Below, in pieces: positions 1 to 64,000 of a stretch of DNA of 64,000 nt. The notes under the pieces were generated by a model, which was not told where the DNA came from, ran no database searches, and saw only the letters and a program-made list of their open reading frames with translations. The position numbers were made by a program, and so were the translations under genes. The stretch comes from a virus: IMG/VR virus record IMGVR_UViG_3300046820_001062, positions 59,731 through 123,730 of that record. One strand, 5' to 3'. How positions within the stretch are numbered: position 1 is the first letter of the stretch; the number at the start of each line of letters is the position of its first letter.

Positions 1-3000
1 CCTCCAAAATCTTTATAGTTAAGTGGTAAAAAGTTTCTCCAGTTATCTCGTTTGAGACCTGACTGCTGTTGGAGAGAGTACACTCCACGTTTAGGGTAGT
101 ACTCAAAACATGTGCTATATATGGTTGGGTCATAGTCTCTTGGGAGAATTTGTCCCCAGGTAGCAAAGTTGTTGAACAGTTTGGATGTGCTAAGTGATAA
201 GTCATACTTGTTATAAATTGGTTTGGTAATCAAATCTGATCTGAACATCAATTGCTCATCATTAAATGAATTACCATATACATCATAGAACTTTTGAAAA
301 TCTTCCTCACCATAGTCTCTAAAAGCCATGTTAAGTTCAGACTCTGTGTAAAAATCTCTGATACCATTATGAAATAAATATGCAAAACACTTTCTTAAAG
401 TCCATGTACCAGTTCCACCAGCTCTGTCCATTCTATGAAAACTACTTGGTGTTGTAAAATTTAATTGTGGTACAATTCCCAAAAATCCTCCTAATGATAT
501 ATTCATGTCAAAGTCTGTTGTATCAAACTTATCATAATCAATCCAATATCTTGGAGCAGGGCCATTTACATAATTTCTATAATTGTACTCAGTAGTATTT
601 GGCATGTCAAACATCCATGTGTTAAAGAACATGTATGGATTTTTTTCAGTGTATCTGTTAATATAGATATCACCACCAAATATAACAGAAGTGTTATACT
701 TTGTTATTAACTGAGGAGTTGTTGAATATATACATGAATCTGTTGGCAATTGAACAATAGAACTCAATTGACCATACTGATTTTCAAAATCAACTTTTAA
801 TGCACCATAATAAGCAACAGTATTTGTTGTAATAGAATCTTTAACAGGATTAGAACGATCAATGCCACCATCCTGAACTCTATGTTTTGTATTATCAGTA
901 GTTGAAGAAACATCTGGTAAATCTGATGTTAACTTGACAGCTACATATTTGTTTCTATTTAGATTGTTAATTCTATATGTGGCATCAAAATCATGAATAC
1001 CTGAACCAATATATTTAGCTCCTGAATCTGCAACTTTTCTTCTAAAGGCTCTTGGTAAACCAGAAGGAACAGATGAGTTAGAAACAGGTGAGTATGAATC
1101 ATAAAAACCATGACTGTTATATTGAAGCATGTACTGTCTTTCTTTACCAAGTTTTCTAAAAATTTCTAAAACTTGATCTGTACCTTGCCCCCAATAGTAT
1201 GCTCCTGAAGCAATCATCACAGCAATACCTGCAATTGTTGTTGCCACACTACCAGATCCCCAAACACTCAATGCACTTGTTGCTCCACCTAAAATAAGAT
1301 CTCCTATTGCAGAAGCTGGTCCTGATTCTCTTGATGCTTCAGCGCCACCCAAATAAGCACCTGTACCTAGAGCTAATGCCCAAGGATCATTTTTTGCAGT
1401 GTATGTAGTTTTACCTACAGCTGCTACTAAAGCAATACCTAAACCAATAATTCCAGCAGTTACAAAAGCACCATCTGTTAAGATTACATGTTTAGGATGT
1501 TTATGAGGATATTCAAACTTACCAATTACTTTACCTCTTTCCTCTGTGTATATTTTAACATAGTTTGAACCAATGTATGGTTTAACAAAATTTGTTTCTA
1601 CAGCATGAAATGATAAATAATTTCTCTTATGAGTATCTAATTTTGATGCAGATTCTACGCCAGATTGACTTCCTTTTCCTTCATCAAGAATAGAATAGTC
1701 ATTACTTAAGAAGTTATCAGGTCTAATATCATTGTAAGGATAGTTTTGAAATAATCCTTTTCTACCAGTACTACCTTGAATATCAAACTCAAACATGTTG
1801 TTAAATAAACCTTTAGCAACAATAGTTCTATTTCCTTCTCTTGAACCCCTTAATATCTCATAACCTACAATATCTTTGATTGCTTTTAAATCCTCGTCAA
1901 CTGGATGTTGTATGTTTGAAAATTGAACACCAAGATTATAAATATAATCACCACCTTGACTATGAATATGAATTGTTTCATTAGAAGGCATTTTGTGGTG
2001 TCTAATTGGTTTACCACATAGTGTACCCCATACTTCAGGTTTATCATCTGGATATTTTTCAGTTGATTCCCAGTATGCCATATCACCTTTAGCAATAATA
2101 ACACCGCCATCTTTGGTTGTACCAGATGCTAAATATTTTGTAGCAGTATCATATACTTGCCAAACTTGAGTTTCGTTTGAATAAACAACATCTGATGTTG
2201 ACACAGAAGCTGTATCAGCAGGAGTTGCTAATCTACCAGGAATATGAAAAGAAGCACTTCTTGCACCAGTTTTGTATACCCATCTAATAAAGAATGCATA
2301 CACTTCATCACGCATGTATCCTGTAACATTACCGCCATTGTGATAATATGAAGAAGGATATTGTGCAGCAACCCATTCTACTTTGATATCATTTGCTTGT
2401 TTCTGATAATTAAAATAAGGTTGAGTAGTTACCCCAGTTCTGATAAGATAGTTATTGACAGAGTGCATTTTCTCACTCTTTTCATAAACTACAGATTTTA
2501 AAGGTATTACTGCAAGTTCAACTGTTGGTAAACTTTGATTATATAAGTCAAGATGTACTGATGTTTGTCTAATTGAATAGTTACCAATTTTTTTAGCAAT
2601 AGTTTGCTGATTAATTACAGCAATAACAACAAGTTCATATTCATCATAATCCTTGTCTAAGTTCTCTATTGTAATATCTAATGCACCACCTATTCCAGTA
2701 TGATCCCACAATGCTTGTGGTTGACTTGGAATAGAATAGTCAGTAAGTCTTATTCCATTTTCAGAATAAGCTACAACAGCCATGTAACTACCATTATTTA
2801 ACTGACCAGCTCCTTGAGCCTTTTTTACAGTAACGCAAGGTTGTGTTACAAGAGGATGTAATCTTATAGCATCGCAATCTAGCTCTGTGGTATATTCAGG
2901 AATAAAACAATCCTCATCTTGTGATAAGTTGTTACCTGTAGTTTTATATGGAACCCTATCAAGATTTAATACTCTATCAGGATTTAAATTGTCTTGAAAA

Positions 3001-3398
3001 TATGTTGAATAAGTACAGTCATAGTTTTCCTTTGTGACTGCAGTAATCAAATGTGTTTTTTTAAAACCAAGACATGGATCATTTACAACTTTTGTATATG
3101 AACAATCTCTTTCATCAAAGATACCTATCTCTGATGAAACATCATTTGTAGAGAATATAACCCAAGATGTTTTAGACTTGTGAGAAATACCAATAACATC
3201 ATAAGTTGCGTTTACACAAAACTTATTAGAAGGTTCATTTCCTATGGAACCAGTCTCACCATAGTGAGCATTGTTAATAGCATTTACCGCATTAGTCCAA
3301 AGACCTTCTGAAATGTAAATATCAGTATAGTCTTTGACCATACCTTTATTAAAGGCATTTGTCTTGGCAGCACTTGTATTTGTAAAATTCTCGCTCAT
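1..3398 (-). CDS. giant tail protein (crAss-like muzzle/stabilization candidate), partial
   Basis: This reading frame begins with ATG at 3398 and stays open to the left edge, so more than 1,130 residues are visible and the C-terminus lies outside the window. The start overlaps the stop of the preceding zincin gene (TAATG). The protein is rich in Tyr, Asn and Gly, as is usual for beta-rich virion proteins. Residues of about 640-735 form a Gly/Ala-rich hydrophobic stretch (AGIIGLGIALVAAVG and similar) unlike the rest. Its size and its place at the end of a run of ring-type proteins fit the crAss-like muzzle or P22 gp10-like stabilization protein; this is inference from position. A large tail fibre or ejected protein is the main alternative. 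Confidence 0.75.
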   Translation of the reverse strand, partial: MSENFTNTSAAKTNAFNKGMVKDYTDIYISEGLWTNAVNAINNAHYGETGSIGNEPSNKFCVNATYDVIGISHKSKTSWVIFSTNDVSSEIGIFDERDCSYTKVVNDPCLGFKKTHLITAVTKENYDCTYSTYFQDNLNPDRVLNLDRVPYKTTGNNLSQDEDCFIPEYTTELDCDAIRLHPLVTQPCVTVKKAQGAGQLNNGSYMAVVAYSENGIRLTDYSIPSQPQALWDHTGIGGALDITIENLDKDYDEYELVVIAVINQQTIAKKIGNYSIRQTSVHLDLYNQSLPTVELAVIPLKSVVYEKSEKMHSVNNYLIRTGVTTQPYFNYQKQANDIKVEWVAAQYPSSYYHNGGNVTGYMRDEVYAFFIRWVYKTGARSASFHIPGRLATPADTASVSTSDVVYSNETQVWQVYDTATKYLASGTTKDGGVIIAKGDMAYWESTEKYPDDKPEVWGTLCGKPIRHHKMPSNETIHIHSQGGDYIYNLGVQFSNIQHPVDEDLKAIKDIVGYEILRGSREGNRTIVAKGLFNNMFEFDIQGSTGRKGLFQNYPYNDIRPDNFLSNDYSILDEGKGSQSGVESASKLDTHKRNYLSFHAVETNFVKPYIGSNYVKIYTEERGKVIGKFEYPHKHPKHVILTDGAFVTAGIIGLGIALVAAVGKTTYTAKNDPWALALGTGAYLGGAEASRESGPASAIGDLILGGATSALSVWGSGSVATTIAGIAVMIASGAYYWGQGTDQVLEIFRKLGKERQYMLQYNSHGFYDSYSPVSNSSVPSGLPRAFRRKVADSGAKYIGSGIHDFDATYRINNLNRNKYVAVKLTSDLPDVSSTTDNTKHRVQDGGIDRSNPVKDSITTNTVAYYGALKVDFENQYGQLSSIVQLPTDSCIYSTTPQLITKYNTSVIFGGDIYINRYTEKNPYMFFNTWMFDMPNTTEYNYRNYVNGPAPRYWIDYDKFDTTDFDMNISLGGFLGIVPQLNFTTPSSFHRMDRAGGTGTWTLRKCFAYLFHNGIRDFYTESELNMAFRDYGEEDFQKFYDVYGNSFNDEQLMFRSDLITKPIYNKYDLSLSTSKLFNNFATWGQILPRDYDPTIYSTCFEYYPKRGVYSLQQQSGLKRDNWRNFLPLNYKDFG

Positions 3399-3769
3399 TA
3401 CTCTTTGATGTTGTAATTTTTCTGACGTAATACTTTATAAATTGTCTCAGTCAAGTGACCAACTAACCATGCAGTAGATTCTTCATCTGTGATGTTAATG
3501 TCAGTTAATATTCTAACTGCTAAATGGTATACCTCATGTGATATAAGATTGATTGTAAGTTTATCTTCTTCATATACAATGTAGTATTCTAAACCATTTT
3601 TACCAGGCATATCAAACACACATCCATAACTATCTGTAACATCAACTAATGACTTAGTTTTTTTATCAATATAGTCTTGCATATCCTGCATGCTTTCTAC
3701 AACACGTAGATTTACTACTGCATCATAAATAGCAAGGTTTATTTTTTTTTTAAATATTTTTGCAGCCAT
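3398..3769 (-). CDS. minimal zincin-type metalloprotease-like protein (HEVYH)
   Basis: The 123-aa product carries ISHEVYHLAVRIL, a perfect HExxH zinc-binding helix. It is followed about 15 residues later by an acidic helix (DEESTAWLVGHLTE) that could give the third, Glu ligand of a gluzincin. There is no signal peptide or membrane segment. Both ends overlap their neighbours by one base (TAATG), so it is translationally coupled inside the tail operon. A virion-associated or assembly protease is possible. It may instead be a catalytically idle structural module, because proteins this short have little room for a substrate cleft. The motif is seen directly; the activity is inferred. Confidence 0.7.
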   Translation of the reverse strand: MAAKIFKKKINLAIYDAVVNLRVVESMQDMQDYIDKKTKSLVDVTDSYGCVFDMPGKNGLEYYIVYEEDKLTINLISHEVYHLAVRILTDINITDEESTAWLVGHLTETIYKVLRQKNYNIKE

Positions 3770-4869
3770 TAGATATTGCTCTTAAACATGTTATAGTAAT
3801 TATGATACTGAGCTTTTCTATTTAACTCCCACGTTTTCTTTAGTTCTCTAAAGTCTGGTGTGTTGATAAATGATAAAGCGTTGTTTCTAGCCACTCTTAG
3901 TTTTTGTTCTACTAATTGTAGATAGTTAATGACATTCTCTCCAGACATATATAAGTTTTCATATATTCTCTGTTTTAATGCATACTCATAAAATTCATTT
4001 ACTAATGGATGTTCCATAACCAAAAGGTTACCTTTGTCATCCTCCATTAAACTTTGATAATTAATATATACAACACCCTCATCAAAGTTTGTAACTAAAA
4101 ATCCATTTTTGATATAAGCTACATTTGGATCATGACTATTCAAATTAAAACAATCAGCAGATACTGATTTGCTTTTTTCTATTCTTAAAGGAATCAAATG
4201 TGAATGCTCATATCTTCTTCCATTTAGATTATATGCTACAACTTTTTTACCACTTGCATCACTTACAATTTCAGCACTAGTTCCGCCACTTGTTGTAGCA
4301 ATAGTGTTACCACCCATAACTACAAGTCTAACTTCTGTAATTACTTCATTTGATTCAGAAATTAACTCAAAACTATTATTGTCTAGATGATGAATTTCAA
4401 ATGACAATAAGTTTCCATCCACGCTTAATGCTTGAACTAATATATTTGCTGTACCAATATTGTGGTTAATAACGTTGATTCCAGGAAGAATATTTCTAAT
4501 AACGCTGTATTGTCTTACATTACTACCTCCTGTTAACTTGAACATTTTTTGTGCAAGAAGAACACCTTCTAACATTCCCTCTGTATATGTCTTAGCTCTT
4601 TCTTGTAAATAGTATGAGTTATGGCCTTCACATACAAGAGCAAAGTTTAAAACATAAAAGTCTTGTGGTAATTTACCTTTACCTTTATGTATCTCAATTG
4701 CTTTTGAACGTGACTGATTAACTTTAAGACCTAACTCATAGTTTACTTTCATAGCAACTTTGATTAGTTGCTGTGGATCTATTGAACTTTCTAAGTCATA
4801 AGTTCGCATGTCTATCTTGACACTCTCAAGTAGTTCATCAAATTCTTTATATTGTACTTCAGTCAACAT
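3769..4869 (-). CDS. structural protein, ring/tail-hub type
   Basis: The 366-aa product has a helical N-terminus of about 120 residues, a beta-rich middle of about 130 residues (many T/V/I with Gly, residues about 130-250) and a helical C-terminus ending in an Arg/Lys-rich segment (KTWELNRKAQYHNYYNMF). There are no enzyme motifs and no signal peptide. It lies between the 223-aa ring-like protein and the zincin and giant tail protein, overlapping the latter gene pair's frame by one base. Position and fold pattern suggest a crAss-like tail-stub component. I do not recognise a specific family, and the assignment rests on context. Confidence 0.6.
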   Translation of the reverse strand: MLTEVQYKEFDELLESVKIDMRTYDLESSIDPQQLIKVAMKVNYELGLKVNQSRSKAIEIHKGKGKLPQDFYVLNFALVCEGHNSYYLQERAKTYTEGMLEGVLLAQKMFKLTGGSNVRQYSVIRNILPGINVINHNIGTANILVQALSVDGNLLSFEIHHLDNNSFELISESNEVITEVRLVVMGGNTIATTSGGTSAEIVSDASGKKVVAYNLNGRRYEHSHLIPLRIEKSKSVSADCFNLNSHDPNVAYIKNGFLVTNFDEGVVYINYQSLMEDDKGNLLVMEHPLVNEFYEYALKQRIYENLYMSGENVINYLQLVEQKLRVARNNALSFINTPDFRELKKTWELNRKAQYHNYYNMFKSNI

Positions 4870-4883
4870 AGCGTTTATATTAA

Positions 4884-5555
4884 TTATCTAGCTGTGTGTT
4901 TAAGATCTTGTGCAGCATCTTGTGGAACTTGCATCATCAATCCTAAATCTCTCATAGCTAATTGTTCAATTTCTGGGAATAAATGTTCAGGTACATTGTA
5001 AGGACTATCTTGAACATACTGACAGTCATCAGCTGGGTCACAGTTATACTTAGAGATATCTCCTTCAAATACACCTTCAATTCTTACAGCATCCCACTCT
5101 AAATTTGGAAAATATAAGTAACCATCTAAGTACCAATAGTATTTTTTCTTATTGTACTTAAATGTTTTTTGCCTTTCCATTTGTTGATATGTAGTAGGAT
5201 ATGTACTTGTTAAGTCTTCTGATAAATCTAATGAGGTAACTGCTCTAATCAAAGGTCCCCAGTAACCATCATAAAGTTCAGGTAACTTATCTTTTGTTCT
5301 TTTAAAATAACAACCTGTATCAATACCAACACATTGAGCTTGTGCTCTATCTACTTCAATCAACTCTACAAAATCTAGAGTCTGAAACACAGATTGATAT
5401 TTCATGATGCGATTCAAGTTATCTTGTCTACGCATCAATAATTTTGCATGTTTATTAACAAGAGAATACAAGAAACGGTCAGTCAGGAAAGCATCCTGCT
5501 TAACAGCTTTTACTTGGTTACGCACCCTTGATAATACTTCACCTATTGTAATCAT
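4884..5555 (-). CDS. ring/head-tail connector-type protein
   Basis: The 223-aa product starts with a helical domain (MITIGEVLSRVRNQVKAVKQ, then a second helix with LVNKHAKLLMRRQDNL). A beta-rich middle contains YYWYLDGYLYFPNLEWDAVRIEG, and the C-terminal helix carries the phrase PEIEQLAMRDLGLMM. This helix-beta-helix layout is typical of gp6/ring-type connector proteins in podovirus-like tails, and the similar 232-aa protein at 14,954-15,652 has the same plan. The gene begins 3 nt after the stop of the 193-aa gene upstream of it. Role: part of the ring stack below the portal, inferred from layout and neighbours. Confidence 0.65.
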   Translation of the reverse strand: MITIGEVLSRVRNQVKAVKQDAFLTDRFLYSLVNKHAKLLMRRQDNLNRIMKYQSVFQTLDFVELIEVDRAQAQCVGIDTGCYFKRTKDKLPELYDGYWGPLIRAVTSLDLSEDLTSTYPTTYQQMERQKTFKYNKKKYYWYLDGYLYFPNLEWDAVRIEGVFEGDISKYNCDPADDCQYVQDSPYNVPEHLFPEIEQLAMRDLGLMMQVPQDAAQDLKHTAR

Positions 5556-5558
5556 TTG

Positions 5559-6140
5559 TTATAGTTCAAATTCGTTATACATTGATATGTCTTGTTCAAC
5601 TTGCTCAGTCTTGAAAGATTCATATCCTTTAGTTCTGAACATGCTTGATATTTTAATTTTAGGATCAATCTCCACATATTGCTTCCATTTCTCAGGATAT
5701 GTTTTGCTGACCATTCTTTTAAATGCTCTTGTAGGTTTGAATCCCCAAAGTTCATGATTCTTAAACCTATACTTTGTACCATAGGTTGTGTAAAAAATCT
5801 TTGCTAAATGTTGATCACTTTCCCAGTTGCGAAACTCTATGACTTTCATATATTGAGCACTGGTCTTGTAGTCAACATTAGGACTACGCTTTGGTTGACA
5901 AGTTCCTATGAAGAGATGTCCTATTTGCTCAGGAATCTCAACACCATCTCTGTTTTCAATCACAGTAGACCAAAGATTTGTGTTGAACGTGTGAATGATT
6001 TTCTTCACATCAGCAGCACTTAGGTCTTTTGCAGAAGGTACTTTTTGCTTTAGTAACTCAATAAATTCTGAGTTTAAAGTTCCTTCAGCACTGGGTCTGA
6101 AACGAGGCGCATTGAGATTTGGTTTTCTTGCATCTTTCAT
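5559..6140 (-). CDS. conserved tail-operon protein of unknown role
   Basis: The 193-aa basic protein begins with a Pro/Arg-rich tail (MKDARKPNLNAPRFRPSAEG). A helical segment and a core follow with FIGTCQPKRSPNVDYKTSAQYMK and a cluster of aromatic residues (FRNWESDQHLAKIFYTTYG). It has Cys, His and Lys residues but no recognised catalytic pattern. It sits between the metallophosphatase and the ring-like gene and is probably co-transcribed with both. It resembles no family I can name. A basic DNA-contacting or assembly protein would fit the composition. Confidence 0.6.
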   Translation of the reverse strand: MKDARKPNLNAPRFRPSAEGTLNSEFIELLKQKVPSAKDLSAADVKKIIHTFNTNLWSTVIENRDGVEIPEQIGHLFIGTCQPKRSPNVDYKTSAQYMKVIEFRNWESDQHLAKIFYTTYGTKYRFKNHELWGFKPTRAFKRMVSKTYPEKWKQYVEIDPKIKISSMFRTKGYESFKTEQVEQDISMYNEFEL

Positions 6141-6202
6141 ATGATACCTACAATAAGAATTTACTAAATTTTTGGGACATTATAAAGAACTTCTTTGATT
6201 AA

Positions 6203-7549
6203 TTAGACTGTATATGTAAATTCACTTATCAATCCTTTGCTTGAATCATGAATGTGCATAATAGCTGAACGCGTATTTCCCACATATTTGTTGTGGTAAT
6301 GGTAATAATCAGAAGAAGTTAAGGCAGGTATAATTCTAGTAACAAAGCCATTTTGTTCATTTTCAGTCACAAACTGTGTTGTTTTACGTCCATGATAATG
6401 ACCTGTGTAAAGCATTCTATATTTAGAAGATCCCCATTCATTTGGAAATTCAACAGCATATACTAATGGATTATTCTTAGCAGTCACGTCCCCATGTTCA
6501 AAACAAAGCATGTTTAAACCATAAGTTAATACCTTTCTCTCTGCATAGGTAACATTAAAATCTATATCTTCCCAAGTCTTAAATGCTTGAGAAACAGCAT
6601 GTAGCAAATGGAATGAACTAAGTCTGTCATGGTTACCTGGAATAAACAATACCTCAAGTTTCTCACAAAACTGTTTAGCTGTTCCAATTGCCTGGCAGAT
6701 ACCATCAAAAGCTTTAATGTAAGCTTCAGTTGCCATCTCTGAGTTCTCTACTGGAGTTCCCTTTGTAGTTGTACCACCAAAGGTGTCCATATTAAGTGTA
6801 TCTGGGCCTATTACAAAGACTATCTTCTCTAAGACATAGTTTCTATTAGCTTTGTCAATTAAGTAGCTTACAGAGTCATTTAAGATCTCTGCCATGTCTT
6901 CGTTCCCTACTTTACCAAAGTGAAGATCCTGTAAAGAAAGAACCCCACAAACTTTTTCTTGAGAACTTGTGTTCTGCCAAAAAGCTGCAGGGTCTAATGG
7001 AGTTATTTGTGGAACCTGATATGTTTCAAGTAACTCTAAAAATGTACTTTGTATTTTTTCTTCTTGTGGTACTCTGCTTACTAGCGCAGATACTAACCAC
7101 TTGGTTCCTTTTTCTTTATTCCAGTATTGAGATAGTTTCCACTTCTTTGTGTCTATCTTCAGTAATGCAATAATTTCTTCAGCACTACGCGGCTCTGTTG
7201 CAGACAGGCCAACAATCTTACTGGTTCCTGATTCCAAGTCTTCATGAATTTCAATTCTCTTAGAATCTTCTTCTTTATTGTGCCATCTGTCTTTAGCATC
7301 AATTCCTAGTTGTTGTTCTAGTTCAAATAAAATTTCTTCATTTGATGCAACATCTGATTTTTTTGTTAACTTTGCTTCAACCATTTTAATGATGACAGAA
7401 TCTATTTTTGAACCTGCTTCATTTAAAACTTTGATTACTTCTTCTTTTATCTTTTGGTAATAAGATAGTGAAATACCTAGTCTTTGAGCTTCAGCTTCTG
7501 CTGACTTTTTTCTTTTTAAGCTATGGTATACTGATGATATAATATTCAT
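6203..7549 (-). CDS. calcineurin-like metallophosphatase with long N-terminal helical region
   Basis: The 448-aa product has a helical, charged N-terminal half (residues 1-200) and a metallophosphoesterase domain. The family motifs appear in order: SLQDLHFGKVG (D-x-H), VIGPDTLN in place of the usual GDxxN, FIPGNHDRL (GNHD), FEHGD, and YTGHYHGRKT (GHxH). These residues normally bind two metals and hydrolyse phosphodiesters or phosphomonoesters. It lies in the virion operon and has its own upstream -7 promoter element at 7578-7585, so it may be transcribed separately from the appendage genes. An SbcD-like nuclease role is possible. The substrate is unknown, and the GPD variant of motif II is unusual. 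Confidence 0.85.
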   Translation of the reverse strand: MNIISSVYHSLKRKKSAEAEAQRLGISLSYYQKIKEEVIKVLNEAGSKIDSVIIKMVEAKLTKKSDVASNEEILFELEQQLGIDAKDRWHNKEEDSKRIEIHEDLESGTSKIVGLSATEPRSAEEIIALLKIDTKKWKLSQYWNKEKGTKWLVSALVSRVPQEEKIQSTFLELLETYQVPQITPLDPAAFWQNTSSQEKVCGVLSLQDLHFGKVGNEDMAEILNDSVSYLIDKANRNYVLEKIVFVIGPDTLNMDTFGGTTTKGTPVENSEMATEAYIKAFDGICQAIGTAKQFCEKLEVLFIPGNHDRLSSFHLLHAVSQAFKTWEDIDFNVTYAERKVLTYGLNMLCFEHGDVTAKNNPLVYAVEFPNEWGSSKYRMLYTGHYHGRKTTQFVTENEQNGFVTRIIPALTSSDYYHYHNKYVGNTRSAIMHIHDSSKGLISEFTYTV

Positions 7550-7577
7550 AGGTTATTTTTTGTATGGTTAAACTAAG

Positions 7578-7585
7578 CAAAAATA
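7578..7585 (-). promoter_or_regulatory. Bacteroidota-type -7 element upstream of metallophosphatase
   Basis: On the minus strand this reads TATTTTTG, matching TAnnTTTG, about 30 nt upstream of the start codon at 7549. No TTTG is found 19-20 nt further upstream, so it is a half-match. Confidence 0.45.
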
Positions 7586-7625
7586 GGAAATTAATTTATT
7601 ATTTCTTAGAAATGCAATGGTTTTT

Positions 7626-7654
7626 AAAAAGATACCCCCAGCTTTCGCCAGGGG
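7626..7654 (-). terminator. terminator after the FN3 appendage genes
   Basis: The minus-strand RNA folds as CCCCUGGC-GAAA-GCUGGGGG, an 8-bp stem closed by a GAAA tetraloop, followed by UAU-C-UUUUU. Two pairs are G-U only in the minus-strand RNA and would be mismatches in the plus-strand RNA. This supports leftward transcription ending here, after the gene at 7702-8472. Confidence 0.8.
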
Positions 7655-7701
7655 CACTTCTCTAACAAGCAGGAAAACCAACAAACCTACTTATCAAATT
7701 T

Positions 7702-8472
7702 TTAGATTATAATAGTATCTACAGTGTTATCATGCCCTGTAACTGCTGCTGAACAAATATCTGCTCCAGAAGCAAAATAAGCACCTTGTGAGCAAGCATT
7801 GATGCTTCCATAATTAGTACCAGCAGCCACAAGAACTGTAAATGATTGTGTCGTAGTATTAGTACATCCTGCACCTCTTGAGGTCCAATAAACTTCAACA
7901 TTAAAGTTAGTATCTACTGATACAGGAGCATCTAAAGAAACACTTGCACCCATGTGATCATCAATAGTGCCACCAATACAAGGTTCCATTGATCCATAAG
8001 CACCTATTACATTAATAGTAGTTCCTTCACCACAAGCACCATTAATAGTAAGTTCAGATTCATTACCTAATATAACACTTCCTTCTCTAGCACAAAATGT
8101 AGTTGCATCGTATCCACTAACACCTCCAACAGTCACTTGTTGAATCTGACCTCCACAATCTATATAAGCTGTAGTTTGTGCTTGAGCTGAACTAGTTGAT
8201 ACTGTATAAGAAATACAGTTTTCAGCAGGACAATCTAATGCAGTGGCTACAGTTGATGCTGCAGTGCTCTGATCAGATTGATATTCTCCTGTAGGGCAAT
8301 TTGTTTTTACTGTTACATTATATGATACTCCACATTCAATACCTGTTGTAATAACCACAGGTGAAGAAGATGCCGTTGTACATGTTGGAGTACCACCAGT
8401 TGTAGGAACATAACAAACTTCATAGCTTGTTATTCCAGGTACTGGTGTGAAATTTACTGTTAATTGTGCCAT
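7702..8472 (-). CDS. appendage protein starting in mid fibronectin-III domain (third of the FN3 series)
   Basis: The 256-aa product begins MAQLTVNFTPVPGITSYEV, which is strand B onward of a fibronectin type III domain. The missing strand A (CPAPTNLSAVVS) is the exact C-terminus of the upstream protein. A Cys-containing FN3-like end follows (GVSYNVTVKTNC), then about 170 residues of Thr/Ser/Gly-rich beta sequence with spaced Cys residues. There is no signal peptide, and enzyme motifs are absent. It is the last gene of its transcription unit; a strong terminator follows at 7626-7654. Likely a distal tail-appendage or receptor-contact subunit. Confidence 0.7.
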   Translation of the reverse strand: MAQLTVNFTPVPGITSYEVCYVPTTGGTPTCTTASSSPVVITTGIECGVSYNVTVKTNCPTGEYQSDQSTAASTVATALDCPAENCISYTVSTSSAQAQTTAYIDCGGQIQQVTVGGVSGYDATTFCAREGSVILGNESELTINGACGEGTTINVIGAYGSMEPCIGGTIDDHMGASVSLDAPVSVDTNFNVEVYWTSRGAGCTNTTTQSFTVLVAAGTNYGSINACSQGAYFASGADICSAAVTGHDNTVDTIII

Positions 8473-8497
8473 ATTAATATGATTTTTTATAATTCTT

Positions 8498-9031
8498 TTA
8501 AGATACTACAGCTGATAGATTTGTTGGTGCAGGACATGCAGGTGCGTCATTAATTGTAACTGAACCTGAACAGTTTGCAACATTAGTACCAACAGCAATA
8601 GTAAAACTATAGTTGTAAGTAACACCATAATCACCTACAAAATTTATTACAGTTCCTGTAGGTCCTTCAGCAACATTATATGGAGCTTGTCCATCAACGT
8701 TAATGTCGCCAGAATAGATAGCATCTCCTGTCAAATCAGGAAAACCAAGAGTTACATTTCTACCTTCTACAAATTCTCCAACACTTGGACAAACTGCTTT
8801 ACCAGCTTGAACATCTGTTGAATCTGTAGGACCACCAACTTCACATAAATTTACAATTTGATAAGTATATAATACATTATCTAATGCAGTAGTATCTGAA
8901 TAGTTAGAGGTAGCAGCGGGTAAAACAGAGCTGATATCTGCAAAAGAACCAGCTCCTGATTTTCTTTGAACTTTCTGACCTGTACTGTTTGCATCATTTA
9001 CAGGTGTCCATGAAAGATTTATTGTTGCCAT
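8498..9031 (-). CDS. appendage protein bracketed by two half FN3 domains
   Basis: The 177-aa product starts MATINLSWTPVNDANSTG and continues as an FN3 domain (KVQRKSGAGSF, YTYQIVNLCE) that lacks strand A. The middle is a beta-rich module (residues about 85-160). It ends ACPAPTNLSAVVS, an isolated FN3 strand A with no continuation. Thus both ends are complementary half domains to its neighbours. The start follows a 32-nt A/T-rich leader in another frame than the upstream gene, and the leader holds stops, so read-through cannot join the two proteins. Inferred role: a linker subunit of a tail appendage. Confidence 0.7.
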   Translation of the reverse strand: MATINLSWTPVNDANSTGQKVQRKSGAGSFADISSVLPAATSNYSDTTALDNVLYTYQIVNLCEVGGPTDSTDVQAGKAVCPSVGEFVEGRNVTLGFPDLTGDAIYSGDINVDGQAPYNVAEGPTGTVINFVGDYGVTYNYSFTIAVGTNVANCSGSVTINDAPACPAPTNLSAVVS

Positions 9032-9063
9032 TTTATTTTAATTTTTTATTTTAATTATTTTAG

Positions 9064-10527
9064 TTATGAAACTGTTGCTGTTAAGTTTGTTGGTGCAGGA
9101 CACTCTTCAGGAGGTCTACATGCATTTTTTACAAATGATATTTCTACAGTTGTAGATTCACCAAAGTTTTCACAAATTGTTTTAGCTTTAACTTTATATG
9201 TATCACCTGCAATTAATCCTAAACCAAAGAAGTTAGCACTTGCGGAACCTCCACCAGGTACACTTATAGTTTGGGTATCAACATCTACGTTACCACCTGT
9301 CACATGTACCAATGTAAACTGAATGCTTAATGCAGTTGGATCACTAACTGTAGCAGTTGCTGTAATTCCACTTTCAGTTTTAGTACATACCTCTTCGTAT
9401 CCTAAACCTGTTGGTACTGGACATTCAGATACACATTCTAAAGTTGTAGTTGAAGCAGTAATCCAAGCAGAATCACCACCTGTACATTTAGTTTTAACTC
9501 TTACATTATAGTTTGTTAATTGAGTCAAACCAGATACTGTAATTGTATTTGGACCACTAAGAGTAGTTGTCAACATTCCACCTGCAGTCCAGTTTGCAGA
9601 ACCTGCAACTTGATATTCTAATGTTACATTAGGATTGCTAGGAATATGAGCTATATCTGCAACAAATGCTTCACAGTCTACATTAGTAATACTAAATTCT
9701 GGAGCAGGACAAGGAGCAGGACAAGCAATAACAGTAACAGGTAATGTTGTAACAACATCACAAAGACCAAATGCACTATTTTTAGTTACTTTAACGATAT
9801 AAGTGCCAGGAGCAACACCACCAAAGTTATACATATAACTAGATGACATACCTGTTGGTGTAAATGTGTGTGATTGTAAAACAACAGTAGGACTAGAAGT
9901 ACTAACTAATTCAGCAAGTAAACTTGTAGCAGTACCATCATCAGAAAAAGAAACTTCAAATGAAGCACATACTAATGATCTACCAAAAATGTTTGTAATG
10001 GGATTACATGAAGTACATGATTCTGTTTCTTCTAATGCAGGGCATGGTGTTCCATCACATGATGCTGGAGTAGTAATGGTTCTTGTTCTAGTTCTAACTC
10101 CTCCTACACAATCTGACCAAGGACCCCAAGCAGATACAACACAGTTAACAGGCAAACAACATTCTCTAGTTTCTTCTAGATCAGGACAAGCTGCTCCACC
10201 ATTTTGAGGTGCTTGAATAACTGTTCTTGTTCTAGTTTGAACACCATTTAAACATTCTGACCATTCAGACCATGCTGATACCTCACAATCAACAACTGGA
10301 GGTGTACCATCGCAACAATCACAAAGTTTGTTTGCAATGATTTGCAATACTTGATTAAGATTAGCACCTGTAGTAATTCCAAGACATGGAATTGCAGGTC
10401 CTGTATATCTAACACATGTGTCAAGAACTATCTCTTCACATGGTTCTCCAGTACAATCTGGTGGTGCAGGAAGCTCAACACAAGGTTCTGGCTCGTTGCA
10501 CTGATGACAATATTGATTAGGATACAT
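9064..10527 (-). CDS. appendage protein with two thrombospondin type 1 repeats and FN3 domains
   Basis: The 487-aa Cys-rich product begins with a short Cys/Pro module and a motif shared with the 520-aa neighbour (YTGPAIPCLGITTG). Two thrombospondin type 1 repeats follow at residues of about 80-170, with the marks CEVSAWSEWSEC, RTRTV and CVVSAWGPWSDC, RTRTI. Next come an Ig/FN3-like domain and two CPAP/CPVP-led FN3 domains. The protein stops after CPAPTNLTATVS, i.e. after strand A of one more FN3 domain; the next gene supplies the rest. There is no signal peptide. A virion surface appendage is likely, with carbohydrate or protein binding on the host inferred from domain types. Confidence 0.75.
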   Translation of the reverse strand: MYPNQYCHQCNEPEPCVELPAPPDCTGEPCEEIVLDTCVRYTGPAIPCLGITTGANLNQVLQIIANKLCDCCDGTPPVVDCEVSAWSEWSECLNGVQTRTRTVIQAPQNGGAACPDLEETRECCLPVNCVVSAWGPWSDCVGGVRTRTRTITTPASCDGTPCPALEETESCTSCNPITNIFGRSLVCASFEVSFSDDGTATSLLAELVSTSSPTVVLQSHTFTPTGMSSSYMYNFGGVAPGTYIVKVTKNSAFGLCDVVTTLPVTVIACPAPCPAPEFSITNVDCEAFVADIAHIPSNPNVTLEYQVAGSANWTAGGMLTTTLSGPNTITVSGLTQLTNYNVRVKTKCTGGDSAWITASTTTLECVSECPVPTGLGYEEVCTKTESGITATATVSDPTALSIQFTLVHVTGGNVDVDTQTISVPGGGSASANFFGLGLIAGDTYKVKAKTICENFGESTTVEISFVKNACRPPEECPAPTNLTATVS

Positions 10528-10556
10528 TATATTTTAAATTTTATTTGTTCTATTAA

Positions 10557-12119
10557 TTAACAAGTTACTTCACCTGCGCATGCCACAGCTCTATTTGTAG
10601 AAATTGCACCTAGACAATCATAAGTTTTATACTTAGGAGTACATGGATCAACTCCACATTTCACATATCTCTCCATTTCATAAATATGATCTACTGAAGA
10701 AACACCTGTTGCAAATGTTTTTGTAATTGATTCAGACACAGCAAGTGAACAATCTCCATCAACTGTATAATTAATTACTGCTGTAAATGGAGCAAGTGAG
10801 TTTGCTACAGGATTTCCAGTAACAATATCTTTCAATGTAAGTGTAGTTTTTCTTCTCTTTGTTACATAAGAGTCACCATCACATACTGTTGTAATATCAT
10901 CAAGTGATACATCAGTTACACTAACACAATAAAGTACAGTTGTCAAAGCTATTTTACCTACAATTGTTGCAACTGTTGAATCATCACAGCTATACTCTGC
11001 TACAATTTGTACTTGATAATCTTTTGCAGGATCAGGAACAACTGTTATATCATGGAAATTAGTTCCAAAAGGTTTTACAACATTTAAAATTGGTGAACCA
11101 ACTGTTGATGAACCATTCCATTCATACACTTTAACAGTATATTGTAATGGAGCTTCTGATACAGTGCCTGTAGCTGGAGCTGACCAAGTTATTTTAGAAC
11201 CTGAAGATGTTAGATTTGTAATCTGAATATTTGATACAGGAAGTGGTACACATGGTAAAGTAGTATTTGAACTATTAACAATTGCAGCTCTCATATCACA
11301 AATTGTTAACCACATGTTTACTATAGTTTCTGACAAAGTAGTTGGATTTGCAACCCAACCTGGTATCAATGACATTGATGCCGCAGGATTACTTAAAGGT
11401 TCTGCAGAATCTAAACTTGCACATTCTGTTCCAATTGCTGTTGATAGTGCAGCATTAGTTCCAAGTAATGTTGTCAATTGACAGAATTTACTTTCAAATG
11501 CTGAAAATGCAGTACCAATTGGCACAACAGTTCCTGGTGTTGATGAACTTGCACATTGAGATACAACAGAAATTGAAGCTCCTGTTCCACCTCCACCACC
11601 TGAATTTGCTTCAAGTGCTGCAACTCTTCCACCTAAGTTGTCAAGAGTTGAGTTAATGCTAGTTATATCATCAATGATTTCACATATTTTAGATGCTAAA
11701 TAAGCACTATATTCATTTGGCAATAATGCTGTAACTTCATCACCATCCTCTGTAAAATATAAACAAGCAGGTAATGAAATAGGTGTTGGTGTTGAACCAC
11801 CTCCAGAACTTTCACCACAACAAGTAGAAGCAATTTGACATTGCTTATCTATCATTGCTTGTAAAGCTCCAAGAATTGTTGTAGGTTCTGCTACACCTGG
11901 AGCAAGAATACATTTAAAATCAAGTGTACTTAAATCAATAACACCTGAAGTTATTTCACACAACTTGGTTGCTAGATCAAAAATAACATCTGTAATTGTA
12001 TCTCCTTTACAAAGATCAATACAAGGAATATCTGGACCTTGCCAAATAACACAAGAAGATGATGTTTTTGTACATCCATCTTCAGGTTTTAATTTTAAGT
12101 TGCTGTGTAATGGTTTCAT
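10557..12119 (-). CDS. Cys-rich repeat appendage/fibre protein with C-terminal FN3
   Basis: The 520-aa product opens with WQGPDIPCIDLCKGDTITD, related to the N-terminal motif of the 487-aa neighbour. It then repeats a module of about 40-60 residues that starts near a Cys and ends in a helix of the type LASKICEI, FESKFCQL or VNMWLTICDM, at least four times up to residue 275. An FN3 domain follows (residues of about 300-390, ITWSAPATGTVSEAPLQYTVKVYEW) and then a Cys-containing beta C-terminus. The start overlaps the stop of the gene at 12119-12343 by one base. The repeats look like trimer-forming shaft segments; this is inference. Confidence 0.7.
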   Translation of the reverse strand: MKPLHSNLKLKPEDGCTKTSSSCVIWQGPDIPCIDLCKGDTITDVIFDLATKLCEITSGVIDLSTLDFKCILAPGVAEPTTILGALQAMIDKQCQIASTCCGESSGGGSTPTPISLPACLYFTEDGDEVTALLPNEYSAYLASKICEIIDDITSINSTLDNLGGRVAALEANSGGGGGTGASISVVSQCASSSTPGTVVPIGTAFSAFESKFCQLTTLLGTNAALSTAIGTECASLDSAEPLSNPAASMSLIPGWVANPTTLSETIVNMWLTICDMRAAIVNSSNTTLPCVPLPVSNIQITNLTSSGSKITWSAPATGTVSEAPLQYTVKVYEWNGSSTVGSPILNVVKPFGTNFHDITVVPDPAKDYQVQIVAEYSCDDSTVATIVGKIALTTVLYCVSVTDVSLDDITTVCDGDSYVTKRRKTTLTLKDIVTGNPVANSLAPFTAVINYTVDGDCSLAVSESITKTFATGVSSVDHIYEMERYVKCGVDPCTPKYKTYDCLGAISTNRAVACAGEVTC

Positions 12120-12343
12120 TATATTGTCTTGATTTTTTCCTCAATACTAATTTTTGAACAACCTCCACCAAACGTTAAACCACAAGTATTCATTTCAAGA
12201 GTTCTTAAATAAAGTTCTCTCAAATCATTTGCATATTCAGCTTCTACAGTTGCTTTACAAGATTTTAAACCATAACGCGTTTTCTTGTAAGAAACAAAAA
12301 CTGAATCAGCAAATACTTCACTTATGCGTTCTATTGGGTCCAT
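12119..12343 (-). CDS. small structural-operon protein
   Basis: The 74-aa protein is mainly helical (MDPIERISEVFADSVFVS, then a long helix with YANDLRELYLRTLEM). It ends with a Cys/Gly segment, CGLTFGGGCSKISIEEKIK. It has no recognised domain. Its stop overlaps the start of the 520-aa fibre gene by one base, and it follows the Cys-rich 62-aa gene by 2 nt, so all three are likely translated together. A chaperone or adaptor for the appendage proteins is possible. Confidence 0.6.
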   Translation of the reverse strand: MDPIERISEVFADSVFVSYKKTRYGLKSCKATVEAEYANDLRELYLRTLEMNTCGLTFGGGCSKISIEEKIKTI

Positions 12344-12345
12344 GT

Positions 12346-12534
12346 TTATGTGTTGCTTGTTTTATTCATATCTGTAGTCAAAGGATATTTATTCAATTGG
12401 CTAGCAGCGTGTTCTTTCAATTTAAGTTGATTCTCATAGTTTGCAGCACAAGTGCTACATACTTCTTTACCATCAGATGCTACTCTCTTTTGACATCCAC
12501 ATGATAGTTTTGATCCACAATTTTGACAGTTCAT
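12346..12534 (-). CDS. small zinc-ribbon protein
   Basis: The 62-aa product has MNCQNCGSKLSCGCQKR followed by VCSTC, giving CxxC and CxxC pairs that would bind zinc (with an extra CGC), and a hydrophilic C-terminal tail. It sits between a 202-aa structural protein and a 74-aa protein in the virion operon. Small zinc-ribbon proteins are common among phages; the role is unknown. Confidence 0.65.
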   Translation of the reverse strand: MNCQNCGSKLSCGCQKRVASDGKEVCSTCAANYENQLKLKEHAASQLNKYPLTTDMNKTSNT

Positions 12535-12561
12535 ATTATATTTGGTTTTAAATAGTTTGTC

Positions 12562-13170
12562 TTAGTGATGATGACCATGAGATCCGTGTGTATAACCACC
12601 ATGAGATCCATTGCAACTTACGCAGCAACCAGTCATGTATTTTTTTAGCAATTTGTCAGCATAAGCCAACATTTCAACACCTTGCTTTGGTGAGTGACAA
12701 TATTCTGTCTTTGCTTTTGCAGCATCTATATACATCTTAATATAACGTAAATCATGTAATTTTTGATGTTGTTCTGCAGAAGGTTCACAAGGTTCTAATT
12801 GTACTTTACAAAGTTCCTTGTAGTATGCATTCATAATTGTTGTTGTTCTCAGATGATAGTATTCTACATAAACTTTATCATTTGGAGAAACACTATACTT
12901 GATAGTATAAAGTCCATCAGGCAAAGAAATCAAATGCTCTGCTTGAGGATGTTGTAGATGAAAATCTTTTGCATTCAAATTAAGTGCAAAACCTGGAGCA
13001 ATCTTTGGTTCTGTAATATATAAAGGTTCTGCAAAACCAGGAAAGAATATATCTAACCTAGGGCAGTCCACAGGTAACGTCTCAGCATAACTAGAACTAT
13101 CCCATATTTTTAGGATAGTGTCACATGCTGTGTCTGGGATATCTAATGCCAGAATATGTTTTATTGCCAT
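12562..13170 (-). CDS. structural/assembly protein with His-rich tail
   Basis: The 202-aa product has a beta-rich N-terminal domain (residues 1-110, e.g. CPRLDIFFPGFAEPLYI, LPDGLYTIKYSVSP) and a helical domain (residues 115-180). The tail contains CCVSCNGSHGGYTHGSHGHH, rich in Cys, Gly and His, which could bind metal. It lies directly downstream of the terminator of the 384-aa structural gene and probably starts its own mRNA. It resembles a tail or head completion protein in layout only. I cannot name a family. Confidence 0.6.
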   Translation of the reverse strand: MAIKHILALDIPDTACDTILKIWDSSSYAETLPVDCPRLDIFFPGFAEPLYITEPKIAPGFALNLNAKDFHLQHPQAEHLISLPDGLYTIKYSVSPNDKVYVEYYHLRTTTIMNAYYKELCKVQLEPCEPSAEQHQKLHDLRYIKMYIDAAKAKTEYCHSPKQGVEMLAYADKLLKKYMTGCCVSCNGSHGGYTHGSHGHHH

Positions 13171-13233
13171 TGTTTGAGTTTATTATAAGAGAATCTCTAC
13201 ACTTAAAATTTACAAAAAATATCTAACAAAAAC

Positions 13234-13269
13234 AAAAAAAGGAGGGAAGAGTTGTCCCCTTCTCCTCCT
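13234..13269 (-). terminator. terminator after the 384-aa structural gene
   Basis: In the minus-strand RNA GGAGG pairs with CCUCC and GAAGGG pairs with CUCUUC around an ACAA-containing loop, followed by a run of seven U. It lies 30 nt past the stop codon at 13302 and separates this gene from the downstream 202-aa gene. Confidence 0.85.
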
Positions 13270-13301
13270 TCTTTGCAATGTATGGAAAGCAAGATCAGTT
13301 A

Positions 13302-14456
13302 TTACAACTGAACTTGTAGTTGTACGTGGTTACCAGAACTCAACAACAACGCGTCAATGTATGATTCAAAAGCTGCATCGCGAGCGTCTACAACAATTTT
13401 AACCAAGTATTGATCAGCATCCATCATACCAGTTGGGTTGCTCTTGCGAGGAACACTGTGTAAAATGTGGTAAGTGTAGTACTTAGCAGAACGAGACAAC
13501 TCAGTAAGAGTAGTGTCATCCAACACTTCACGCAAACGTACATCTTGAGTCCAAGGCTCTTGTTGGTATCTTTTAGCCAAGATCAACTCTCTAACTAAAG
13601 TTTCACCATAACCTTTTCCTTGGTAAGCAGCAGTTACTTCAGCAACGAAGAAACAAGACTCAGCACAAGGATCACCTGTAGAATCAACAGCAGATGCGTA
13701 GATGTAAACTGGCTCAATTTCAAAATGATCTTTAGGATCAAAAGAGCAGTTACCAAACTTAGTGTCTACATAAGCACCAGTCAATTTCAATTGTACCCAT
13801 TTGTCACCCAAAGCAATTGTGTCCCAGTTAGCAGGCTTAGTAGTAGTAACTACAGGGCTAGCACCAGAATTGTCAGTGTACAACAAAGAAGGAGCAATGA
13901 ATTTACCTAAGATAGGATCAGCAGCAATTGCAGCAGCCCATGCTTCGTAAACAATAGCTGAATCAACCAAAGTTCCATCAACATCACCTTCGCAACATCC
14001 TGTGAAAGCATCAACAGTTTTGTAAGCGTTGTGAGTTAAGAAACGCAATGCAGCAGAACCTTTAACATCTACACGTAGACGGTAAGTTGTGTTACATTTG
14101 ATATCACAAGGAGCAGCAGCACCAACAGTGATAACGTGGTTTACAGCGTTAGCTGGTTCAGTTACGTAGAATGCACTAACGTACTTAGGGTTGATACCTT
14201 TAGACTTTACAGTCTCTTTGTATCCACCATGGAAAGGACCAATCTTGTCATTAGCGTGGAAGCTACCTTGAGCAAGATAAATTAATGGTGTAGTAGCATA
14301 GGTAGGTGCAACAGTTAAGTCTTGGATCAAGTTGTCTTGTGCAGACACTACACCAATCTCACCAGCAACTAATGCTAATGTGTTTTGCCCGTCTTTAGTA
14401 GAGAAACCATCAGTTCCTACTAAGAGTTTTTGGAAGGCGTGTGGAAAGTAAGCCAT
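13302..14456 (-). CDS. abundant structural protein (auxiliary capsid, head-fibre or tail protein)
   Basis: The 384-aa product has no signal or enzyme motif. It is a mixed beta protein with an N-terminal domain (GTDGFSTKDGQNTLALVAGE), Cys-containing middle loops (CCEGDVDGTL) and a C-terminal helical and beta part ending SSGNHVQLQVQL. Codon choice is visibly different from most neighbours and like the capsid gene: more GC-ending codons and many CGT/CGC Arg codons. Together with its own strong terminator this suggests very high expression. A decoration, auxiliary capsid or tail-tube-like role would fit; the sequence does not decide. Confidence 0.7.
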   Translation of the reverse strand: MAYFPHAFQKLLVGTDGFSTKDGQNTLALVAGEIGVVSAQDNLIQDLTVAPTYATTPLIYLAQGSFHANDKIGPFHGGYKETVKSKGINPKYVSAFYVTEPANAVNHVITVGAAAPCDIKCNTTYRLRVDVKGSAALRFLTHNAYKTVDAFTGCCEGDVDGTLVDSAIVYEAWAAAIAADPILGKFIAPSLLYTDNSGASPVVTTTKPANWDTIALGDKWVQLKLTGAYVDTKFGNCSFDPKDHFEIEPVYIYASAVDSTGDPCAESCFFVAEVTAAYQGKGYGETLVRELILAKRYQQEPWTQDVRLREVLDDTTLTELSRSAKYYTYHILHSVPRKSNPTGMMDADQYLVKIVVDARDAAFESYIDALLLSSGNHVQLQVQL

Positions 14457-14507
14457 AATGTTTAAAATATTTAAGGTTAATAAAAATTAATTTTTGTTTT
14501 GTTTTCT

Positions 14508-14951
14508 TTATTTTAAGAAAAGCAGTTTATACTTAATAGAGTTGATAGTACTTTTAACGTTATCCAGGTCATTGACAATCTCACTGTAAGGCATAATTGT
14601 TTGTAAACCAGATACCATTTCTTTCATCTCTCTTAAATAAGATACAGCTTCTTCTACAGAATTCAAAATTCTTGGTGCAGAATCTTCATAATTTAGCAAT
14701 TTTTCTGATGCACCTTGGAATCCTTCAGCAACAGCATCTGCATGTCCAGGTAATGCATCATACAATTCATTTAACGCTTTGTGTGATGAAAATGAACCTA
14801 AACCTGTAACTTTCAAGTGTAACTTATGAAAGCTTACAGAAGCGTTCATTAATTCAGTAACACATGCTGCAGTTTGAGCCTCACATGAAGATCCTGCAGG
14901 ATATCCTGTAGTTGTTCTTTTTAAAGTTTTATATTGTCCAGCAAAATCCAT
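14508..14951 (-). CDS. Dps/ferritin-like protein with intact ferroxidase ligands
   Basis: The 147-aa helical product contains LHLKVTGLGSFSSHKALNE and LYDALPGHADAVAEG. The residues H45, H57, D72 and E76 have the same spacing (12, 15, 4) as the Dps ferroxidase ligands H51, H63, D78 and E82 of the E. coli protein. The Dps signature around them (H-x-x-V-x-G ... H) is also recognisable. The predicted four helices cover the whole length. Dps proteins form 12-mers that oxidise and store iron and may bind DNA. The gene lies between a ring-type protein and the abundant 384-aa structural protein, so the product may be in the virion. Function is inferred from ligand spacing. Confidence 0.7.
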   Translation of the reverse strand: MDFAGQYKTLKRTTTGYPAGSSCEAQTAACVTELMNASVSFHKLHLKVTGLGSFSSHKALNELYDALPGHADAVAEGFQGASEKLLNYEDSAPRILNSVEEAVSYLREMKEMVSGLQTIMPYSEIVNDLDNVKSTINSIKYKLLFLK

Positions 14952-14953
14952 AC

Positions 14954-15652
14954 TTAGTTATTTAATGTTGCTTGTTGTTTTAATCTTGAGTATTGGTTGA
15001 ATAATTCAATGTCTCCTGCTAAAATTGAACATGTTTCATCAATGATCATCTCAATAATGTCATCCTTCAATTCACATTCAACATCAACATCTGCAGTACC
15101 AGTTGATGGGTTAATACAACCTAAGAAAGAAATATTTCTAGGTTTTCTGTAATAAACCAACTTAGGAGTGCTAAGATCAAATTCACCATTTGTGTAAATT
15201 CTAAACTTATCACTTTGCACTGTTGAGAATGTTTCACCCCACTCTGCACTAGGTTTTCTGAAATCATCTCCTAAAAGAGAATCAACGTCAGCAACTTGTG
15301 CTAAGTAAACAATTAAAGGTCTTTCAGGACAACACTCAGTTACAGCATTTACAGATATTCTTTTATAAAACAAGTAATCTGTAGGAATAATAGCTGTTTC
15401 ATAATACAAAGGAAACTTGGTAGCAGTAATGTTTTGCTCTACAATAAGTATCTGCAAATCATCAATATTCATAATTGTTTGTTCACTACCTTCTCTACCT
15501 TGGTTATGACCATGAACTTGCCTACGTACCCATTCCAGCTGAGCCTTATTAAAAGCCTCAACAATCTGCCAACACTCAATGTTGTCATAGTCTTGAGAAG
15601 ACAGTTTATTCAGTCTCTCTTTAACTTTGATTTGTAGTAGGTTATTGTTCAT
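14954..15652 (-). CDS. ring/connector-type structural protein
   Basis: The 232-aa product opens with a helical domain (LLQIKVKERLNKLSSQDYDN, CWQIVEAFNKAQLEWVRRQV). A beta domain follows (FPLYYETAIIPTDYLFYKRISV, FRIYTNGEFDLSTPKLVYYRK), then a C-terminal helix (DDIIEMIIDETCSILAGDIE). This layout matches the 223-aa protein at 4884-5555 and connector proteins of podovirus-type tails. The stop lies 2 nt before the Dps-like gene and the start overlaps the upstream gene by one base. Role in the crAss-like ring stack is inferred from fold pattern and order. Confidence 0.7.
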   Translation of the reverse strand: MNNNLLQIKVKERLNKLSSQDYDNIECWQIVEAFNKAQLEWVRRQVHGHNQGREGSEQTIMNIDDLQILIVEQNITATKFPLYYETAIIPTDYLFYKRISVNAVTECCPERPLIVYLAQVADVDSLLGDDFRKPSAEWGETFSTVQSDKFRIYTNGEFDLSTPKLVYYRKPRNISFLGCINPSTGTADVDVECELKDDIIEMIIDETCSILAGDIELFNQYSRLKQQATLNN

Positions 15653-16668
15653 TAGTTATTCCAGTATTTTTCTACATTCTTAGTTATATCTACCAATGTC
15701 TCTTCATTCAATGGGTTCTTCAAATATTCTACAACATCAGAAGAGTTTTTACCCATCAAGCTACTGCTCTTCATGTGATAGATAAATCCATCAGCTCTAG
15801 TAGCAATAACTTTATAGAAATTAGCATCTTTAACAAGAGACCTCAATTTCAATGTTTCCATATCCATTGAACACACATCAAGGAATCTTTCTGCAGTTTT
15901 ACGTTTGTCTTTATCTACAGTTTCACCATTAATGTACTTATCCATGTTGTCATAAAGAATGTCAAGTGGTGTAGACTTTTTGTACTGCGTTGAGTTACCA
16001 TCTACCACTTTACAAACGTAGAACAACTTGTTTGCGTTCTTATCAAATAGCTTTTGCAATTCAGCCAAGGCTTTGTTGCGTAATTTTTTAACTTCAGTTC
16101 TTACAGAAGCAGTTTCTTCATACTTGTCTAAGTAAAACTTAGGAGGTACAGGAGCTGTTCTTGCAACTTCTAGATTCTTTACAACAGCAGAAAAACCTCC
16201 AGCTTCAATAGCTTTTAGTTTAATCAAGTCATAAGGATCATTAGCAGGATCTAAATAGATTGGTTCATTACCAAATCTCATAACAATCTTGCTCCAAAAC
16301 TCATCATTGTCTGGTCTAAGTAATTTTACTTTGTTCCAGAATTGTTCATCAGCAGGATCAAGTACATTGGATGCAAGTTCTTTTTCAAGTTGAGCAACAG
16401 TAATACGAATCTGTTTAATTGCTGCTTCTCTTTCATCCTCATCAAGTTGCTTGATTTCAGGAGCAAACTCATTCAATCCTGTTACATACCTTTTGATGCC
16501 ATTGTTTTCCAAACAAGCTAATTGTTCCTCGTGGAACACTCCCTCAAAAAGTACCATGTCATACTTTTCAAGTCCCATGTTTGAATTCCTTGTGTCAATG
16601 AACGGACGTACTGCTAAAGTACTTGACCTTTTAAAGGTCTGATGTTTTTCAATCATTGTTACTTCCAT
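15652..16668 (-). CDS. conserved structural protein directly downstream of the capsid gene
   Basis: The 338-aa product has a beta N-terminal part (residues 1-80, containing FIDTRNSNMGLEKYDMVLFE) and a helical middle and end with many Lys, Glu and Asp. It contains a Pro-rich link (APVPPKFYLDKYEE) and no catalytic motif. The start could be Met1 or Met5 (16,656); both follow A/T-rich leader sequence. Genes of this type follow the capsid gene in crAss-like genomes, where several products are virion parts; I use this only as context. An auxiliary capsid or portal-vertex role is possible. Confidence 0.6.
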   Translation of the reverse strand: MEVTMIEKHQTFKRSSTLAVRPFIDTRNSNMGLEKYDMVLFEGVFHEEQLACLENNGIKRYVTGLNEFAPEIKQLDEDEREAAIKQIRITVAQLEKELASNVLDPADEQFWNKVKLLRPDNDEFWSKIVMRFGNEPIYLDPANDPYDLIKLKAIEAGGFSAVVKNLEVARTAPVPPKFYLDKYEETASVRTEVKKLRNKALAELQKLFDKNANKLFYVCKVVDGNSTQYKKSTPLDILYDNMDKYINGETVDKDKRKTAERFLDVCSMDMETLKLRSLVKDANFYKVIATRADGFIYHMKSSSLMGKNSSDVVEYLKNPLNEETLVDITKNVEKYWNN

Positions 16669-16736
16669 AATTTGTTTTTGTTGGTTAAATAATTTTCTTC
16701 TTTTTCTTTCTGTTTTTTAGCAACTTCTAGTTTAAA

Positions 16737-16876
16737 GCTCCTGAACCACGTCAAGGTAGTTGCTTCTCAGGAGAACCTGGGATAAACCCAGGCAAGTATT
16801 GTCAAGTGTTACCCTGACGTGAGGAGGTGGAGTCTTGTTTAAAGCAGTGACCTAGGGGCTATTACACCCCTAGGTT
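16737..16876 (-). ncRNA. structured RNA region downstream of the capsid gene, possible pseudoknot
   Basis: The 230-nt gap after the capsid gene holds several complementary segments. Arm A is 16738-16744 with 16767-16773 (7 bp). Arm B is 16747-16758 with 16810-16821 (7 bp plus 4 bp around one mismatch). Arm C is the hairpin 16776-16792 (6 bp). Arm D is the hairpin 16850-16875 (9 bp). B opens inside A and closes outside it, so A and B together form a pseudoknot or are alternatives. No ORF fits. The strand is inferred from flanking transcription. It may be a 3' stability element, regulator or independent small RNA. Confidence 0.55.
16849..16876 (-). terminator. strong hairpin just after the capsid gene
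   Basis: ACCTAGGGG and CCCCTAGGT form a perfect 9-bp stem (16850-16858 with 16867-16875) with an 8-nt loop, 23 nt past the capsid stop codon. There is no clear U run on the minus strand, so it may act as an mRNA-end stabiliser or attenuator rather than a full terminator. Confidence 0.55.
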
Positions 16877-16898
16877 TGCTTAGTGCCTTCAAGGATCC

Positions 16899-18548
16899 TT
16901 AGAATGATCCTCCAGTGATAGGATTTCTCATAACAATTTTGAGAACTTTAGTAGGGTCTTTAACCCAGATAGAAGGCATAGTCTGAGTCATGAATACTCT
17001 ATAACCATTGAAATTACCTGAAGATGCAAAACCTTGAGTTCTTCCCATGTAGTCCATAGTTCCATTTTGGTAGAACCATTTCATTTCACTATCCCACTTC
17101 AATTTCAACAAGTAAATGTTGTCATTGGTGTTGTCAGTGATATCAAACACGATGAAGTTATAAGAAGATAATGGGAAACCATCAATGATAGGATTCTCAA
17201 TATCATTAGTGTGTACGTTGTCAAAAGCAGGGTTCAACACAAACTTAACGTTAGCTAAGAAAGGAATAGTGTAGCTAGTGAAAGCAAATCCAAAATTCAA
17301 ATCCATTGCGTTAGTACCAGAGATTGCGCCTAAACCAGCTTTGCTCATGTCAGCAAATAAAGAAGTACCAGAACCAGCAGTGCTGAAAGCTTCTTTCTTA
17401 ATTGCCTCATTTACCATCTTCATACCAGCCATACCAGTTTGAACAATAATTTGGCGGTTAGGATCTGGTCCTTTGAAATCAACTTTACCATTGTAGAAGT
17501 TAAAGATTTCAGAACGGAACAACTCCAAGTTGAAGCTTGATTTGTTGTAGATTCTCTTGAAAGAGTTATCCAACTGTGCCCAAAGACCAGTAGACAATCT
17601 GATATCATCTGGACCATCTTGCTTAATGCGACCACCTTGTCCCCACATCAAGTAGGTTTCAATGTCATTAGCAATTTTGCTCAAGTGTGCAGATTCCATT
17701 TTGGTTACAAATGAACGAGTCAAAGTACCATTGTCATAAGCTTTCTTGATGTAGTCTTTACCCATCTTAGCTACCATTGCATCAATGTTAGTCAAAGAAG
17801 GATCTTTTGCGATGTTAGCGTCAAATGACTTCCAGATCTCAGTTACAGGAACTGTACCATCTGCATTCATTCCACCTTTCATCATCATCTCTGCGCGAGA
17901 AGAAACTGAGTAGTGTACGTGAGCCTCAGCACCACCAACGTAGTTGTAGTACTCACGGAAACCTGCACTCAATTCACCAATGTCAGAGAAACGCTCACCA
18001 TACTCACCACGAGCAGAACCTTTTCTGAAGAATTTAGTACCTGGTTTCAAGTATTTTTTGTCAAGAGCCTTAGTGTTGTCATTGTTCACTAATTGAACAG
18101 TGTACACAAAACCATCACCTGAAGGAAGAATATCTTCTGCAGTGATGTAAAGTTCAGCTCCTTTGTACTTGTCATAAGTGATGATATCACCATGTCCAAA
18201 TACACGCTTGTTAATTTTGATTTTGAAGGTAGTACCATCTTGACCTAAAACAGCTACGCCTGGCTCAACATCTTCTACAACGTAAGGAAGATCCTGTACG
18301 ATAGGAGTTTGCCATTTGTACTCACCACGAGGGTTGTCTACAAGAATAGTGTTTTTACCACCAAAAGAAGCCATCTGATAAAGAGGCATTTCTACCTTTT
18401 GGGTCATTGCCCATAAGTCAACTGGACCCAAATCCATAGGGTCAGTACTCTTAAGCATGTTCACCAAATGGTAAGAATCTACGTGAGAACCAACTTTGTA
18501 GTTAGTGTCGCGTAAGAACAGTCCATTGTTTAATACGGGTGTACTCAT
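16899..18548 (-). CDS. major capsid protein (crAss-like, HK97-fold type)
   Basis: The 549-aa product lies between the scaffold-like gene and the small structural genes, where the capsid gene is expected. It has an N-terminal arm and a long helical stretch with VDLWAMTQKVEMPLYQMASF. A mixed domain follows, and the C-terminus contains FDITDNTNDNIYLLKLKW and ends in MRNPITGGSF. There is no catalytic motif. Codon use is shifted toward CGT/CGC and AAG/GAC forms compared with the early genes, as expected for the most abundant protein. The next upstream promoter candidate (19,899-19,929) would drive scaffold and capsid. A structured RNA follows the stop. Confidence 0.85.
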   Translation of the reverse strand: MSTPVLNNGLFLRDTNYKVGSHVDSYHLVNMLKSTDPMDLGPVDLWAMTQKVEMPLYQMASFGGKNTILVDNPRGEYKWQTPIVQDLPYVVEDVEPGVAVLGQDGTTFKIKINKRVFGHGDIITYDKYKGAELYITAEDILPSGDGFVYTVQLVNNDNTKALDKKYLKPGTKFFRKGSARGEYGERFSDIGELSAGFREYYNYVGGAEAHVHYSVSSRAEMMMKGGMNADGTVPVTEIWKSFDANIAKDPSLTNIDAMVAKMGKDYIKKAYDNGTLTRSFVTKMESAHLSKIANDIETYLMWGQGGRIKQDGPDDIRLSTGLWAQLDNSFKRIYNKSSFNLELFRSEIFNFYNGKVDFKGPDPNRQIIVQTGMAGMKMVNEAIKKEAFSTAGSGTSLFADMSKAGLGAISGTNAMDLNFGFAFTSYTIPFLANVKFVLNPAFDNVHTNDIENPIIDGFPLSSYNFIVFDITDNTNDNIYLLKLKWDSEMKWFYQNGTMDYMGRTQGFASSGNFNGYRVFMTQTMPSIWVKDPTKVLKIVMRNPITGGSF

Positions 18549-18588
18549 TGTGTTTAAAATTAAAGTTTAAAGTTATAAATTGTTTTTG

Positions 18589-19845
18589 TTATTGTCTTTT
18601 AAAAATATTAGCAGCCTGGCGAGGTATTCTTCTTGGTGCTGGTTTGTCATCTTCCTCATCTTTTACAGTTGATGCAATTTTACGTGCTTCTTCTGTTTTG
18701 AGTTTTCTAACAGTATCCTGCGTTACCTCATTCTTTGCTTGCTTTCTGATGTTTTCCTTATAATCATCAGGGTCAGATAGCAACCAAAGTGTCTCAGCAA
18801 TCAAGTCATATCTTGGTGTCTTTCCAAACTGATGGTCTTCTAAAAGTTTACCAAGCAAGTTTGTAGGACGTCCAGTCATACTTTCATACTTAACTGTTGT
18901 TAATTCATCCCATAAGAACTTCTGACGTTTACTATCAATCTTTACACCATTTAATTCAGCAGGTTTCAAAGTGTTATATATGTTTTCCATATACTCTTCT
19001 TTTTTCTTTTGCTGCTCTGCGCGGAATTGTTCCTGCTGTGCAATTTTTGATTGAACTACTTCTTCTTGCATTTGATCCAATTTTGGTTTGAACTGTTGGG
19101 CTTTTTTACCAATTGTTCCAGCTTCAACCCATTCTTGCAATTGATCTTCAATCAACTCATTGTCACCATTACCAAAGTTTGTAGCTTGTAGGTATTGACG
19201 TGCAATGATTTCTTGATGCTCTTGATTAGTAGGATCTAATGATCTTACTTCTTCAGTTTGAGCTAATGCGCGAAATAATCCTTTTATGTCAGTGCCACCT
19301 TTTGCAACATATTCTGCTGCATATTGTAGTTCTGATGGAAGTGATTCAAAGAACTCTTTTGGAGTTTGCTCTCTTAGAGCTTTTTCTCTCTCATCAAAGT
19401 TTGCCTGGATCAAGTCCTTCCAATCTTTAATAGAGTATTCCTCCATTGATTTATCATCCTCAAATGGAACTAACAAACCTTCCTCAATCAATTTTGAGAA
19501 TGTTTCTACCATTCCACTCTTGTCAATTTTTTTGCGTCCTTGTTTTTTCTCAGGGTCATCTTGACCTTCTGTGTCTTCCAAGTCAGCATCTAATTCAGCA
19601 ATTGCTTCATTAGTTTCAGCAGTCGTTACTGCTTTCTTTTTATTTGGATCTTCTGTACCATCATCATCTAAGAATGACATGTCTACAGGTTTTCCAGTTG
19701 AGAAAATTGTAGGCTTCTCTCCGCCTTGGTCATCATCATCAGATGTAACAATGCTCTCAGCTCCTGGCATTGGTAGAAAGTCATCAATGCTTTCTATTGT
19801 TACATTACTAACAGATGTTTGTTGGTTGTTGTCTGTTGTACTCAT
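18589..19845 (-). CDS. capsid scaffolding-type protein
   Basis: The 418-aa product is highly charged and largely helical. It has an acidic disordered N-terminus (residues 1-110, with DDDDQGGEKP and DPNKKKAV), a middle with DFLPMPGAES and long Glu/Lys/Gln-rich helices at residues 240-300. The C-terminus is basic (PAPRRIPRQAANIFKRQ), typical of scaffold C-termini that bind capsid protein. It precedes the capsid gene by 40 nt, the usual order for scaffold and capsid. No protease motif is visible. The assignment rests on composition and position. Confidence 0.7.
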   Translation of the reverse strand: MSTTDNNQQTSVSNVTIESIDDFLPMPGAESIVTSDDDDQGGEKPTIFSTGKPVDMSFLDDDGTEDPNKKKAVTTAETNEAIAELDADLEDTEGQDDPEKKQGRKKIDKSGMVETFSKLIEEGLLVPFEDDKSMEEYSIKDWKDLIQANFDEREKALREQTPKEFFESLPSELQYAAEYVAKGGTDIKGLFRALAQTEEVRSLDPTNQEHQEIIARQYLQATNFGNGDNELIEDQLQEWVEAGTIGKKAQQFKPKLDQMQEEVVQSKIAQQEQFRAEQQKKKEEYMENIYNTLKPAELNGVKIDSKRQKFLWDELTTVKYESMTGRPTNLLGKLLEDHQFGKTPRYDLIAETLWLLSDPDDYKENIRKQAKNEVTQDTVRKLKTEEARKIASTVKDEEDDKPAPRRIPRQAANIFKRQ

Positions 19846-19898
19846 ACTATTTTTTGTTTAGTTGGTATTATTTCTAGTTCTTCTTCATATATAATCTA

Positions 19899-19929
19899 CA
19901 AATAAACTTTGAAGATTTACACCCTCAAA
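19899..19929 (-). promoter_or_regulatory. promoter for scaffold-capsid unit, with overlapping inverted repeat
   Basis: On the minus strand TTTG (19929-19926), 19 nt, then TTTATTTG (19906-19899), one base off TTTG-N19-TAnnTTTG. The arms ACTTTGA and TCAAAGT (19906-19912, 19925-19931) form an inverted repeat that fills the spacer and touches both promoter boxes, as an operator would. The start codon is about 54 nt downstream. Confidence 0.6.
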
Positions 19930-19971
19930 GTGTATAGGCTACACATTTTTTGTATTATATAGCTATGACAG

Positions 19972-22701
19972 TTATTTACCGTCATATTTATTTTTATTTG
20001 TTTGTGCAATTTGTAATTCTTTTTGAGCAATTCTTTCTTTTGAAAGTAATTCCTGACGTTTTAACTCAAGTTTAGACTGCTCAGTAACTTGTTTATTCAC
20101 TTCTTTTTCTCTTGCTAAAGATTGATCTGCTTGTTTAGCATTCTTTTTATCAAGATATTCAAGGGTGTCAATATAATCATTCTGAGCATTTGCATCTCTA
20201 TCCTGCATTGCTGTGTAACCAGCAGAGCGAATTTCAGCAACTCTCTCATCAGATTCTCTATCAAGTGCTTTCTGTTCAGCGTCAAACTTAAGTTTAGCCT
20301 CAAGACGTTTGCTTTCACCTTCTTGGCGCATTTTCTCAGTTTCTTGCATTGCTTGCATTTCTTGTTGTTTAGCAGCAGATGTTTTCTCTTCAATAGACTT
20401 CATAACATGAGTAATTTCAGCCATAGAATCAGCCTTGATAATATTACCCAAGTCATAGATGGATGCACCTGAAGTATTATTAGAAATTGCAAGTGAGCGT
20501 ATTTGCTCAATTACTTGTCTCTGATTAACCTTTGTTGAGATAAAAATGTTCAAGTCTCTAGCCAATAATTCAGTACCATTAATTTCAAAGTTAACCTTTT
20601 CATCCATGGTAGTCAAATATTGCAACCTTAAACTTGGTTTATTTGAATGGTAATACTGAGAAAGGTCTGTACGCATTTGATGTACACGTGGCATCAAATA
20701 CTCAGAGTGTTGAGTAAAGTAAGGTTCAGTTTGAGAATAACTCATGTTGATTGCTTGCTCTATACCCTGTGCGGTTTCTTGTGCATTTACAGCACCCATA
20801 CGCTGAGGTGATAAACCAATTGCTTCAAAACACTGATTCTTAAAGTAGTTAGATAATTGAATACGTGACATCAAACGGTTTGTTTGTTCAAGATTCAATA
20901 CTTGGTAATGTTGGAAGTTTAAGGCATTTTCTGTATTTGTAATAGAAGTATCCAATGGTAACATTTGGAAGTTCTTCATTGCCACATACGCTTTAGAGAA
21001 ATTATCCTTACCCCAATCTTCACCCATTGAGTGACGTGGTAAAGCATTCTGATCCAACATGATAACTGTACCTAATTCATCTACAAGGATATCAGCTATC
21101 TGGTTATTGACCAAGTTATAACCAACTTGATAAGGTTTCATTTTGTCTACAAGAGACATAGATTTTGTATTTCTATCAGAGAATACAGCACCTTCTACTG
21201 GGAGTTTACAGCCATATAGTGTAAAATCTCCTTTGAACTGGAAACGTACAGGTTTTACATCAAGATACATTGGAGCAAATCCAAAGATATCATGATTGCC
21301 ATAGTAAGCTGGTCTGTTGGGACCAATCTTGACACCTCCCCAAGTTTCATTAATCCAGATCCAATCAATGTGTTCTCCATATACTAATGTTTCTCTATTT
21401 TTATTTTTGATAACTGTAGTATCATAAACAGGCTTATCTGTAACCTTATATGACTCATCTACAATCATGTCAATCAACATACCATTTTCATCAATTCTTG
21501 ATAAGTGACCAACCATGCGTTGTGACTTCCAGTATACAGTAGTCACACGTAACATACCCATATCTTTAAACTCTTGTAAGTCTTCTGACTCATTTAGAAT
21601 TTTAAAGATAATGTCATCACCTGTATTCATGTGCATTTCACTAGCACTTAGGAATTGACGCATTCCTAATGATGGACCATTTGTATTCCAATCATGAGAT
21701 CTTGTTGCGTCATAGAATGAACCATCATTCTGAACGCCAGGGATATTATAACCAGCTGATTTTACAGGATAGATTGCCTCCAAACTTTCAAGTTGATCTT
21801 CATCCATCATGTAACCATACTTATCAATAACATCAGCCAATGTAAGTAAGTCAACTCTACCAACCCAATTAGATTGTGAAATATATCTTGCTTCAGGAGA
21901 TTTATGATAGAATGTTAAAAGTGGATTCCACAACTCAACTTCATAATCATCTTCTGTCATTTTGAAATGCCAAAACTCTCTATCTGTAATAAGCATATCT
22001 CTAAAGGCCATATTCTCTAATTCTTTCATAGAGAATCTTTCCTCATCCACATTATGCTGGTGTGTAGCCCATTCTTCTACAAGTGATCTATAATCCTTTT
22101 TAAAGAAAGCTTCAATTTCAGGTAAAGATTTAATACTCTCAGGAGACATTAATTGTTGAGCTTGAGCTGCTTGTTCTTCATCTTCAAGATTTAATCCCAT
22201 TTTCTCAATGGTTTCTTGCATCTTTTTTTCTGCTCTAGCAACAAGAACTTCTTCTACCATTGCACGTTTTGCTTCAATCATCTCATTATATGAGATATCA
22301 TCAACTGCGCGGTATGTGATTTTGTCATTACGTTTAGCAAATTCTCCTGTGAGAACATTAATAACATTTGGTACAATAGGAAAGAACTTAAGTTCAAACG
22401 CACTCTGATCTTCTTTTGTCAGAACATCAATAAGTTCAGCTACTTCATTGTCTTCTTCTACAATGTAGTCTGACTTGTCAATAATACCATTTGCAAGCTT
22501 GTAATTTTTCAACAACCTTCTGGCATTTCTGCGTATCTGCTTAAGACCTTGCATTTCAAACCAGTCTAGGTTCCATGCTCCCCAAGCTTCATCTTTATCT
22601 TTTCTACGCAGAAATTGAACAGGCTGAGTTAGAGTACCCATTTTATTGTTCTCTACCTTAGCTCCATTTTTAAGCTGCATTGCGTTAACTACTGTTGGCA
22701 T
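19972..22701 (-). CDS. portal protein
   Basis: The 909-aa product is the right size for crAss-like portals and is followed 22 nt upstream by TerL. Residues 1-700 are a mixed domain with a conserved-looking core (FYHKSPEARYISQSNWVG, GYNLVNNQIADILVDELG, QRMGAVNAQETAQGIEQA). The last 200 residues are an extended coiled coil rich in Gln, Glu and Lys. The long C-terminal coil matches the portal barrel/tail region known in this phage group. It forms the DNA entry ring at the capsid vertex and binds TerL. Confidence 0.85.
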   Translation of the reverse strand: MPTVVNAMQLKNGAKVENNKMGTLTQPVQFLRRKDKDEAWGAWNLDWFEMQGLKQIRRNARRLLKNYKLANGIIDKSDYIVEEDNEVAELIDVLTKEDQSAFELKFFPIVPNVINVLTGEFAKRNDKITYRAVDDISYNEMIEAKRAMVEEVLVARAEKKMQETIEKMGLNLEDEEQAAQAQQLMSPESIKSLPEIEAFFKKDYRSLVEEWATHQHNVDEERFSMKELENMAFRDMLITDREFWHFKMTEDDYEVELWNPLLTFYHKSPEARYISQSNWVGRVDLLTLADVIDKYGYMMDEDQLESLEAIYPVKSAGYNIPGVQNDGSFYDATRSHDWNTNGPSLGMRQFLSASEMHMNTGDDIIFKILNESEDLQEFKDMGMLRVTTVYWKSQRMVGHLSRIDENGMLIDMIVDESYKVTDKPVYDTTVIKNKNRETLVYGEHIDWIWINETWGGVKIGPNRPAYYGNHDIFGFAPMYLDVKPVRFQFKGDFTLYGCKLPVEGAVFSDRNTKSMSLVDKMKPYQVGYNLVNNQIADILVDELGTVIMLDQNALPRHSMGEDWGKDNFSKAYVAMKNFQMLPLDTSITNTENALNFQHYQVLNLEQTNRLMSRIQLSNYFKNQCFEAIGLSPQRMGAVNAQETAQGIEQAINMSYSQTEPYFTQHSEYLMPRVHQMRTDLSQYYHSNKPSLRLQYLTTMDEKVNFEINGTELLARDLNIFISTKVNQRQVIEQIRSLAISNNTSGASIYDLGNIIKADSMAEITHVMKSIEEKTSAAKQQEMQAMQETEKMRQEGESKRLEAKLKFDAEQKALDRESDERVAEIRSAGYTAMQDRDANAQNDYIDTLEYLDKKNAKQADQSLAREKEVNKQVTEQSKLELKRQELLSKERIAQKELQIAQTNKNKYDGK

Positions 22702-22723
22702 AACCTTATGTATTTACTTTTAT

Positions 22724-24922
22724 TTATCTAATGTTTTTGAAAGGATTTCTAGGCTTTCTCAACTGTGTAGATGATGTGTGCTCATTCCCAAAATGGCGGA
22801 AAGGGCTCACTCTTAATTTAGCATTTTTATTTGATTTATCCAAATTAGCGTCATCTCTTTCAACACGTTTTGAGTATCCTCTGTTTGACTCTTGAACTTT
22901 GGCAAATGCGACTAAAGCACAGAATGCTACAAGTCTATCCACGTTTAGTCCTTCTTTGTATGCTGCCATTTCTCTTAACAGCATGATATCTGGTATTCTT
23001 TCAATACCATATGTTTGTTTTACTATAGTACCATCTGCCATGGTTTCTTGGTCTAATTCTTCCTCCAGAAACTGTATAGCATATGAGATTAAGTTTGTTT
23101 TAAATAGTGTTCCTACGTTTCTCCAACCATACTCTTGATAAACGTTTGTATTGCTGGACAGTTCTTTCAGAAATAAGATCTGATTTTTGGGAACCAAATA
23201 TCTTTGTTTTCTTCTAGAAATCATATACTGAATAAACAAGCTAATGTTATTCTCCACAATAGTCCATGCATTGTACCATTCTATGATCATTTCAAGACGC
23301 TCATGTGTTTTATTAAGGTCATCAAAACGCCCACACCAACTAGCTACAATTTTATCTCTTTCTATGTGCTGTTCAATAGTACCATCTGCTTTGTGTTTAG
23401 TAACCTCTTGTGCTGTCTTATAAACAAAGATAGAACAGAGTGAATCTGATGTGGTTGTTTTTCCTTCTGATACAGGGTCAATAGAAGCATAATACGCCCC
23501 AAACTGTGGATCTTTTGATGGTCTTTCGTAGACAACTATAACACCTTCTTTATCAACTGTTTTTGGAGATATAGGAAACTCTGATATAGGAAGTTTGCGT
23601 GATTCTTTTGCAACAATCTTACCATGCTCATCTCTAGATAAGTCTACAAATTCTCTAAAGTATTCTTGATCTTCAATTCTTCTTATCTGTTTTGTAACAA
23701 GATGTAATGGAAATTTAGAAACTTTTCTATACGCAAATGCTTCTTCAATGTTAATAGGTTTCTGAGAAATACGTAACTGATAGTCTTCTGGTTTAAGATT
23801 TCTTTTCCATTCTTCTCTTTCAGCAAGAATCATTTCTAATGCCTTGTCAACCAATGAGTTACCAAATTCATCTATGCAAGGAAGCATTGACCATTGCTCA
23901 GGAATAAATAAGCCACACTCAGCAATCTGCCCTTCAGCATTTACAAGATTTGTTTCTACTGCAAGTACATCTTTAGAAATAGGATTCATGATCATTTCTT
24001 TCAATGGCTCACATTGTTCCAAGTCACCCACAGATCCTGCAGCCACAAACATACCTGTGTATGTCATACCTGATTTCATTGCAGGTAATAAATACTCCAC
24101 TGTCTCATTCATCTTAGGGGCAATACCTGCCTCCTCATGATAGAATAATGTACAAGGACCCCCTACACCATTTGTTGGATCTTTCTCAAGAGCAAGTCCA
24201 AATATTACAGACTTTAAACCAACATCACGTTTTTTACCTCCTTGATTAACTTCAATCTTTTGTTCCCAGTTCAAAACTTTATCAGGATTACAAGGTCTAT
24301 ACCATGCAGTATGTGTATTCAAGAAGTTTCTATATTCTTCTAGAAAACGCCAAGTACCTTTTTCATTTATATAATCCTTCAGGGAACCAGCCATTTTGTT
24401 TATAGCACCTTCCTCAAAGTAAAACAGGTTAATCATTTTTCCTGCGTGGAAATAAGAGGATGCAATCTGACGTTTCTTTAAAATAGCAGCGTGCTTAGAA
24501 GATTGCTTTGCAATTTCCTCATACAATGCCATATGGTATTGGGCGTCCCTTACATCAGCAAATGTAAACTTTGCTACTTCCTTATTGTAAATAGGTAAAA
24601 AGTTAATCCACATGTAGTAGTCTCTTGCTAAAAACCATGTGTTCTTTTTGCCTTTAAAAATAACTCCTTTTCTACATTTTTCTTTTTGGTCATCCCAATA
24701 TTGAATGTAGTCTTTTGATCTTAATGGAGCTGTGCAAAATAATCTAAACTTATTAAACTTTCTAGCTTCTGCGTTAAACAACAATGATGTTTCATCAAAC
24801 TCATATTTTCCTGGTTCTTTAAAAATGGACCATAGAAATTCTACATACGCTTCTTTTGTCTCAAAGTCTGTGTGAGACCATGATTCAGTTTTAACATCAT
24901 ATGTTGGTATACTCAAATACAT
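22724..24922 (-). CDS. terL: terminase large subunit
   Basis: The 732-aa product has an N-terminal ATPase domain. KKRQIASSYFHAG near residue 165 is a degenerate Walker A region and TLFYHEEAGI near residue 255 is the Walker B with the catalytic Glu. The C-terminal nuclease domain begins near YYASIDPVSEG, where the Asp would bind metal. A later acidic segment (TIVENNISLFIQYM) follows. It packages DNA into the prohead through the portal encoded next to it. Length and motif order match crAss-like TerL. The Walker A lacks the usual GxGKS/T form, as in several phage terminases. Confidence 0.88.
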   Translation of the reverse strand: MYLSIPTYDVKTESWSHTDFETKEAYVEFLWSIFKEPGKYEFDETSLLFNAEARKFNKFRLFCTAPLRSKDYIQYWDDQKEKCRKGVIFKGKKNTWFLARDYYMWINFLPIYNKEVAKFTFADVRDAQYHMALYEEIAKQSSKHAAILKKRQIASSYFHAGKMINLFYFEEGAINKMAGSLKDYINEKGTWRFLEEYRNFLNTHTAWYRPCNPDKVLNWEQKIEVNQGGKKRDVGLKSVIFGLALEKDPTNGVGGPCTLFYHEEAGIAPKMNETVEYLLPAMKSGMTYTGMFVAAGSVGDLEQCEPLKEMIMNPISKDVLAVETNLVNAEGQIAECGLFIPEQWSMLPCIDEFGNSLVDKALEMILAEREEWKRNLKPEDYQLRISQKPINIEEAFAYRKVSKFPLHLVTKQIRRIEDQEYFREFVDLSRDEHGKIVAKESRKLPISEFPISPKTVDKEGVIVVYERPSKDPQFGAYYASIDPVSEGKTTTSDSLCSIFVYKTAQEVTKHKADGTIEQHIERDKIVASWCGRFDDLNKTHERLEMIIEWYNAWTIVENNISLFIQYMISRRKQRYLVPKNQILFLKELSSNTNVYQEYGWRNVGTLFKTNLISYAIQFLEEELDQETMADGTIVKQTYGIERIPDIMLLREMAAYKEGLNVDRLVAFCALVAFAKVQESNRGYSKRVERDDANLDKSNKNAKLRVSPFRHFGNEHTSSTQLRKPRNPFKNIR

Positions 24923-24924
24923 AA

Positions 24925-25140
24925 TTAGTCTTTAGGTTCTTCTACAATCAACTTCAATGTGCTACCATCACTATAGTTCCAGATTCTTTGTTTTACAACA
25001 TATGTATCTGATCCAATAGAAATCCAGTCACCTTTTGATGGTGTATTTTTTACAAGTCTTGATGTCAAGTATCCATCAGATACATGCACAATTTCTACTC
25101 TTGTAGTTCTATTTCTCTCCAGTTCTTCGTGTAAGCTCAT
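24925..25140 (-). CDS. small beta-barrel-like protein next to TerL
   Basis: The 71-aa product begins with a helix (MSLHEELERNRTTRVEIV). It continues as alternating strands with DGYLTSRLVKNTPSKGDWIS and a tail of acidic residues, a pattern like small SH3-type barrels. It overlaps the upstream gene by about 32 nt and ends 2 nt before TerL, so it is coupled to TerL. Role unknown; an accessory packaging or head-completion protein would fit the place. Confidence 0.6.
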   Translation of the reverse strand: MSLHEELERNRTTRVEIVHVSDGYLTSRLVKNTPSKGDWISIGSDTYVVKQRIWNYSDGSTLKLIVEEPKD

Positions 25141-25330
25141 CTAATAATTTTTTGTCACCATTAGTTTTCTTAATTATTTCTTGAACAGTTTCAATTTTAC
25201 TTGATCTGATTATAGCGTGTTTTGATTCACTGCCATTCCAGTAAGCAAAGTAATCATCTCTGTGGAAACCTGTCCAAGTAGAAGAATAGGCATTATAATG
25301 GAACACCCAATCGTAGCATGATAAATCCAT
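25109..25330 (-). CDS. small conserved phage protein, aromatic-rich N-terminus
   Basis: The 73-aa product starts MDLSCYDWVFHYNAYSSTWT. It continues with DDYFAYWNGSESKHAIIRSS and a helical end. The ATG at 25,330 is preferred over one at 25,369 because it follows the A-rich leader AAAACAACAACAACTATAT seen before other genes here and does not overlap the upstream stop. The YFAYWNG region looks like a small beta sheet. It overlaps the next gene by 32 nt. Function unknown. Confidence 0.6.
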   Translation of the reverse strand: MDLSCYDWVFHYNAYSSTWTGFHRDDYFAYWNGSESKHAIIRSSKIETVQEIIKKTNGDKKLLDELTRRTGEK

Positions 25331-25355
25331 ATATAGTTGTTGTTGTTTTAATTTT

Positions 25356-25871
25356 TTATCCTTGATCATACGCAAGGTGTTGACCTCCGCGTACCTGACT
25401 CTTCTGCTCTTCCATGAGATCTTTGTACGCCCCTTTGAACGATAGACGTATCTGCTCAAACTTTGCTGCAGCATTAACCAAAGAATTGATGTTACCATCC
25501 CTGCCGTGCTCAATTGTAGTCGTCTCCATGTATTTTGCCAAGCCATCAAGCATGTGCTTAATACCCATAAAAGCCCTGTATGTAGGAGTCTCATAAAGTT
25601 TTTTGCATAACTCAAGAGCTGCGATAATTGCATCATCTTCTGTAGAAAAATCTGCATTAATTTGTGAAAGTATAAGTTCTTCTTTTTCATTTTCTGGTGT
25701 ATCAAAAAAGGGATTTAAATCTGGGTTAGGGCAGGACATGTAGAATAGATATGCATAGACATTCATGTAACTATCAGGGTACTCTACCATGATTCTTTTT
25801 AAGTATGATAGTGTATGACAATGTTCTGTTGGAACAAGTACACCATTTTCTAAGTCAAATAATTTTACCAT
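25356..25871 (-). CDS. conserved helical phage protein
   Basis: The 171-aa product begins MVKLFDLENGVLVPTEHCHT. It is mainly helical, with a Pro/Asn-rich loop (CPNPDLNPFFDTPENEKEE) and a helix-rich C-terminal half. It has no known motif. The start overlaps the stop of the nuclease gene by one base (TAATG), so both are coupled. Its place between TerL and the PD-(D/E)XK nuclease suggests a late or recombination-linked role, which is inference. Confidence 0.6.
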   Translation of the reverse strand: MVKLFDLENGVLVPTEHCHTLSYLKRIMVEYPDSYMNVYAYLFYMSCPNPDLNPFFDTPENEKEELILSQINADFSTEDDAIIAALELCKKLYETPTYRAFMGIKHMLDGLAKYMETTTIEHGRDGNINSLVNAAAKFEQIRLSFKGAYKDLMEEQKSQVRGGQHLAYDQG

Positions 25872-26716
25872 TAGTGTTTCTTTTTAATTACTTTATCTGC
25901 ATTATTCTTGTACCAAGTCATAATTGCAAGTACCTCATCCTTTAGGTAAGGAAGTTCATATGGTACAATCTCTTTTATGATAGGTTCTCCATCTGCATTT
26001 AATTTAGAAACAGGGTAACCAAATTCATCTTTTTCATCTTCTTCCTCAAAAGAAATATGATGTATAATTAGTTTACCAGGTTTCAAGTTTGGGTTGTGTT
26101 TAAGAATCATGTACATGTAAATTGATAACTGCAAATTATAATGATTCAAATTGCAATCATCAAGGTGTGATACTGGTGCATTCATTCTCTGAGAAACACC
26201 TTCCCAATTCTTAAAAGATTCTGTTTTAATTTCTTTGTTTGTTTTGTAGTCTGTGATGTGAACATATCCATCAGCCACTTCTACTAAATCACTCTGTCCA
26301 CAAATGCCGGCAGATCTCATGTAAACCATATGCTCAGGATAAATACCATCCATAAGTTTCTGAGAAGGTGCAACTTTCAAACCATGCTCATCTTGCATAG
26401 GTTTAATAACTGGCAATGTTTTGTCATAGCGAACTATGGTATCACAATTTGTGATATCTTGTTCTCTTTGGTCATGATACCAGTTACCTAATGTGCATGC
26501 TCTATCAGCTTCTTTCTTCCACGCTTCTTGTATTTGTTCTACTGTCATTCCAAACCATTTACTTTTTTTACTTGTAGATGATTTCTTTGCAATATTTGTA
26601 GAATCAAATGGTTGTTTTAACGCACTGATTAATGTTGTTACACTTATCCATCTGGTATTATCAGAAGGATCTACTGAAGTATAACTGTGGGTTTTTGGTT
26701 CAAATACTAAACTCAT
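25871..26716 (-). CDS. PD-(D/E)XK family nuclease
   Basis: The 281-aa product has the Cas4/RecB-type nuclease pattern. An early His-containing helix (CTLGNWYHDQREQD) comes first, then GQSDLVEVADGYVHITDYKT (catalytic Asp and the D-x-K pair), then a helix NHYNLQLSIYMYMI that matches the QhxxY motif. These residues bind metal and cut DNA ends. Genes of this kind are part of the crAss-like core. It probably processes phage DNA in recombination or packaging. It is coupled to the next gene by a one-base overlap. Confidence 0.85.
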   Translation of the reverse strand: MSLVFEPKTHSYTSVDPSDNTRWISVTTLISALKQPFDSTNIAKKSSTSKKSKWFGMTVEQIQEAWKKEADRACTLGNWYHDQREQDITNCDTIVRYDKTLPVIKPMQDEHGLKVAPSQKLMDGIYPEHMVYMRSAGICGQSDLVEVADGYVHITDYKTNKEIKTESFKNWEGVSQRMNAPVSHLDDCNLNHYNLQLSIYMYMILKHNPNLKPGKLIIHHISFEEEDEKDEFGYPVSKLNADGEPIIKEIVPYELPYLKDEVLAIMTWYKNNADKVIKKKH

Positions 26717-26723
26717 ACTTAGT

Positions 26724-27035
26724 TTATTTATTAATACTCTGTCTAATTAAATCTTCTTCTTCCTGTGATGTTACAGCAAGCCAAAATCCTTTTGGACATG
26801 CTGATGATAAAGATCTTGTCTTTAACTTTAATGAACATCCACATTCAGAACAACATGGTTGTGTACCAATAACAGCACACTTGTCTCCTTTCAAATCAAT
26901 GTAAGGACACTTTACGCAAACTTCATTTCTTGAGAATGCAATCTCTTCAATGTGTTCTTTCTTGAAAATGTTATTCTTAACACCTTCAAAAATCTTGTTG
27001 CGTTCTTTCCAGATTTTAATTGTATTATTCAACAT
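26724..27035 (-). CDS. zinc-ribbon protein
   Basis: The 103-aa product has a helical N-terminus and a Cys cluster: CVKCPYIDLKGDKC, then CCSECGCSLKLKTRS and ACPKGFW. This gives two or more zinc knuckles of the CxxC type. It overlaps the IHF-like gene by 11 nt. Similar small zinc ribbons follow the IHF-like gene in phages of this group as far as I recall. A DNA- or RNA-binding cofactor is likely; no partner can be named. Confidence 0.65.
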   Translation of the reverse strand: MLNNTIKIWKERNKIFEGVKNNIFKKEHIEEIAFSRNEVCVKCPYIDLKGDKCAVIGTQPCCSECGCSLKLKTRSLSSACPKGFWLAVTSQEEEDLIRQSINK

Positions 27036-27408
27036 TGTCTAAATAGTTTTCTTTTAGTTTAATTACTTCTTTTTTTCTCTGTTGTTCTTGATCCATCTTT
27101 TCTAATATTGCTGTGTATTTTTCAATATCAGCTTTTACCTGTAAAGATGTCTCATACATTCTGATTGACTCAGAAGGATCTATCTTATTTAAAAAAGCAG
27201 TGTACTTTTCTAGTTTCTTCTCAACACGCTTTCTCATAAGCACAAAAGTTCCCATGTTGGGAACATTGACAGATGGTGAAGACACTGCACTTAATTTCTT
27301 TTGTGTGGTTCTATAAAAGAACGCTACTACATCATCTACTACAAGATGATCTAGCCCCAATGACTCTGCTGTCTTTTTGGTAATTTCCTTACGCTTTGTT
27401 GGATTCAA
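27025..27408 (-). CDS. IHF/HU-like DNA-bending protein
   Basis: The 127-aa product has the HU/IHF layout: helix 1-2 (KRKEITKKTAESLGL, VDDVVAFFYRTTQKKLS), then beta strands with SVNVPNMGTFVLMRKR, which takes the place of the family signature around the DNA-binding arm. An extra helical C-terminal extension of about 55 residues follows. A single-copy IHF-like gene is a hallmark of crAss-like genomes. The product likely bends phage DNA in replication, transcription or packaging. It overlaps both neighbours (20 nt with the wHTH gene, 11 nt with the zinc-ribbon gene). Confidence 0.85.
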   Translation of the reverse strand: MNPTKRKEITKKTAESLGLDHLVVDDVVAFFYRTTQKKLSAVSSPSVNVPNMGTFVLMRKRVEKKLEKYTAFLNKIDPSESIRMYETSLQVKADIEKYTAILEKMDQEQQRKKEVIKLKENYLDNVE

Positions 27409-27784
27409 GTGCTAATATGTTATAGTCTAACAATACATTTCCTTTGCCATAAATGTTTAGTGATGGAGCCAATTGTATTTGTCTCTTTCCATCATTAATC
27501 TTTTGTACAATACCACGCTTTTCTAGCTTGGCCATTCTGTTACGCACGTTTTGTGCACGCACAGAAAACTCTTCCATTTCAATGTTCTTGTACAATCTTT
27601 TGGCAGCAGCATTACAGAACTTACCTAACTCAATAGGACCCCATAATGCAAGTAGTGTTAACAGTTCAATATCAGATGGTATTAAATGTTCTTTTTTGAA
27701 GAATATTAATTCTGTAATGATCTGATATTTAACCAATTCATAAGAGCTAACTCTAATCTTTTTTTGAACTCTGTTTACTTCCAT
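27389..27784 (-). CDS. winged helix-turn-helix protein partnered with the IHF-like gene
   Basis: The 131-aa product has an N-terminal helical region (VSSYELVKYQIITELIFFKK), then a helix-turn-helix and wing. The wing is suggested by VRNRMAKLEKRGIVQKINDGKRQ, which is a recognition helix followed by a Lys/Gln beta wing. It overlaps the IHF-like gene. The most likely role is a DNA-binding regulator of the late block. No specific family is named. Confidence 0.7.
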   Translation of the reverse strand: MEVNRVQKKIRVSSYELVKYQIITELIFFKKEHLIPSDIELLTLLALWGPIELGKFCNAAAKRLYKNIEMEEFSVRAQNVRNRMAKLEKRGIVQKINDGKRQIQLAPSLNIYGKGNVLLDYNILALESNKA

Positions 27785-27961
27785 GGTTTTTTAATTTTTT
27801 AATTATTGTACCAATCACTCAGGAATTTCACCTGAACTACTCTCTCAACTTAGAACTGCGATTCTTTTGTTGATCTGTTCCACCAAACAGAATGAGTAAT
27901 GCTTTTTCTACGCTTACATCAGTGTGGTACTGGCGACTCCTGCATGGCATGCACCTTTTGT
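27785..27961 (-). other. noncoding stretch between tRNA-Met and the wHTH gene
   Basis: No credible ORF is present. A short inverted repeat TGCATGCCATGCA (about 27,941-27,953) and a hairpin-like segment at about 27,819-27,837 (CTCAGG...CCTGAA) are seen. It may be a leader or a second small structured RNA; nothing firm can be said. Confidence 0.4.
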
Positions 27962-28034
27962 TGCGGGGGTAGGATTTGAACCTACGTTGTTTGGCTTATG
28001 AGACCAAGCTGGGACCTACTCCAGTCTACCCCGC
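27962..28034 (-). tRNA. tRNA-Met (CAT)
   Basis: The minus strand folds as a cloverleaf. The acceptor GCGGGG pairs with CCCCGC (one mismatch at pair 7). The anticodon loop CTCATAA gives CAT between TTGGT and GCCAA, and the T arm is GTAGG-TTCAAAT-CCTAC. No CCA is encoded. CAT could also be read as an Ile2 tRNA after lysidine modification. Confidence 0.85.
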
Positions 28035-28041
28035 CAAACCT

Positions 28042-28296
28042 TTAATCCAGAATATTCTGAATCTTTGAAATGGTCTTCTGAGTACTACTAAGAACCTTCT
28101 TAGTGCGATCAGCTTCAGCCATCAAATCATTGATTTGATTATTGACCATGTCAATATGTTTTACTTGTTCTTCTTCTAAAGATTGTAAACTAGTCAATGT
28201 AGTTACAAATCCTGCAAGGATAGCGTCTTTTCTTTCTTGAAATGATCTAGATGAACTTGACGTACCTGTAAACTTGCTAATGATGGTTTTTAACAT
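28042..28296 (-). CDS. small coiled-coil protein
   Basis: The 84-aa product has a short basic/Ser-rich start (FTGTSSSSRSFQERK) and a long amphipathic coil with LQSLEEEQVKHIDMVNNQI and heptad-like Leu/Ile spacing to the end (TISKIQNILD). No enzyme motif or membrane segment is visible. It is located between tRNA-Met and the GroES-like gene, with an 18-nt gap to the latter. An oligomeric accessory protein is likely; the function is unknown. Confidence 0.65.
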   Translation of the reverse strand: MLKTIISKFTGTSSSSRSFQERKDAILAGFVTTLTSLQSLEEEQVKHIDMVNNQINDLMAEADRTKKVLSSTQKTISKIQNILD

Positions 28297-28313
28297 AGTA
28301 ATAAGTTTTAAGG

Positions 28314-28601
28314 TTACCAGATAATTGCAATATCTCTTTCTGCAATCATTAATTTTAAATCTTCTCCAATAGAAACTACTCCAGCATTCTGAAGTGAATA
28401 TGTTTCTACAAATACTTTGTCTCCTGCTGCAACAAGAGTAACCTCATCACCCACAGCAAATACTTCTAATGCTGTCCATTTTGCCATCATTTCAGCTTCC
28501 ATTGCTGCTTCAGCTTCAGGTGATAACAACACCTTTGATTCTGGTTTTTTTGGTTTAGTAAGTAACACCCTTGTTCCTACTAGTTTTTTAAATTCTGCCA
28601 T
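28314..28601 (-). CDS. GroES-like cochaperonin
   Basis: The 95-aa product follows the Cpn10 layout. A starting strand GTRVLLTKPKKPESK is followed by a flexible segment of about 20 residues where the mobile loop would be. The sequence then runs VFAVGDEVTLVAAGDKVFVE (roof and barrel) and ends with LKLMIAERDIAIIW, which fits the final GroES strand (LIMSESDILAIVE in the bacterial protein). T4 gp31 shows that phages use their own cochaperonin to fit host GroEL to the capsid protein. No GroEL-like gene lies in the window, so host GroEL would be the partner. The match is in layout, not high identity. Confidence 0.7.
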   Translation of the reverse strand: MAEFKKLVGTRVLLTKPKKPESKVLLSPEAEAAMEAEMMAKWTALEVFAVGDEVTLVAAGDKVFVETYSLQNAGVVSIGEDLKLMIAERDIAIIW

Positions 28602-28631
28602 TGTTTATATTTATTTGGTTATTAAAATTTG

Positions 28632-28704
28632 AGCCTTCTGTAGGAGTTGAACCCACAACCTGCTGAGTACAAATCAGCTGCTCTACCAATTGAGCTAAGA
28701 AGGC
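28632..28704 (-). tRNA. tRNA-Thr (TGT)
   Basis: The minus strand has acceptor GCCTTCT with AGAAGGC, D stem GCTC/GAGC, an anticodon loop TTTGTAC (anticodon TGT) closed by GCTGA/TCAGC, and a T arm with GGTTCAACTCC. All stems pair. CCA is not encoded. Confidence 0.93.
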
Positions 28705-28709
28705 TTTTG

Positions 28710-28783
28710 TGATCCCACTAGGATTTGAACCTAGAACCTACAGCTTAGAAGGCTGTTGCTCTATCCAATTGAGCTATGAGACC
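28710..28783 (-). tRNA. tRNA-Arg (TCT)
   Basis: The minus strand has acceptor GGTCTCA with TGGGATC (two G-T pairs), D stem GCTC/GAGC, the anticodon loop CTTCTAA (anticodon TCT) closed by ACAGC/GCTGT, and a T loop TTCAAAT. It decodes AGA, a frequent Arg codon in this AT-rich genome. Confidence 0.93.
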
Positions 28784-29143
28784 TCATTGTAATTGATTTG
28801 TTGTTTGGTGGGACTACTGAATACCCACAAGTCCAACACACGCCCCTTTTCACCCATAGCCCAAGCAGATGATCAGTCAGCTTGTTAATGACTAGCTGGA
28901 TTGACTACCAGCACCTGCTGCGGAGATCAGATAGTATATGTCTTCACAGGACCTCAGAGCTTATTGGTTACGCAACCTTTAAGATGAGTGGTTTTAACTC
29001 ACGTGCTTGACAGCGTCCCCCTCAAAACTTTTCAGTATTGGAAAAACCACATTAACCCCTCTCAAGAGTTTTTTCTGTCACAAACACAAATCAAATGTCA
29101 AAGAACAATGCAAGTTAGTTTAAACTTGCAAGGTTTAGTTTTT
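28784..29143 (-). other. 360-nt noncoding stretch, possible structured RNA
   Basis: No ORF is convincing. In the minus-strand RNA GGGAC (29,019-29,015) can pair with GUCCC (28,814-28,810), extended by GG/CC, closing a domain of about 215 nt. Its 3' end reads GUCCCACCA. Inside, 28,864-28,921 holds GCAG...CUGC and several smaller complementary stretches. This looks more structured than normal spacer. It lies beside the tRNA genes and downstream of the first late gene, so it could be a stable RNA processed with them. No known RNA family is recognised. Confidence 0.4.
29109..29130 (-). terminator. hairpin after the 73-aa late gene
   Basis: TGCAAGTT and AACTTGCA form a perfect 8-bp stem with a 6-nt loop, 14 nt past the stop at 29,144. 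On the minus strand it is followed by a T-rich stretch (TTGTTCTTTG), so it may be a weak terminator or RNA-processing signal. Confidence 0.5.
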
Positions 29144-29365
29144 TTACTCTGAAGTCTCAGCTCCACCTGGTCCGTCAGTTGCCTCCGCATTGTCAGGGCT
29201 TGTCATGTTAGCTATCATAATGGTAGCTTGAATACGCTTAGCTTCCTCTTGTACAGCCTTAGACTGTAGTTCAGCAAGCTCAGCACGTAGAGCAGCAAGT
29301 TCAATCTGGCTTTTATACCATGAAATCACTTCCTCTCTTGTTGGTTCTTTGGTTTCTTCTGCCAT
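29144..29365 (-). CDS. first gene of the late block, small coiled-coil protein
   Basis: The 73-aa product has a helix with Leu/Ala heptads (ELAALRAELAELQSKAVQEE) and an acidic, Gly-rich, probably disordered C-terminus (DNAEATDGPGGAETSE). It is the gene nearest the leftward promoter at 29,407-29,438 and should be among the first late products. There is no membrane segment or known motif. A small oligomeric regulator or assembly protein is possible. Confidence 0.65.
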   Translation of the reverse strand: MAEETKEPTREEVISWYKSQIELAALRAELAELQSKAVQEEAKRIQATIMIANMTSPDNAEATDGPGGAETSE

Positions 29366-29406
29366 GTTTTTAATTTTTAAAGTTTATTTTAATAGTAACC
29401 TCACTA

Positions 29407-29438
29407 CAAATATACTCCAAAAGTTTAACTTTTACAAA
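29407..29438 (-). promoter_or_regulatory. main leftward promoter of the late block
   Basis: The minus strand reads TTTG (29,438-29,435), 20 nt, then TATATTTG (29,414-29,407), an exact match to the Bacteroidota pattern TTTG-N19/20-TAnnTTTG. It is 42 nt upstream of the start at 29,365 and drives the tRNA and structural block. Confidence 0.75.
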
Positions 29439-29454
29439 TTTTTTATTATTTTTG
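29424..29454 (+). promoter_or_regulatory. main rightward promoter, divergent from the late promoter
   Basis: TATTTTTG at 29,447-29,454 matches TAnnTTTG, with TTTA (29,424-29,427) 19 nt before it as a near -33 box. It precedes the gene at 29,474 and overlaps the leftward promoter region, so the two could compete. Confidence 0.65.
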
Positions 29455-29473
29455 TTGCATCCAAATTTAAATC

Positions 29474-29956
29474 ATGTATATAACAAGAGAAAAAGAGTGG
29501 GAAGCTATTGAGAAAGTTTGTAGTATTCTGGATAAGAATCCTACATTAACTCCAAAAGATGCTGTTGTTGCTATGGTTAGTCCTGATTATAGCGCAACTG
29601 CAGCTATGCATGTTGCTCATCATCTTAGTAAAGATGGTGAAATGCTAAATATCATACCTGTTGAGGTTCCTTTTCCAGATGAAGATTCTGAACCCTACAG
29701 AAGAACCTTTGTCAAAAGAACTACTTATGAGTTTTATCCTTACAAAACAGTCATTCTAGTTGAGGCAGGTATAATTACAGGAGGAAACTACAGATTTATG
29801 GTAGACCATCTTATAGATTTAGGATTTAACATTGTCACAGTTGCACTGTTTGAAAATAAAAACAGCCAGTTTAACTGTGACGTTGTTGGAGAATATTATG
29901 ACAGCAACGTTCAAGAATTAGAATTTTATTATGAGCGTTACAACAAACATTGGTGA
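29474..29956 (+). CDS. phosphoribosyltransferase-like protein
   Basis: The 160-aa product has an N-terminal helical part and a core that follows the PRTase fold: strand AVVAMVSPDYSATAAMHVA, then VILVEAGIITGGNYR in place of the PRPP-binding motif (usually VDDVITTGGT), then IVTVALFEN. The two acidic residues of the motif are changed to Glu-Ala. PRTases transfer the ribose 5-phosphate of PRPP to bases in nucleotide salvage; several relatives are regulators instead. It is the first rightward gene and overlaps the thioesterase gene by 26 nt. Catalysis is uncertain because of the altered motif. Confidence 0.55.
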   Translation: MYITREKEWEAIEKVCSILDKNPTLTPKDAVVAMVSPDYSATAAMHVAHHLSKDGEMLNIIPVEVPFPDEDSEPYRRTFVKRTTYEFYPYKTVILVEAGIITGGNYRFMVDHLIDLGFNIVTVALFENKNSQFNCDVVGEYYDSNVQELEFYYERYNKHW

Positions 29957-30371
29957 TATGGAAGGGATGCAATTGATTACAACCCACCCTATAAAAAAGT
30001 CAGACCTAGGATTTCATGGTAATCTTTTTGGGGGTAAACTCTTAGCTTGGATGGATGCAGCAGCAGCTGGTTACGCTATGGAAGTATGTGATACTCCACG
30101 CATGGTCACTGTTCTTATAGACAAATGTGTATTCAAAAAACCTGCAAAGGAGGGACAGCTTGTTAAAATTTATGGCAAAGTTATGCTTGTAGGAAATACT
30201 TCTGTAACATTGTACATGGAAGCAAGAGCACACAATGTGTATTCAGGGACACAATCTGTAATCTTACACACAAACATGAGGTTTGTAAGAATTGATGAAG
30301 CTGGTGATCCTCTTCCTATAGGAGATAGAACAAGAAATAAATATACTAATAATGGAGAAAGCAATCTTTAA
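29931..30371 (+). CDS. acyl-CoA thioesterase of the hotdog (YciA/BACH) family
   Basis: The 146-aa product carries the family signature HGNLFGGKLLAWMDAAAAGY (residues 29-48), where D42 is the expected catalytic residue. It goes on with DKCVFKKPAKEGQLVKIYGKV and ends with a hotdog-type beta sheet (TLYMEARAH). These enzymes hydrolyse acyl-CoA and are hexamers. It lies in the immediate-early unit after the PRTase-like gene, and the next gene starts within its end. A phage-encoded thioesterase would affect host lipid metabolism or acyl-CoA pools during infection; the substrate is unknown. Confidence 0.85.
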   Translation: MSVTTNIGDMEGMQLITTHPIKKSDLGFHGNLFGGKLLAWMDAAAAGYAMEVCDTPRMVTVLIDKCVFKKPAKEGQLVKIYGKVMLVGNTSVTLYMEARAHNVYSGTQSVILHTNMRFVRIDEAGDPLPIGDRTRNKYTNNGESNL

Positions 30372-30822
30372 ATTCAACGGTGGCCTAGGAGCATTATTAT
30401 GTTCCAAGTGTCGTGCAATCATTAAGACAGGGGCTACTATGTCTCAGTTTGAAAAAGACGCAATGATGGGTAAGCAAGAAATGTTACCCAAGTATTGTTT
30501 AACATGCCGAACAGGTGTCCAATATTCTCTTATGAGAGTGGAGGATGGTAAACTGTTTATGGCTAAGTCTATCAAATGGGTTAAGTGGAAAGAGAATGGT
30601 AGGTTTGATAAACTATATGCTAGGCCAAAAGTTGGTTATTCATGTATAGCAGATCCTGAGCTAGGTGAGGCATTTACATGGTTAACTACACAAGTGACAA
30701 GTATTGATAAGGTATCAGCTCATGAATTACGTTTCAAGACTAAGAACTCAACCTACATATTAAACAAAATAAAAGTTCAACCCTCAAAGACATTCATTCA
30801 TGACGATCCATTCCAAGATTAA
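30352..30822 (+). CDS. zinc-ribbon protein with second beta domain
   Basis: The 156-aa product starts with a zinc ribbon of two CxxC pairs (LLCSKCRAI, KYCLTC), with a typical phage lead FKFNGGLGALLC. The second part has beta segments (KSIKWVKWKEN, AHELRFKTKNSTYILNKIKV), which could be a fused small domain. The gene overlaps the thioesterase gene at its start and the membrane gene at its end, so translation is coupled. The family is not recognised by name. Confidence 0.6.
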   Translation: MEKAIFKFNGGLGALLCSKCRAIIKTGATMSQFEKDAMMGKQEMLPKYCLTCRTGVQYSLMRVEDGKLFMAKSIKWVKWKENGRFDKLYARPKVGYSCIADPELGEAFTWLTTQVTSIDKVSAHELRFKTKNSTYILNKIKVQPSKTFIHDDPFQD

Positions 30823-31069
30823 ATTATTACTAACAGGTGTACTTCAAGTTTACTTTGTTGCTATAAACACATGCTTCTTAGCTAAAGAGATTTATTTGGG
30901 TGTGGCTTTTGCAGCATTTGCAATTTCCATGGTCTGGTCCTATAACATTAAAAAAATTGTGTTTGGAACTTTCTCAGATAGAGTATATTATTCAATTGGT
31001 GCAACCATTGGTAGTCTACTTGGGTTATACACAAGTTCCTTTTTTACAGATTTTTTTAGTAAATTGTAG
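30800..31069 (+). CDS. small integral membrane protein
   Basis: The 89-aa product has three hydrophobic segments: KLLLTGVLQVYFVAI, LGVAFAAFAISMVW and SIGATIGSLLGLYTSSFF. No signal cleavage site is seen. It belongs to the early unit and may act on the host envelope, for example in superinfection exclusion; this is only inferred from class and place. Confidence 0.65.
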   Translation: MTIHSKIKLLLTGVLQVYFVAINTCFLAKEIYLGVAFAAFAISMVWSYNIKKIVFGTFSDRVYYSIGATIGSLLGLYTSSFFTDFFSKL

Positions 31070-31089
31070 TGTAACCATAACCCACTTAT

Positions 31090-31737
31090 ATGAGAGAGCC
31101 TAATAGACCACGTAAAAACGAAATCAAGTACCAAGTAGAGTTAAACGCAGAACAGAAGGAAGCAAAAAGGCTAATCATAGATAATCAAATTGTAATTGTA
31201 ACAGGAAGAGCAGGATCAGGGAAATCCCTTGTGTCTGCTGTAACAGCATTGGACTTCTTATTTAAGAAGCAGTGTGATAAGATCTATGTTACTCGTGCTA
31301 CAATTGAAGTTGGTAATTCTTTAGGATTCCTACCAGGTTCTCTAGATGAGAAGTTTAATCCTTACTTAGAAGCATTCATGGAGAATCTAACCAAATGCTA
31401 CGATAGCGTAAAGGTTGGAGACATGATCAAGGATCAGAAGATAGTTGCTTATCCTGTACAGTTTATTAGAGGAAAGACTATTGATGATGTTCTTGTAGTA
31501 GAAGAAGCTCAAAACTTATCTAAAGCACAGATGTTAGCTATTCTGACAAGGCTTGGTAAGTTTGGTAAGATTATCATCAACGGTGATAATGAGCAGAAAG
31601 ATATCAAGGACGAATACAATGGCTTAAGTTATGCCATAGAACTCAGCAAGAAGATTGATGAGATCAAATGGATCAAGCTTAAGGAAAATCACAGAAGTGA
31701 TGTAGTAGGAAAGATATTGGATTACGAATATAAATAA
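31090..31737 (+). CDS. phoH: PhoH-like ATPase
   Basis: The 215-aa product has Walker A GRAGSGKS (residues 39-46) and Walker B VLVVEEAQN near residue 135. The PhoH-type links VTRATIEVGNSLGFLPGS and FIRGKTIDD and the later ENHRSD motif are also present. PhoH proteins are NTPases with RNA-helicase-like traits that are common in phages. It is shorter than host PhoH because it lacks the N-terminal PIN/KH parts. It follows the membrane gene with a short gap in the early unit. The substrate in phages is not known. Confidence 0.88.
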   Translation: MREPNRPRKNEIKYQVELNAEQKEAKRLIIDNQIVIVTGRAGSGKSLVSAVTALDFLFKKQCDKIYVTRATIEVGNSLGFLPGSLDEKFNPYLEAFMENLTKCYDSVKVGDMIKDQKIVAYPVQFIRGKTIDDVLVVEEAQNLSKAQMLAILTRLGKFGKIIINGDNEQKDIKDEYNGLSYAIELSKKIDEIKWIKLKENHRSDVVGKILDYEYK

Positions 31738-31742
31738 TAATT

Positions 31743-31946
31743 ATGGTTATAAACAATCAATTTGAACTTGGGTCTATTGTCTATTTGAAGACAGACCTTT
31801 TGCAATTGCCACGCATCATTACTGGAATCCAGGTATGTGCAGATGGTGGCATGCTCTACAAATGTGCTCAAGGTCAAGAAGTTGATTGGCATTATGAAGT
31901 AGAACTCTCAGAGAATGTAGATATAGTTCTCAAAACTTCCAATTAA
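31743..31946 (+). CDS. small beta-rich protein
   Basis: The 67-aa product (MVINNQFELGSIVYLKTDLL) reads like an SH3/Tudor-like barrel with strands LPRIITGIQV, GGMLYKCAQG and DWHYEVELSE. It ends the early unit, 5 nt after PhoH, and a bidirectional terminator follows. A regulator of PhoH or of host processes would fit; unknown. Confidence 0.55.
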   Translation: MVINNQFELGSIVYLKTDLLQLPRIITGIQVCADGGMLYKCAQGQEVDWHYEVELSENVDIVLKTSN

Positions 31947-31949
31947 AAA

Positions 31950-31979
31950 GAAACCCAGGTTATTAGCCTGGGTTTTTTA
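31950..31979 (+). terminator. bidirectional terminator between converging units
   Basis: AAACCCAGG and CCTGGGTTT form a perfect 9-bp stem with a 7-nt loop and a run of T after it; A-rich sequence precedes it, so it can also end the leftward gene at 31,999-32,400. Confidence 0.9.
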
Positions 31980-31998
31980 TTTGGGGTTAATCTTTCTT

Positions 31999-32400
31999 TT
32001 AGTCAAGTATCAAATTGACACCAGCGTTTTGAATTGTTCCAACAAAACTTTTTACAATAAAAAGCTCATCTCCTACAAATTTAAACTGAACTATTGAACC
32101 AAGAGTTTCATTCAAGCTCTTTAAGAAACTTGCTTTTGTGAAACGCTTGCCTGTGTAGAACCACCCCAAAGCAACAGGAAGGTAGGTATCTAACTCTAAA
32201 TTTCTTGCAGTAAACAATACTTGATAAGTATCAGTATCTGCAAAGGTCTCTGTATTGTTTAAGAAAACATACTCAACAGGAACCTTACAATCTACCCCAG
32301 GGATAATAGGAGTACTCTTACCACTTCTAGGTTTTGAACCTTGTATAGGACTTCCTAATACAGGTTTGCCATTTTTTGTAAATGCATAATAATTTGCCAT
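31999..32400 (-). CDS. lone leftward gene of unknown role
   Basis: The 133-aa product (MANYYAFTKNGKPVLGSPIQ) has a short basic lead, beta segments (VFLNNTETFADTDTYQVLFTA) and a helical mid part. It converges with the early unit on a shared terminator and is preceded by the 58-nt palindrome at 32,460-32,517. Codon use is ordinary. The isolated position and inverted orientation suggest separate control. A virion or surface protein is possible from its beta-rich nature. Confidence 0.65.
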   Translation of the reverse strand: MANYYAFTKNGKPVLGSPIQGSKPRSGKSTPIIPGVDCKVPVEYVFLNNTETFADTDTYQVLFTARNLELDTYLPVALGWFYTGKRFTKASFLKSLNETLGSIVQFKFVGDELFIVKSFVGTIQNAGVNLILD

Positions 32401-32663
32401 AGTATATATTTTTTAATATTGAACAATCTTACATATACAATATAGGAAATTCTGCTGACTTTATCGCTCACATGTGTAACAAATGTAGATCAAATTTGTG
32501 ACAATCTGAGCGATAAACAGTTTGCCCTTGAGCTATAAATGTGTCTACTGGAACTTGCCCCCATGTGTGTAGTAGAGAGGGTGTACCCCCTACAGCAACA
32601 TCCCCCCGCCACTCACGCCAACACCTATACCCCCATGTGATTCAGCACAATAAAATTTAGCTT
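32401..32663 (+). other. 263-nt noncoding control region
   Basis: It separates the lone leftward gene from a rightward set of small genes. It holds the long palindrome at 32,460-32,517, a direct repeat CCCCCATGTG (near 32,558 and 32,630), and a weak GTAG...CTAC stem between them. No ORF or clear promoter box is seen. Confidence 0.5.
32460..32517. repeat. 58-nt near-perfect palindrome
   Basis: TTTATCGCTCA (32,460-32,470) is a perfect inverse of TGAGCGATAAA (32,507-32,517). The inner arms GTAACAAAT (32,476-32,484) and ATTTGTGAC (32,494-32,502) pair with one mismatch, with a 9-nt centre. It can form one long hairpin on either strand or bind a dimeric protein. It is not followed by a T run, so it is not a typical terminator. 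Confidence 0.8.
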
Positions 32664-32765
32664 ATGTATCATTGGTATTTAATTTCTGGACATCAAATCC
32701 TTGCTAAGTCTCTCAGAGAAGCTTACAAGTACTTCATGGAGTACTGCAAGGAAGACAGACACTGA
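32664..32765 (+). CDS. 33-aa small protein
   Basis: MYHWYLISGHQILAKSLREA starts after the A/T-rich leader TAAAATTTAGCTT; the rest is a helix (YKYFMEYCKEDRH). The reading frame is short and the call rests on natural-looking sequence and leader. A hairpin follows it at 32,788-32,826. Confidence 0.4.
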   Translation: MYHWYLISGHQILAKSLREAYKYFMEYCKEDRH

Positions 32766-32787
32766 GAAGTGTCACCAGAGCAGGACC

Positions 32788-32826
32788 ACACAGAGATATT
32801 CTAACAAAGAGTGTCTCTGTGTTTTA
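32788..32826 (+). terminator. hairpin with T-rich tail after the 33-aa gene
   Basis: ACACAGAGA and TCTCTGTGT form a 9-bp stem with a 17-nt loop followed by TTTATT. The long loop lowers confidence. Confidence 0.5.
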
Positions 32827-32901
32827 TTATATAAGCCTCTGATACAACAGCTAAACCCCTTACTCAATCAGTATTTATTAATCACTCTAAATAACAATCA
32901 A

Positions 32902-33129
32902 ATGAAGAATCTAAAAAGAATGGTACTACCTGTACAAATCATTGCTTGGCTATGCTTACCAATGATTATGGTCACAATCATCACAGCTGTGTTTGCTGGA
33001 TGTATCTCTATGTTAACATCACTGACTTTCCATGATGTTACTCACTCTACACCTATGTGGGTGTTCAATGTCATTGTAGGCATTGGCTCTGCTATTAGTG
33101 TAGGCTCTTGGTTGTGGGATGAGAAATAA
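32902..33129 (+). CDS. small membrane protein
   Basis: The 75-aa product starts at ATG 32,902 (MKNLKRMVLPVQIIAWLCLP). It has two hydrophobic segments (QIIAWLCLPMIMVTIITAVF and FNVIVGIGSAISVGSW). A longer frame to 32,701 is open but its N-terminal part looks like noise, and the A-rich leader AATAACAATCAA before 32,902 fits other starts. Function unknown. Confidence 0.6.
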   Translation: MKNLKRMVLPVQIIAWLCLPMIMVTIITAVFAGCISMLTSLTFHDVTHSTPMWVFNVIVGIGSAISVGSWLWDEK

Positions 33130-33193
33130 TCTCCCACAACCTTCAACAACTGTAATCCCTTTATTAATCAATAACAATTTAAATTAAACAATC

Positions 33194-33685
33194 ATGAACA
33201 AAGTTCAAATCAAACCAACTGAAACTGGTGCATTAGTTAGCACCTACAAGAACAATCCTGCTTACGGTTACATCACACTTCAATCAGAAGAGATGAGTGT
33301 TGACGGTGGCTGGGTTAGAAACTCTGTACGCACTGCATTACTACGTGCTGAAACAAGCTTGCTTGAAAAGTTTGTTAGCACCTTTGGTAAGTCTGGTAAC
33401 ATTCCTGGACGCATTGTTGTAAAAGAATTCACAGAGTCTCAATTACCTGAGAACTATATGTCACGCCTTAACAAGAACTTAGACTATGAAGAGTCTATTG
33501 CTCCTTACATTAAGCGTGCTGGTAAAGACGGTATTGAATTGACTCTTGGTGGTGAGCGTATCTTGCGCTTTACTGACTATGATGCATCTGGTGCTGACCA
33601 AGATGTACGTGTAGCTCACGACAACACCACTGCTATATCTGCTTCACGCAATGTGAACGCTAATACAGCTGCGTTACCTGCTTAA
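33194..33685 (+). CDS. 163-aa protein, first of a paralogous pair
   Basis: The product (MNKVQIKPTETGALVSTYKN) is beta-rich with VDGGWVRNSVRTALLRAE, IPGRIVVKEFTESQLP, YIKRAGKDGIELTLGGER and ILRFTDYDASGAD. About half of the residues are shared with the product of 33,889-34,380, including VDGGWVR, KRAG-DGIELT and GGERILRF. Codon use is rich in GC-ending and CGT/CGC codons, like the capsid gene, which suggests very high expression. A hairpin terminator follows. The function is unknown; nucleic-acid binding would fit small, abundant early proteins. Confidence 0.75.
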   Translation: MNKVQIKPTETGALVSTYKNNPAYGYITLQSEEMSVDGGWVRNSVRTALLRAETSLLEKFVSTFGKSGNIPGRIVVKEFTESQLPENYMSRLNKNLDYEESIAPYIKRAGKDGIELTLGGERILRFTDYDASGADQDVRVAHDNTTAISASRNVNANTAALPA

Positions 33686-33888
33686 ACTTAGAAGAACTGC
33701 TGGCTGGGGATAAACTCCTCAGCCTCAGTTTTTTCCAAATAAACAAGTTGGGGTGGTTGCTGTGAGGTAAGACAAAAACAACAGAACAGTTTTTTTCTCA
33801 ACCCTTACTCAACACCTAAATTGCCCCTGACTAAAACAACACCTAAACCCCCAAATCATTTTAGTATTAACAATTAAAAATTAGATTT
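33686..33888 (+). other. spacer with terminator between the paralogues
   Basis: After the hairpin at 33,695-33,734 (ACTG..GGCTGGGG with CTCCTCAGCC..CAGT and TTTTTT) there are about 150 nt of A/C-rich sequence with no ORF. The second paralogue starts after the leader TTAACAATTAAAAATTAGATTT, so each copy has its own mRNA. Confidence 0.6.
33695..33734 (+). terminator. terminator of the first paralogue
   Basis: The GC-rich stem with a 5-nt loop is followed by six T residues, 10 nt past the stop codon at 33,685. Confidence 0.75.
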
Positions 33889-34380
33889 ATGTCTCAAGTA
33901 CAAATCGTCCCAAACTCAAAGACAGGCAGTGTAATCACAGCCTACAAAAACAACGCTGAATATGGTTATGTTCAGCTTCAACAAACTGCAATCACCGTTG
34001 ATGGTGGTTGGGTAAGAGAGAGCAAACGCTCTACTCTTTTGCGCGCAAAGATGGACTTGTTAACCAAGTTTGTTGCCGCTCACAAAAGTCTTCAATTGCC
34101 AGGTGCAATTGTAGTAAAAGAATATCTTGAGTCTGAAGTGCCTCAAGATATGGCTGACAAATTCTTCAACAAAGAGTTAGCTTATGAAGATGCAATTGCT
34201 CCTTACGTAAAACGCGCAGGTGCAGATGGCATTGAGTTAACTGTTGGTGGTGAAAGAATTTTACGCTTCACAAGTTATGATGCTAGTGGTTCTGACACAG
34301 ACGTTAAGGTAGCACATGACAACGTAGTTGCTGTGGTAGAGAGTAAAGTACAATCTACAAGCAACGCAATGTTAGGTTAA
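33889..34380 (+). CDS. 163-aa protein, second of a paralogous pair
   Basis: The product (MSQVQIVPNSKTGSVITAYK) has the same length as its paralogue and keeps the same blocks (YKNN, YGY, VDGGWVR, IVVKE, YVKRAGADGIELTVGGER, YDASGSD). The C-terminal 20 residues differ most (ESKVQSTSNAMLG). Codon use is again of the highly expressed kind. A hairpin terminator follows, so both copies are single-gene units. The two copies may have diverged in timing or partner; a tandem duplication is the simplest origin. Confidence 0.75.
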   Translation: MSQVQIVPNSKTGSVITAYKNNAEYGYVQLQQTAITVDGGWVRESKRSTLLRAKMDLLTKFVAAHKSLQLPGAIVVKEYLESEVPQDMADKFFNKELAYEDAIAPYVKRAGADGIELTVGGERILRFTSYDASGSDTDVKVAHDNVVAVVESKVQSTSNAMLG

Positions 34381-34631
34381 TTGATTTAAATTGTGGTAAG
34401 TATGGGGAATTATTCCCTGTACTTGCTGCAGTTTTTTCTATTTAACCACAAGAAAACTTAGGTGTTGATTGACAAACTTACAAAGACAAACAAAACTTCT
34501 TTGTTAACTCATTGATTAATAATAATTTGTGTGCGTGAGAGTGGGTGACAGACCTACTCTCCCACATATTTTAGTCAAAAAAAATCCTCTCAAAAACAAG
34601 TTCTAGTGTATAATAAATAGCTATAATAGTC
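34381..34631 (+). other. spacer with two hairpins
   Basis: A terminator at 34,397-34,437 is followed by a further hairpin at 34,537-34,561 (GAGAGTGGGT with ACCTACTCTC, 10 bp with one G-T, 5-nt loop). No gene is found between them. Confidence 0.6.
34397..34437 (+). terminator. terminator of the second paralogue
   Basis: TAAGTATGGGGA pairs with TCCCTGTACTT around ATTAT, followed by GCTGCAG and TTTTTT. Confidence 0.7.
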
Positions 34632-34736
34632 ATGAAGACAGAAAAATATCAACTTGCTGTACTACTATGTTTCATACTTACCATAATTGGTATTGTTGTT
34701 TACAATGTATGTACTTATGGTGTTTCTTCTATATAG
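34632..34736 (+). CDS. 34-aa single-span membrane microprotein
   Basis: MKTEKYQLAVLLCFILTIIG continues IVVYNVCTYG and ends at TAG. Lys/Glu at the start and one hydrophobic span are typical of phage membrane microproteins. It lies in front of the lipoprotein gene and could be part of the same lysis or envelope set. Confidence 0.55.
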   Translation: MKTEKYQLAVLLCFILTIIGIVVYNVCTYGVSSI

Positions 34737-34815
34737 TAAGTGAGACATTTAGTGTTATCTCTCTCTATAGTATAAGAGCATCCGCTTTCTTCTAAAACCC
34801 TCAAAATCAGCCAAA

Positions 34816-35130
34816 ATGAAAAGTTTAGTTGCCTTACTCATTTTTGCATTGACAATCAGTTCTTGCAAGAATACAAAGTATGTAGATTGTGATGCTTACA
34901 AGACACACTACAAACCTGTTAAAGCAGAAAAGCATAAACACGCTAAGTGTGATGCTTACTCCTCTATTATTATTGTTCCTTCTGATACTACTGATGGAAG
35001 ACCTACCTTTACTGTTTACTTCAGTGATGGTAAAGCTCTTGACTATATGTATCCAGAAGAGATCGCCCAAAGCCTCAATACAGGTAAATGGGATTATGAT
35101 GAAACTTTAATGTTAACTCACCAAAACTAA
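34816..35130 (+). CDS. small lipoprotein
   Basis: The 104-aa product has a signal peptide of 16 residues (MKSLVALLIFALTISS) and a lipobox Cys at residue 17 (TISSC). A short Cys/Lys/His-rich segment (KAEKHKHAKCDAYSS) and a beta domain (RPTFTVYFSDGKALDYMYPE) follow. It would be anchored in the cell envelope. Phage lipoproteins block superinfection or act as outer-membrane spanins in lysis. The gene lies before tRNA-Leu and the muralytic gene, so either use is possible. Confidence 0.75.
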   Translation: MKSLVALLIFALTISSCKNTKYVDCDAYKTHYKPVKAEKHKHAKCDAYSSIIIVPSDTTDGRPTFTVYFSDGKALDYMYPEEIAQSLNTGKWDYDETLMLTHQN

Positions 35131-35136
35131 CACAAC

Positions 35137-35310
35137 ATGGAAGCAATGCGTTCTTTCCCAATTCAGGTAGTTATGCCTGATGGTCAAGTATACAGACAAT
35201 CTGTTTATGCTTGTACCAAATGGCACGCTATTGAGCTTCTATACTCTAAGATGTGTCAGTATCAAAACAACCGTTCTATGTATAAACTTGTACGTAGAAA
35301 GAAAAAGTAA
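35137..35310 (+). CDS. small protein, 57 aa
   Basis: MEAMRSFPIQVVMPDGQVYR is followed by a helix (CTKWHAIELLYSKMCQYQ) and a basic C-terminus (LVRRKKK). It begins 6 nt after the lipoprotein stop and is probably translated from the same mRNA. No family is recognised. Confidence 0.55.
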   Translation: MEAMRSFPIQVVMPDGQVYRQSVYACTKWHAIELLYSKMCQYQNNRSMYKLVRRKKK

Positions 35311-35317
35311 AATTAGA

Positions 35318-35403
35318 ACCTCAGTGGTGAAAGTGGTAGACACGAGGGACTTAAAATCCCTTGGCCAGTGATGGCCGTGCAGGTTCAATTCCTGTCTGAG
35401 GTA
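35318..35403 (+). tRNA. tRNA-Leu (TAA)
   Basis: The acceptor ACCTCAG pairs with CTGAGGT. The anticodon loop CTTAAAA (TAA) is closed by AGGGA/TCCCT. A long variable arm TGGCC-AGTGAT-GGCC and a T arm with GGTTCAATTCC complete it. The long variable arm is as expected for a class II tRNA. It decodes TTA, the common Leu codon here. Confidence 0.95.
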
Positions 35404-35672
35404 CAATATTTTGTGCTGAAGGTGTAGTCCTGTTGGTAAGCTAAAAGCATTTTATTAGAGTGGAGTGCTTGCTTTTAAATTCACACACATTTGCTCTGGT
35501 TAGTGGCAAGGAGTGAAGCCAATAAGGGTTACAAAAAGACTTTGTTTCAGGTAATGAAAAGCTCCCTTGGGAACAAAGCAAACCAAATCAGGTTCTGACA
35601 TGATAGATAAACCGTTATCTTGAAAGCTCCTGTAATTATATCTTTTTATTGTTTCACATAATTTCTCAGAAA
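35404..35672 (+). other. 269-nt noncoding stretch after tRNA-Leu
   Basis: No ORF of note is present. Some paired segments are visible, for example TAAAAGCA with TGC..CTTTTA near 35,442-35,481. Nothing matches a tRNA or known RNA. It may be a leader of the muralytic gene. Confidence 0.35.
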
Positions 35673-36224
35673 ATGATTTACAAATTTAACAAAACAACAC
35701 TGAAATTTGAGGGCGTCTTCCTCAAAACAAGTCTCTTTGTTATTGTTGCAATTGTATTTGCATCATTAACTTCTTACATCATAGGACACTACAAAGGCTA
35801 TTATGATTATAAACATGCCATTGTTAGTCCTGAAGAACGTATGATTGTCATTCAAGAGAACGACAAGTTCACAAAAGAAAAGTTTAAAGAGTATCTTTTG
35901 CAACTGAATATTAAGTTTCCTCACATAGTGTATGCTCAAGCTGTACTTGAAACAGGTAACTTTCAGTCAAAGATTTTTTCTGCAAACCACAATCTCTTTG
36001 GTATGAAAGAAGCACGTGTACGTGCAACCACAAACCTTGGAAGTGAACTAGGTCATGCAATTTATGGTCACTGGCGTGAAAGCGTTGTTGATTACGCATT
36101 ATTTCAATGTGCCTTCTTGACAAGTGTTAAAACTGAAGAAGGTTATTATCAATACTTAAAAGAAAACTATGCAGAAGCTCCAAATTATGTCGCAAAAGTT
36201 AGAGAACTCTCTAAAAACTTTTAA
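35673..36224 (+). CDS. membrane-anchored glucosaminidase-type endolysin
   Basis: The product starts at ATG 35,673 (MIYKFNKTTLKFEGVFLKTS) and has an N-terminal hydrophobic span (LFVIVAIVFASLTSYIIG), like signal-anchor-release or anchored endolysins. A mannosyl-glycoprotein endo-beta-N-acetylglucosaminidase-type domain follows: HIVYAQAVLETGNFQSKIFS with catalytic Glu in the helix LETG, HNLFGMKEARVRATTN and GHWRESVVDYALFQC. It cleaves peptidoglycan glycans at lysis. The next gene overlaps its end. ATG 35,649 is also possible but adds nothing sensible. Confidence 0.82.
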   Translation: MIYKFNKTTLKFEGVFLKTSLFVIVAIVFASLTSYIIGHYKGYYDYKHAIVSPEERMIVIQENDKFTKEKFKEYLLQLNIKFPHIVYAQAVLETGNFQSKIFSANHNLFGMKEARVRATTNLGSELGHAIYGHWRESVVDYALFQCAFLTSVKTEEGYYQYLKENYAEAPNYVAKVRELSKNF

Positions 36225-36504
36225 AGAGAGTGTCTCAGAGTTTATCAAATCAATCAAAGAAGTTGATAATCCACCTCAAACAAGGTATGAAATCCTTGTT
36301 TTGAACAGACAAACACGCAATTGTAAACGGGAAAGTTTCTTTGAAATGAAAGAAGCTATGTCCTCAGTACATCCTCAGTACTTGTTTGACACAGAAAATG
36401 AATATTTTTTGGTCAACACCTGTACCCCAGAACATAAATGTATTAAACTAAACAAAATAAATACACATGGGAAGAATGAAGGAAGTATTCATGCTCAAGC
36501 GTGA
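36187..36504 (+). CDS. protein overlapping the endolysin gene
   Basis: The 105-aa product starts MSQKLENSLKTFKESVSEFI within the end of the endolysin gene (38-nt overlap). A coil-like N-terminus leads into a beta part (YEILVLNRQTRNCKRESFFE) and a Cys-containing end (CTPEHKCIKLNK). No membrane span is seen, so it is not a typical holin. An earlier ATG at 36,169 is possible. Role in lysis control is a guess from position only. Confidence 0.5.
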   Translation: MSQKLENSLKTFKESVSEFIKSIKEVDNPPQTRYEILVLNRQTRNCKRESFFEMKEAMSSVHPQYLFDTENEYFLVNTCTPEHKCIKLNKINTHGKNEGSIHAQA

Positions 36505-36658
36505 GCAAGAAGCAATTGAAGATCAGCATCTTGATGATGCTTATTGGTATCAAAAATACCTTGAGGAACAACAAATGAATCAACAACCCGTTGTACAAGA
36601 ATCTGTACAAAATTCTGTACAAGAACCTGTACAACACAAACCAAAAGAACAATGTTAG
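36467..36658 (+). CDS. small Gln/Glu-rich protein with short repeats
   Basis: The 63-aa product has an N-terminal charged helix (KREQEAIEDQHLDDAYWYQK). Its tail repeats VQES, VQNS, VQEP, VQHK, coded by four imperfect copies of a 12-nt unit around TCTGTACAA. It overlaps both neighbours (38 nt and 7 nt). Spanin-like Pro/Gln tails look similar, but no membrane span is found here. Confidence 0.5.
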   Translation: MGRMKEVFMLKREQEAIEDQHLDDAYWYQKYLEEQQMNQQPVVQESVQNSVQEPVQHKPKEQC

Positions 36659-36852
36659 GACTACAAATCTACATTATCATCTCCTACTTAGGTGGTGCAT
36701 TTTTTACAATTATGACATTAGCACAAGCAAGAGTGTTGAGCGTTGCTGACATTCTATTTTTCTTTTTGTCTCCATTTGCAATTATGCCTATCTTGTTGGT
36801 TCAGCTCATCTCACAGTTTGTGGATGTAGACAAACCTGTTATCAGAATTTAA
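36652..36852 (+). CDS. small membrane protein, holin candidate
   Basis: The 66-aa product has two hydrophobic spans (LQIYIIISYLGGAFFTIMTL and ILFFFLSPFAIMPILLVQLI) and a short charged tail (DVDKPVIRI). Its size and place after the endolysin are as expected for a holin, and a strong terminator follows. Other small membrane proteins are alternatives. Confidence 0.6.
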   Translation: MLGLQIYIIISYLGGAFFTIMTLAQARVLSVADILFFFLSPFAIMPILLVQLISQFVDVDKPVIRI

Positions 36853-36855
36853 TTT

Positions 36856-36887
36856 AAAGGACTTGTAGAAATACAGGTCCTTTTTTT
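36856..36887 (+). terminator. terminator of the lysis unit
   Basis: AAAGGACTTGTA and TACAGGTCCTTT form a 12-bp stem (one G-T) with the loop GAAA, and the T run continues for seven bases. Confidence 0.92.
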
Positions 36888-36898
36888 ATGACAATTAT

Positions 36899-36914
36899 AT
36901 CACTATGCAGTGAT
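36899..36914. repeat. short palindrome ATCACT-ATGC-AGTGAT
   Basis: A perfect 6-bp inverted repeat lies between the lysis-unit terminator and the gene at 36,948. It could be an operator for the following unit. Confidence 0.4.
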
Positions 36915-36947
36915 GGTATCCATTATTTACTCTAAAATTGACAAGAA

Positions 36948-37472
36948 ATGAAGAATCAAATTACAGCCACAGCCCAAGGTCTATTGACCTATGACAAAAA
37001 CGGTAAGCCACAACTTGAGCGTTACACTCACAAATTTCAATCAAAATCAGACTACAAGCCAAAGCACATTGCGCAAACTAGCACAGATTTAGAAAAGATT
37101 CATTTGAACATGGTTCAACGCCAAATGTTCAGACGTTTGATGTATGGATTGAAAGAGTATACGCCAGAGCAAATGGCAACGTTGTCACCTTCTACAATCA
37201 GCAAGATTGTTGAAGACTACAAAAAAGCTAAAAGAGCTTTGCACATTATGAAGGCTAAAAAGTATTATTATGCTGAAACAAAGCTAATGAATGCTATTTT
37301 CCCATCATTCAATCTAGGCTCAAAAGATCATGACTGGTTTTTAGAATTACCAAAGAGTGTAACATTGAGAAGTTTGGGAATCTCTACTAAAGAAGTAGTT
37401 GAAGAATTTATCAAACGTAAACTCCTTCCTAAAAACTTTTTTAACATCACACCTCAAAACGTATCTCTCTAA
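36948..37472 (+). CDS. conserved phage protein, basic and helical
   Basis: The 174-aa product has a basic, flexible N-terminus (residues 1-45) and a helical core (LNMVQRQMFRRLMYGLKEYT, STISKIVEDYKKAKRALHIM). It ends with a segment that looks like a small helical domain (LRSLGISTKEVVEEFIKRKL). It starts a unit of four overlapping or near-overlapping genes. High pI suggests nucleic-acid contact. No family is recognised. Confidence 0.6.
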   Translation: MKNQITATAQGLLTYDKNGKPQLERYTHKFQSKSDYKPKHIAQTSTDLEKIHLNMVQRQMFRRLMYGLKEYTPEQMATLSPSTISKIVEDYKKAKRALHIMKAKKYYYAETKLMNAIFPSFNLGSKDHDWFLELPKSVTLRSLGISTKEVVEEFIKRKLLPKNFFNITPQNVSL

Positions 37473-37795
37473 TGGCCAAAAAAGATCAAACAGATGAGTC
37501 CATCAAATACGGTGGACTCTCTAACTCTGAAATCATGCTTGTTTACTACCGTTTCAAAAAGTATGTAGACAACCTTGATGAGAATCTAAACAAGAATCAA
37601 GTCACAAAAACAGTTAAAACTCCAATGGGTAATGCTACAGCAATTATGCAAATTTCTGAAGAGCATGTTGCTAAATTCAAAGCTACAGAATATTACATTC
37701 TGGCAAAATCTGTTGTTGCTAAACTAGGACCCATTGTTGAACTGTTAGAAAGTTGTGATGACACTTTTAAACAGTTAGCAAATGAACTACGGTAG
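37472..37795 (+). CDS. small conserved phage protein
   Basis: The 107-aa product (MAKKDQTDESIKYGGLSNSE) is helical. The mid loop is basic (KTVKTPMGNATAIMQISEEH) and the end helix is amphipathic (LAKSVVAKLGPIVELLESCD). It overlaps the preceding gene by one base and the following HTH gene by 14 nt. It may be a partner of the HTH protein. Function unknown. Confidence 0.55.
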   Translation: MAKKDQTDESIKYGGLSNSEIMLVYYRFKKYVDNLDENLNKNQVTKTVKTPMGNATAIMQISEEHVAKFKATEYYILAKSVVAKLGPIVELLESCDDTFKQLANELR

Positions 37796-38057
37796 AGTAA
37801 ACAATGTGGTGTCCTATTCTGAGTTAATTTCTTTGGAAGCAAAAGGACTCTACGCAATTGTTTGTTCTTTATGTGGTAACAAAGATTACTGTTATCCAGC
37901 ACTTTCAACCTTAGCAAAGATGTCTGGTAAAAGTAAGTCTACTGTTCAAAGGCTTCTCAAAGAATTATCAGAAAAAGGTGTTATACAAAGGTTGTATGAC
38001 CCAAGTCAAAGAAAAACCATCACTTACAATTTGATGGACAAAAGTAAAAAATCTTAA
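37782..38057 (+). CDS. winged helix-turn-helix protein
   Basis: The 91-aa product has the replication-initiator/helix-turn-helix_36 pattern. A lead helix EAKGLYAIVCSLCGNKDYC is followed by YPALSTLAKMSGKSKSTVQR (turn and recognition helix) and LLKELSEKGVIQRLYDP, with a beta wing after it. The phrase matches many phage and plasmid wHTH modules. It likely regulates transcription or replication in this region. Confidence 0.8.
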   Translation: MNYGRVNNVVSYSELISLEAKGLYAIVCSLCGNKDYCYPALSTLAKMSGKSKSTVQRLLKELSEKGVIQRLYDPSQRKTITYNLMDKSKKS

Positions 38058-38068
38058 ATTCAAAAATC

Positions 38069-38512
38069 ATGTCAAAAAAATCGTTTTTAGCACAAATTCA
38101 AGAAATTGAAAACAAAGAGTTAGAGTTCAATGACCACATTTTAATGTGTATTGAAACTGACGACAATGGCATTCCTGTTGGAAGTGCTTTGAAAGTAAAA
38201 GGTACTCCTTTCCAAACTCTTGGAATGTTGGACCTTGCAATTAGGAAACTTGAAGAAGCTCGTGAGTCTATTCATGAGAAATTCCAAACAGTTGAAGATG
38301 CATCTCGTGCATTGAACAGTATGCCAAAGGATATTGTAGACAAAATCAGGAAGTTTGAAGAAGAAGCACGTGATGCTATGCGCAATGGAGACATTGACAA
38401 ACTGAATCAGCTTAAAGATAAAGTCAAAAATGAACTTGGCATCACTGGAGATGATGATGATGATTCTGACGAAACTGGATTCAACAGTAATGACTTTAAA
38501 GGAGGATTTTAA
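38069..38512 (+). CDS. acidic helical protein
   Basis: The 147-aa product has a short beta N-terminus and long helices (LDLAIRKLEEARESIHEKF, IVDKIRKFEEEARDAMRNGD). The tail is strongly acidic (TGDDDDDSDETG) and ends NDFKGGF. An acidic tail that ends in Phe resembles SSB-type or DNA-mimic tails; whether it binds a partner in that way is unknown. Confidence 0.55.
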   Translation: MSKKSFLAQIQEIENKELEFNDHILMCIETDDNGIPVGSALKVKGTPFQTLGMLDLAIRKLEEARESIHEKFQTVEDASRALNSMPKDIVDKIRKFEEEARDAMRNGDIDKLNQLKDKVKNELGITGDDDDDSDETGFNSNDFKGGF

Positions 38513-38525
38513 AGAGAGGACCTAG

Positions 38526-38552
38526 TCATGGGTGACCACCCATGAATTTTTC
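38526..38552 (+). terminator. terminator after the acidic protein gene
   Basis: TCATGGGT and ACCCATGA form a perfect 8-bp stem with a 4-nt loop, followed by ATTTTT. Confidence 0.85.
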
Positions 38553-38584
38553 CGCTTTCTCTTTATATTCTTCTCTTTACTTAC

Positions 38585-38623
38585 TAGTCACTGGTGAATA
38601 CCTTACATGGTCACCAGTGACTA
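38585..38623. repeat. 13-bp perfect inverted repeat
   Basis: TAGTCACTGGTGA (38,585-38,597) and TCACCAGTGACTA (38,611-38,623) are exact inverses with a 13-nt spacer, 42 nt before the next gene. With no T run after it, an operator or mRNA leader hairpin is more likely than a terminator. Confidence 0.7.
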
Positions 38624-38665
38624 CCTTTACTCAATTTTACTCAATAAAATCAACACTTTACAAAT

Positions 38666-39241
38666 ATGGGAGTAGACATCTATGGAATCAGTCCAAAATT
38701 GACTGAATCTGCACCAGAAATGCCAGATAACTATGAAGAATTATCTGAGCAACAAGTAAAAGATTACTGGAAAATGCGTGATGATTGGGAACAGTCCAAT
38801 CCAGGTTTCTATTTTAGAAACAACTGGTGGCACTGGCGTCCATTACAAATGCTAATTTCAGTATTCAATTCTGCTTATGAACTTAACATACCAGATGAAA
38901 CCCTGAAACAATTAGGTGAAAATGGTGGTGGAGGAGTCAAAGACAAAGGTCAGTGTGAACAATTGGCTAAATGCTTCAAAGAATTTGCTGCTGACATGAG
39001 ATTAAAAAACAACAACGTTCTTTATCTCAACACAGGTTGGTGGCATGGCAAAGATGATAATGGTCCATCTATAAAAGATGACGCTATCAATGAAGCATTG
39101 AACGCAAAGTATCCTGGAATTTTCTTTGAACAAGCAGAATTAGATGGTGTTTACTATGACCCATCACACGCAACAAACGTTGACAATGTAGAAGAGTTTG
39201 CACTCTTTTTAGAAAACTGTAATGGTTTTGAAATTTACTAA
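38666..39241 (+). CDS. conserved phage protein (MGVDIYG-type start)
   Basis: The 191-aa product starts MGVDIYGISPKLTESAPEMP, a lead often seen in phage proteins of unknown role. Trp/Asn-rich parts follow (FYFRNNWWHWRPLQMLISVF, LNTGWWHGKDDNGPS) and an acidic end. No catalytic motif is visible. It lies in front of the MoxR-VWA pair and may be made from the same mRNA. Function unknown. Confidence 0.6.
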   Translation: MGVDIYGISPKLTESAPEMPDNYEELSEQQVKDYWKMRDDWEQSNPGFYFRNNWWHWRPLQMLISVFNSAYELNIPDETLKQLGENGGGGVKDKGQCEQLAKCFKEFAADMRLKNNNVLYLNTGWWHGKDDNGPSIKDDAINEALNAKYPGIFFEQAELDGVYYDPSHATNVDNVEEFALFLENCNGFEIY

Positions 39242-39261
39242 CCTCAATAAATACATAAAAA

Positions 39262-40548
39262 ATGATCTTATTACAATCAGCAATTAGCGGCACAAGCTAT
39301 CAAATTAAAACTCTCCCTAAACAATCTTTTGAGAAAGGTTTGACACGTCACATTGATGACATGAAAATTACATCTCCAATTGCAGAGTTTGCTAAATTTC
39401 CTTTAGGAACAATTTTCATCACTGATGGATATGATTTTCCAGAAGATGATCACCTACACATTCGTAAAGAGAATGTTGTTGCAATGTTCTATGACACTAC
39501 TGTTTTTCCTCTAGCTCACATAGAGAAGCCACGCCTGCAAGAAATGGCTGACTTTACTGTTAACTATATGATTGACAGTGACTTATATGGCATTGAGAAA
39601 GCAAAAGCAATGGCGGAACAATTTGCATCTTATGGTTATGAATATGACTGGGATGCTATGATTGCTCCAAAGCCAACTGTATCTGGTGAAATTCCATCTG
39701 GAACAAACCTTAAACGTACTATTGCAGCAAACTTTCCTGTACCATCTGTTGATGACTGTGGGTTCCATATTGATCCTGATATGTGGTTCTTACTTGTGAG
39801 AAACGTGTTACGCGGTGAAAATACTTTGCTTGTAGGGCCTACAGGTTCTGGTAAAACAGAAATTGTATCCCACCTTGCAATGGCAATGGAAAAACAAATG
39901 TACATTCAAGACATGGGTACTGTTCAAGATGCTCAATCAGCATTGCTTGGCGTTCACCGTTTGAACAAAGAAGGTCACTCAGCATTTGAGTTTGCACCTT
40001 TTGTGAATAACATTCAAGCTGGTGGTATCATGTTGTTGGATGAGTTAAACCGTTCACCTCTTGCTGCAAATAATATCTTGTTCCCTTGTTTGGACAAAAG
40101 ACGTTACTTGCCAGTAGACATTGCATGTGAAGATTGTGATCGTAGGATTCCTGTTAATGAGAACACTGTGTTCTTTGCAACTGCTAACCTTGGTTCTGAG
40201 TATTCAGGTACTCATTCAATTGACCGTGCATTGCTTGACCGTTTCTTTCCAATAGAACTTGGTTATCCATCAGAAAAAGATGAGGTGAATGTACTTAAGT
40301 TGCGTACAGGAATTGATGAGAAGTTTGCTACTGCAATTGTACGTGTATCTAATGAGATACGTAAACAATACAAAGAGCAAGAACTTTCTACTCCTGTATC
40401 AGTTCGTCATACTATTCAAGCTGCAAGCCTTATTGCAGATGGTTTTGATGTAGATAAAGCATTGCTTGCTACTATCATGCCTTTATTTGAAGATGGTATT
40501 GGTGTATCTGAACGTAGCAAAGTACTTTCTATTGTATCAGCATTTTAG
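39262..40548 (+). CDS. MoxR/CobS-type AAA+ ATPase
   Basis: The 428-aa product has an N-terminal phage-specific part (residues 1-175). The AAA+ core has Walker A GPTGSGKT (near residue 191), Walker B IMLLDELNRS, sensor-like VFFATANLGSEYSG and an Arg-finger region (DRALLDRFFPIEL). It matches the MoxR/CobS subgroup. Such ATPases work with VWA-domain partners as metal chelatases or protein remodelers, and the next gene codes for such a partner. The target of the pair in phages is not known. A hairpin terminator follows the gene. Confidence 0.88.
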   Translation: MILLQSAISGTSYQIKTLPKQSFEKGLTRHIDDMKITSPIAEFAKFPLGTIFITDGYDFPEDDHLHIRKENVVAMFYDTTVFPLAHIEKPRLQEMADFTVNYMIDSDLYGIEKAKAMAEQFASYGYEYDWDAMIAPKPTVSGEIPSGTNLKRTIAANFPVPSVDDCGFHIDPDMWFLLVRNVLRGENTLLVGPTGSGKTEIVSHLAMAMEKQMYIQDMGTVQDAQSALLGVHRLNKEGHSAFEFAPFVNNIQAGGIMLLDELNRSPLAANNILFPCLDKRRYLPVDIACEDCDRRIPVNENTVFFATANLGSEYSGTHSIDRALLDRFFPIELGYPSEKDEVNVLKLRTGIDEKFATAIVRVSNEIRKQYKEQELSTPVSVRHTIQAASLIADGFDVDKALLATIMPLFEDGIGVSERSKVLSIVSAF

Positions 40549-40577
40549 GGTGTTTAGGATCACCTGAATTGACATTG

Positions 40578-40608
40578 GAAGGAGAGTGTAATGCTCTCCT
40601 TTCTTTGT
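40578..40608 (+). terminator. hairpin between the ATPase and VWA genes
   Basis: AAGGAGAG and CTCTCCTT form an 8-bp stem with a 7-nt loop followed by TCTTTG. It may set a lower level of the VWA gene or stabilise the upstream mRNA. Confidence 0.6.
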
Positions 40609-40631
40609 CATAATTATCTAAATAAAATTAC

Positions 40632-42509
40632 ATGAGCAAATTAGTAAAAGACTGGTTCAACCGCAGAGCTGAAGATGCGTACACATTCAATGATGAATCA
40701 AAACGTTTCTTCAACTGGGATAAAGATAGGAGTTCATACTCTTCATACTTTATCAGAAATGACAACTCACTGAAGGAAGCTTCTAAAATGATTGGCTCTA
40801 TGTTCAGAGTTATTGGTGTACCTAAAACATTTAGATATTCTAATGATATCCAATCATCTAAAAAAGGTTATGCAGACGCCAAAGTTCAAGTACCTTTAAG
40901 CATGCTTAGAGATGAAAATGGCAATTACCTTGACAGAGATGAGAAGCTATTAGATGCTTTTTATGGTGCTGCTATTCAAAATGCTGCTCTTGCAACAATG
41001 CAGACAACACAAGAATACAACAAAACCATGTTGATGCGTGACACTTCAAAAACTACAACTGTAAAAGATTTGATTACAAGTGTATTGAACATAGAACGCA
41101 TTGATAAAAAGCTTGCTGATCGTCTTCCTGGTTATCTGAAATTTGTTCAGAAGTACAAAGAACATAGGTTTGAAAACTATGAAGGTCCCGGCATAGAAGC
41201 TCCAAAGCAAAAACGCTTACTTGATCTTGTGGTAAAAATGTTACGCTATCCTGCTAACATTACAGAAGAAGACATGGAAGACTTTGCTGAGCCTTTGAAA
41301 GCAATGGAGCGTATTCTTAAGAAGCATGGTGGTATACCAAATGATTTTGATAGTTGTGCTAGCATGGCTACCAGTTTATCAAACATTGTATACAAGTATA
41401 CTGAAAAAGAAGAAGAACCTCCTGGAGGTGGTGGTGAAGGTGAAGATGGATCTGGTGAAGATGATGGTTCTGGTACGCCAAGTCCAAGTAAGCCAAAACC
41501 TGAAGTAGACAAGTCTACACTAGACAGTCTTGCCACATTAATGATGGCAGATTTGATTAATCCTGAAGAAGGTTCAGCTGGTGGTGAAGATTTTGAAGAT
41601 GATTTTGAAGACTTTGTTGATGACATGTCTGAAACTTCTCCAACAACACCAAAGAGTGAATTTAACTGGGAAGAAGAAGGTACAGCATCTGAAGGTAAAA
41701 TATTCTGGAAGAAAGCTGAAGTAAACACACGTTCTAAAGATAGATATAGAGATGCCATGACTAAAATTGACACAACAAAAGCTGCTGTGTTACAAAAGTT
41801 ATTTGCTCGTAAGAGTAAAAACTATGAGTTTAGCATGAAGTCTATGCGTTCAGGACGTTTGGATACAAATAAGATTGCAGAAGCTGTGCAACAAGTTCCT
41901 ACTATTTATGAAAGATTTGGTCAAGTAACTACTAGCAAAGTTTGTGTTGGTGTTCTTATAGATGAATCTGGATCAATGGGAGGTACTAAAATACAGAAAG
42001 CAAGAGAAGCTGCAATCTTTATCAATGAAGTATTCAAGAAAATGCCTGACGTAGAATTGTTTATCTATGGTCATACTGCTGATACAAATGGCAGGGATTC
42101 TGTAGACATGACTATCTATCGTGAAAAAGGACTCATTACTGATTCTTTTTCTCTTGGTACTGTTGAAGCACATGCAAACAACAGAGATGGTGATGCAATT
42201 CTTGCAACAGCAAGACGTATACGTAATCAGACAGAGAATCAAGGTTTACTTATTGTATTATCAGATGGTGCTCCAAGTGCTTCTGGATATGGTGGACGTG
42301 AAGCAATTGCAGATACACGTAAGAAAGTTACGCGTGCTCAATCTTTAGGTTTCCAAGTTATTCAGATTGCAATTGAAGAACATGTCCCTTCTAAAGAGAT
42401 GTTTGATTACTTTATACAGATGACAGATATCAAGAATCTTCCAAAAGATCTTGTTAACTACATGTCTAAGAAAGTAGACAAGCTAATCAAAGAAAAAATA
42501 AGTTTGTAA
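40632..42509 (+). CDS. CobT-like VWA-domain protein, partner of the MoxR-type ATPase
   Basis: The 625-aa product has an N-terminal helical domain (residues 1-255) and an acidic, Gly-rich linker (residues of about 260-350, with GEGEDGSGEDDG). A C-terminal VWA domain carries the MIDAS motif DESGSMGG (near residue 445) and later Thr and Asp contacts (LSDGAPSAS). This is the CobT layout: ATPase-binding N-terminus, acidic linker, MIDAS domain. It follows the MoxR-type gene by 83 nt. Jointly they may remodel a host or virion complex; cobalt chelation is not supported by any cobN gene here. Confidence 0.85.
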   Translation: MSKLVKDWFNRRAEDAYTFNDESKRFFNWDKDRSSYSSYFIRNDNSLKEASKMIGSMFRVIGVPKTFRYSNDIQSSKKGYADAKVQVPLSMLRDENGNYLDRDEKLLDAFYGAAIQNAALATMQTTQEYNKTMLMRDTSKTTTVKDLITSVLNIERIDKKLADRLPGYLKFVQKYKEHRFENYEGPGIEAPKQKRLLDLVVKMLRYPANITEEDMEDFAEPLKAMERILKKHGGIPNDFDSCASMATSLSNIVYKYTEKEEEPPGGGGEGEDGSGEDDGSGTPSPSKPKPEVDKSTLDSLATLMMADLINPEEGSAGGEDFEDDFEDFVDDMSETSPTTPKSEFNWEEEGTASEGKIFWKKAEVNTRSKDRYRDAMTKIDTTKAAVLQKLFARKSKNYEFSMKSMRSGRLDTNKIAEAVQQVPTIYERFGQVTTSKVCVGVLIDESGSMGGTKIQKAREAAIFINEVFKKMPDVELFIYGHTADTNGRDSVDMTIYREKGLITDSFSLGTVEAHANNRDGDAILATARRIRNQTENQGLLIVLSDGAPSASGYGGREAIADTRKKVTRAQSLGFQVIQIAIEEHVPSKEMFDYFIQMTDIKNLPKDLVNYMSKKVDKLIKEKISL

Positions 42510-42512
42510 GTT

Positions 42513-43007
42513 ATGAGTACAATACGTTTTATTGCAGATCTTCACTTTGGTCATACAAACATGGCTATAAAAAGAGGATTTTTATCTTCAGAAGAACATG
42601 ATGAATACATCATTAAAAACTGGAATAATACTGTTTCAAAACGTGATGTAACATACATCCTTGGAGATTTATCCATGGAAAAGAAAAGCCCTTATCACTT
42701 GCTTTCACGTCTTAATGGCGTGAAGCATGTGGTTTTGGGTAATCATGATAGACACCAAGATGTTGCAGAACTATTGAAACATGTTCACAGTGTTTCAGGA
42801 ATGATTAAGTATAAAGGTTTTTGGCTAACACACTGTCCAGTGCATCCATCTGAACTAGATAGAGTTTATGGAAATATACATGGGCATGTACATGAAAACA
42901 TTATAGATGAACCTAAATACTTTTGCGTTTCTTGTGAAAACATTGATTACACTCCAAGAACATTTGAAGAATTAAACATTAAGATTCCTATAAAAATTAA
43001 TAAATAA
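42513..43007 (+). CDS. calcineurin-like phosphoesterase
   Basis: The 164-aa product has all metal motifs: IADLHFGHTN (D9, H11), YILGDLSM (GD), VLGNHDRH (GNHD), THCPVHP (H) and NIHGHVHE (GHxH). It is the small, single-domain type often annotated as metallophosphatase in phages. It follows the VWA gene by 3 nt. The substrate could be nucleotides, cyclic nucleotides or RNA ends; the sequence does not show which. Confidence 0.9.
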   Translation: MSTIRFIADLHFGHTNMAIKRGFLSSEEHDEYIIKNWNNTVSKRDVTYILGDLSMEKKSPYHLLSRLNGVKHVVLGNHDRHQDVAELLKHVHSVSGMIKYKGFWLTHCPVHPSELDRVYGNIHGHVHENIIDEPKYFCVSCENIDYTPRTFEELNIKIPIKINK

Positions 43008-43010
43008 ACT

Positions 43011-43355
43011 ATGGAAAAACAGCCTAATGTGGTAGTATCATCTGGAGGTGTAAAATGTGATAATAAATCATGTGATTACATAGACAAAACTGCTACTGTT
43101 GAAAGATATTCAGAGTATCTAAACAAACCTTGTCCTAAATGTGGTGAAAATCTTCTTACAGAAGAGGATTACAAATTAGCTCAACAATTAAATGCTTTAG
43201 CTAATTTTATGAATTCCCTCAGTCAAGAACAAATACAAGAATTAAACAAAGCGCAAGGTGTTGAAGTTGATCCTGAACTTGCAAACAAAAAAGTTTCTGT
43301 TACATTTAACGCTCACGACTCAATCTCAATAGAAAAAATTGAATTAATTGATTAG
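43011..43355 (+). CDS. zinc-ribbon protein
   Basis: The 114-aa product has VKCDNKSCDYID and CPKCGENLLTEED, giving four Cys zinc ligands, then a long helix (LAQQLNALANFMNSLSQEQI) and a short beta end. It lies 3 nt after the phosphoesterase gene. The function is unknown; the helix suggests a dimer. Confidence 0.7.
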   Translation: MEKQPNVVVSSGGVKCDNKSCDYIDKTATVERYSEYLNKPCPKCGENLLTEEDYKLAQQLNALANFMNSLSQEQIQELNKAQGVEVDPELANKKVSVTFNAHDSISIEKIELID

Positions 43356-43357
43356 TT

Positions 43358-43549
43358 ATGATTGTAATGACAGAAGGATCAAAAGTTACTTACACTTTTA
43401 ATAAGCGTAATGACAAAGGTATAATTAAAAGTTTTTCTGATGATTATAAAAAAGCATTTGTTGTTTTTAAATGCAATAATGATTGGGAGGATTACAAAAA
43501 TTATACTGCACAAAGTACACCTATTAAACATTTAAAACCAGGTTGGTAA
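43358..43549 (+). CDS. small beta-barrel-like protein
   Basis: The 63-aa product (MIVMTEGSKVTYTFNKRNDK) has KOW/SH3-like strands with DKGIIKSFSDDYKKAFVVFK. A start at 43,367 is equally possible. It overlaps the following gene by one base. RNA or protein binding is possible. Confidence 0.5.
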   Translation: MIVMTEGSKVTYTFNKRNDKGIIKSFSDDYKKAFVVFKCNNDWEDYKNYTAQSTPIKHLKPGW

Positions 43550-43755
43550 TGCTAGGAGCTTTTTATTGTCCACACTGTGGAACTCAAAATGCATGTAACT
43601 GCGAAACATGCTCACCTCACATAAAAGAAGGTGAATTTGTCAATAAATGGACAGATGATGGAGAGTTCCACATTTGTGGCAACTGTAACAAAATCTACAG
43701 TCCAGATCAATCTCTTGATGAAGAGATGAAGCAATACAATTCTAAACAATTTTAA
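43549..43755 (+). CDS. two-knuckle zinc-ribbon protein
   Basis: The 68-aa product starts at ATG 43,549 through a TAATG overlap. It has MLGAFYCPHCGTQNACNCET and later FHICGNCNKIYSP, two CxxC pairs plus a CNC pair. The start is set by the overlap with the upstream stop. Function unknown. Confidence 0.65.
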   Translation: MLGAFYCPHCGTQNACNCETCSPHIKEGEFVNKWTDDGEFHICGNCNKIYSPDQSLDEEMKQYNSKQF

Positions 43756-43765
43756 ATAAAAAATT

Positions 43766-44101
43766 ATGTCAGAAGAAATAAAATACAAGTATCCTGTTGG
43801 AGACTTTTTAAGTGGATTCTCAGATGATGAGACAAATCCATGTGACTATGAACTTGAATGCCAACGTATGGTAGTCAAAGGAGTTGAATATTTTGATGAT
43901 AATCAAGAAATGTTTGACATTATTAATGGTGGTGGCAAGAATGTATTTGATCCAGAACTTGAACCTCTTGTAAATCATATGATTGCAGGTGGTGATGGAC
44001 AAACTGGAGCTATGGTAGGCCACACTGTCAAGCATGCTTTTTATGCTAAGAAATTAGGATGGGATAACTACATCTCTAAAATTACTAAAAAGGATGAGTA
44101 A
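43766..44101 (+). CDS. conserved small phage protein
   Basis: The 111-aa acidic product (MSEEIKYKYPVGDFLSGFSD) has GKNVFDPELEPLVNHMIAGG and GAMVGHTVKHAFYAKKLGW, a helix that could lie on a larger partner. It is coupled to the radical-SAM gene by a one-base overlap (TAATG), so it may be its substrate or helper. No family is recognised. Confidence 0.55.
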   Translation: MSEEIKYKYPVGDFLSGFSDDETNPCDYELECQRMVVKGVEYFDDNQEMFDIINGGGKNVFDPELEPLVNHMIAGGDGQTGAMVGHTVKHAFYAKKLGWDNYISKITKKDE

Positions 44102-44958
44102 TGGAGCATGTTGTAAGAAAATCAATGGTTATTAGAGAAAGTGGTAGAAGTACTGACTTTATCTCTCCTAGTTTTGGTCATGGTTGTTTATTCAATTGTA
44201 CTTATTGTTACATGAAACGCCATAAACCTGAAGGTTTAGACATAGCAAAAAATACCAATGAGATTCTTACAGAAATAAATAATCATAGCTGGTTTTCTAC
44301 TGTAGATAAACCTAATCAAACTCATGAGAAGTTTGTTACTTATGATATTTCATGTAATGAAGACTTTGCATTGCATTTAAAGTACCATAAATGGAAACAA
44401 ATCTTTGACTTTTTCAAGCAAAGTGAAGTTGCCATGGGTTCTTTTGCAACAAAGTACGTTAATGAAGAACTTTGTACGTACAATCCTGAAGGAAAAATAC
44501 GTATAAGGTTCTCATTGATGCCTCAAAAGTATGCAGATTTACTAGAGCCAAACACCAGTAAAATCATTGACAGAATTAAAGCTATCAATGACTTTATTGA
44601 AGCAGGTTATGATGTTCATATCAATTTTTCACCTGTTGTTGTAACAGATGATTGGTTAGAACAATATAGAATGCTTTTTGAAGGTGTAGATGCTCTTGTA
44701 GATAGAAAGTACAAAGAACAAGTTAAAGCTGAGGTTATATTCTTAACACATAATCGTGACAAACACTTTTATAATTTGAAGAATAACTTGACAGGTGAAG
44801 ACTTGCTATGGAATCCTTCTATTCAAGAAGATAAAGTATCTCAGTATGGAGGACTAAATCTGCGTTATCAACATGATCTAAAGTCTCAGTACATTGATCA
44901 GTTTACAAAACTTCATGGTGAAATTATTCCTTGGAATAAAATCAGGTACATATTTTAA
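44101..44958 (+). CDS. radical SAM enzyme, spore photoproduct lyase-like
   Basis: The 285-aa product has the radical SAM cluster motif GCLFNCTYCYM with C29, C33 and C36 (CxxxCxxC). The later SFATKYVNEEL and VHINFSPVVVTDDW match the spore photoproduct lyase-like subgroup in layout. Members bind a 4Fe-4S cluster and S-adenosylmethionine and make a 5'-deoxyadenosyl radical. Spore photoproduct lyase repairs a thymine dimer; phage versions may repair or modify DNA or RNA. The host is not a spore former if the Bacteroidota assignment is right, so the substrate must differ or the name is only a fold label. Confidence 0.8.
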   Translation: MEHVVRKSMVIRESGRSTDFISPSFGHGCLFNCTYCYMKRHKPEGLDIAKNTNEILTEINNHSWFSTVDKPNQTHEKFVTYDISCNEDFALHLKYHKWKQIFDFFKQSEVAMGSFATKYVNEELCTYNPEGKIRIRFSLMPQKYADLLEPNTSKIIDRIKAINDFIEAGYDVHINFSPVVVTDDWLEQYRMLFEGVDALVDRKYKEQVKAEVIFLTHNRDKHFYNLKNNLTGEDLLWNPSIQEDKVSQYGGLNLRYQHDLKSQYIDQFTKLHGEIIPWNKIRYIF

Positions 44959-44971
44959 AAAAATTAAAAAC

Positions 44972-45199
44972 ATGCAAAATAGTAACATATCACTAGAAGA
45001 TTTATTGACAATATTTTCTGCAGATGTAGATATTTTTTTACTTCAAGATGAAGCACAAGAAAATGATTTAGATAAACTTTACACAAAAGATGAAATTAGA
45101 GAGCAACTTAAAAAAACACTAACTAAGATTACATCTTTGCCTGTTAATCCAAAGCTTTATAAAATTCCTCTTTTCCCAGCATTATCAAAATCTATATAA
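44972..45199 (+). CDS. small acidic helical protein
   Basis: The 75-aa product starts MQNSNISLEDLLTIFSADVD at ATG 44,972 after the leader TTTTAAAAAAATTAAAAAC. The next helices are acidic (DEAQENDLDKLYTKDEIREQ). The tail is Pro-rich (PVNPKLYKIPLFPAL). Possible anti-host factor by class only. Confidence 0.5.
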   Translation: MQNSNISLEDLLTIFSADVDIFLLQDEAQENDLDKLYTKDEIREQLKKTLTKITSLPVNPKLYKIPLFPALSKSI

Positions 45200-45200
45200 T

Positions 45201-45287
45201 ATGGAAAATTATCCTCAATGGCTAAATAATCTTATATACTTCTTTGCAGGTATTGGGTTTGCTGGCGTAATGCTAATGTTTTTATGA
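45201..45287 (+). CDS. 28-aa membrane microprotein
   Basis: MENYPQWLNNLIYFFAGIGF continues AGVMLMFL. One hydrophobic span is preceded by a polar amphipathic start. It begins 1 nt after the preceding stop and its stop overlaps the next start (ATGA), which supports translation. Confidence 0.55.
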   Translation: MENYPQWLNNLIYFFAGIGFAGVMLMFL

Positions 45288-45511
45288 TGACTGATCAAGA
45301 TAAAAAAACACAAGAATTTCTTTTTGACAAAATGCTAGAAAGTGATCATGAATATGGCATACGCTATATTGATAGCAATACTTGTATAGCTTTTAAAAAA
45401 GTAGGTAATAGAAAACTTACTGCAAACTCTGATTGCTATGAGAAAATAAAGAAGATAGTATCAGAAGAATATTTCAACAAAACATTTGTTCCTTTAGACT
45501 ATGGAAAATAA
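45284..45511 (+). CDS. small conserved protein
   Basis: The 75-aa product (MMTDQDKKTQEFLFDKMLES) has an alpha-beta pattern (YGIRYIDSNTCIAFKKVGN). Its start overlaps the microprotein's stop by 4 nt and its end overlaps the next gene by 11 nt. No function can be given. Confidence 0.5.
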   Translation: MMTDQDKKTQEFLFDKMLESDHEYGIRYIDSNTCIAFKKVGNRKLTANSDCYEKIKKIVSEEYFNKTFVPLDYGK

Positions 45512-45905
45512 ACAAATAGTATACAACTCTGTGACGTGTCAAGAGTGTATGGAGACAATTGTCAGCTACCACAGGCATGATTACAAAACTTGTTCTTGTC
45601 CCAACCAAGCAATGGTTGATGGAGGCACAGCTTATCTTAGATATGGTGCTAAAAATATGAATAAGATTAAAATTCATGCAGTATATACTGATGATGATTT
45701 TGAAATTGTACGCAAATACGCAACACGTGGTGGTAGAGGCAAAGATGGCAAACAACCTTTATCGTGGATTGCAATATGCGATATGACAGATGATCATCTT
45801 GAAGCTGTACTTGATTATGGTGGTGCAGATTGGCACTTAGATCTTATTAGAAAAGAAATTCAATACAGAAAAGACCATGGAATCACAATTAAAGACACTG
45901 AGTAA
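45501..45905 (+). CDS. conserved protein with Cys/His N-terminal domain
   Basis: The 134-aa product starts with YNSVTCQECMETIVSYHRHD and CSCPNQAMVDGGTAYLRYG, a Cys/His domain with the VDGG-YLR ending that is common in small phage and bacterial proteins. A C-terminal domain with ICDMTDDHLEAVLDYGGADW follows and is probably helical. It overlaps both neighbours. Zinc binding is likely; the role is unknown. Confidence 0.65.
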   Translation: MENKQIVYNSVTCQECMETIVSYHRHDYKTCSCPNQAMVDGGTAYLRYGAKNMNKIKIHAVYTDDDFEIVRKYATRGGRGKDGKQPLSWIAICDMTDDHLEAVLDYGGADWHLDLIRKEIQYRKDHGITIKDTE

Positions 45906-46206
45906 TCAGCATGTAGCAACAGCACTTGCTATGGTTGGCATTGGCGTAAAAGAAAATATTGCTGGATTAATTCAAGACACTATCCATTCATTAATTGAAA
46001 TGGGTGATCAATTTGATTTAGAAACAGCATCCAAACTTGTTGTAAAACATAAGTTTGAACCTGACAACACCCTTACAAAACTTAAAGCACAGTATGCTGT
46101 TTTAAGCGAATTGTATGATCCTAAAAGTAATCATAAAACTCAAAGAAAAATGGGTAACATGATTGATGAACTTTTAAAACAGATTGAATCTTATAAAATT
46201 TCATAG
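45877..46206 (+). CDS. helical small protein
   Basis: The 109-aa product (MESQLKTLSNQHVATALAMV) is almost all helix, with ENIAGLIQDTIHSLIEMGDQ and LVVKHKFEPDNTLTKLKAQY. It overlaps the previous gene by 29 nt. No motif is recognised. Confidence 0.5.
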   Translation: MESQLKTLSNQHVATALAMVGIGVKENIAGLIQDTIHSLIEMGDQFDLETASKLVVKHKFEPDNTLTKLKAQYAVLSELYDPKSNHKTQRKMGNMIDELLKQIESYKIS

Positions 46207-46208
46207 TT

Positions 46209-46772
46209 ATGGAACCACATGATGAAGGTGAGTACATGTACATGATGCAAGCTGAAGCATACAAATATGCATTATGGAGTGAAGAATCTGCTAGAGGTTA
46301 TGCAGAAGCTGAATACAATCTAAATAGTTATAGTTCTCAAATAGCTGAAGAACTTGCTAATTTAGAAGCTGGCATGGAGTCTGTAAAAAGAAACATTGAT
46401 TACTATCAAAATATTTATGACAATTTAGAAGTATCTCACAATAATCTTAAAGGTATTGTAGTTCGTTCATTTAGAGAGGTAAAGATTCCTGTAGGTTATG
46501 AAACATATATGTCTGATTCAGATTCTCTAAAAGTATTATTAGATAAAGCAATTGTAGAAGCATATCGTTCATATTCTTATCACTCTGACAGTGAATTTAC
46601 AATTATGTGTAACCCTGATACTTTTAGACAACTTATGTCAGATATTATGGACAAACCTATTCATCCTTCAGAATCAATAATTGAAATGAAAGCTGAGGGT
46701 AAAATTTTATACAAAGGAATGAGAGTATACAGAAGTTATGATATTCCTGAAAACAAATTTATTGTAAAATAA
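46209..46772 (+). CDS. coiled-coil protein
   Basis: The 187-aa product has a Tyr/Met-rich start (DEGEYMYMMQAEAYKYALWS) and a coiled coil (IAEELANLEAGMESVKRNID). A C-terminal domain contains ILYKGMRVYRSYDIPENKFI, which looks like a small beta module. There is no enzyme motif. It ends 1 nt before the next gene. Confidence 0.5.
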   Translation: MEPHDEGEYMYMMQAEAYKYALWSEESARGYAEAEYNLNSYSSQIAEELANLEAGMESVKRNIDYYQNIYDNLEVSHNNLKGIVVRSFREVKIPVGYETYMSDSDSLKVLLDKAIVEAYRSYSYHSDSEFTIMCNPDTFRQLMSDIMDKPIHPSESIIEMKAEGKILYKGMRVYRSYDIPENKFIVK

Positions 46773-46773
46773 C

Positions 46774-47223
46774 ATGAAAAAAGTATTAATTGGACATGTT
46801 GGAGTTGATTCAGGTCAGCTCCTAATGTGTGACCCTTGCTACATTGATTCTCAATGGAAAAGCGAAGACTTTGAAGACATTAGAATCTATGAACATGTGA
46901 CAACAAAAGAAAGACTACAGTATAGAGTAGACTTTCCTCATTATGCTATAGAGATACCAAAGTATGGTAAAACTATGAATGAGCTTAATGAAACTGGAGA
47001 GTGGAAACAGATTGACGTAAGTGATTCTGTAAAACATCCTTTCAGCTACAATGCATGTGCTCATGCGACCTTGTCAGAAAATGGTCATGGTCAATTGAAC
47101 TATGAACTAGGACACCCAGGTGTAGGAGTTGCGTTTGCAACAGCATTTGGTGATGGCTATTATCCTGTATACGCAAAGTATGGCAGTGATGGAATCTTGA
47201 AGTCTGTAACAGTAGAATTCTAA
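46774..47223 (+). CDS. conserved beta protein with DPCYID motif
   Basis: The 149-aa product begins MKKVLIGHVGVDSGQLLMCD and continues PCYIDSQW; the G-x-DSGQL-x-DPCY phrase is frequent in phage proteins of unknown function. The end (GVGVAFATAFGDGYYPVYAK) is beta-rich. The conserved Cys and Asp could be catalytic or bind metal. It is preceded and followed by short gaps in the same unit. Confidence 0.65.
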   Translation: MKKVLIGHVGVDSGQLLMCDPCYIDSQWKSEDFEDIRIYEHVTTKERLQYRVDFPHYAIEIPKYGKTMNELNETGEWKQIDVSDSVKHPFSYNACAHATLSENGHGQLNYELGHPGVGVAFATAFGDGYYPVYAKYGSDGILKSVTVEF

Positions 47224-47226
47224 GCT

Positions 47227-47478
47227 ATGAAAAACTTAAAAATAGAAAAAAAACCATTCAGCGAAACAAAACATTATTCTGGTAAGTACACTTGTGACTG
47301 TTCTCAGTGGGAAGATGAATACCAAGAAGAAACCTATGAGTTTACTGTAGTAGTAACTCATGACAATGACAATAAATCTTATCATTTAGAAGAAATCATT
47401 TGGTTAGACAGACAACCACGTGATGTAGATTCTGTTGATGATTATATTAATGAAAACTTTTTTGAACTAATTAATTAA
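47227..47478 (+). CDS. small conserved protein
   Basis: The 83-aa product has a Cys-containing N-terminus (GKYTCDCSQWEDEYQEETYE) and strands followed by an acidic end (DRQPRDVDSVDDYINENFFE). It ends in a TAATG overlap with the next gene. Unknown role. Confidence 0.5.
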   Translation: MKNLKIEKKPFSETKHYSGKYTCDCSQWEDEYQEETYEFTVVVTHDNDNKSYHLEEIIWLDRQPRDVDSVDDYINENFFELIN

Positions 47479-47714
47479 TGGAAGCAATTTTAAATCGCAG
47501 AAATCTTAGTGGAGTTTATATATTCCACAAGTTTGATAATGAAGAAAAGCGTAAACCAACATGCTTTGAAGACTGTCCTGAAGAAAAACAAGATGAATGG
47601 TTAAATTCACTTGATCCTGAAGCAGTTAAAAATTTGGCTAAACACCTTGCCAATACTCTTAGAAAAATAGGTGATCATTTTGATATAACAACTCAAGAAG
47701 ATGAGCATGAATAA
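47478..47714 (+). CDS. small acidic protein
   Basis: The 78-aa product (MEAILNRRNLSGVYIFHKFD) has CFEDCPEEKQDEWLNSLDPE and a helix with NLAKHLANTLRKIGDHF. It overlaps both neighbours, so its expression is linked to theirs. Unknown role. Confidence 0.5.
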   Translation: MEAILNRRNLSGVYIFHKFDNEEKRKPTCFEDCPEEKQDEWLNSLDPEAVKNLAKHLANTLRKIGDHFDITTQEDEHE

Positions 47715-48030
47715 TTTACCAATTGATGAGTTTCTAGAAAAAATAGATTCTCCAGTACAACAAACTCTTGTAGAACAGAAGTATCAATTTTCTCACCCTT
47801 ATGAAGATGAGAATGGTAGTAAAAAACATACTGCTGTCTATTTAGAAATGGATGTCTTGCGTAAAACATTTAAAGTTATACCAGGTGACGGCAGAACTGA
47901 ATTTGGTTTTGTTACTGGTTCTCACAAGTACAACTTGTGGCGTGCAACAACACGCTGTATTTCTGCAGCTATTGAATTTGCAGTTGAATCTTTAAATCTT
48001 GAAAACGATGAGTCATCCTTTACATCATAG
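47701..48030 (+). CDS. small alpha-beta protein
   Basis: The 109-aa product has a helical start (LPIDEFLEKIDSPVQQTLVE), strands (KHTAVYLEMDVLRKTFKVIP) and a helix (LWRATTRCISAAIEFAVESL). A start at 47,707 is also possible. Overlaps of 14 nt and 23 nt with its neighbours support the frame. Unknown role. Confidence 0.5.
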   Translation: MSMNNLPIDEFLEKIDSPVQQTLVEQKYQFSHPYEDENGSKKHTAVYLEMDVLRKTFKVIPGDGRTEFGFVTGSHKYNLWRATTRCISAAIEFAVESLNLENDESSFTS

Positions 48031-48406
48031 TATTTCAAGCCAGAAAAAGTGGGGTGGGCATGTAGATGACTACTTGCCCATTCACAACTGGTTTGATGAA
48101 ACTAAAATGCATTACCCTGACATGCGTCATAGGGCATTGCGTCATCACTCAGAAGGAATTTTCTGGTGTGAGCAACAATTTGGCACATACATCACTAACT
48201 CTGATGGACGAATGGTTCCTGTAAGAGCAATTGGTGAACAACATTGTATGGAAGACCTTGGTTGGATTCCAACAATTAAAGATTACTTGGACAACATGGA
48301 AACAGTAGGTTGGATGTTTAAACCAGGTGATGGAAGAAAAATGTTAAAAGAGATGTCAAAAGACAAATCAGATTTTGTTAAACAAGAAAAAGCACAATTA
48401 CCATGA
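48008..48406 (+). CDS. DUF6915-like conserved phage protein
   Basis: The 132-aa product starts MSHPLHHSISSQKKWGGHVD and carries DYLPIHNWFDETKMHYPDMR, HRALRHHSEGIFWCEQQFG and IGEQHCMEDLGWIPTIKDYL. I recognise this His-rich phrase series as a widely spread phage domain of unknown function (DUF6915 from memory). Several conserved His residues could bind metal. The start is set by ATG at 48,008. Confidence 0.7.
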   Translation: MSHPLHHSISSQKKWGGHVDDYLPIHNWFDETKMHYPDMRHRALRHHSEGIFWCEQQFGTYITNSDGRMVPVRAIGEQHCMEDLGWIPTIKDYLDNMETVGWMFKPGDGRKMLKEMSKDKSDFVKQEKAQLP

Positions 48407-49086
48407 GTGAAGAAAAAGAAATTTCAATCAAGCAGATTCTTGATTGGTGTATGAAAAAACATGAAGAAGGTTCTGAAATTGTCCTAAAATGGGATGGTGG
48501 AGGAGATTCTGGATGGGTTCACATTGAAGTAGATGGTGAAGATAGTACTGATCCTGAAGCAGAAAGACTTGTAGACATGATGTATGATCAACTTGATTAT
48601 GGTTCATGGGCTGGTGAGTTCTCTGCATCTGGAGAAGCTCCTTTTGATCCTGACACTAAAATGTTCCAAGGTACTGACTATTACACTGAAACTGATTCTA
48701 CAGTTGCAGAGGCAAAGATAGAAATCAGAGTTCCTAAGCACATTCATTTTGATGACATTCACATTAATACACAAGATGAAAACTGTAGTGTAGATGTAAC
48801 TTTAGGAATCAGAAATGGTTTTGATCATCCAGATTCAGAAGGTGTTGTTAAACAATTAGAAGAAATGTTATCTGAAGCAATCTATGAAGCTGCAAAAGCT
48901 GATGTAGATGACGAAGATGATATTGATGGATTTTGGGAAGAATACGCAATATTCAGAACTGATTTTACTGAAGATGGGAGTGACCTTGTACATGTTATAG
49001 AAAACATAACTTATTCAAAACGTTACACATCTGAAAAATATGTAGAAATCAATCTTGAAGAATTGTTAAAAGAAGAAACTGAATAA
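48403..49086 (+). CDS. acidic protein with two similar halves, unknown
   Basis: The 227-aa, strongly acidic product has a Gly/Trp part (IVLKWDGGGDSGWVHIEVDG), Asp/Glu-rich links and a C-terminal beta region (DLVHVIENITYSKRYTSEKY). It overlaps the upstream gene by 4 nt (ATGA). The charge pattern suggests DNA mimicry or calcium binding as possible roles; neither is shown. Confidence 0.5.
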   Translation: MSEEKEISIKQILDWCMKKHEEGSEIVLKWDGGGDSGWVHIEVDGEDSTDPEAERLVDMMYDQLDYGSWAGEFSASGEAPFDPDTKMFQGTDYYTETDSTVAEAKIEIRVPKHIHFDDIHINTQDENCSVDVTLGIRNGFDHPDSEGVVKQLEEMLSEAIYEAAKADVDDEDDIDGFWEEYAIFRTDFTEDGSDLVHVIENITYSKRYTSEKYVEINLEELLKEETE

Positions 49087-49088
49087 TC

Positions 49089-49787
49089 ATGAACTATCAA
49101 GAACTAAAGTACACAGTAGAGAACCAATCAGGTGTCTCTTATGAAAATGCGTTGATTCTTTGGAAAACTATGTACAAAGATTTCAATACTTTTTTGACAA
49201 ATGTAATCAGGTATGATTCAATGAAAGATTTTGGCGATCATTGTGCTTCTGTATGGAAAGATGTTAAAGTTGCTTCTGCCCAGGATGCATTTGCTCAAGA
49301 AAATCTAGAAATGCGTAGGTTGTTCTTTAAAGCAATTGGTATAGAGAAAATGTTCCAAGAACTTGATCCTGAACTTATTGCAGAGGAAACAATTGTATTT
49401 AACAACGCTGTCTGGAATGATAAAGACAACAGTATGGATGTAAAAATCATTCATGATAAGTATGAATTGTACAAAATCAAGGGTGATAAATTGTTTCCAG
49501 AAGAAAAGTCTGAATGGCGTAGAGCTAATGCAGACATCTATGCTGTACGTTGTTGGTGTACAACCACTGCACGTGAGTATTGGATCTATGTTCCTAGACA
49601 TATTGGTCAAATGAATGATGCAATTGAAGCAATTGCTTGGACATTTCAACTTAATATTGGAGATCCTGTAGCTTTGTATCGTCAAGGTGATATCATTATT
49701 GCTGAAGCAGGACCTGAATCTAAGGAAGTAAGACCTTATCACTTAGATAAAGCAACTTATTTAAAACTATTAAAAGTACAGTCATGA
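49089..49787 (+). CDS. conserved protein of unknown function
   Basis: The 232-aa product (MNYQELKYTVENQSGVSYEN) has a helical first half and a beta second half with RANADIYAVRCWCTTTAREY and YVPRHIGQMNDAIEAIAWTF. It ends with a barrel-like part (DPVALYRQGDIIIAEAGPES). The Cys-x-Cys and Arg-Glu-Tyr phrase is notable, but no family is recognised. It overlaps the next gene by 4 nt. Confidence 0.55.
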   Translation: MNYQELKYTVENQSGVSYENALILWKTMYKDFNTFLTNVIRYDSMKDFGDHCASVWKDVKVASAQDAFAQENLEMRRLFFKAIGIEKMFQELDPELIAEETIVFNNAVWNDKDNSMDVKIIHDKYELYKIKGDKLFPEEKSEWRRANADIYAVRCWCTTTAREYWIYVPRHIGQMNDAIEAIAWTFQLNIGDPVALYRQGDIIIAEAGPESKEVRPYHLDKATYLKLLKVQS

Positions 49788-50032
49788 GTTGTAAAACAAA
49801 CTGTCACAATTGTGTCTACTCAAAGAGTAACTCATATGTGAACTCTGCTCATATTCAATGCACCAGATACTGGTCATATTACAAAAAGCGTAAAGACGTA
49901 CATCCAAAAGGTGCAGAACATGCAATTAAAAGTGGATGGTGGGATTTTCCTTATGACTATGATCCTGTATGGATGCAAGAAGATTGTCCAGAGTATCAAG
50001 AAAAAGAACGATCACCTGAATCAAAACTGTAA
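49784..50032 (+). CDS. Cys/Trp-rich small phage protein
   Basis: The 82-aa product has SCKTNCHNCVYSKSNSYVNS, HIQC and GWWDFPYDYDPVWMQEDCPE. This order (C-x-C, HIQC, WWxFPxxxDPVW) is a common small phage protein of unknown role, and the Cys residues probably bind zinc. Confidence 0.65.
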   Translation: MSCKTNCHNCVYSKSNSYVNSAHIQCTRYWSYYKKRKDVHPKGAEHAIKSGWWDFPYDYDPVWMQEDCPEYQEKERSPESKL

Positions 50033-50033
50033 C

Positions 50034-50285
50034 ATGGAAACAAAAACAGCAAAACGTGTGGTATTAGCCACAGGAGAAGGAGCAAACACACATGCTCTTA
50101 ACAGCAAAGTGCCAGTTGAGTACATTGACATGGGAAATCAGACAATCAAAATGAATGTTAAAGAACAAGCTTTGATTACACATGAAGAACATGGTACAAT
50201 TATGTTGAAGCCAGGTACTTATTACAAGACAAATCAAGTGGAGTTTAATCCATTTAATAATACAGTTTCTTACGTTTTTGACTAG
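50034..50285 (+). CDS. small beta-rich protein
   Basis: The 83-aa product starts METKTAKRVVLATGEGANTH at ATG 50,034, 1 nt after the previous stop. It has strands with VPVEYIDMGNQTIKMNVKEQ and KPGTYYKTNQVEFNPFNNTV. It is the last gene before a strong hairpin. Unknown role. Confidence 0.55.
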   Translation: METKTAKRVVLATGEGANTHALNSKVPVEYIDMGNQTIKMNVKEQALITHEEHGTIMLKPGTYYKTNQVEFNPFNNTVSYVFD

Positions 50286-50316
50286 GAAATTGTGAAAAAA
50301 TCACAAAAACAAGGGT

Positions 50317-50341
50317 TTGAGGTCGCAATTTGCGACTTCAA
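50317..50341 (+). terminator. terminator hairpin
   Basis: TTGAGGTCGCAA and TTGCGACTTCAA form a 12-bp inverted repeat (one G-T) around a single base, followed by GCTCTGTTTTG. It ends the unit 32 nt past the stop at 50,285. Confidence 0.8.
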
Positions 50342-50397
50342 GCTCTGTTTTGTGAACTGATTAATTTTTTGTATTATTGCAATTAAAACTGACTATT

Positions 50398-50568
50398 ATG
50401 AAAATAGAAATTTCTATGACAGAGCTACTACTTATAGTAGATATGATCAAGAATGGTATTGAACCAGTTAGTGGACCATCAAATGAAGATTTAACTCTTC
50501 ACTTTGTAACAGAAGATGATGAACCTGATGAAATAGTTTTAAAAAGAAAACACAAGAAGAAAAAATGA
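50398..50568 (+). CDS. small protein, 56 aa
   Basis: MKIEISMTELLLIVDMIKNG is followed by an acidic loop and a basic end (EIVLKRKHKKKK). It starts the next unit after the hairpin, and a weak -7-like TATTATTG lies near 50,372. It overlaps the following gene by 4 nt. Confidence 0.5.
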   Translation: MKIEISMTELLLIVDMIKNGIEPVSGPSNEDLTLHFVTEDDEPDEIVLKRKHKKKK

Positions 50569-50804
50569 TGTCTCACAGAACACCCTCACCAATGATTATC
50601 ACAGTAAAACACTATGATAAAACATTAACAGCAGAACTTCCATGGGATTCTCCATTGGATGATGTGTTCCAAGCTATTCAAGGACTGCTTGTAGCTGATG
50701 GATTTCACAATGATGGTATTGAAAACTATATCATAGAACGTGGTGAAGAATTGCAAGAATTTAAAAATATTAAAGACGATGAAGAAAACAGCTCTCTATC
50801 TTGA
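50565..50804 (+). CDS. small conserved protein
   Basis: The 79-aa product (MMSHRTPSPMIITVKHYDKT) has a ferredoxin-like beta-alpha part (LPWDSPLDDVFQAIQGLLVA). It overlaps the next gene by 26 nt. Unknown role. Confidence 0.5.
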   Translation: MMSHRTPSPMIITVKHYDKTLTAELPWDSPLDDVFQAIQGLLVADGFHNDGIENYIIERGEELQEFKNIKDDEENSSLS

Positions 50805-51234
50805 TGATATCAGAACACCAACAGAAACATTGGAAGGGTATCACCCATGGTCAGTTGTAAGAAACTATGATGAATTTGTTACACATATTAAAAACAATGG
50901 TGTTCCTGATCTCATCTCTTTTGACCATGATCTTGCTGATGAGCATATGGCTGATTATTGGGATAAGCAAGCACGCGGTATTAAAACCATATCTTATGAA
51001 AGTTATAAAGAAAAGACTGGTGTTGATTGTCTTAATTGGCTTATTGAATATGTACTTGATAGAGAAGAAGTATCTCCCTTTATTATTTGGGTACATTCTC
51101 ATAATCCTATGGGCGCTACAAACATTCTAGTAAAAGCTTCTAATTTTATGAGGCATGTTGGTTGGAAACCACAAGTGTATTATGCACAACCTAAATTTAT
51201 TATAGAAACCAAAATTGAAGATCAAACAAAATAA
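50779..51234 (+). CDS. cyclic-phosphate-processing receiver-like domain protein
   Basis: The 151-aa product starts at ATG 50,779 with MKKTALYLDDIRTPTETLEG. It has VVRNYDEFVTHIKNNGVPDL, ISFDHDLADEHMADYW and FIIWVHSHNPMGATN. This is the layout of the stand-alone receiver-like domain linked in the literature to cyclic phosphate processing: the DD pair, FDHDL and a late His-Ser. Its real substrate in phages is unknown; defence-linked cyclic nucleotides or RNA ends would be attractive targets. It lies directly in front of the dUTPase gene. Confidence 0.7.
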   Translation: MKKTALYLDDIRTPTETLEGYHPWSVVRNYDEFVTHIKNNGVPDLISFDHDLADEHMADYWDKQARGIKTISYESYKEKTGVDCLNWLIEYVLDREEVSPFIIWVHSHNPMGATNILVKASNFMRHVGWKPQVYYAQPKFIIETKIEDQTK

Positions 51235-51236
51235 CA

Positions 51237-51659
51237 ATGAAAGTTAAAATCAAACGTTTGCACAAAGATGCTGTTATTCCTAAATATGCAAAGCCAGGTG
51301 ATGCTGGTTTAGATTTAGTAGCAACAAACATTATTAGCTTTGACAAAGAACAAGTTGTATATGGAACTGGTATTGCAGTTGAAATTCCAGAAGGATATGT
51401 AGGACTTGTATTCCCGCGCAGCTCAATACGTAAGTATGAACAATACCTCAGCAACTCAGTTGGTGTTATTGATTCAGGTTATCGTGGAGAGATTCAAGCA
51501 ACTTTTAACTCACGTTTTTACGCAGATGTAAAATATAAAGTGGGTGATAAGATTGCACAATTAATCATCATGCCTTACCCTCACATTGACTTTGAAGAAG
51601 TTAATGAATTATCAGAAAGTGAAAGAGCTGATGGAGGTCATGGCTCAACAGGTAATTAA
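51237..51659 (+). CDS. dut: dUTP diphosphatase
   Basis: The 140-aa product has the five trimeric dUTPase motifs: PGDAGLDL (1), PRSSIRK (2), GVIDSGYRGEI with the catalytic Asp (3), GDKIAQLIIMP (4) and a C-terminal GGHGSTG (5), here with His in place of the usual Phe. It hydrolyses dUTP to dUMP, which keeps uracil out of DNA and feeds dTMP synthesis. It complements the uracil-DNA glycosylase encoded at 55,267. Length and motif order are normal. Confidence 0.95.
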   Translation: MKVKIKRLHKDAVIPKYAKPGDAGLDLVATNIISFDKEQVVYGTGIAVEIPEGYVGLVFPRSSIRKYEQYLSNSVGVIDSGYRGEIQATFNSRFYADVKYKVGDKIAQLIIMPYPHIDFEEVNELSESERADGGHGSTGN

Positions 51660-51661
51660 AA

Positions 51662-51808
51662 ATGACTTTTAAACTTTTTTTAGAATTTAACTCAAGAAAG
51701 TTTGGTTTGTCTATCATTCATGAGAAACAATCCATTACTGCTGAATTTAAACACAAACTGTTTATACATTTCTTGTGGTTTGAATTTGGAGTTAAATTTC
51801 TACAGTAA
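51662..51808 (+). CDS. 48-aa small protein
   Basis: MTFKLFLEFNSRKFGLSIIH continues with alternating beta-like residues and ends FGVKFLQ. It begins 2 nt after dut, which supports translation. Unknown role. Confidence 0.45.
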   Translation: MTFKLFLEFNSRKFGLSIIHEKQSITAEFKHKLFIHFLWFEFGVKFLQ

Positions 51809-51819
51809 AACTTTTATTT

Positions 51820-52188
51820 ATGCAGATAAATAAAAACAGTGGTCAAGTTGTAATAATTGGACCCTATGGTAGTGTATATCTGTATACACATGACACTGCT
51901 AACACATTAGTTAGTGATGTTTATGACGCATTAAAAGAAGGTAAAAGATGGGATGACCCTGATTACCTATCTAAAATGATTTTTTGTAGAATGCTACCTT
52001 TAGAATGTTGGTTAGATGATAAAGGATTTGGTATTGGTACACAATTGTACAATGATGTAAATCTTCTTGTCAGTGTAAATATTATGCAGCAAAGTATTAC
52101 TATCCATTCAATGGATGATAAACATAGCAAATTGATATTTACATTTCAAGAGTTCATTGATTCCTATGCTAACTCAGCATTATTGTAA
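51820..52188 (+). CDS. small beta-rich protein
   Basis: The 122-aa product (MQINKNSGQVVIIGPYGSVY) has strands and a helix (LVSDVYDALKEGKRWDDPDY). The C-terminal part is LIFTFQEFIDSYANSALL. It starts after the A-rich leader TAAAACTTTTATTT and ends this unit. Unknown role. Confidence 0.55.
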   Translation: MQINKNSGQVVIIGPYGSVYLYTHDTANTLVSDVYDALKEGKRWDDPDYLSKMIFCRMLPLECWLDDKGFGIGTQLYNDVNLLVSVNIMQQSITIHSMDDKHSKLIFTFQEFIDSYANSALL

Positions 52189-52229
52189 AAAAATCATAGC
52201 AATATAGTACTATTTTAATTTTAAATGTG

Positions 52230-52237
52230 TATCTTTA
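52230..52237 (+). promoter_or_regulatory. possible -7 element before the 96-aa gene
   Basis: TATCTTTA differs from TAnnTTTG in the last base. It lies 62 nt before the start at 52,299 in a 110-nt gap with no other feature. No -33 box is seen. Confidence 0.35.
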
Positions 52238-52298
52238 CATATTCAATGTTCTGAGAAAAATTGTATTTTAGTGGCAGTTATTAAACACTGATACTCAA

Positions 52299-52589
52299 AT
52301 GCTATATCAATTGCCAAATGGTAAGTGTATAGAAATCTCATTAGAGCAATATTTGAGAATGACAGATGATGAATTGAACATGTACATGGCTTTCAACTAT
52401 GGTGAAGAAGTTAATGATCCTTTTGCATTAAGCGTTTTAAAGTATGGAAACGCATCTGAAAAAGAAGAGTTCATTGATGAAGAATCAATCACAGAAGAAG
52501 ACGAATACATTGAAGATTTAACAGATGTACTTCCTGAAGAAAAACTTTATGATGATGAATACATAGACTACGACAACTTAGAACAGTAA
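52299..52589 (+). CDS. conserved acidic small phage protein
   Basis: The 96-aa product starts MLYQLPNGKCIEISLEQYLR and continues DDELNMYMAFNYGEEVNDPF, a phrase I have seen in Bacteroidota phage proteins. A long acidic tail follows (EEDEYIEDLTDVLPEEKLYD). It may bind to a transcription or replication protein. It begins a new unit. Confidence 0.65.
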   Translation: MLYQLPNGKCIEISLEQYLRMTDDELNMYMAFNYGEEVNDPFALSVLKYGNASEKEEFIDEESITEEDEYIEDLTDVLPEEKLYDDEYIDYDNLEQ

Positions 52590-52604
52590 TCTTATTAGAT
52601 AAGT

Positions 52605-53021
52605 ATGCTGCAACCAAAATTAAAAACATGCTCAGCTTGTGGTGAAGACAAGGTAATTTGGAAGAATCATGAGGGTGAAAAGTTCTGTAAAGACTGCTGG
52701 GGTAAACAAGCTCCAGTAAAACATCCCAAAAGAACAGCAATATCAAAACTGCCTTCTGACAAAAAGAAACCTTTAGATTTACTTTACAGCAAGATGAGAA
52801 AGGAATTCTTGTCTAAACCTGAAAACTCCACATGTTTTGCAAAGCTCCCAGGATGTCTCAATTCTATGGGAGAAAATCTCACAATACATCATACAAAAGG
52901 ACGTGGAAGATACTATCTTGATAGTACTACATGGATTCCTTTATGTCTAACATGTCATCAATGGGTTGAAGAGCACCCAGCGCAAGCTAAAGAACTCAAT
53001 TTATCACAATCTAGATTTTAA
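52605..53021 (+). CDS. HNH/NinG-like nuclease with zinc ribbon
   Basis: The 138-aa product has an N-terminal zinc ribbon (KTCSACGEDKVIWKNHEG, FCKDCWGK). The second domain contains CFAKLPGCLNSMGENLTIHH, TKGRGRYYLDSTTWIPLCLT and CHQWVEEHP. It has the double His, the Asn/Trp and the CxxC-type zinc ligands of HNH endonucleases. It likely cuts DNA in recombination or packaging, or resembles phage NinG/Rap. It lies in front of the SNF2-type helicase. Confidence 0.7.
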   Translation: MLQPKLKTCSACGEDKVIWKNHEGEKFCKDCWGKQAPVKHPKRTAISKLPSDKKKPLDLLYSKMRKEFLSKPENSTCFAKLPGCLNSMGENLTIHHTKGRGRYYLDSTTWIPLCLTCHQWVEEHPAQAKELNLSQSRF

Positions 53022-53034
53022 AAAAAAAGAGAAA

Positions 53035-53367
53035 ATGAAAAAATTCATTGGTTATTACATCATTGGTGCAAACACAAAAGAAGATGCACAGAATGAAAAA
53101 GGTTTAATGCTTTGGTCACCAAACAAACCAAACGCACTTAAACGTTGGTTAAATGAAACCTTATTGGGTATCTACTGGGTAGATAAAGATAGGATTGTTC
53201 AAACTCAAGAAAAGGGTAAGACAATGCAGAATCAAGAACAACCTGTAGAACTTGCTAAAGTTAAAGAAGAAAAAACTGCTCCTGTAATGCAAGTAGAAAA
53301 ATCTGCTAAATTACAAGAGGCTCCTAGAAAACCACGCCAAACTCCTAGAGTAAAACCAAACAAATAA
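53035..53367 (+). CDS. small protein with basic disordered tail
   Basis: The 110-aa product starts MKKFIGYYIIGANTKEDAQN at ATG 53,035. A small domain (GLMLWSPNKPNALKRWLNET) and a Lys/Pro/Gln-rich tail (RKPRQTPRVKPNK) follow. The tail suggests nucleic acid binding. It overlaps the helicase gene by one base. Confidence 0.6.
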   Translation: MKKFIGYYIIGANTKEDAQNEKGLMLWSPNKPNALKRWLNETLLGIYWVDKDRIVQTQEKGKTMQNQEQPVELAKVKEEKTAPVMQVEKSAKLQEAPRKPRQTPRVKPNK

Positions 53368-54482
53368 TGAGCGACTCACTTGAATTAACTAAAAGAGAGT
53401 TGATTCAACAGGAAGCCTTGACTGCATCTGCCACCCATTACAGATGTGGTCTTGGCATTTCCATGGGTGTAGGTAAGACTTTAATTGGCTTACGTCACAT
53501 GGAAAGAGAGTTTCCAAATTTAAAAACCAGATTTCTGGTAGTAGCTCCAAAAGTTTCAATCTTTGAAAGCTGGAAAGATGATGCTAAAAAGTTTGGACTA
53601 GAATACTTGTTGGATCACATTGACTTCACAACGTACATATCACTGAGTAAAAGAACTAGAGATTATGATGTCATCTATTTAGATGAGTGTCATAGTTTGT
53701 TATTTACTCATGATTACTATTTGGCTACATACACAGGTAAGATTCTTGGTTTAAGTGGTACTCCACCACGTTACAAGAACTCTGAGAAAGGTGAGATGGT
53801 TAACAGATACTGTCCCATTGTTTACACTTACATTACAGATGACGCTGTAGATGATAAAATTCTCAATGACTACAAAATTCTAATACACAGGCTACCATTA
53901 TCAACAGCAAAGACACATAGGGTTGAAACCAAAAAAGGTGGATTCTTTATGACTTCTGAAGCTCAGAATTATGATTACTGGTGTGGAAGACTTGCTAGTG
54001 CAGCAAATCCTGCGCAAACAAAGATTTTTAGAATCATGAGAATGCAGGCTCTAATGCAGTTTAGATCCAAAGAAAAATACGCCAGACAATTATTAAACAT
54101 GATGGATGACAAATGTCTTGTCTTCTGTAATACAACTGATCAAGCTGATAGAATATCTGTGCATAGTTATCACAGTAAAAACTCTAACAGTGAAGAAGCA
54201 TTGGTTGCTTTTAAAGAAGGTAAGATAGATGAACTTACATGTGTTCAACAATTGAATGAAGGTATTAACATTCCCAATCTTAAGTATGGTATTATACTTC
54301 ACGCATATTCTAATGAAAGAAAAGCAAGTCAAAGAATAGGACGTTTATTGCGTTTGAATCCTGATGATAAAGCTATTATTCATATACTTATGTATGGTAA
54401 TACTGTAGATGAAGACTGGGTGCAAGATGCATTGAGAGATTTAGATTCTGACAAGATTGTTTACACAGATCCTTTTTGTTAA
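53367..54482 (+). CDS. SNF2-type superfamily 2 helicase
   Basis: The 371-aa product has motif I GLGISMGVGKT (residues 28-38), Ia FLVVAPKVSIFESW, II YLDECHSL (DECH, near residue 106), III LGLSGTPPRY and motifs V/VI in EGINIPNLKY and ASQRIGRLLRLN. It is a compact SNF2/SSL2-like DNA translocase. Genes of this kind are part of the crAss-like replication module. It may help in recombination or in removal of proteins from DNA. Confidence 0.9.
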   Translation: MSDSLELTKRELIQQEALTASATHYRCGLGISMGVGKTLIGLRHMEREFPNLKTRFLVVAPKVSIFESWKDDAKKFGLEYLLDHIDFTTYISLSKRTRDYDVIYLDECHSLLFTHDYYLATYTGKILGLSGTPPRYKNSEKGEMVNRYCPIVYTYITDDAVDDKILNDYKILIHRLPLSTAKTHRVETKKGGFFMTSEAQNYDYWCGRLASAANPAQTKIFRIMRMQALMQFRSKEKYARQLLNMMDDKCLVFCNTTDQADRISVHSYHSKNSNSEEALVAFKEGKIDELTCVQQLNEGINIPNLKYGIILHAYSNERKASQRIGRLLRLNPDDKAIIHILMYGNTVDEDWVQDALRDLDSDKIVYTDPFC

Positions 54483-54484
54483 TT

Positions 54485-54877
54485 ATGCATAATACAATAG
54501 TAAAGTTTACCAAAAAAGATGGACAACTTGTACCCGCGTCTGAATCTGATGCGGGCAAGTTGAAACTTTTTGCAATGTCTTTGAAAGAAGGCTCTGATGT
54601 AGAAGTTTATTTGTCCTTAACAAACAATGTTGACAAAACTGCTGGACAACTTGCAAAAGTCCATGCATTAATTAGAGAACTTGCAGCCTTTACTGGTCAC
54701 ACTTTTGATGAAATCAAACTTGTGATAAAAGAAAAAGCTGGTCTGTATGTTATTACAGGAACCAGCTCATCTGATAAGCAACTAAAAAGTTTTGGAGATT
54801 GTTCTAAAGAAGAATTATCCGCTGCCATTGAAACCTGCATTGAAGTAGGTCACATGTTTGGTTGCAACTTATATTAG
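54485..54877 (+). CDS. NinB-like recombination protein candidate
   Basis: The 130-aa product starts MHNTIVKFTKKDGQLVPASE at ATG 54,485. It has GQLAKVHALIRELAAFTGHT and FDEIKLVIKEKAGLY, then SFGDCSKEELSAAIETCIEV. The pattern of helix, K-EKAGLY and the C-terminal helix resembles the NinB type of phage recombination protein. Its stop overlaps the stop of the converging leftward gene by 3 bases. The NinB name is tentative. Confidence 0.5.
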   Translation: MHNTIVKFTKKDGQLVPASESDAGKLKLFAMSLKEGSDVEVYLSLTNNVDKTAGQLAKVHALIRELAAFTGHTFDEIKLVIKEKAGLYVITGTSSSDKQLKSFGDCSKEELSAAIETCIEVGHMFGCNLY

Positions 54878-55212
54878 TCTTCAGTTTCCCCAATTAGTTT
54901 TTGGGCTTCTTCTAAAGTAACACTTTGAATAAATCCTTGTTCTTGTGCTTTAGTTTCAAATTCTCTACAAAGAATTAAGATTGTCTCATAATGACTAACC
55001 CATTCTTCTGTAATGTTTTGGTCTTTGATTTGTGCATGTGCATCCTGCATTTGTTCAGGAGATTTACCTTTCACAAAAAAACCAACAATTGCTTGAACTT
55101 TTTGATAGTATCCTGTACTCATCTTAATTTCAACAATTGCACTTGGCATAATAACATCAACCATTGACGGTTGGTTTTCTGCACTTTCATTAGTTTGATT
55201 TACTTCAGACAT
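54874..55212 (-). CDS. lone leftward gene in the replication module
   Basis: The 112-aa product starts MSEVNQTNESAENQPSMVDV at ATG 55,212. A disordered polar start leads into a helical domain (IVEIKMSTGYYQKVQAIVGF, MQDAHAQIKDQNITEEWVSH). It has its own exact promoter (55,233-55,263) and its stop overlaps that of the gene it faces. No enzyme motif is visible. A product with separate timing from the replication genes is likely; a regulator or late protein would fit. Confidence 0.65.
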   Translation of the reverse strand: MSEVNQTNESAENQPSMVDVIMPSAIVEIKMSTGYYQKVQAIVGFFVKGKSPEQMQDAHAQIKDQNITEEWVSHYETILILCREFETKAQEQGFIQSVTLEEAQKLIGETED

Positions 55213-55232
55213 GTCGTGTAGTTTAATTTGAA

Positions 55233-55263
55233 CAAAAATAAACAAATAATTCTAAGTTTCAAA
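55233..55263 (-). promoter_or_regulatory. exact-match promoter for the lone leftward gene
   Basis: The minus strand has TTTG (55,263-55,260), 19 nt, then TATTTTTG (55,240-55,233), a perfect TTTG-N19-TAnnTTTG. The start codon is 21 nt downstream of the -7 box. Confidence 0.7.
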
Positions 55264-55266
55264 AAA

Positions 55267-55992
55267 ATGGCAGAAAAAATTGCAATTGATCCAAAAGACA
55301 TCAGTTTTAAATTGGCAGAGTCATTGAAAGCATCAGGCTGGCACAACATCCTTAAAGGATTTTTGCTATCTGAAGACTTTGAAAAAGTAATCTTAGCACT
55401 AAAAGATCAGGTAGAAAATGATAAACGTTTTACTCCTCCTTTAAAGCAAGTGTTTAGGTCTTTTCAAAAATGTCCTGCTGATGAACTACAGGTTGTCTTT
55501 ATAGGGCAAGATCCCTATCCACAATTAAATGTAGCTGATGGTATTTCTTTTTCCTGTGGTAACACAATGAAGAAAGAAGCGTCCCTTCGTTACATTCACA
55601 ACGCAATTGCCAAAACTGTTTATCAAGACAAGGTACAAGCTAAAGACTTATCTGCAGATTTAACCCCATGGGCTAATCAGGGTATTCTTATGCTAAATAC
55701 TTCTCTTACAACAGAAATTGGCAAGATTGGCAAACATTTTAGTATATGGGAACCCTTTACTAATTATGTACTTGACATGATCAATTCTATGGATAAGTCA
55801 ATAATCTTTGTTTTCCTAGGTAAAAAAGCTCAGGAATATGAAGAACTTATTTCTGACAAACATGTTAAACTGTATGCTTCACATCCTGCATCTGCTGCAT
55901 ATCAAAAGCAACAAGAGTGGGACTGTAATGACATATTCAACAAGATTAATGAGGAAATTACTAAAAAAGGTGGTAAAAATATTACCTGGTAA
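55267..55992 (+). CDS. ung: uracil-DNA glycosylase, family 1
   Basis: The 241-aa product has motif A GQDPYPQL (near residue 80, catalytic Asp), PWANQGILMLNTSLT and the late motif HPASAAYQKQ with the catalytic His. It removes uracil from DNA. A uracil-DNA glycosylase gene in the replication module is typical for crAss-like phages. It pairs with the dUTPase. The start is ATG at 55,267 after an A run; an upstream in-frame ATG at 55,228 is inside the promoter region and less likely. Confidence 0.92.
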   Translation: MAEKIAIDPKDISFKLAESLKASGWHNILKGFLLSEDFEKVILALKDQVENDKRFTPPLKQVFRSFQKCPADELQVVFIGQDPYPQLNVADGISFSCGNTMKKEASLRYIHNAIAKTVYQDKVQAKDLSADLTPWANQGILMLNTSLTTEIGKIGKHFSIWEPFTNYVLDMINSMDKSIIFVFLGKKAQEYEELISDKHVKLYASHPASAAYQKQQEWDCNDIFNKINEEITKKGGKNITW

Positions 55993-56007
55993 TTTTTTAA
56001 TTTGCAA

Positions 56008-56038
56008 TTTGCAAATTGAGAATCTTTTTGTATATTTG
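56008..56038 (+). promoter_or_regulatory. exact-match promoter for the helicase unit
   Basis: TTTG (56,008-56,011), 19 nt, then TATATTTG (56,031-56,038) is a perfect Bacteroidota promoter. The helicase start is at 56,070. The repeat TTTGCAAtTTGCAAA at 56,001-56,015 overlaps the -33 box. Confidence 0.8.
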
Positions 56039-56069
56039 TAACCTATCGTAAACGCATAACGCAACGTAC

Positions 56070-57170
56070 ATGTTTAACTCAAAATCTGGGTTGTCTGCAG
56101 AGAGATCTGTAGTTGACCAGGGTGCTGGTGATGCACCTAAAACAACCTCACCACCTGTCCCTTATAGCAATCCTGTTACAAAACCAGCCAATCATCCACC
56201 CCATAGTAAAATATGGAAGCGTTATGGTGATCTTATGGCAGAAGGCGTTAACTATCTAGAACAACGCAAGTCAGGACGTGCTACATCACTCAAAACTCAA
56301 TGGAGTGGTTTTAATAAAATTGGTCTTAATGGATTAGAATGGCAATCACTTTATGTAGTTGGTGCTAGACCTGGTGTTGGCAAAACACTATTTGCATCTT
56401 CTATTACAAGAGATTTGCAAAGACTTAATCCAGAGCAAGATTTCTCAGTATTACATTTTCAGTTTGAGATGCTTGGTAGAAACATGGCAATTAGAGAACT
56501 ATCAAATGCTTCTAATCTAAATGTTAGGTACATTCAGTCTGCACAAGATGATGGATTACCAGCATTATCAGAAGCTGATTTCAAAAAACTTGCAGAGTAT
56601 GCAAGTAAGCAAACAGACAGACAAGAGTATGTGGTTGATACTGCTACTAATGTTGCGCAAATGCAAGAGATTATTGAGAAGTTTTATCATGAAACCAAAA
56701 AGCCATTCATTGTAACATTGGATCATACTCTTTTGATAAAGCAAGGTGCTTCTGAAACAAATAAGCAACAGACTTTAGAGAAGTTGGCCACTATGATGAC
56801 AATGATTAAGAATAGGTATCCTGTTATTTTTATTGTACTGACACAGTTAAACCGTGACATTGACAATGCTGAACGTCAAATTCCTGGGAAGTTATCTAAC
56901 TATCCTACAGAAGCTGATGTATTTGGTAGTGACTCTTTATTACAATGTGCGGATGTAATGATTGCAATGAATAGACCTGCAAAATATAACATTAGTTTGT
57001 ATGGTCCTAATCAATACATTATTGAACCATCTATGGAAAATTACCTAGCACTTCATGTATTGAAGAATCGTTTTGGTGATGTAAGTGTACAATGGTATTA
57101 TGCCAATTACAAAATAATGGGACTGGAAGAAGTTCCAGCACCTAGAATGAAACCAAAGAAAACATCTTAA
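56070..57170 (+). CDS. DnaB-like replicative helicase
   Basis: The 366-aa product has a RecA core with Walker A GARPGVGKT (residues 98-106), the DnaB-type segments VLHFQFEMLGRNMAIRELSN and PFIVTLDHTLLI (Walker B, near residue 215), and the later FIVLTQLNRDID. The normal DnaB N-terminal domain is missing; residues 1-45 are a Pro/Ser-rich tail. It unwinds DNA at the fork together with the primase encoded at 59,486. The gene opens the core replication unit behind a strong promoter. Confidence 0.9.
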   Translation: MFNSKSGLSAERSVVDQGAGDAPKTTSPPVPYSNPVTKPANHPPHSKIWKRYGDLMAEGVNYLEQRKSGRATSLKTQWSGFNKIGLNGLEWQSLYVVGARPGVGKTLFASSITRDLQRLNPEQDFSVLHFQFEMLGRNMAIRELSNASNLNVRYIQSAQDDGLPALSEADFKKLAEYASKQTDRQEYVVDTATNVAQMQEIIEKFYHETKKPFIVTLDHTLLIKQGASETNKQQTLEKLATMMTMIKNRYPVIFIVLTQLNRDIDNAERQIPGKLSNYPTEADVFGSDSLLQCADVMIAMNRPAKYNISLYGPNQYIIEPSMENYLALHVLKNRFGDVSVQWYYANYKIMGLEEVPAPRMKPKKTS

Positions 57171-57191
57171 TAATTAAAAACGCAAACGCAA

Positions 57192-57833
57192 ATGAGTAAC
57201 GCAACAGACAAACCCAAAAAGCATATCTCTGAGATCACTGCTGAGTACAAGCCTTTCTGGCAACCACTTTTTAAAGACTTAGGAATTGACAATCCAACAT
57301 TTGGAGCTAAGCTTTGCTATATGGGCAAAGAGTTCAGCAACGATGGCACACGCGAAGCATGTGTTAGATTTTTTCCAAGTGAACTTAATAGTGGTAATGA
57401 CTATTACACTGAACTATTTGACTGGGATCAGTATTACTTTACCCCTAATCATAGGACTTTGTACAAACTTCCTCACAATCCACATTGGAAAAGTGAACCT
57501 GAGAAGTATGTAGAAGTTCCATCTGACAAACTACCTACATCAACTTTTGCTGTTAGGTTGAGCGATCTTGAGATTGTAAACAAAAGTGACATTACAGCTA
57601 TCATTCCAACAGTTCATAAAGAAGCTGCTCCTGGAATGTTTAAGTCTTCTAATAACACATTGTTTGACAATTTAGAAGATCCATTTAATGAACAGTCTTT
57701 TGACGAGGCTTTTGCAGAAAAAGAAGACAATCACTATACATCGTTGACAATACGTGATTTGTATTGCATGATACAAAATGTGCCAATGTCTAACAAAAAA
57801 TGGTTAAATCAATTAATTTCTAAAAACAAGTAA
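57192..57833 (+). CDS. conserved replication-unit protein
   Basis: The 213-aa product (MSNATDKPKKHISEITAEYK) has aromatic-rich parts (YYTELFDWDQYYFTPNHRTL, KLPHNPHWKSEPEKYVEVPS) and an acidic end. The position between helicase and Sak4-like gene suggests a replication or recombination accessory protein. No family is recognised. Confidence 0.6.
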   Translation: MSNATDKPKKHISEITAEYKPFWQPLFKDLGIDNPTFGAKLCYMGKEFSNDGTREACVRFFPSELNSGNDYYTELFDWDQYYFTPNHRTLYKLPHNPHWKSEPEKYVEVPSDKLPTSTFAVRLSDLEIVNKSDITAIIPTVHKEAAPGMFKSSNNTLFDNLEDPFNEQSFDEAFAEKEDNHYTSLTIRDLYCMIQNVPMSNKKWLNQLISKNK

Positions 57834-57837
57834 ACAA

Positions 57838-58593
57838 ATGGCAGAATCAACTGAATTTGTCCTTCCCACAAAAATTGTGAAGGCAACAACAAAAAGTCCA
57901 AAGAACATGATTATCTTCAGTAAGCCTAAAGTTGGAAAAACAACTTTGCTGGCCCAACTTGATAACTGTTTGATCATTGACTTGGAGAGTGGTACTGACT
58001 ATGTAGATGCTTTGAAGGTTAAGGCAAACAGCGTTGCTGATATTGCTAAGATTGGTAAAGCAATTACAGATGCAGGAAAACCCTACAAGTACATTGCTGT
58101 AGACACAATCACAGCATTAGAAGAAATGTGTATTCCATACGCAGAAGAACTTTATTCTAAAAGTGCAATGGGTAAATCTTGGTTTACCAAAGGCAAAGCA
58201 GAGTATGGTTCTATCCTCAACATGGCTAATGGTGCTGGTTATCCTTGGTTACGTCAAGCATTTGAGAAAATTGTTGACTACATCAAGACACTTGCTCCAC
58301 ATGTTATTCTTGTGGGACACATTAAAGATACACTTCTTGAGAAGAATGGTGCAGAGTTTAATGCTTTGGATCTTGACTTGACAGGTAAGTTAAAGCGTAT
58401 CACAACTTCTAACTCTGATGCTATTGGATATTTGTATCGCAAAGGAAATCAGAATATTTTGAGTTTCAAAACTACTGATGAGATTGCTTGTGGTGCACGT
58501 CCAGAGCATTTAAGAAATGCAGAAATTGTAGTTTCTCAAGTAAACGAAGATGGTTCTGTCACAACCTCATGGGACAAAGTATTCATTGACTAA
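57838..58593 (+). CDS. Sak4-like RecA-type ATPase (single-strand annealing/recombination)
   Basis: The 251-aa product has Walker A SKPKVGKT (residues 28-35), Walker B NCLIIDLESG and YIAVDTITALEE, and ends with a small beta part. This is the AAA_24/Sak4 layout of phage recombination ATPases. It would work with the SSB candidate encoded next. The start follows 4 nt after the previous stop. Confidence 0.85.
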   Translation: MAESTEFVLPTKIVKATTKSPKNMIIFSKPKVGKTTLLAQLDNCLIIDLESGTDYVDALKVKANSVADIAKIGKAITDAGKPYKYIAVDTITALEEMCIPYAEELYSKSAMGKSWFTKGKAEYGSILNMANGAGYPWLRQAFEKIVDYIKTLAPHVILVGHIKDTLLEKNGAEFNALDLDLTGKLKRITTSNSDAIGYLYRKGNQNILSFKTTDEIACGARPEHLRNAEIVVSQVNEDGSVTTSWDKVFID

Positions 58594-58626
58594 TTAAATA
58601 AGTAAAACAATTAAAATCAAACAAAT

Positions 58627-59421
58627 ATGTTTAAATCTAGTAATTTTAACCCAAATGCAGGTGCTAATGCACCAAAAATCCTTACTCCAGGAACACACGT
58701 ATGTCGCGTAGTTGACATCAAACTTGACATGCCTCCTTACAAAAAAGATGCATACTTCGTAGTTGTAACACTTGAAGGTCCAGAGCGTCCTGATTTTGTT
58801 GGACTACCTATTGACAAGATGAATCCTGCTTTAGGAAACTACAAAGGACAGATTGGTAATGTACGCAATGGACGTTATCCTTTCAGTGACTACACTTACA
58901 ATGGCACAGAAATCAAACGTGATGAGCAAATCTTCCGTTGGATTAACAACTTGGCTAAACAACTTAACTTGTTTAACGCAATGAATGCTGGTGACGGTAT
59001 CTCTGCTTCTACAATTGAAGAGTATGTTGATGCTGTACGTAGCTTCATTATAAAGAATAGTCCTTTTGCTAGCTTTACAATTGGTGGTCAAGAGTACTTT
59101 ACTGAGGGTTATGACAAAGCTAATTACCGTTTATTCTTCCCTAAACAAGAAGGTGCTAATTTCCCTTACTCTGTATTGGAAGATGCTGAAGGTAACATGG
59201 TAAACTTTATTCAGTTTGATGCTGCTAAACACATCATTGTAAAAACTGAAGAAGCAGCTGCTCCTGTAAGTGAATTTGGTGGACAATCTACAAATGATAT
59301 GTTTAGTGTATCATCAGGAACCAATAGTAACAATGCTTTTGCTAATGCAACTGTAACAAATACATCTGCATTCCCAGAAATGCCTGCAGTAAGTAATGTT
59401 CCTGAAGGATTGAATCTGTAA
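58627..59421 (+). CDS. single-stranded DNA-binding protein candidate
   Basis: The 264-aa product has a beta-rich N-terminal half (CRVVDIKLDMPPYKKDAYFV, an OB-like start) and a middle with FPFSDYTYNG-type aromatic residues. The long Ser/Thr/Asn-rich C-terminal tail ends PEGLNL. Codon use is of the highly expressed kind. It lies between the Sak4-like gene and the primase, where SSB genes are found in related phages, and a strong terminator follows. The SSB role is inferred. Confidence 0.65.
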   Translation: MFKSSNFNPNAGANAPKILTPGTHVCRVVDIKLDMPPYKKDAYFVVVTLEGPERPDFVGLPIDKMNPALGNYKGQIGNVRNGRYPFSDYTYNGTEIKRDEQIFRWINNLAKQLNLFNAMNAGDGISASTIEEYVDAVRSFIIKNSPFASFTIGGQEYFTEGYDKANYRLFFPKQEGANFPYSVLEDAEGNMVNFIQFDAAKHIIVKTEEAAAPVSEFGGQSTNDMFSVSSGTNSNNAFANATVTNTSAFPEMPAVSNVPEGLNL

Positions 59422-59439
59422 TTTCTGTTCATAATAATT

Positions 59440-59470
59440 AAGGGGGAGGATTATATTCTCCCCTTTTTTT
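59440..59470 (+). terminator. terminator after the SSB candidate
   Basis: GGGGAG and CTCCCC with flanking A/G-T pairs form a stem around GATTATATT, followed by seven T. Confidence 0.9.
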
Positions 59471-59471
59471 A

Positions 59472-59479
59472 TACTTTTG
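59472..59479 (+). promoter_or_regulatory. -7 element directly before the primase start
   Basis: TACTTTTG matches TAnnTTTG and ends 6 nt before the ATG at 59,486. No TTTG lies 19-20 nt upstream, where the terminator stem is. If used, the mRNA would have almost no leader. Confidence 0.45.
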
Positions 59480-59485
59480 CAAACT

Positions 59486-60493
59486 ATGTTTTCATCTAAA
59501 CACCATATAACAGATATCAATACTATACCATCTGCTTGGATATTTGAAAACTATCTTGGTTTACCAGAAAAATTAACAGGACAAAGTGTTAGAATCAATA
59601 GTCTTTTCAATTTAAATGATAAGACTCCATCAATGTACATATATTATAATGCAGAGCATAAAGTGTATAAGTACAAGTGCTTTTCTACAGGAAAAGGTGG
59701 TGGTGCAATTGATTTAATGATGCACATGTGGGACCTGAATTTTGCTGATGCTTCTCACAGAGTGATTAAAGATTATGTAGACTATCTTAAAACAGGTAGA
59801 ATATGTGAAACAAGTATTACTCAACATTCAAAGTGGAAAGTAGACAAATGGCAAACCAGAGGCTGGAATGAAAATGACGCCAAGTTTTGGTCAGCATATA
59901 ACATATCAAGTAAGATTCTAAACAATTACAATGTGATTCCTTTGGACAGATATGTTATGCAGAAAGTATTGAATGACAAAGAAATAGAAGATGAATTCAC
60001 AGTAGTAAGTAAACATGTTTATGGTTATTTCACGCGTGATGGTATCCTCTATAAGATCTATCAGCCAATGAATAGAGAACGCAAGTTTATTAAGATTTGT
60101 GATTATATTCAAGGTTACGATCAGTTAGAGAAGAAACCAATTATTGTAATTGCTTCTTCACTAAAAGATTGCATGGCAATCAAGAGTATGGGCTTAAACA
60201 TTGACGTTATAGCACCAGACAGTGAGAACAGCATGCTGCATCCAGATGTAATCTTTGAACTCAAAGAAGAATATGAATCAGTAGTGACTGTTTTTGACAG
60301 CGATGACGCAGGAATAAAAGCAATGAAAGCTTATGAAGAAAAATATAAGCTACCATTTTGTTACTTACCACTAGAAAAAGACATTGCTGACATTGTCAAA
60401 ATCCATGGTGTAAAGAAAGCAATCTATGAGTTTGTTCCTAAGCTTGATAATGCCTGTGACAAATATGCAAAATTGCATTTAGATAATGATTAA
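59486..60493 (+). CDS. DnaG-like primase with Toprim domain
   Basis: The 335-aa product starts at ATG 59,486. The N-terminal part (residues 1-110) resembles the primase zinc-binding domain in outline (YKYKCFSTGKGGGAIDLMMH), but only one Cys is kept. The Toprim domain has IVIASSLKDCMAIKSMGLN in place of the usual Glu motif and FDSDDAGIKAM as the DxD motif. It makes primers for the fork. The missing Toprim Glu is unusual. It follows the SSB candidate and precedes the GIY-YIG gene. Confidence 0.8.
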   Translation: MFSSKHHITDINTIPSAWIFENYLGLPEKLTGQSVRINSLFNLNDKTPSMYIYYNAEHKVYKYKCFSTGKGGGAIDLMMHMWDLNFADASHRVIKDYVDYLKTGRICETSITQHSKWKVDKWQTRGWNENDAKFWSAYNISSKILNNYNVIPLDRYVMQKVLNDKEIEDEFTVVSKHVYGYFTRDGILYKIYQPMNRERKFIKICDYIQGYDQLEKKPIIVIASSLKDCMAIKSMGLNIDVIAPDSENSMLHPDVIFELKEEYESVVTVFDSDDAGIKAMKAYEEKYKLPFCYLPLEKDIADIVKIHGVKKAIYEFVPKLDNACDKYAKLHLDND

Positions 60494-60499
60494 TTTCAT

Positions 60500-60507
60500 T
60501 ATTTTTG
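60500..60507 (+). promoter_or_regulatory. -7 element before the GIY-YIG gene
   Basis: TATTTTTG matches TAnnTTTG 21 nt before the start at 60,529. A near -33 box TTTA lies at 60,478-60,481. Confidence 0.5.
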
Positions 60508-60528
60508 TAGAACTTAACATTTTATTTT

Positions 60529-60981
60529 ATGACAAACTGGTATTACCCTTCACTTAAGAAGAAGGTATTAAAAGTTGAAGATATTCCCAATCATGAGGAA
60601 GTCATAGGCTTTATATACAGAATAACCAACTTAAAAACTGGTAAGTTTTACATTGGCCAAAAAAGTCTTTACCATAAGCGTAAGACTAGAATCTCCAAAA
60701 AGGAGAAAACACAAACAGGTACTAGAAAAATATTCAAGCAAACAGTCAAAGAATCTGATTGGATGACCTATTATGGTTCATCTGTAGATTTGAAAGATGA
60801 TGTTGCTAGAATGGGACCTGAAAATTTCAAAAGAGAAATCTTGGAAGTATGTTGTACTAAAAAGTATTTGAACTATTGTGAACTTTCACATCAAGTAAAA
60901 AATGATGTGCTGACTAGCAATAGTTATAATGGTAATATTTTAGGTAGATACTTTGCAAGAGATATGCAAAATTGTAAATGA
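60529..60981 (+). CDS. GIY-YIG-type endonuclease
   Basis: The 150-aa product has GFIYRITNLKTGKFYIGQKS (GIY-YIG core, residues of about 27-46), a basic loop (KRKTRISKKEKTQTGTRK), TYYGSSVDL and a helix with catalytic-type Glu (NFKREILEVCCTKKYLNYCE). It resembles stand-alone T4 Seg-like nucleases, which may be homing enzymes or DNA-repair nucleases. It overlaps the next gene by 4 nt (ATGA). Confidence 0.8.
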   Translation: MTNWYYPSLKKKVLKVEDIPNHEEVIGFIYRITNLKTGKFYIGQKSLYHKRKTRISKKEKTQTGTRKIFKQTVKESDWMTYYGSSVDLKDDVARMGPENFKREILEVCCTKKYLNYCELSHQVKNDVLTSNSYNGNILGRYFARDMQNCK

Positions 60982-61163
60982 TGGAAGAATTAAAACAAGA
61001 GTTATTGAACGATGTGATATCAGAGATAACAGAAGCTATCAGATATGCTGATTATGAAGCATTAGAAGAGCTGCTTAATTTTGTACCAGTAACAAATTTA
61101 ATTGAGTATTTACCTGAAGAAGTTTGGGAAAAATATAAACCATTGAGAAATGAAAGTAACTAA
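60978..61163 (+). CDS. small acidic helical protein
   Basis: The 61-aa product (MMEELKQELLNDVISEITEA) is helical throughout, with EALEELLNFVPVTNLIEYLP. It overlaps both neighbours (4 nt and 14 nt). Unknown role, perhaps a helper of the exonuclease. Confidence 0.5.
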   Translation: MMEELKQELLNDVISEITEAIRYADYEALEELLNFVPVTNLIEYLPEEVWEKYKPLRNESN

Positions 61164-62196
61164 ATTTACCACAGATGTTGCATTCGCAGAACGTATGCAA
61201 AAAGAAGAAGAGTTTTTTTCAAAGCCCTTCTTATTATCCTATTCAGGACTTAACAAATTATTGTTTAGCCCTGCTTTATTTTACAGTCACTATGTTTTAG
61301 GTCAGAGAGATGATATTGAAGACAAGAATATGGTTGAAGGTAAACTTATCCATTGTCTATTACTCAAACCTGAATCATTTGATGATGAGTTTGTTTTAAG
61401 TGCAGTAAATATTCCAAGTGATAATCCTAAAAAATTATTACAAACATTATTTGCTCACCACAAAGAACTAAAAAGTTCTGGTGATACAAGAGAAGAATTG
61501 CATGAATATAATGATGCAATCATTGACATTCTCACAGATATGAATTTGTATCAATCTCTGAAGACTGATGCACAACGTCTTGACAAAATTATTACTGAAG
61601 ATCATGTTGCCTATTGGGAGTATATGAAAAAAGCTGAAGGACGCACAGTAATTGATCATGACACTTATGCTTTTGCAACTTCTGTAGTTGATAAAATCAA
61701 AAGCAAACCAAATGTTATGGACGTTATGGGTTTCTTTGGTGACAGTTTCAATGGTGTTACAAAACAAAATGAGATTGAACTTGCAATGTTTGATGAAAAC
61801 TTCTTGTTTGGTCTTAGAGGATTTGTTGACAATTTAGTATTTGATAGTAATGCAAAAGAAATTAGAGTTAATGACTTGAAGAAAACTTCTAAAGACATTG
61901 GTTCTTTTACTGATAGCATTGAGTACTATCGTTACTGGATGCAAGCTGCTATGTACTACAAGATGGTAGAGAATGTATATTTGAGTAAACCTGAGTATGC
62001 AGACTACAAGATATCATTTAGATTTGTAGTTGTAGATCCTTACATGCAGATAGCACCAATTAAAGTTTCAGATGAGACCATGAAAGAATGGTTAGTTAAA
62101 ACAGATGAGATGTTACAAAGAGCTAATTTTCATTTTGAAAACAAATCCTTTGAACTTCCATATGAATTTTTAGTGAATGGCGAAATAGTATTATGA
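61150..62196 (+). CDS. PD-(D/E)XK exonuclease, RecE-like
   Basis: The 348-aa product starts with a helical entry part (LLSYSGLNKLLFSPALFYSH) typical of RecE/Cas4-type phage nucleases. It has VEGKLIHCLLLKPESFDDEF (Glu/His motif I) and the catalytic phrase FGLRGFVDNLVFDSNAKEIR then VNDLKKTSKD (D and D-x-K), and a helix YRYWMQAAMYYKMV (QxxxY). It would resect DNA ends and work with the Sak4-like ATPase. It is the second nuclease of this superfamily in the window. Confidence 0.85.
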   Translation: MKVTKFTTDVAFAERMQKEEEFFSKPFLLSYSGLNKLLFSPALFYSHYVLGQRDDIEDKNMVEGKLIHCLLLKPESFDDEFVLSAVNIPSDNPKKLLQTLFAHHKELKSSGDTREELHEYNDAIIDILTDMNLYQSLKTDAQRLDKIITEDHVAYWEYMKKAEGRTVIDHDTYAFATSVVDKIKSKPNVMDVMGFFGDSFNGVTKQNEIELAMFDENFLFGLRGFVDNLVFDSNAKEIRVNDLKKTSKDIGSFTDSIEYYRYWMQAAMYYKMVENVYLSKPEYADYKISFRFVVVDPYMQIAPIKVSDETMKEWLVKTDEMLQRANFHFENKSFELPYEFLVNGEIVL

Positions 62197-62753
62197 TATC
62201 ACAGATATACAGCAAGTATTTCCAAAAGTCTATGACTTTCTTGTATCCACTATTAGGATTCAAAAAAGACAAGCATCCGCGTCCTCTCCAGACATATGTG
62301 TCTTGGAGCGGGACTGCGTATGGTACATCTTCAAGAAAACTAATCTGTGTATATGAGATAAAAAATACTGAAGATTGGAAAGTATTTGAAAGAGAGTACT
62401 TAATCACACACAAAATGTTAGACATGTGTGTGCCTCTTGACAATAACAAGATTGTATATATCTTTGATTTCAACTCTATGGCAAGTGATTATGATGCATT
62501 CTTGAATGGAAAGTATTCAGAATTTTCTCCCTTTGTAAAGAAGACACTTACTGACTATTATGGAGTACATACCCCAGAGTGGGTTTACATTGAATCTTTT
62601 TTATTTCCTACAAAGTATTTTAAACAGTATTCACAAATACTTGATGTGGAAGAAGATTTTTTAAGAAGTGTTGGCGAGTTATGCGACCACTATGACAAGA
62701 AAAAAGAAACCTTCACAGATAAATGTCCTGAAGGTGTAGAATGGATTAATTAA
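62193..62753 (+). CDS. conserved replication-unit protein of unknown role
   Basis: The 186-aa product (MISQIYSKYFQKSMTFLYPL) has LQTYVSWSGTAYGTSSRKLI and strands that could form a small sheet, then a helical end with DKCPEGVEWIN. No motif is recognised. The start overlaps the nuclease gene by 4 nt, so the two are coupled. Confidence 0.6.
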   Translation: MISQIYSKYFQKSMTFLYPLLGFKKDKHPRPLQTYVSWSGTAYGTSSRKLICVYEIKNTEDWKVFEREYLITHKMLDMCVPLDNNKIVYIFDFNSMASDYDAFLNGKYSEFSPFVKKTLTDYYGVHTPEWVYIESFLFPTKYFKQYSQILDVEEDFLRSVGELCDHYDKKKETFTDKCPEGVEWIN

Positions 62754-62779
62754 CAACTTAAATTTTTAATAAAAACCAA

Positions 62780-63172
62780 ATGCAAAAAGAAACCAAATGT
62801 ATGTTTGTGTACAGCACAGACTGGTATGGACGTAAGAGCTTCCGTATGTTGCCAATGTCCAGTGAATGTCCATTCAATGAGGTAATCTATGATCCAAACA
62901 CACGTGTGTTAGCTGTGATCAGTAAAGACAAAAAAGACAAACCTCAAATGTTACCTAAATTATCAGACAAAGGTCAAGTAATTCCTATGCGAGGCGTGGA
63001 AGGTCAACAGATTGTTGAAGAACGCAGAATCATGGAGACTTACTATGAGTACTACATTGATAACAAAAAAGACATTGAAAGATTTATTATGACTTTTGCA
63101 GTTAACACTGATCATGAAGCATTAAACATCATCAATGAACCTATTGACTTAGCCCCAGAAACTGAAATGTAA
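62780..63172 (+). CDS. conserved protein coupled to the DNA polymerase gene
   Basis: The 130-aa product (MQKETKCMFVYSTDWYGRKS) has strands with RVLAVISKDKKDKPQMLPKL and a helical, acidic end. Its stop overlaps the polymerase start by one base (TAATG), so it may be a polymerase accessory factor. Similar genes precede the polymerase in related phages as far as I recall. Confidence 0.65.
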   Translation: MQKETKCMFVYSTDWYGRKSFRMLPMSSECPFNEVIYDPNTRVLAVISKDKKDKPQMLPKLSDKGQVIPMRGVEGQQIVEERRIMETYYEYYIDNKKDIERFIMTFAVNTDHEALNIINEPIDLAPETEM

Positions 63173-64000
63173 TGAGTAGACAGCGTAAATTTTGGATAAT
63201 GGACTATGAAACCATTGTCAATTGCTTTATTGCTGTTTTTCGCTCTTATGATTCTGATGAACAACACATATTTGTTATGGGTAAACACCGTAATGATATT
63301 CACTTGTACATCAAGTTTTTATTAGAGAATCAACAGTATAAAGATTGGCACTTTGGTTACAATAATCTTGCGTTTGACGCGCAAATAACAGAGCACATTC
63401 TTGAAAATTTAGACTTCTACTCTGGTTTACAGGGTGAAGAAATTGGAGCAAGAGTTTCTGCTTATGTAAAAACTATTATTGACAAATCTAATAGAGGTGA
63501 ATTCCTTGATTATCCAGAATTTAGACTGACTATTCCATGCCTTGATATTTTCAAGTTGAATCACTGGGACAGTAATGCAAAGCGTACTTCTCTTAAATGG
63601 GTTCAGTTCTCAATGGACTGGCACAATGTAGAAGAAATGCCTCACCCTCACTGGGAGAGAATTGAAGACCAAGCTACTTTAGACATGGTTATCAATTACT
63701 GTATCAATGACGTGTTGTCCACCAAAGAGATTTTTGTGCTTAGAAATCCAAAAGGTGAGCAGATAATGGCCAGCCAAATAAACTTGAGAGCTGAACTTAG
63801 TTCAACGTATGAGTTATCCTTGCACAGTGCTAGTGAACCAAGAATTAGTAAAGAGATGTTTTTACACTTCTTGAGCGAAAAGCTAGGCAAGAATAAGAAA
63901 GAGATTAAAGTAATGAAAACAGAAAGACCAACAGTCACTGTTAGAGATATTATTTTACCTTCTGTAAAGTTTCATACGCCAGAGTTTAATGCTGTACATA
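63172..64000 (+). CDS. DNA polymerase, exonuclease domain, 3' part outside window
   Basis: Translation from ATG 63,172 is open to the window end (276 codons). The 3'-5' exonuclease motifs are in order: Exo I FWIMDYET (D11, E13), Exo II FGYNNLAFDAQI (Asn and Asp) and Exo III YCINDVLSTKEI (Tyr and Asp). The polymerase domain lies beyond the window, so family A or B cannot be decided with certainty; the layout favours a family B-type crAss-like enzyme. It replicates the phage genome with the helicase, primase and SSB candidate encoded upstream. Confidence 0.85.
   Translation, partial: MSRQRKFWIMDYETIVNCFIAVFRSYDSDEQHIFVMGKHRNDIHLYIKFLLENQQYKDWHFGYNNLAFDAQITEHILENLDFYSGLQGEEIGARVSAYVKTIIDKSNRGEFLDYPEFRLTIPCLDIFKLNHWDSNAKRTSLKWVQFSMDWHNVEEMPHPHWERIEDQATLDMVINYCINDVLSTKEIFVLRNPKGEQIMASQINLRAELSSTYELSLHSASEPRISKEMFLHFLSEKLGKNKKEIKVMKTERPTVTVRDIILPSVKFHTPEFNAVH

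Follow-up and report, generated by a model that had tools for sequence, protein, structure and literature searches.

What arrangement of proteins is encoded by a row of phage genes in which the same domain appears to be broken at the same point at two consecutive gene junctions? The question arises from IMGVR_UViG_3300046820_001062, a 123,730-base record of a crAss-like virus, of which a stretch of 64,000 nucleotides (positions 59,731 to 123,730), here called the window, was analysed. The initial annotation, made from the letters alone, placed both breaks between strands A and B of a fibronectin type III (FN3) domain, and suggested that the C-terminal strand A of one protein, the donor, completes the incomplete half domain, the acceptor, at the start of the next. 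The relatives used for comparison are designated here by L numbers.

The locus and the double cut

In profile searches, the major capsid protein of the window matched Crass_capsid (4.5e-33) and the ring proteins matched CrAss_Ring_2 (2.2e-22) and Ring_1 (9.6e-10), and this combination of Crass capsid and ring proteins assigns the virus to the Crassvirales. The interval from the capsid gene to the ring genes contains, on the minus strand, genes for proteins of 520, 487, 177 and 256 aa. The ORF for the 520-aa neighbour (10557–12119, minus strand) has a second anchor-like N-terminus (CVIWQGPDIPCI) and no donor tail, while its homologues in L024, L027 and genomes of the L063–L082 type mostly have such a tail at their end. 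Two further genes were noted here, both on the minus strand. A 147-aa gene among the structural genes (14508–14951) matches DUF5856/ferritin-like proteins and a PHROG named starvation-inducible regulator (Dps-like), and a DNA repair exonuclease-like gene (6203–7549; phrog_704, 1.7e-47) separates the appendage genes from the ring genes, as it does in the close relatives examined.

Both junctions of the 487-aa, 177-aa and 256-aa genes (10527–7702, minus strand) fall between strand A and strand B of an FN3 domain, and the sequences, gaps and frames are exactly as first reported. The 487-aa appendage protein (ORF, 9064–10527, minus strand) has an anchor-like N-terminal domain (CVRYTGPAIPCLGI), two TSP1 repeats, Ig/FN3-like domains (fn3, 1e-4) and a C-terminus that reads ECPAPTNLTATVS. 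Its last 12 residues (476–487; CPAPTNLTATVS; 9067–9102, minus strand) are the first donor strand, and the joined profile described below puts such tails on FN3 strand A. The TSP1 repeats (TSP1_spondin, 3.2e-21) vary in copy number among the anchor proteins of the window, L060 and L061. Thrombospondin type 1 repeats are otherwise typical of animal proteins.

A 32-nt A/T-rich leader (9032–9063, minus strand), predicted to be unstructured, separates this gene from the ORF for the 177-aa protein (8498–9031, minus strand), which reads MATINLSWTPV at its start and CPAPTNLSAVVS at its end. It comprises an N-terminal half FN3 (strands B–G), a second beta domain and a C-terminal donor strand. Alignments and joins place the first acceptor half, which lacks strand A, at 8798–9031 (minus strand), and the second donor strand occupies residues 166–177 (8501–8536, minus strand). 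After a 25-nt leader, also A/T-rich and predicted to be unstructured (8473–8497, minus strand), the 256-aa protein (ORF, 7702–8472, minus strand) begins with MAQLTVNFTPV. The second acceptor half, again without strand A, lies at 8230–8472 (minus strand) and was modelled with AlphaFold2; it is followed by more beta domains, and there is no donor strand. The protein ends in a knob domain (MEPCIGGTIDD; GSMEPCIGGTIDD; 7702–8001, minus strand) that also ends large structural proteins in many other phages and appears to be a mobile tip domain with no known name.

FN3 character of the joined halves and recurrence of the cut

The Pfam fn3 profile was not detected in the acceptors of the window alone, nor in the window's own two joins of donor tail and acceptor. 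In the relatives it was found in 6 of 10 natural joins, with scores of 12.8–19.9 bits that all lie under the Pfam curated cut-off of 25, and in just one of the 10 acceptors alone. Five of the six detected joins match from profile position 2–3, and the remaining one, from L003, matches from position 11. When tails were exchanged within the same genome, the wrong tails gave 13.1 bits at best, from position 16, or no match, whereas the natural tails gave 19.9, 19.0 and 18.9 bits from position 2. A profile built from 16 joins matched human fibronectin (3t1w) with an E-value of 7.9e-22. The alignment puts the donor residues on strand A; the junction falls in the A–B turn. Intact FN3 domains with strand A in place occur in the same phages, and hhalign matched the joined profile to them over columns 1–77 (probability 97.4, E 1.2e-11). 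Judged by sequence, a whole FN3 (PF00041) domain is thus recognizable in the joins only. At none of the 24 listed joins are all seven strands in one polypeptide, as strand A is in the upstream gene.

The cut is common to four close relatives, all of which have homologues of the 487-aa protein. In L002 and L003, where ring protein 2 is 97% and 91% identical to that of the window, the 177-aa gene is absent, the anchors of 533 and 483 aa end in ACPAPTGVSATVTA and ACPSPTNVSGTITDILT, respectively, and the gene that follows begins MATLTINFTPV. The same start follows CPQPTDLTATVTA in L005, which also has no 177-aa gene. L026 does have a spacer: its 555-aa protein ends in CPPPTDLIATISE and is followed by a 177-aa protein (MATINLSWTPAGG at the start, CPVPTGLSASVIDVS at the end) and by a 178-aa protein that starts MAELSINFTPV. 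Where the 177-aa gene is present (the window and L026), both types of boundary are kept. As the break is conserved in all four genomes, we conclude that it is old and that the spacer is an optional module with a boundary of each kind. Sequencing error and recent breakage were rejected, as contigs independent of one another share the cut.

More distant genomes also have the cut. L024, with a ring protein 2 that is 56% identical to that of the window, contains a row of 194-, 183-, 230- and 391-aa genes with the same boundaries, in which a long tail extends the 230-aa gene beyond the donor strand, plus a 406-aa and 378-aa pair. L027 contains a 409-aa and 233-aa pair, and a partial gene ending in CDAPTGLTVQVVQS lies ahead of a 242-aa acceptor. 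Hairpins with similar flanks were found between donor and acceptor genes at L024:2167-2256 (z −5.1) and L027:413-478 (z −5.7), and may be terminators, processing sites or recoding elements. L060–L082 were added by a final scan that used the anchor domain. In most of these genomes, a 405–414-aa anchor ending like VPCPIISSVTATLT is followed after a single base by MNVTLNWTPGAG. L062 has anchor, spacer and tip in the same order as the window, and L060 and L061 encode anchor and tip on one chain, without an FN3 junction of this kind.

In total, a pattern search of approximately 20 crAss-like virus genomes yielded 24 pairs of adjacent donor and acceptor genes, to which inspection by eye added several more, and none of the genomes surveyed has this FN3 domain uncut at this place. 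The prediction that related phages would carry the same boundary, and would not carry one-gene homologues, was therefore borne out. Of 563 non-redundant gene ends, 39 show the strand-A donor signature. This gene system accounts for 38 of these, and in 25 cases the donor-type end directly precedes one of the 42 acceptor-type start positions (hypergeometric P about 1e-22, a descriptive value only, as the patterns were written after examples had been seen and the genomes are related). The domain that precedes the tail varies, being FN3-like in the window and L005, Ig-like in L002 and L003 and TSP1 in L026, and the tail is kept throughout. Proteins with only a donor (487, 533 and 411 aa) and proteins with only an acceptor (256 and 260 aa) both occur, and some acceptors have no adjacent donor (255 aa in L026 and 194 aa in L024). 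In L063–L082, the spacer is followed by another gene type, and acceptor-only genes again stand without an adjacent donor. In genomes of this type (for example, L065:6956-9916), a spacer and a donor-less anchor gene are followed by 2–4 acceptor-like genes; acceptors thus outnumber donors, and the surplus may represent alternative tips.

Outside this group, the split system was not found in three named crass-like records that are near by capsid protein, and the split and its anchors had no matches in the named phages tested. Searching bacterial genomes with the 177-type half domain, viral contigs with a DNA pattern for the junction, and the single 177-aa protein as query returned no matches.

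Proposed donor-strand complementation and its alternatives

We consider it probable that the C-terminal strand A of each donor completes the FN3 domain with which the next protein begins, which would yield an appendage ordered anchor, spacer, tip. The anchor, here the 487-aa protein, would end in strand A of a domain absent from itself. The 177-aa spacer would start with an FN3 half that lacks strand A and end with an orphan strand A of its own, and the 256-aa tip would have such a half at its start and the knob at its end. Each C-terminal strand would fill a groove in the N-terminal part of its successor, which would fix how the subunits are ordered in the virion, and spacers could be gained or lost without gene fusion. 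Two hallmarks of complementation can be read from the genes, namely an acceptor fold that is short of one strand, with the gene starting at strand B, and a matching strand at the end of the neighbouring protein. That the donor tail is kept despite differences in the preceding domain supports complementation beyond mere similarity, and the presence of anchor and tip on one chain in L060 and L061 suggests that the two are physically linked. The ordered chain first envisaged is accordingly supported by the cut, its recurrence and the joined profile, with the amendment that the parts are not always three consecutive genes. The several genomes in which donors and acceptors lie apart or differ in number count against it.

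Structure prediction was compatible with docking of the strand. For the 256-aa protein alone, AlphaFold2 (six-row alignment) modelled the half FN3 (residues 1–60) with confidence in blocks of 79–88. In a tethered chain, the translated leader linked the 177-aa protein to residues 1–86 of the 256-aa protein. In that model, the donor tail formed a strand at 170–179 (blocks of 89–91) and the main blocks of the acceptor reached 91–97, a rise from about 84 alone to about 94 tethered. The half domain that opens the 177-aa protein, for which the chain contained no donor, stayed at 70–89 in its main blocks. The tethered model is biased, as the linker favours docking and the alignment held joined rows from L002 and L003. 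The half domain is predicted to fold alone, at lower confidence, and strand A may not be essential to it, which weakens the case for complementation but does not refute it. Several MAFFT alignments prepared for folding were discarded because they superimposed the two acceptor types. Foldseek comparison of the 256-aa model with PDB and BFVD returned generic FN3/Ig matches only.

That the half domain is modelled without a partner is also what would be expected if the boundary were a relic, with an ancestral fused gene broken once in the A–B loop, the halves kept for other reasons and able to fold without strand A, and the tails idle. The two junctions of the window share a 55-nt repeat (73% identity), which fits an origin of the spacer through recombination at this point. 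However, an idle hydrophobic tail of 12 residues should erode, and the tails end at the same point in approximately 20 genomes, after quite different domains and before two acceptor types, so a relic appears unlikely. The presence of an acceptor half and a donor strand on one spacer raises a different prospect, that spacers (177 and 183–185 aa) are completed by the strand at their own C-terminus, either as circular permutants or in self-polymers, and that the neighbours are not partners. The donor tails of different genes are alike, and specificity for a partner is not evident. Yet donor-only and acceptor-only proteins exist, several phages are without any spacer, and the tethered model sends the tail of the 177-aa protein to the 256-aa half, with the protein's own half domain lower in confidence, an outcome that the linker favours. 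We regard self-complementation as very unlikely.

Covalent joining by recoding, whether through stop read-through, frameshift or ribosome bypass, would leave the FN3 domain intact in a single polypeptide. Some junctions look suited to it: L002 is in frame across 24 nt with a single TAA, many junctions are only 1–3 nt apart, and the junction type of L024 and L027 has a stable conserved hairpin. Across the set, though, the gaps are −1, 1, 2, 3, 10, 15, 24, 25, 31, 32, 38 and 85 nt and use all three frames, and every downstream gene retains an ATG of its own at strand B. Two in-frame stops are present in L003. Both leaders of the window change the reading frame and, as was noted at the outset, the first contains a stop, a TAA nine bases before the downstream ATG that blocks the frame of that ATG. 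With frames so varied, these stops in place and the window leaders predicted to be unstructured, read-through is most improbable. Programmed frameshifting and bypass were each rejected, as no common frame or structure is found across the junctions. Complementation between separate chains remains our preferred reading.

Relation to known systems

The closest analogue is the type V pilus of Bacteroidetes (FimA/Mfa1 of Porphyromonas gingivalis), in which, according to PMC5954841 (citing Xu et al. 2016), a C-terminal strand from a neighbour occupies the groove that opens where an N-terminal strand is missing. By sequence, the phage genes match this C-terminal donor arrangement, and they likewise appear to encode separate anchor, structural and tip proteins. 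In the pili, the strand is cleaved by a protease from a transthyretin-like fold once the subunit has been exported, whereas the phage strand was never encoded in the acceptor gene; the fold is also different, FN3, and the proteins are those of a phage virion. No fimbrillin match was found in Pfam or NCBIfam, and the strand is missing from the gene and not cleaved off, unlike the lipoprotein/fimbrillin family with its protease maturation. crAss-like phages are, in general, known to infect Bacteroidetes.

Incomplete Ig-like or beta-sandwich subunits are also completed by a neighbour's strand in chaperone–usher (type 1/P) pili and TasA fibres (PMC5954841, PMC9674648). In these the donor strand is N-terminal, unlike that of the phage, and chaperone–usher pilins need a chaperone and an usher; neither family was found among the neighbouring genes scanned. 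With the FN3 (PF00041) domains known in phage structural proteins, the joins share the FN3 match and differ in that one domain derives from two genes. The virion of phi-crAss001 (PMC10172136), a phage of the same order, shares its capsid and ring families with the window, and has flexible fibre assemblies of several proteins; the passages of that paper that were covered do not describe fibre proteins completing one another by strand exchange. The open literature gave no report of phages that use FN3 domains for donor-strand coupling, most subscription-journal papers and bioRxiv preprints lying outside that scope. The remark in the initial annotation that no description was known thus holds for an FN3 version in phage appendages, which appears to be new, and not for donor-strand complementation, which is known, including with a C-terminal donor.

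It is possible, and we suggest it tentatively, that compatible FN3 donor strands and acceptor halves form a general snap-together code, with anchor, spacer and tip exchangeable as whole genes; surplus acceptor-only tips may then give alternative tips on one anchor, and so adhesin diversity without gene fusion. If docking between separate chains and a role in a fibre, which we infer, are correct, donor-strand coupling of the kind used in pili would also build virus appendages, with an FN3 acceptor and apparently with neither chaperone nor protease, and natural split FN3 pairs could be put to use as non-covalent couplers. Such coupling would explain fibre genes that occur as rows of small proteins that annotation fails to recognize as FN3, and the signature of an orphan C-terminal strand A followed by a gene that starts from strand B would predict the contacts and order of virion proteins.
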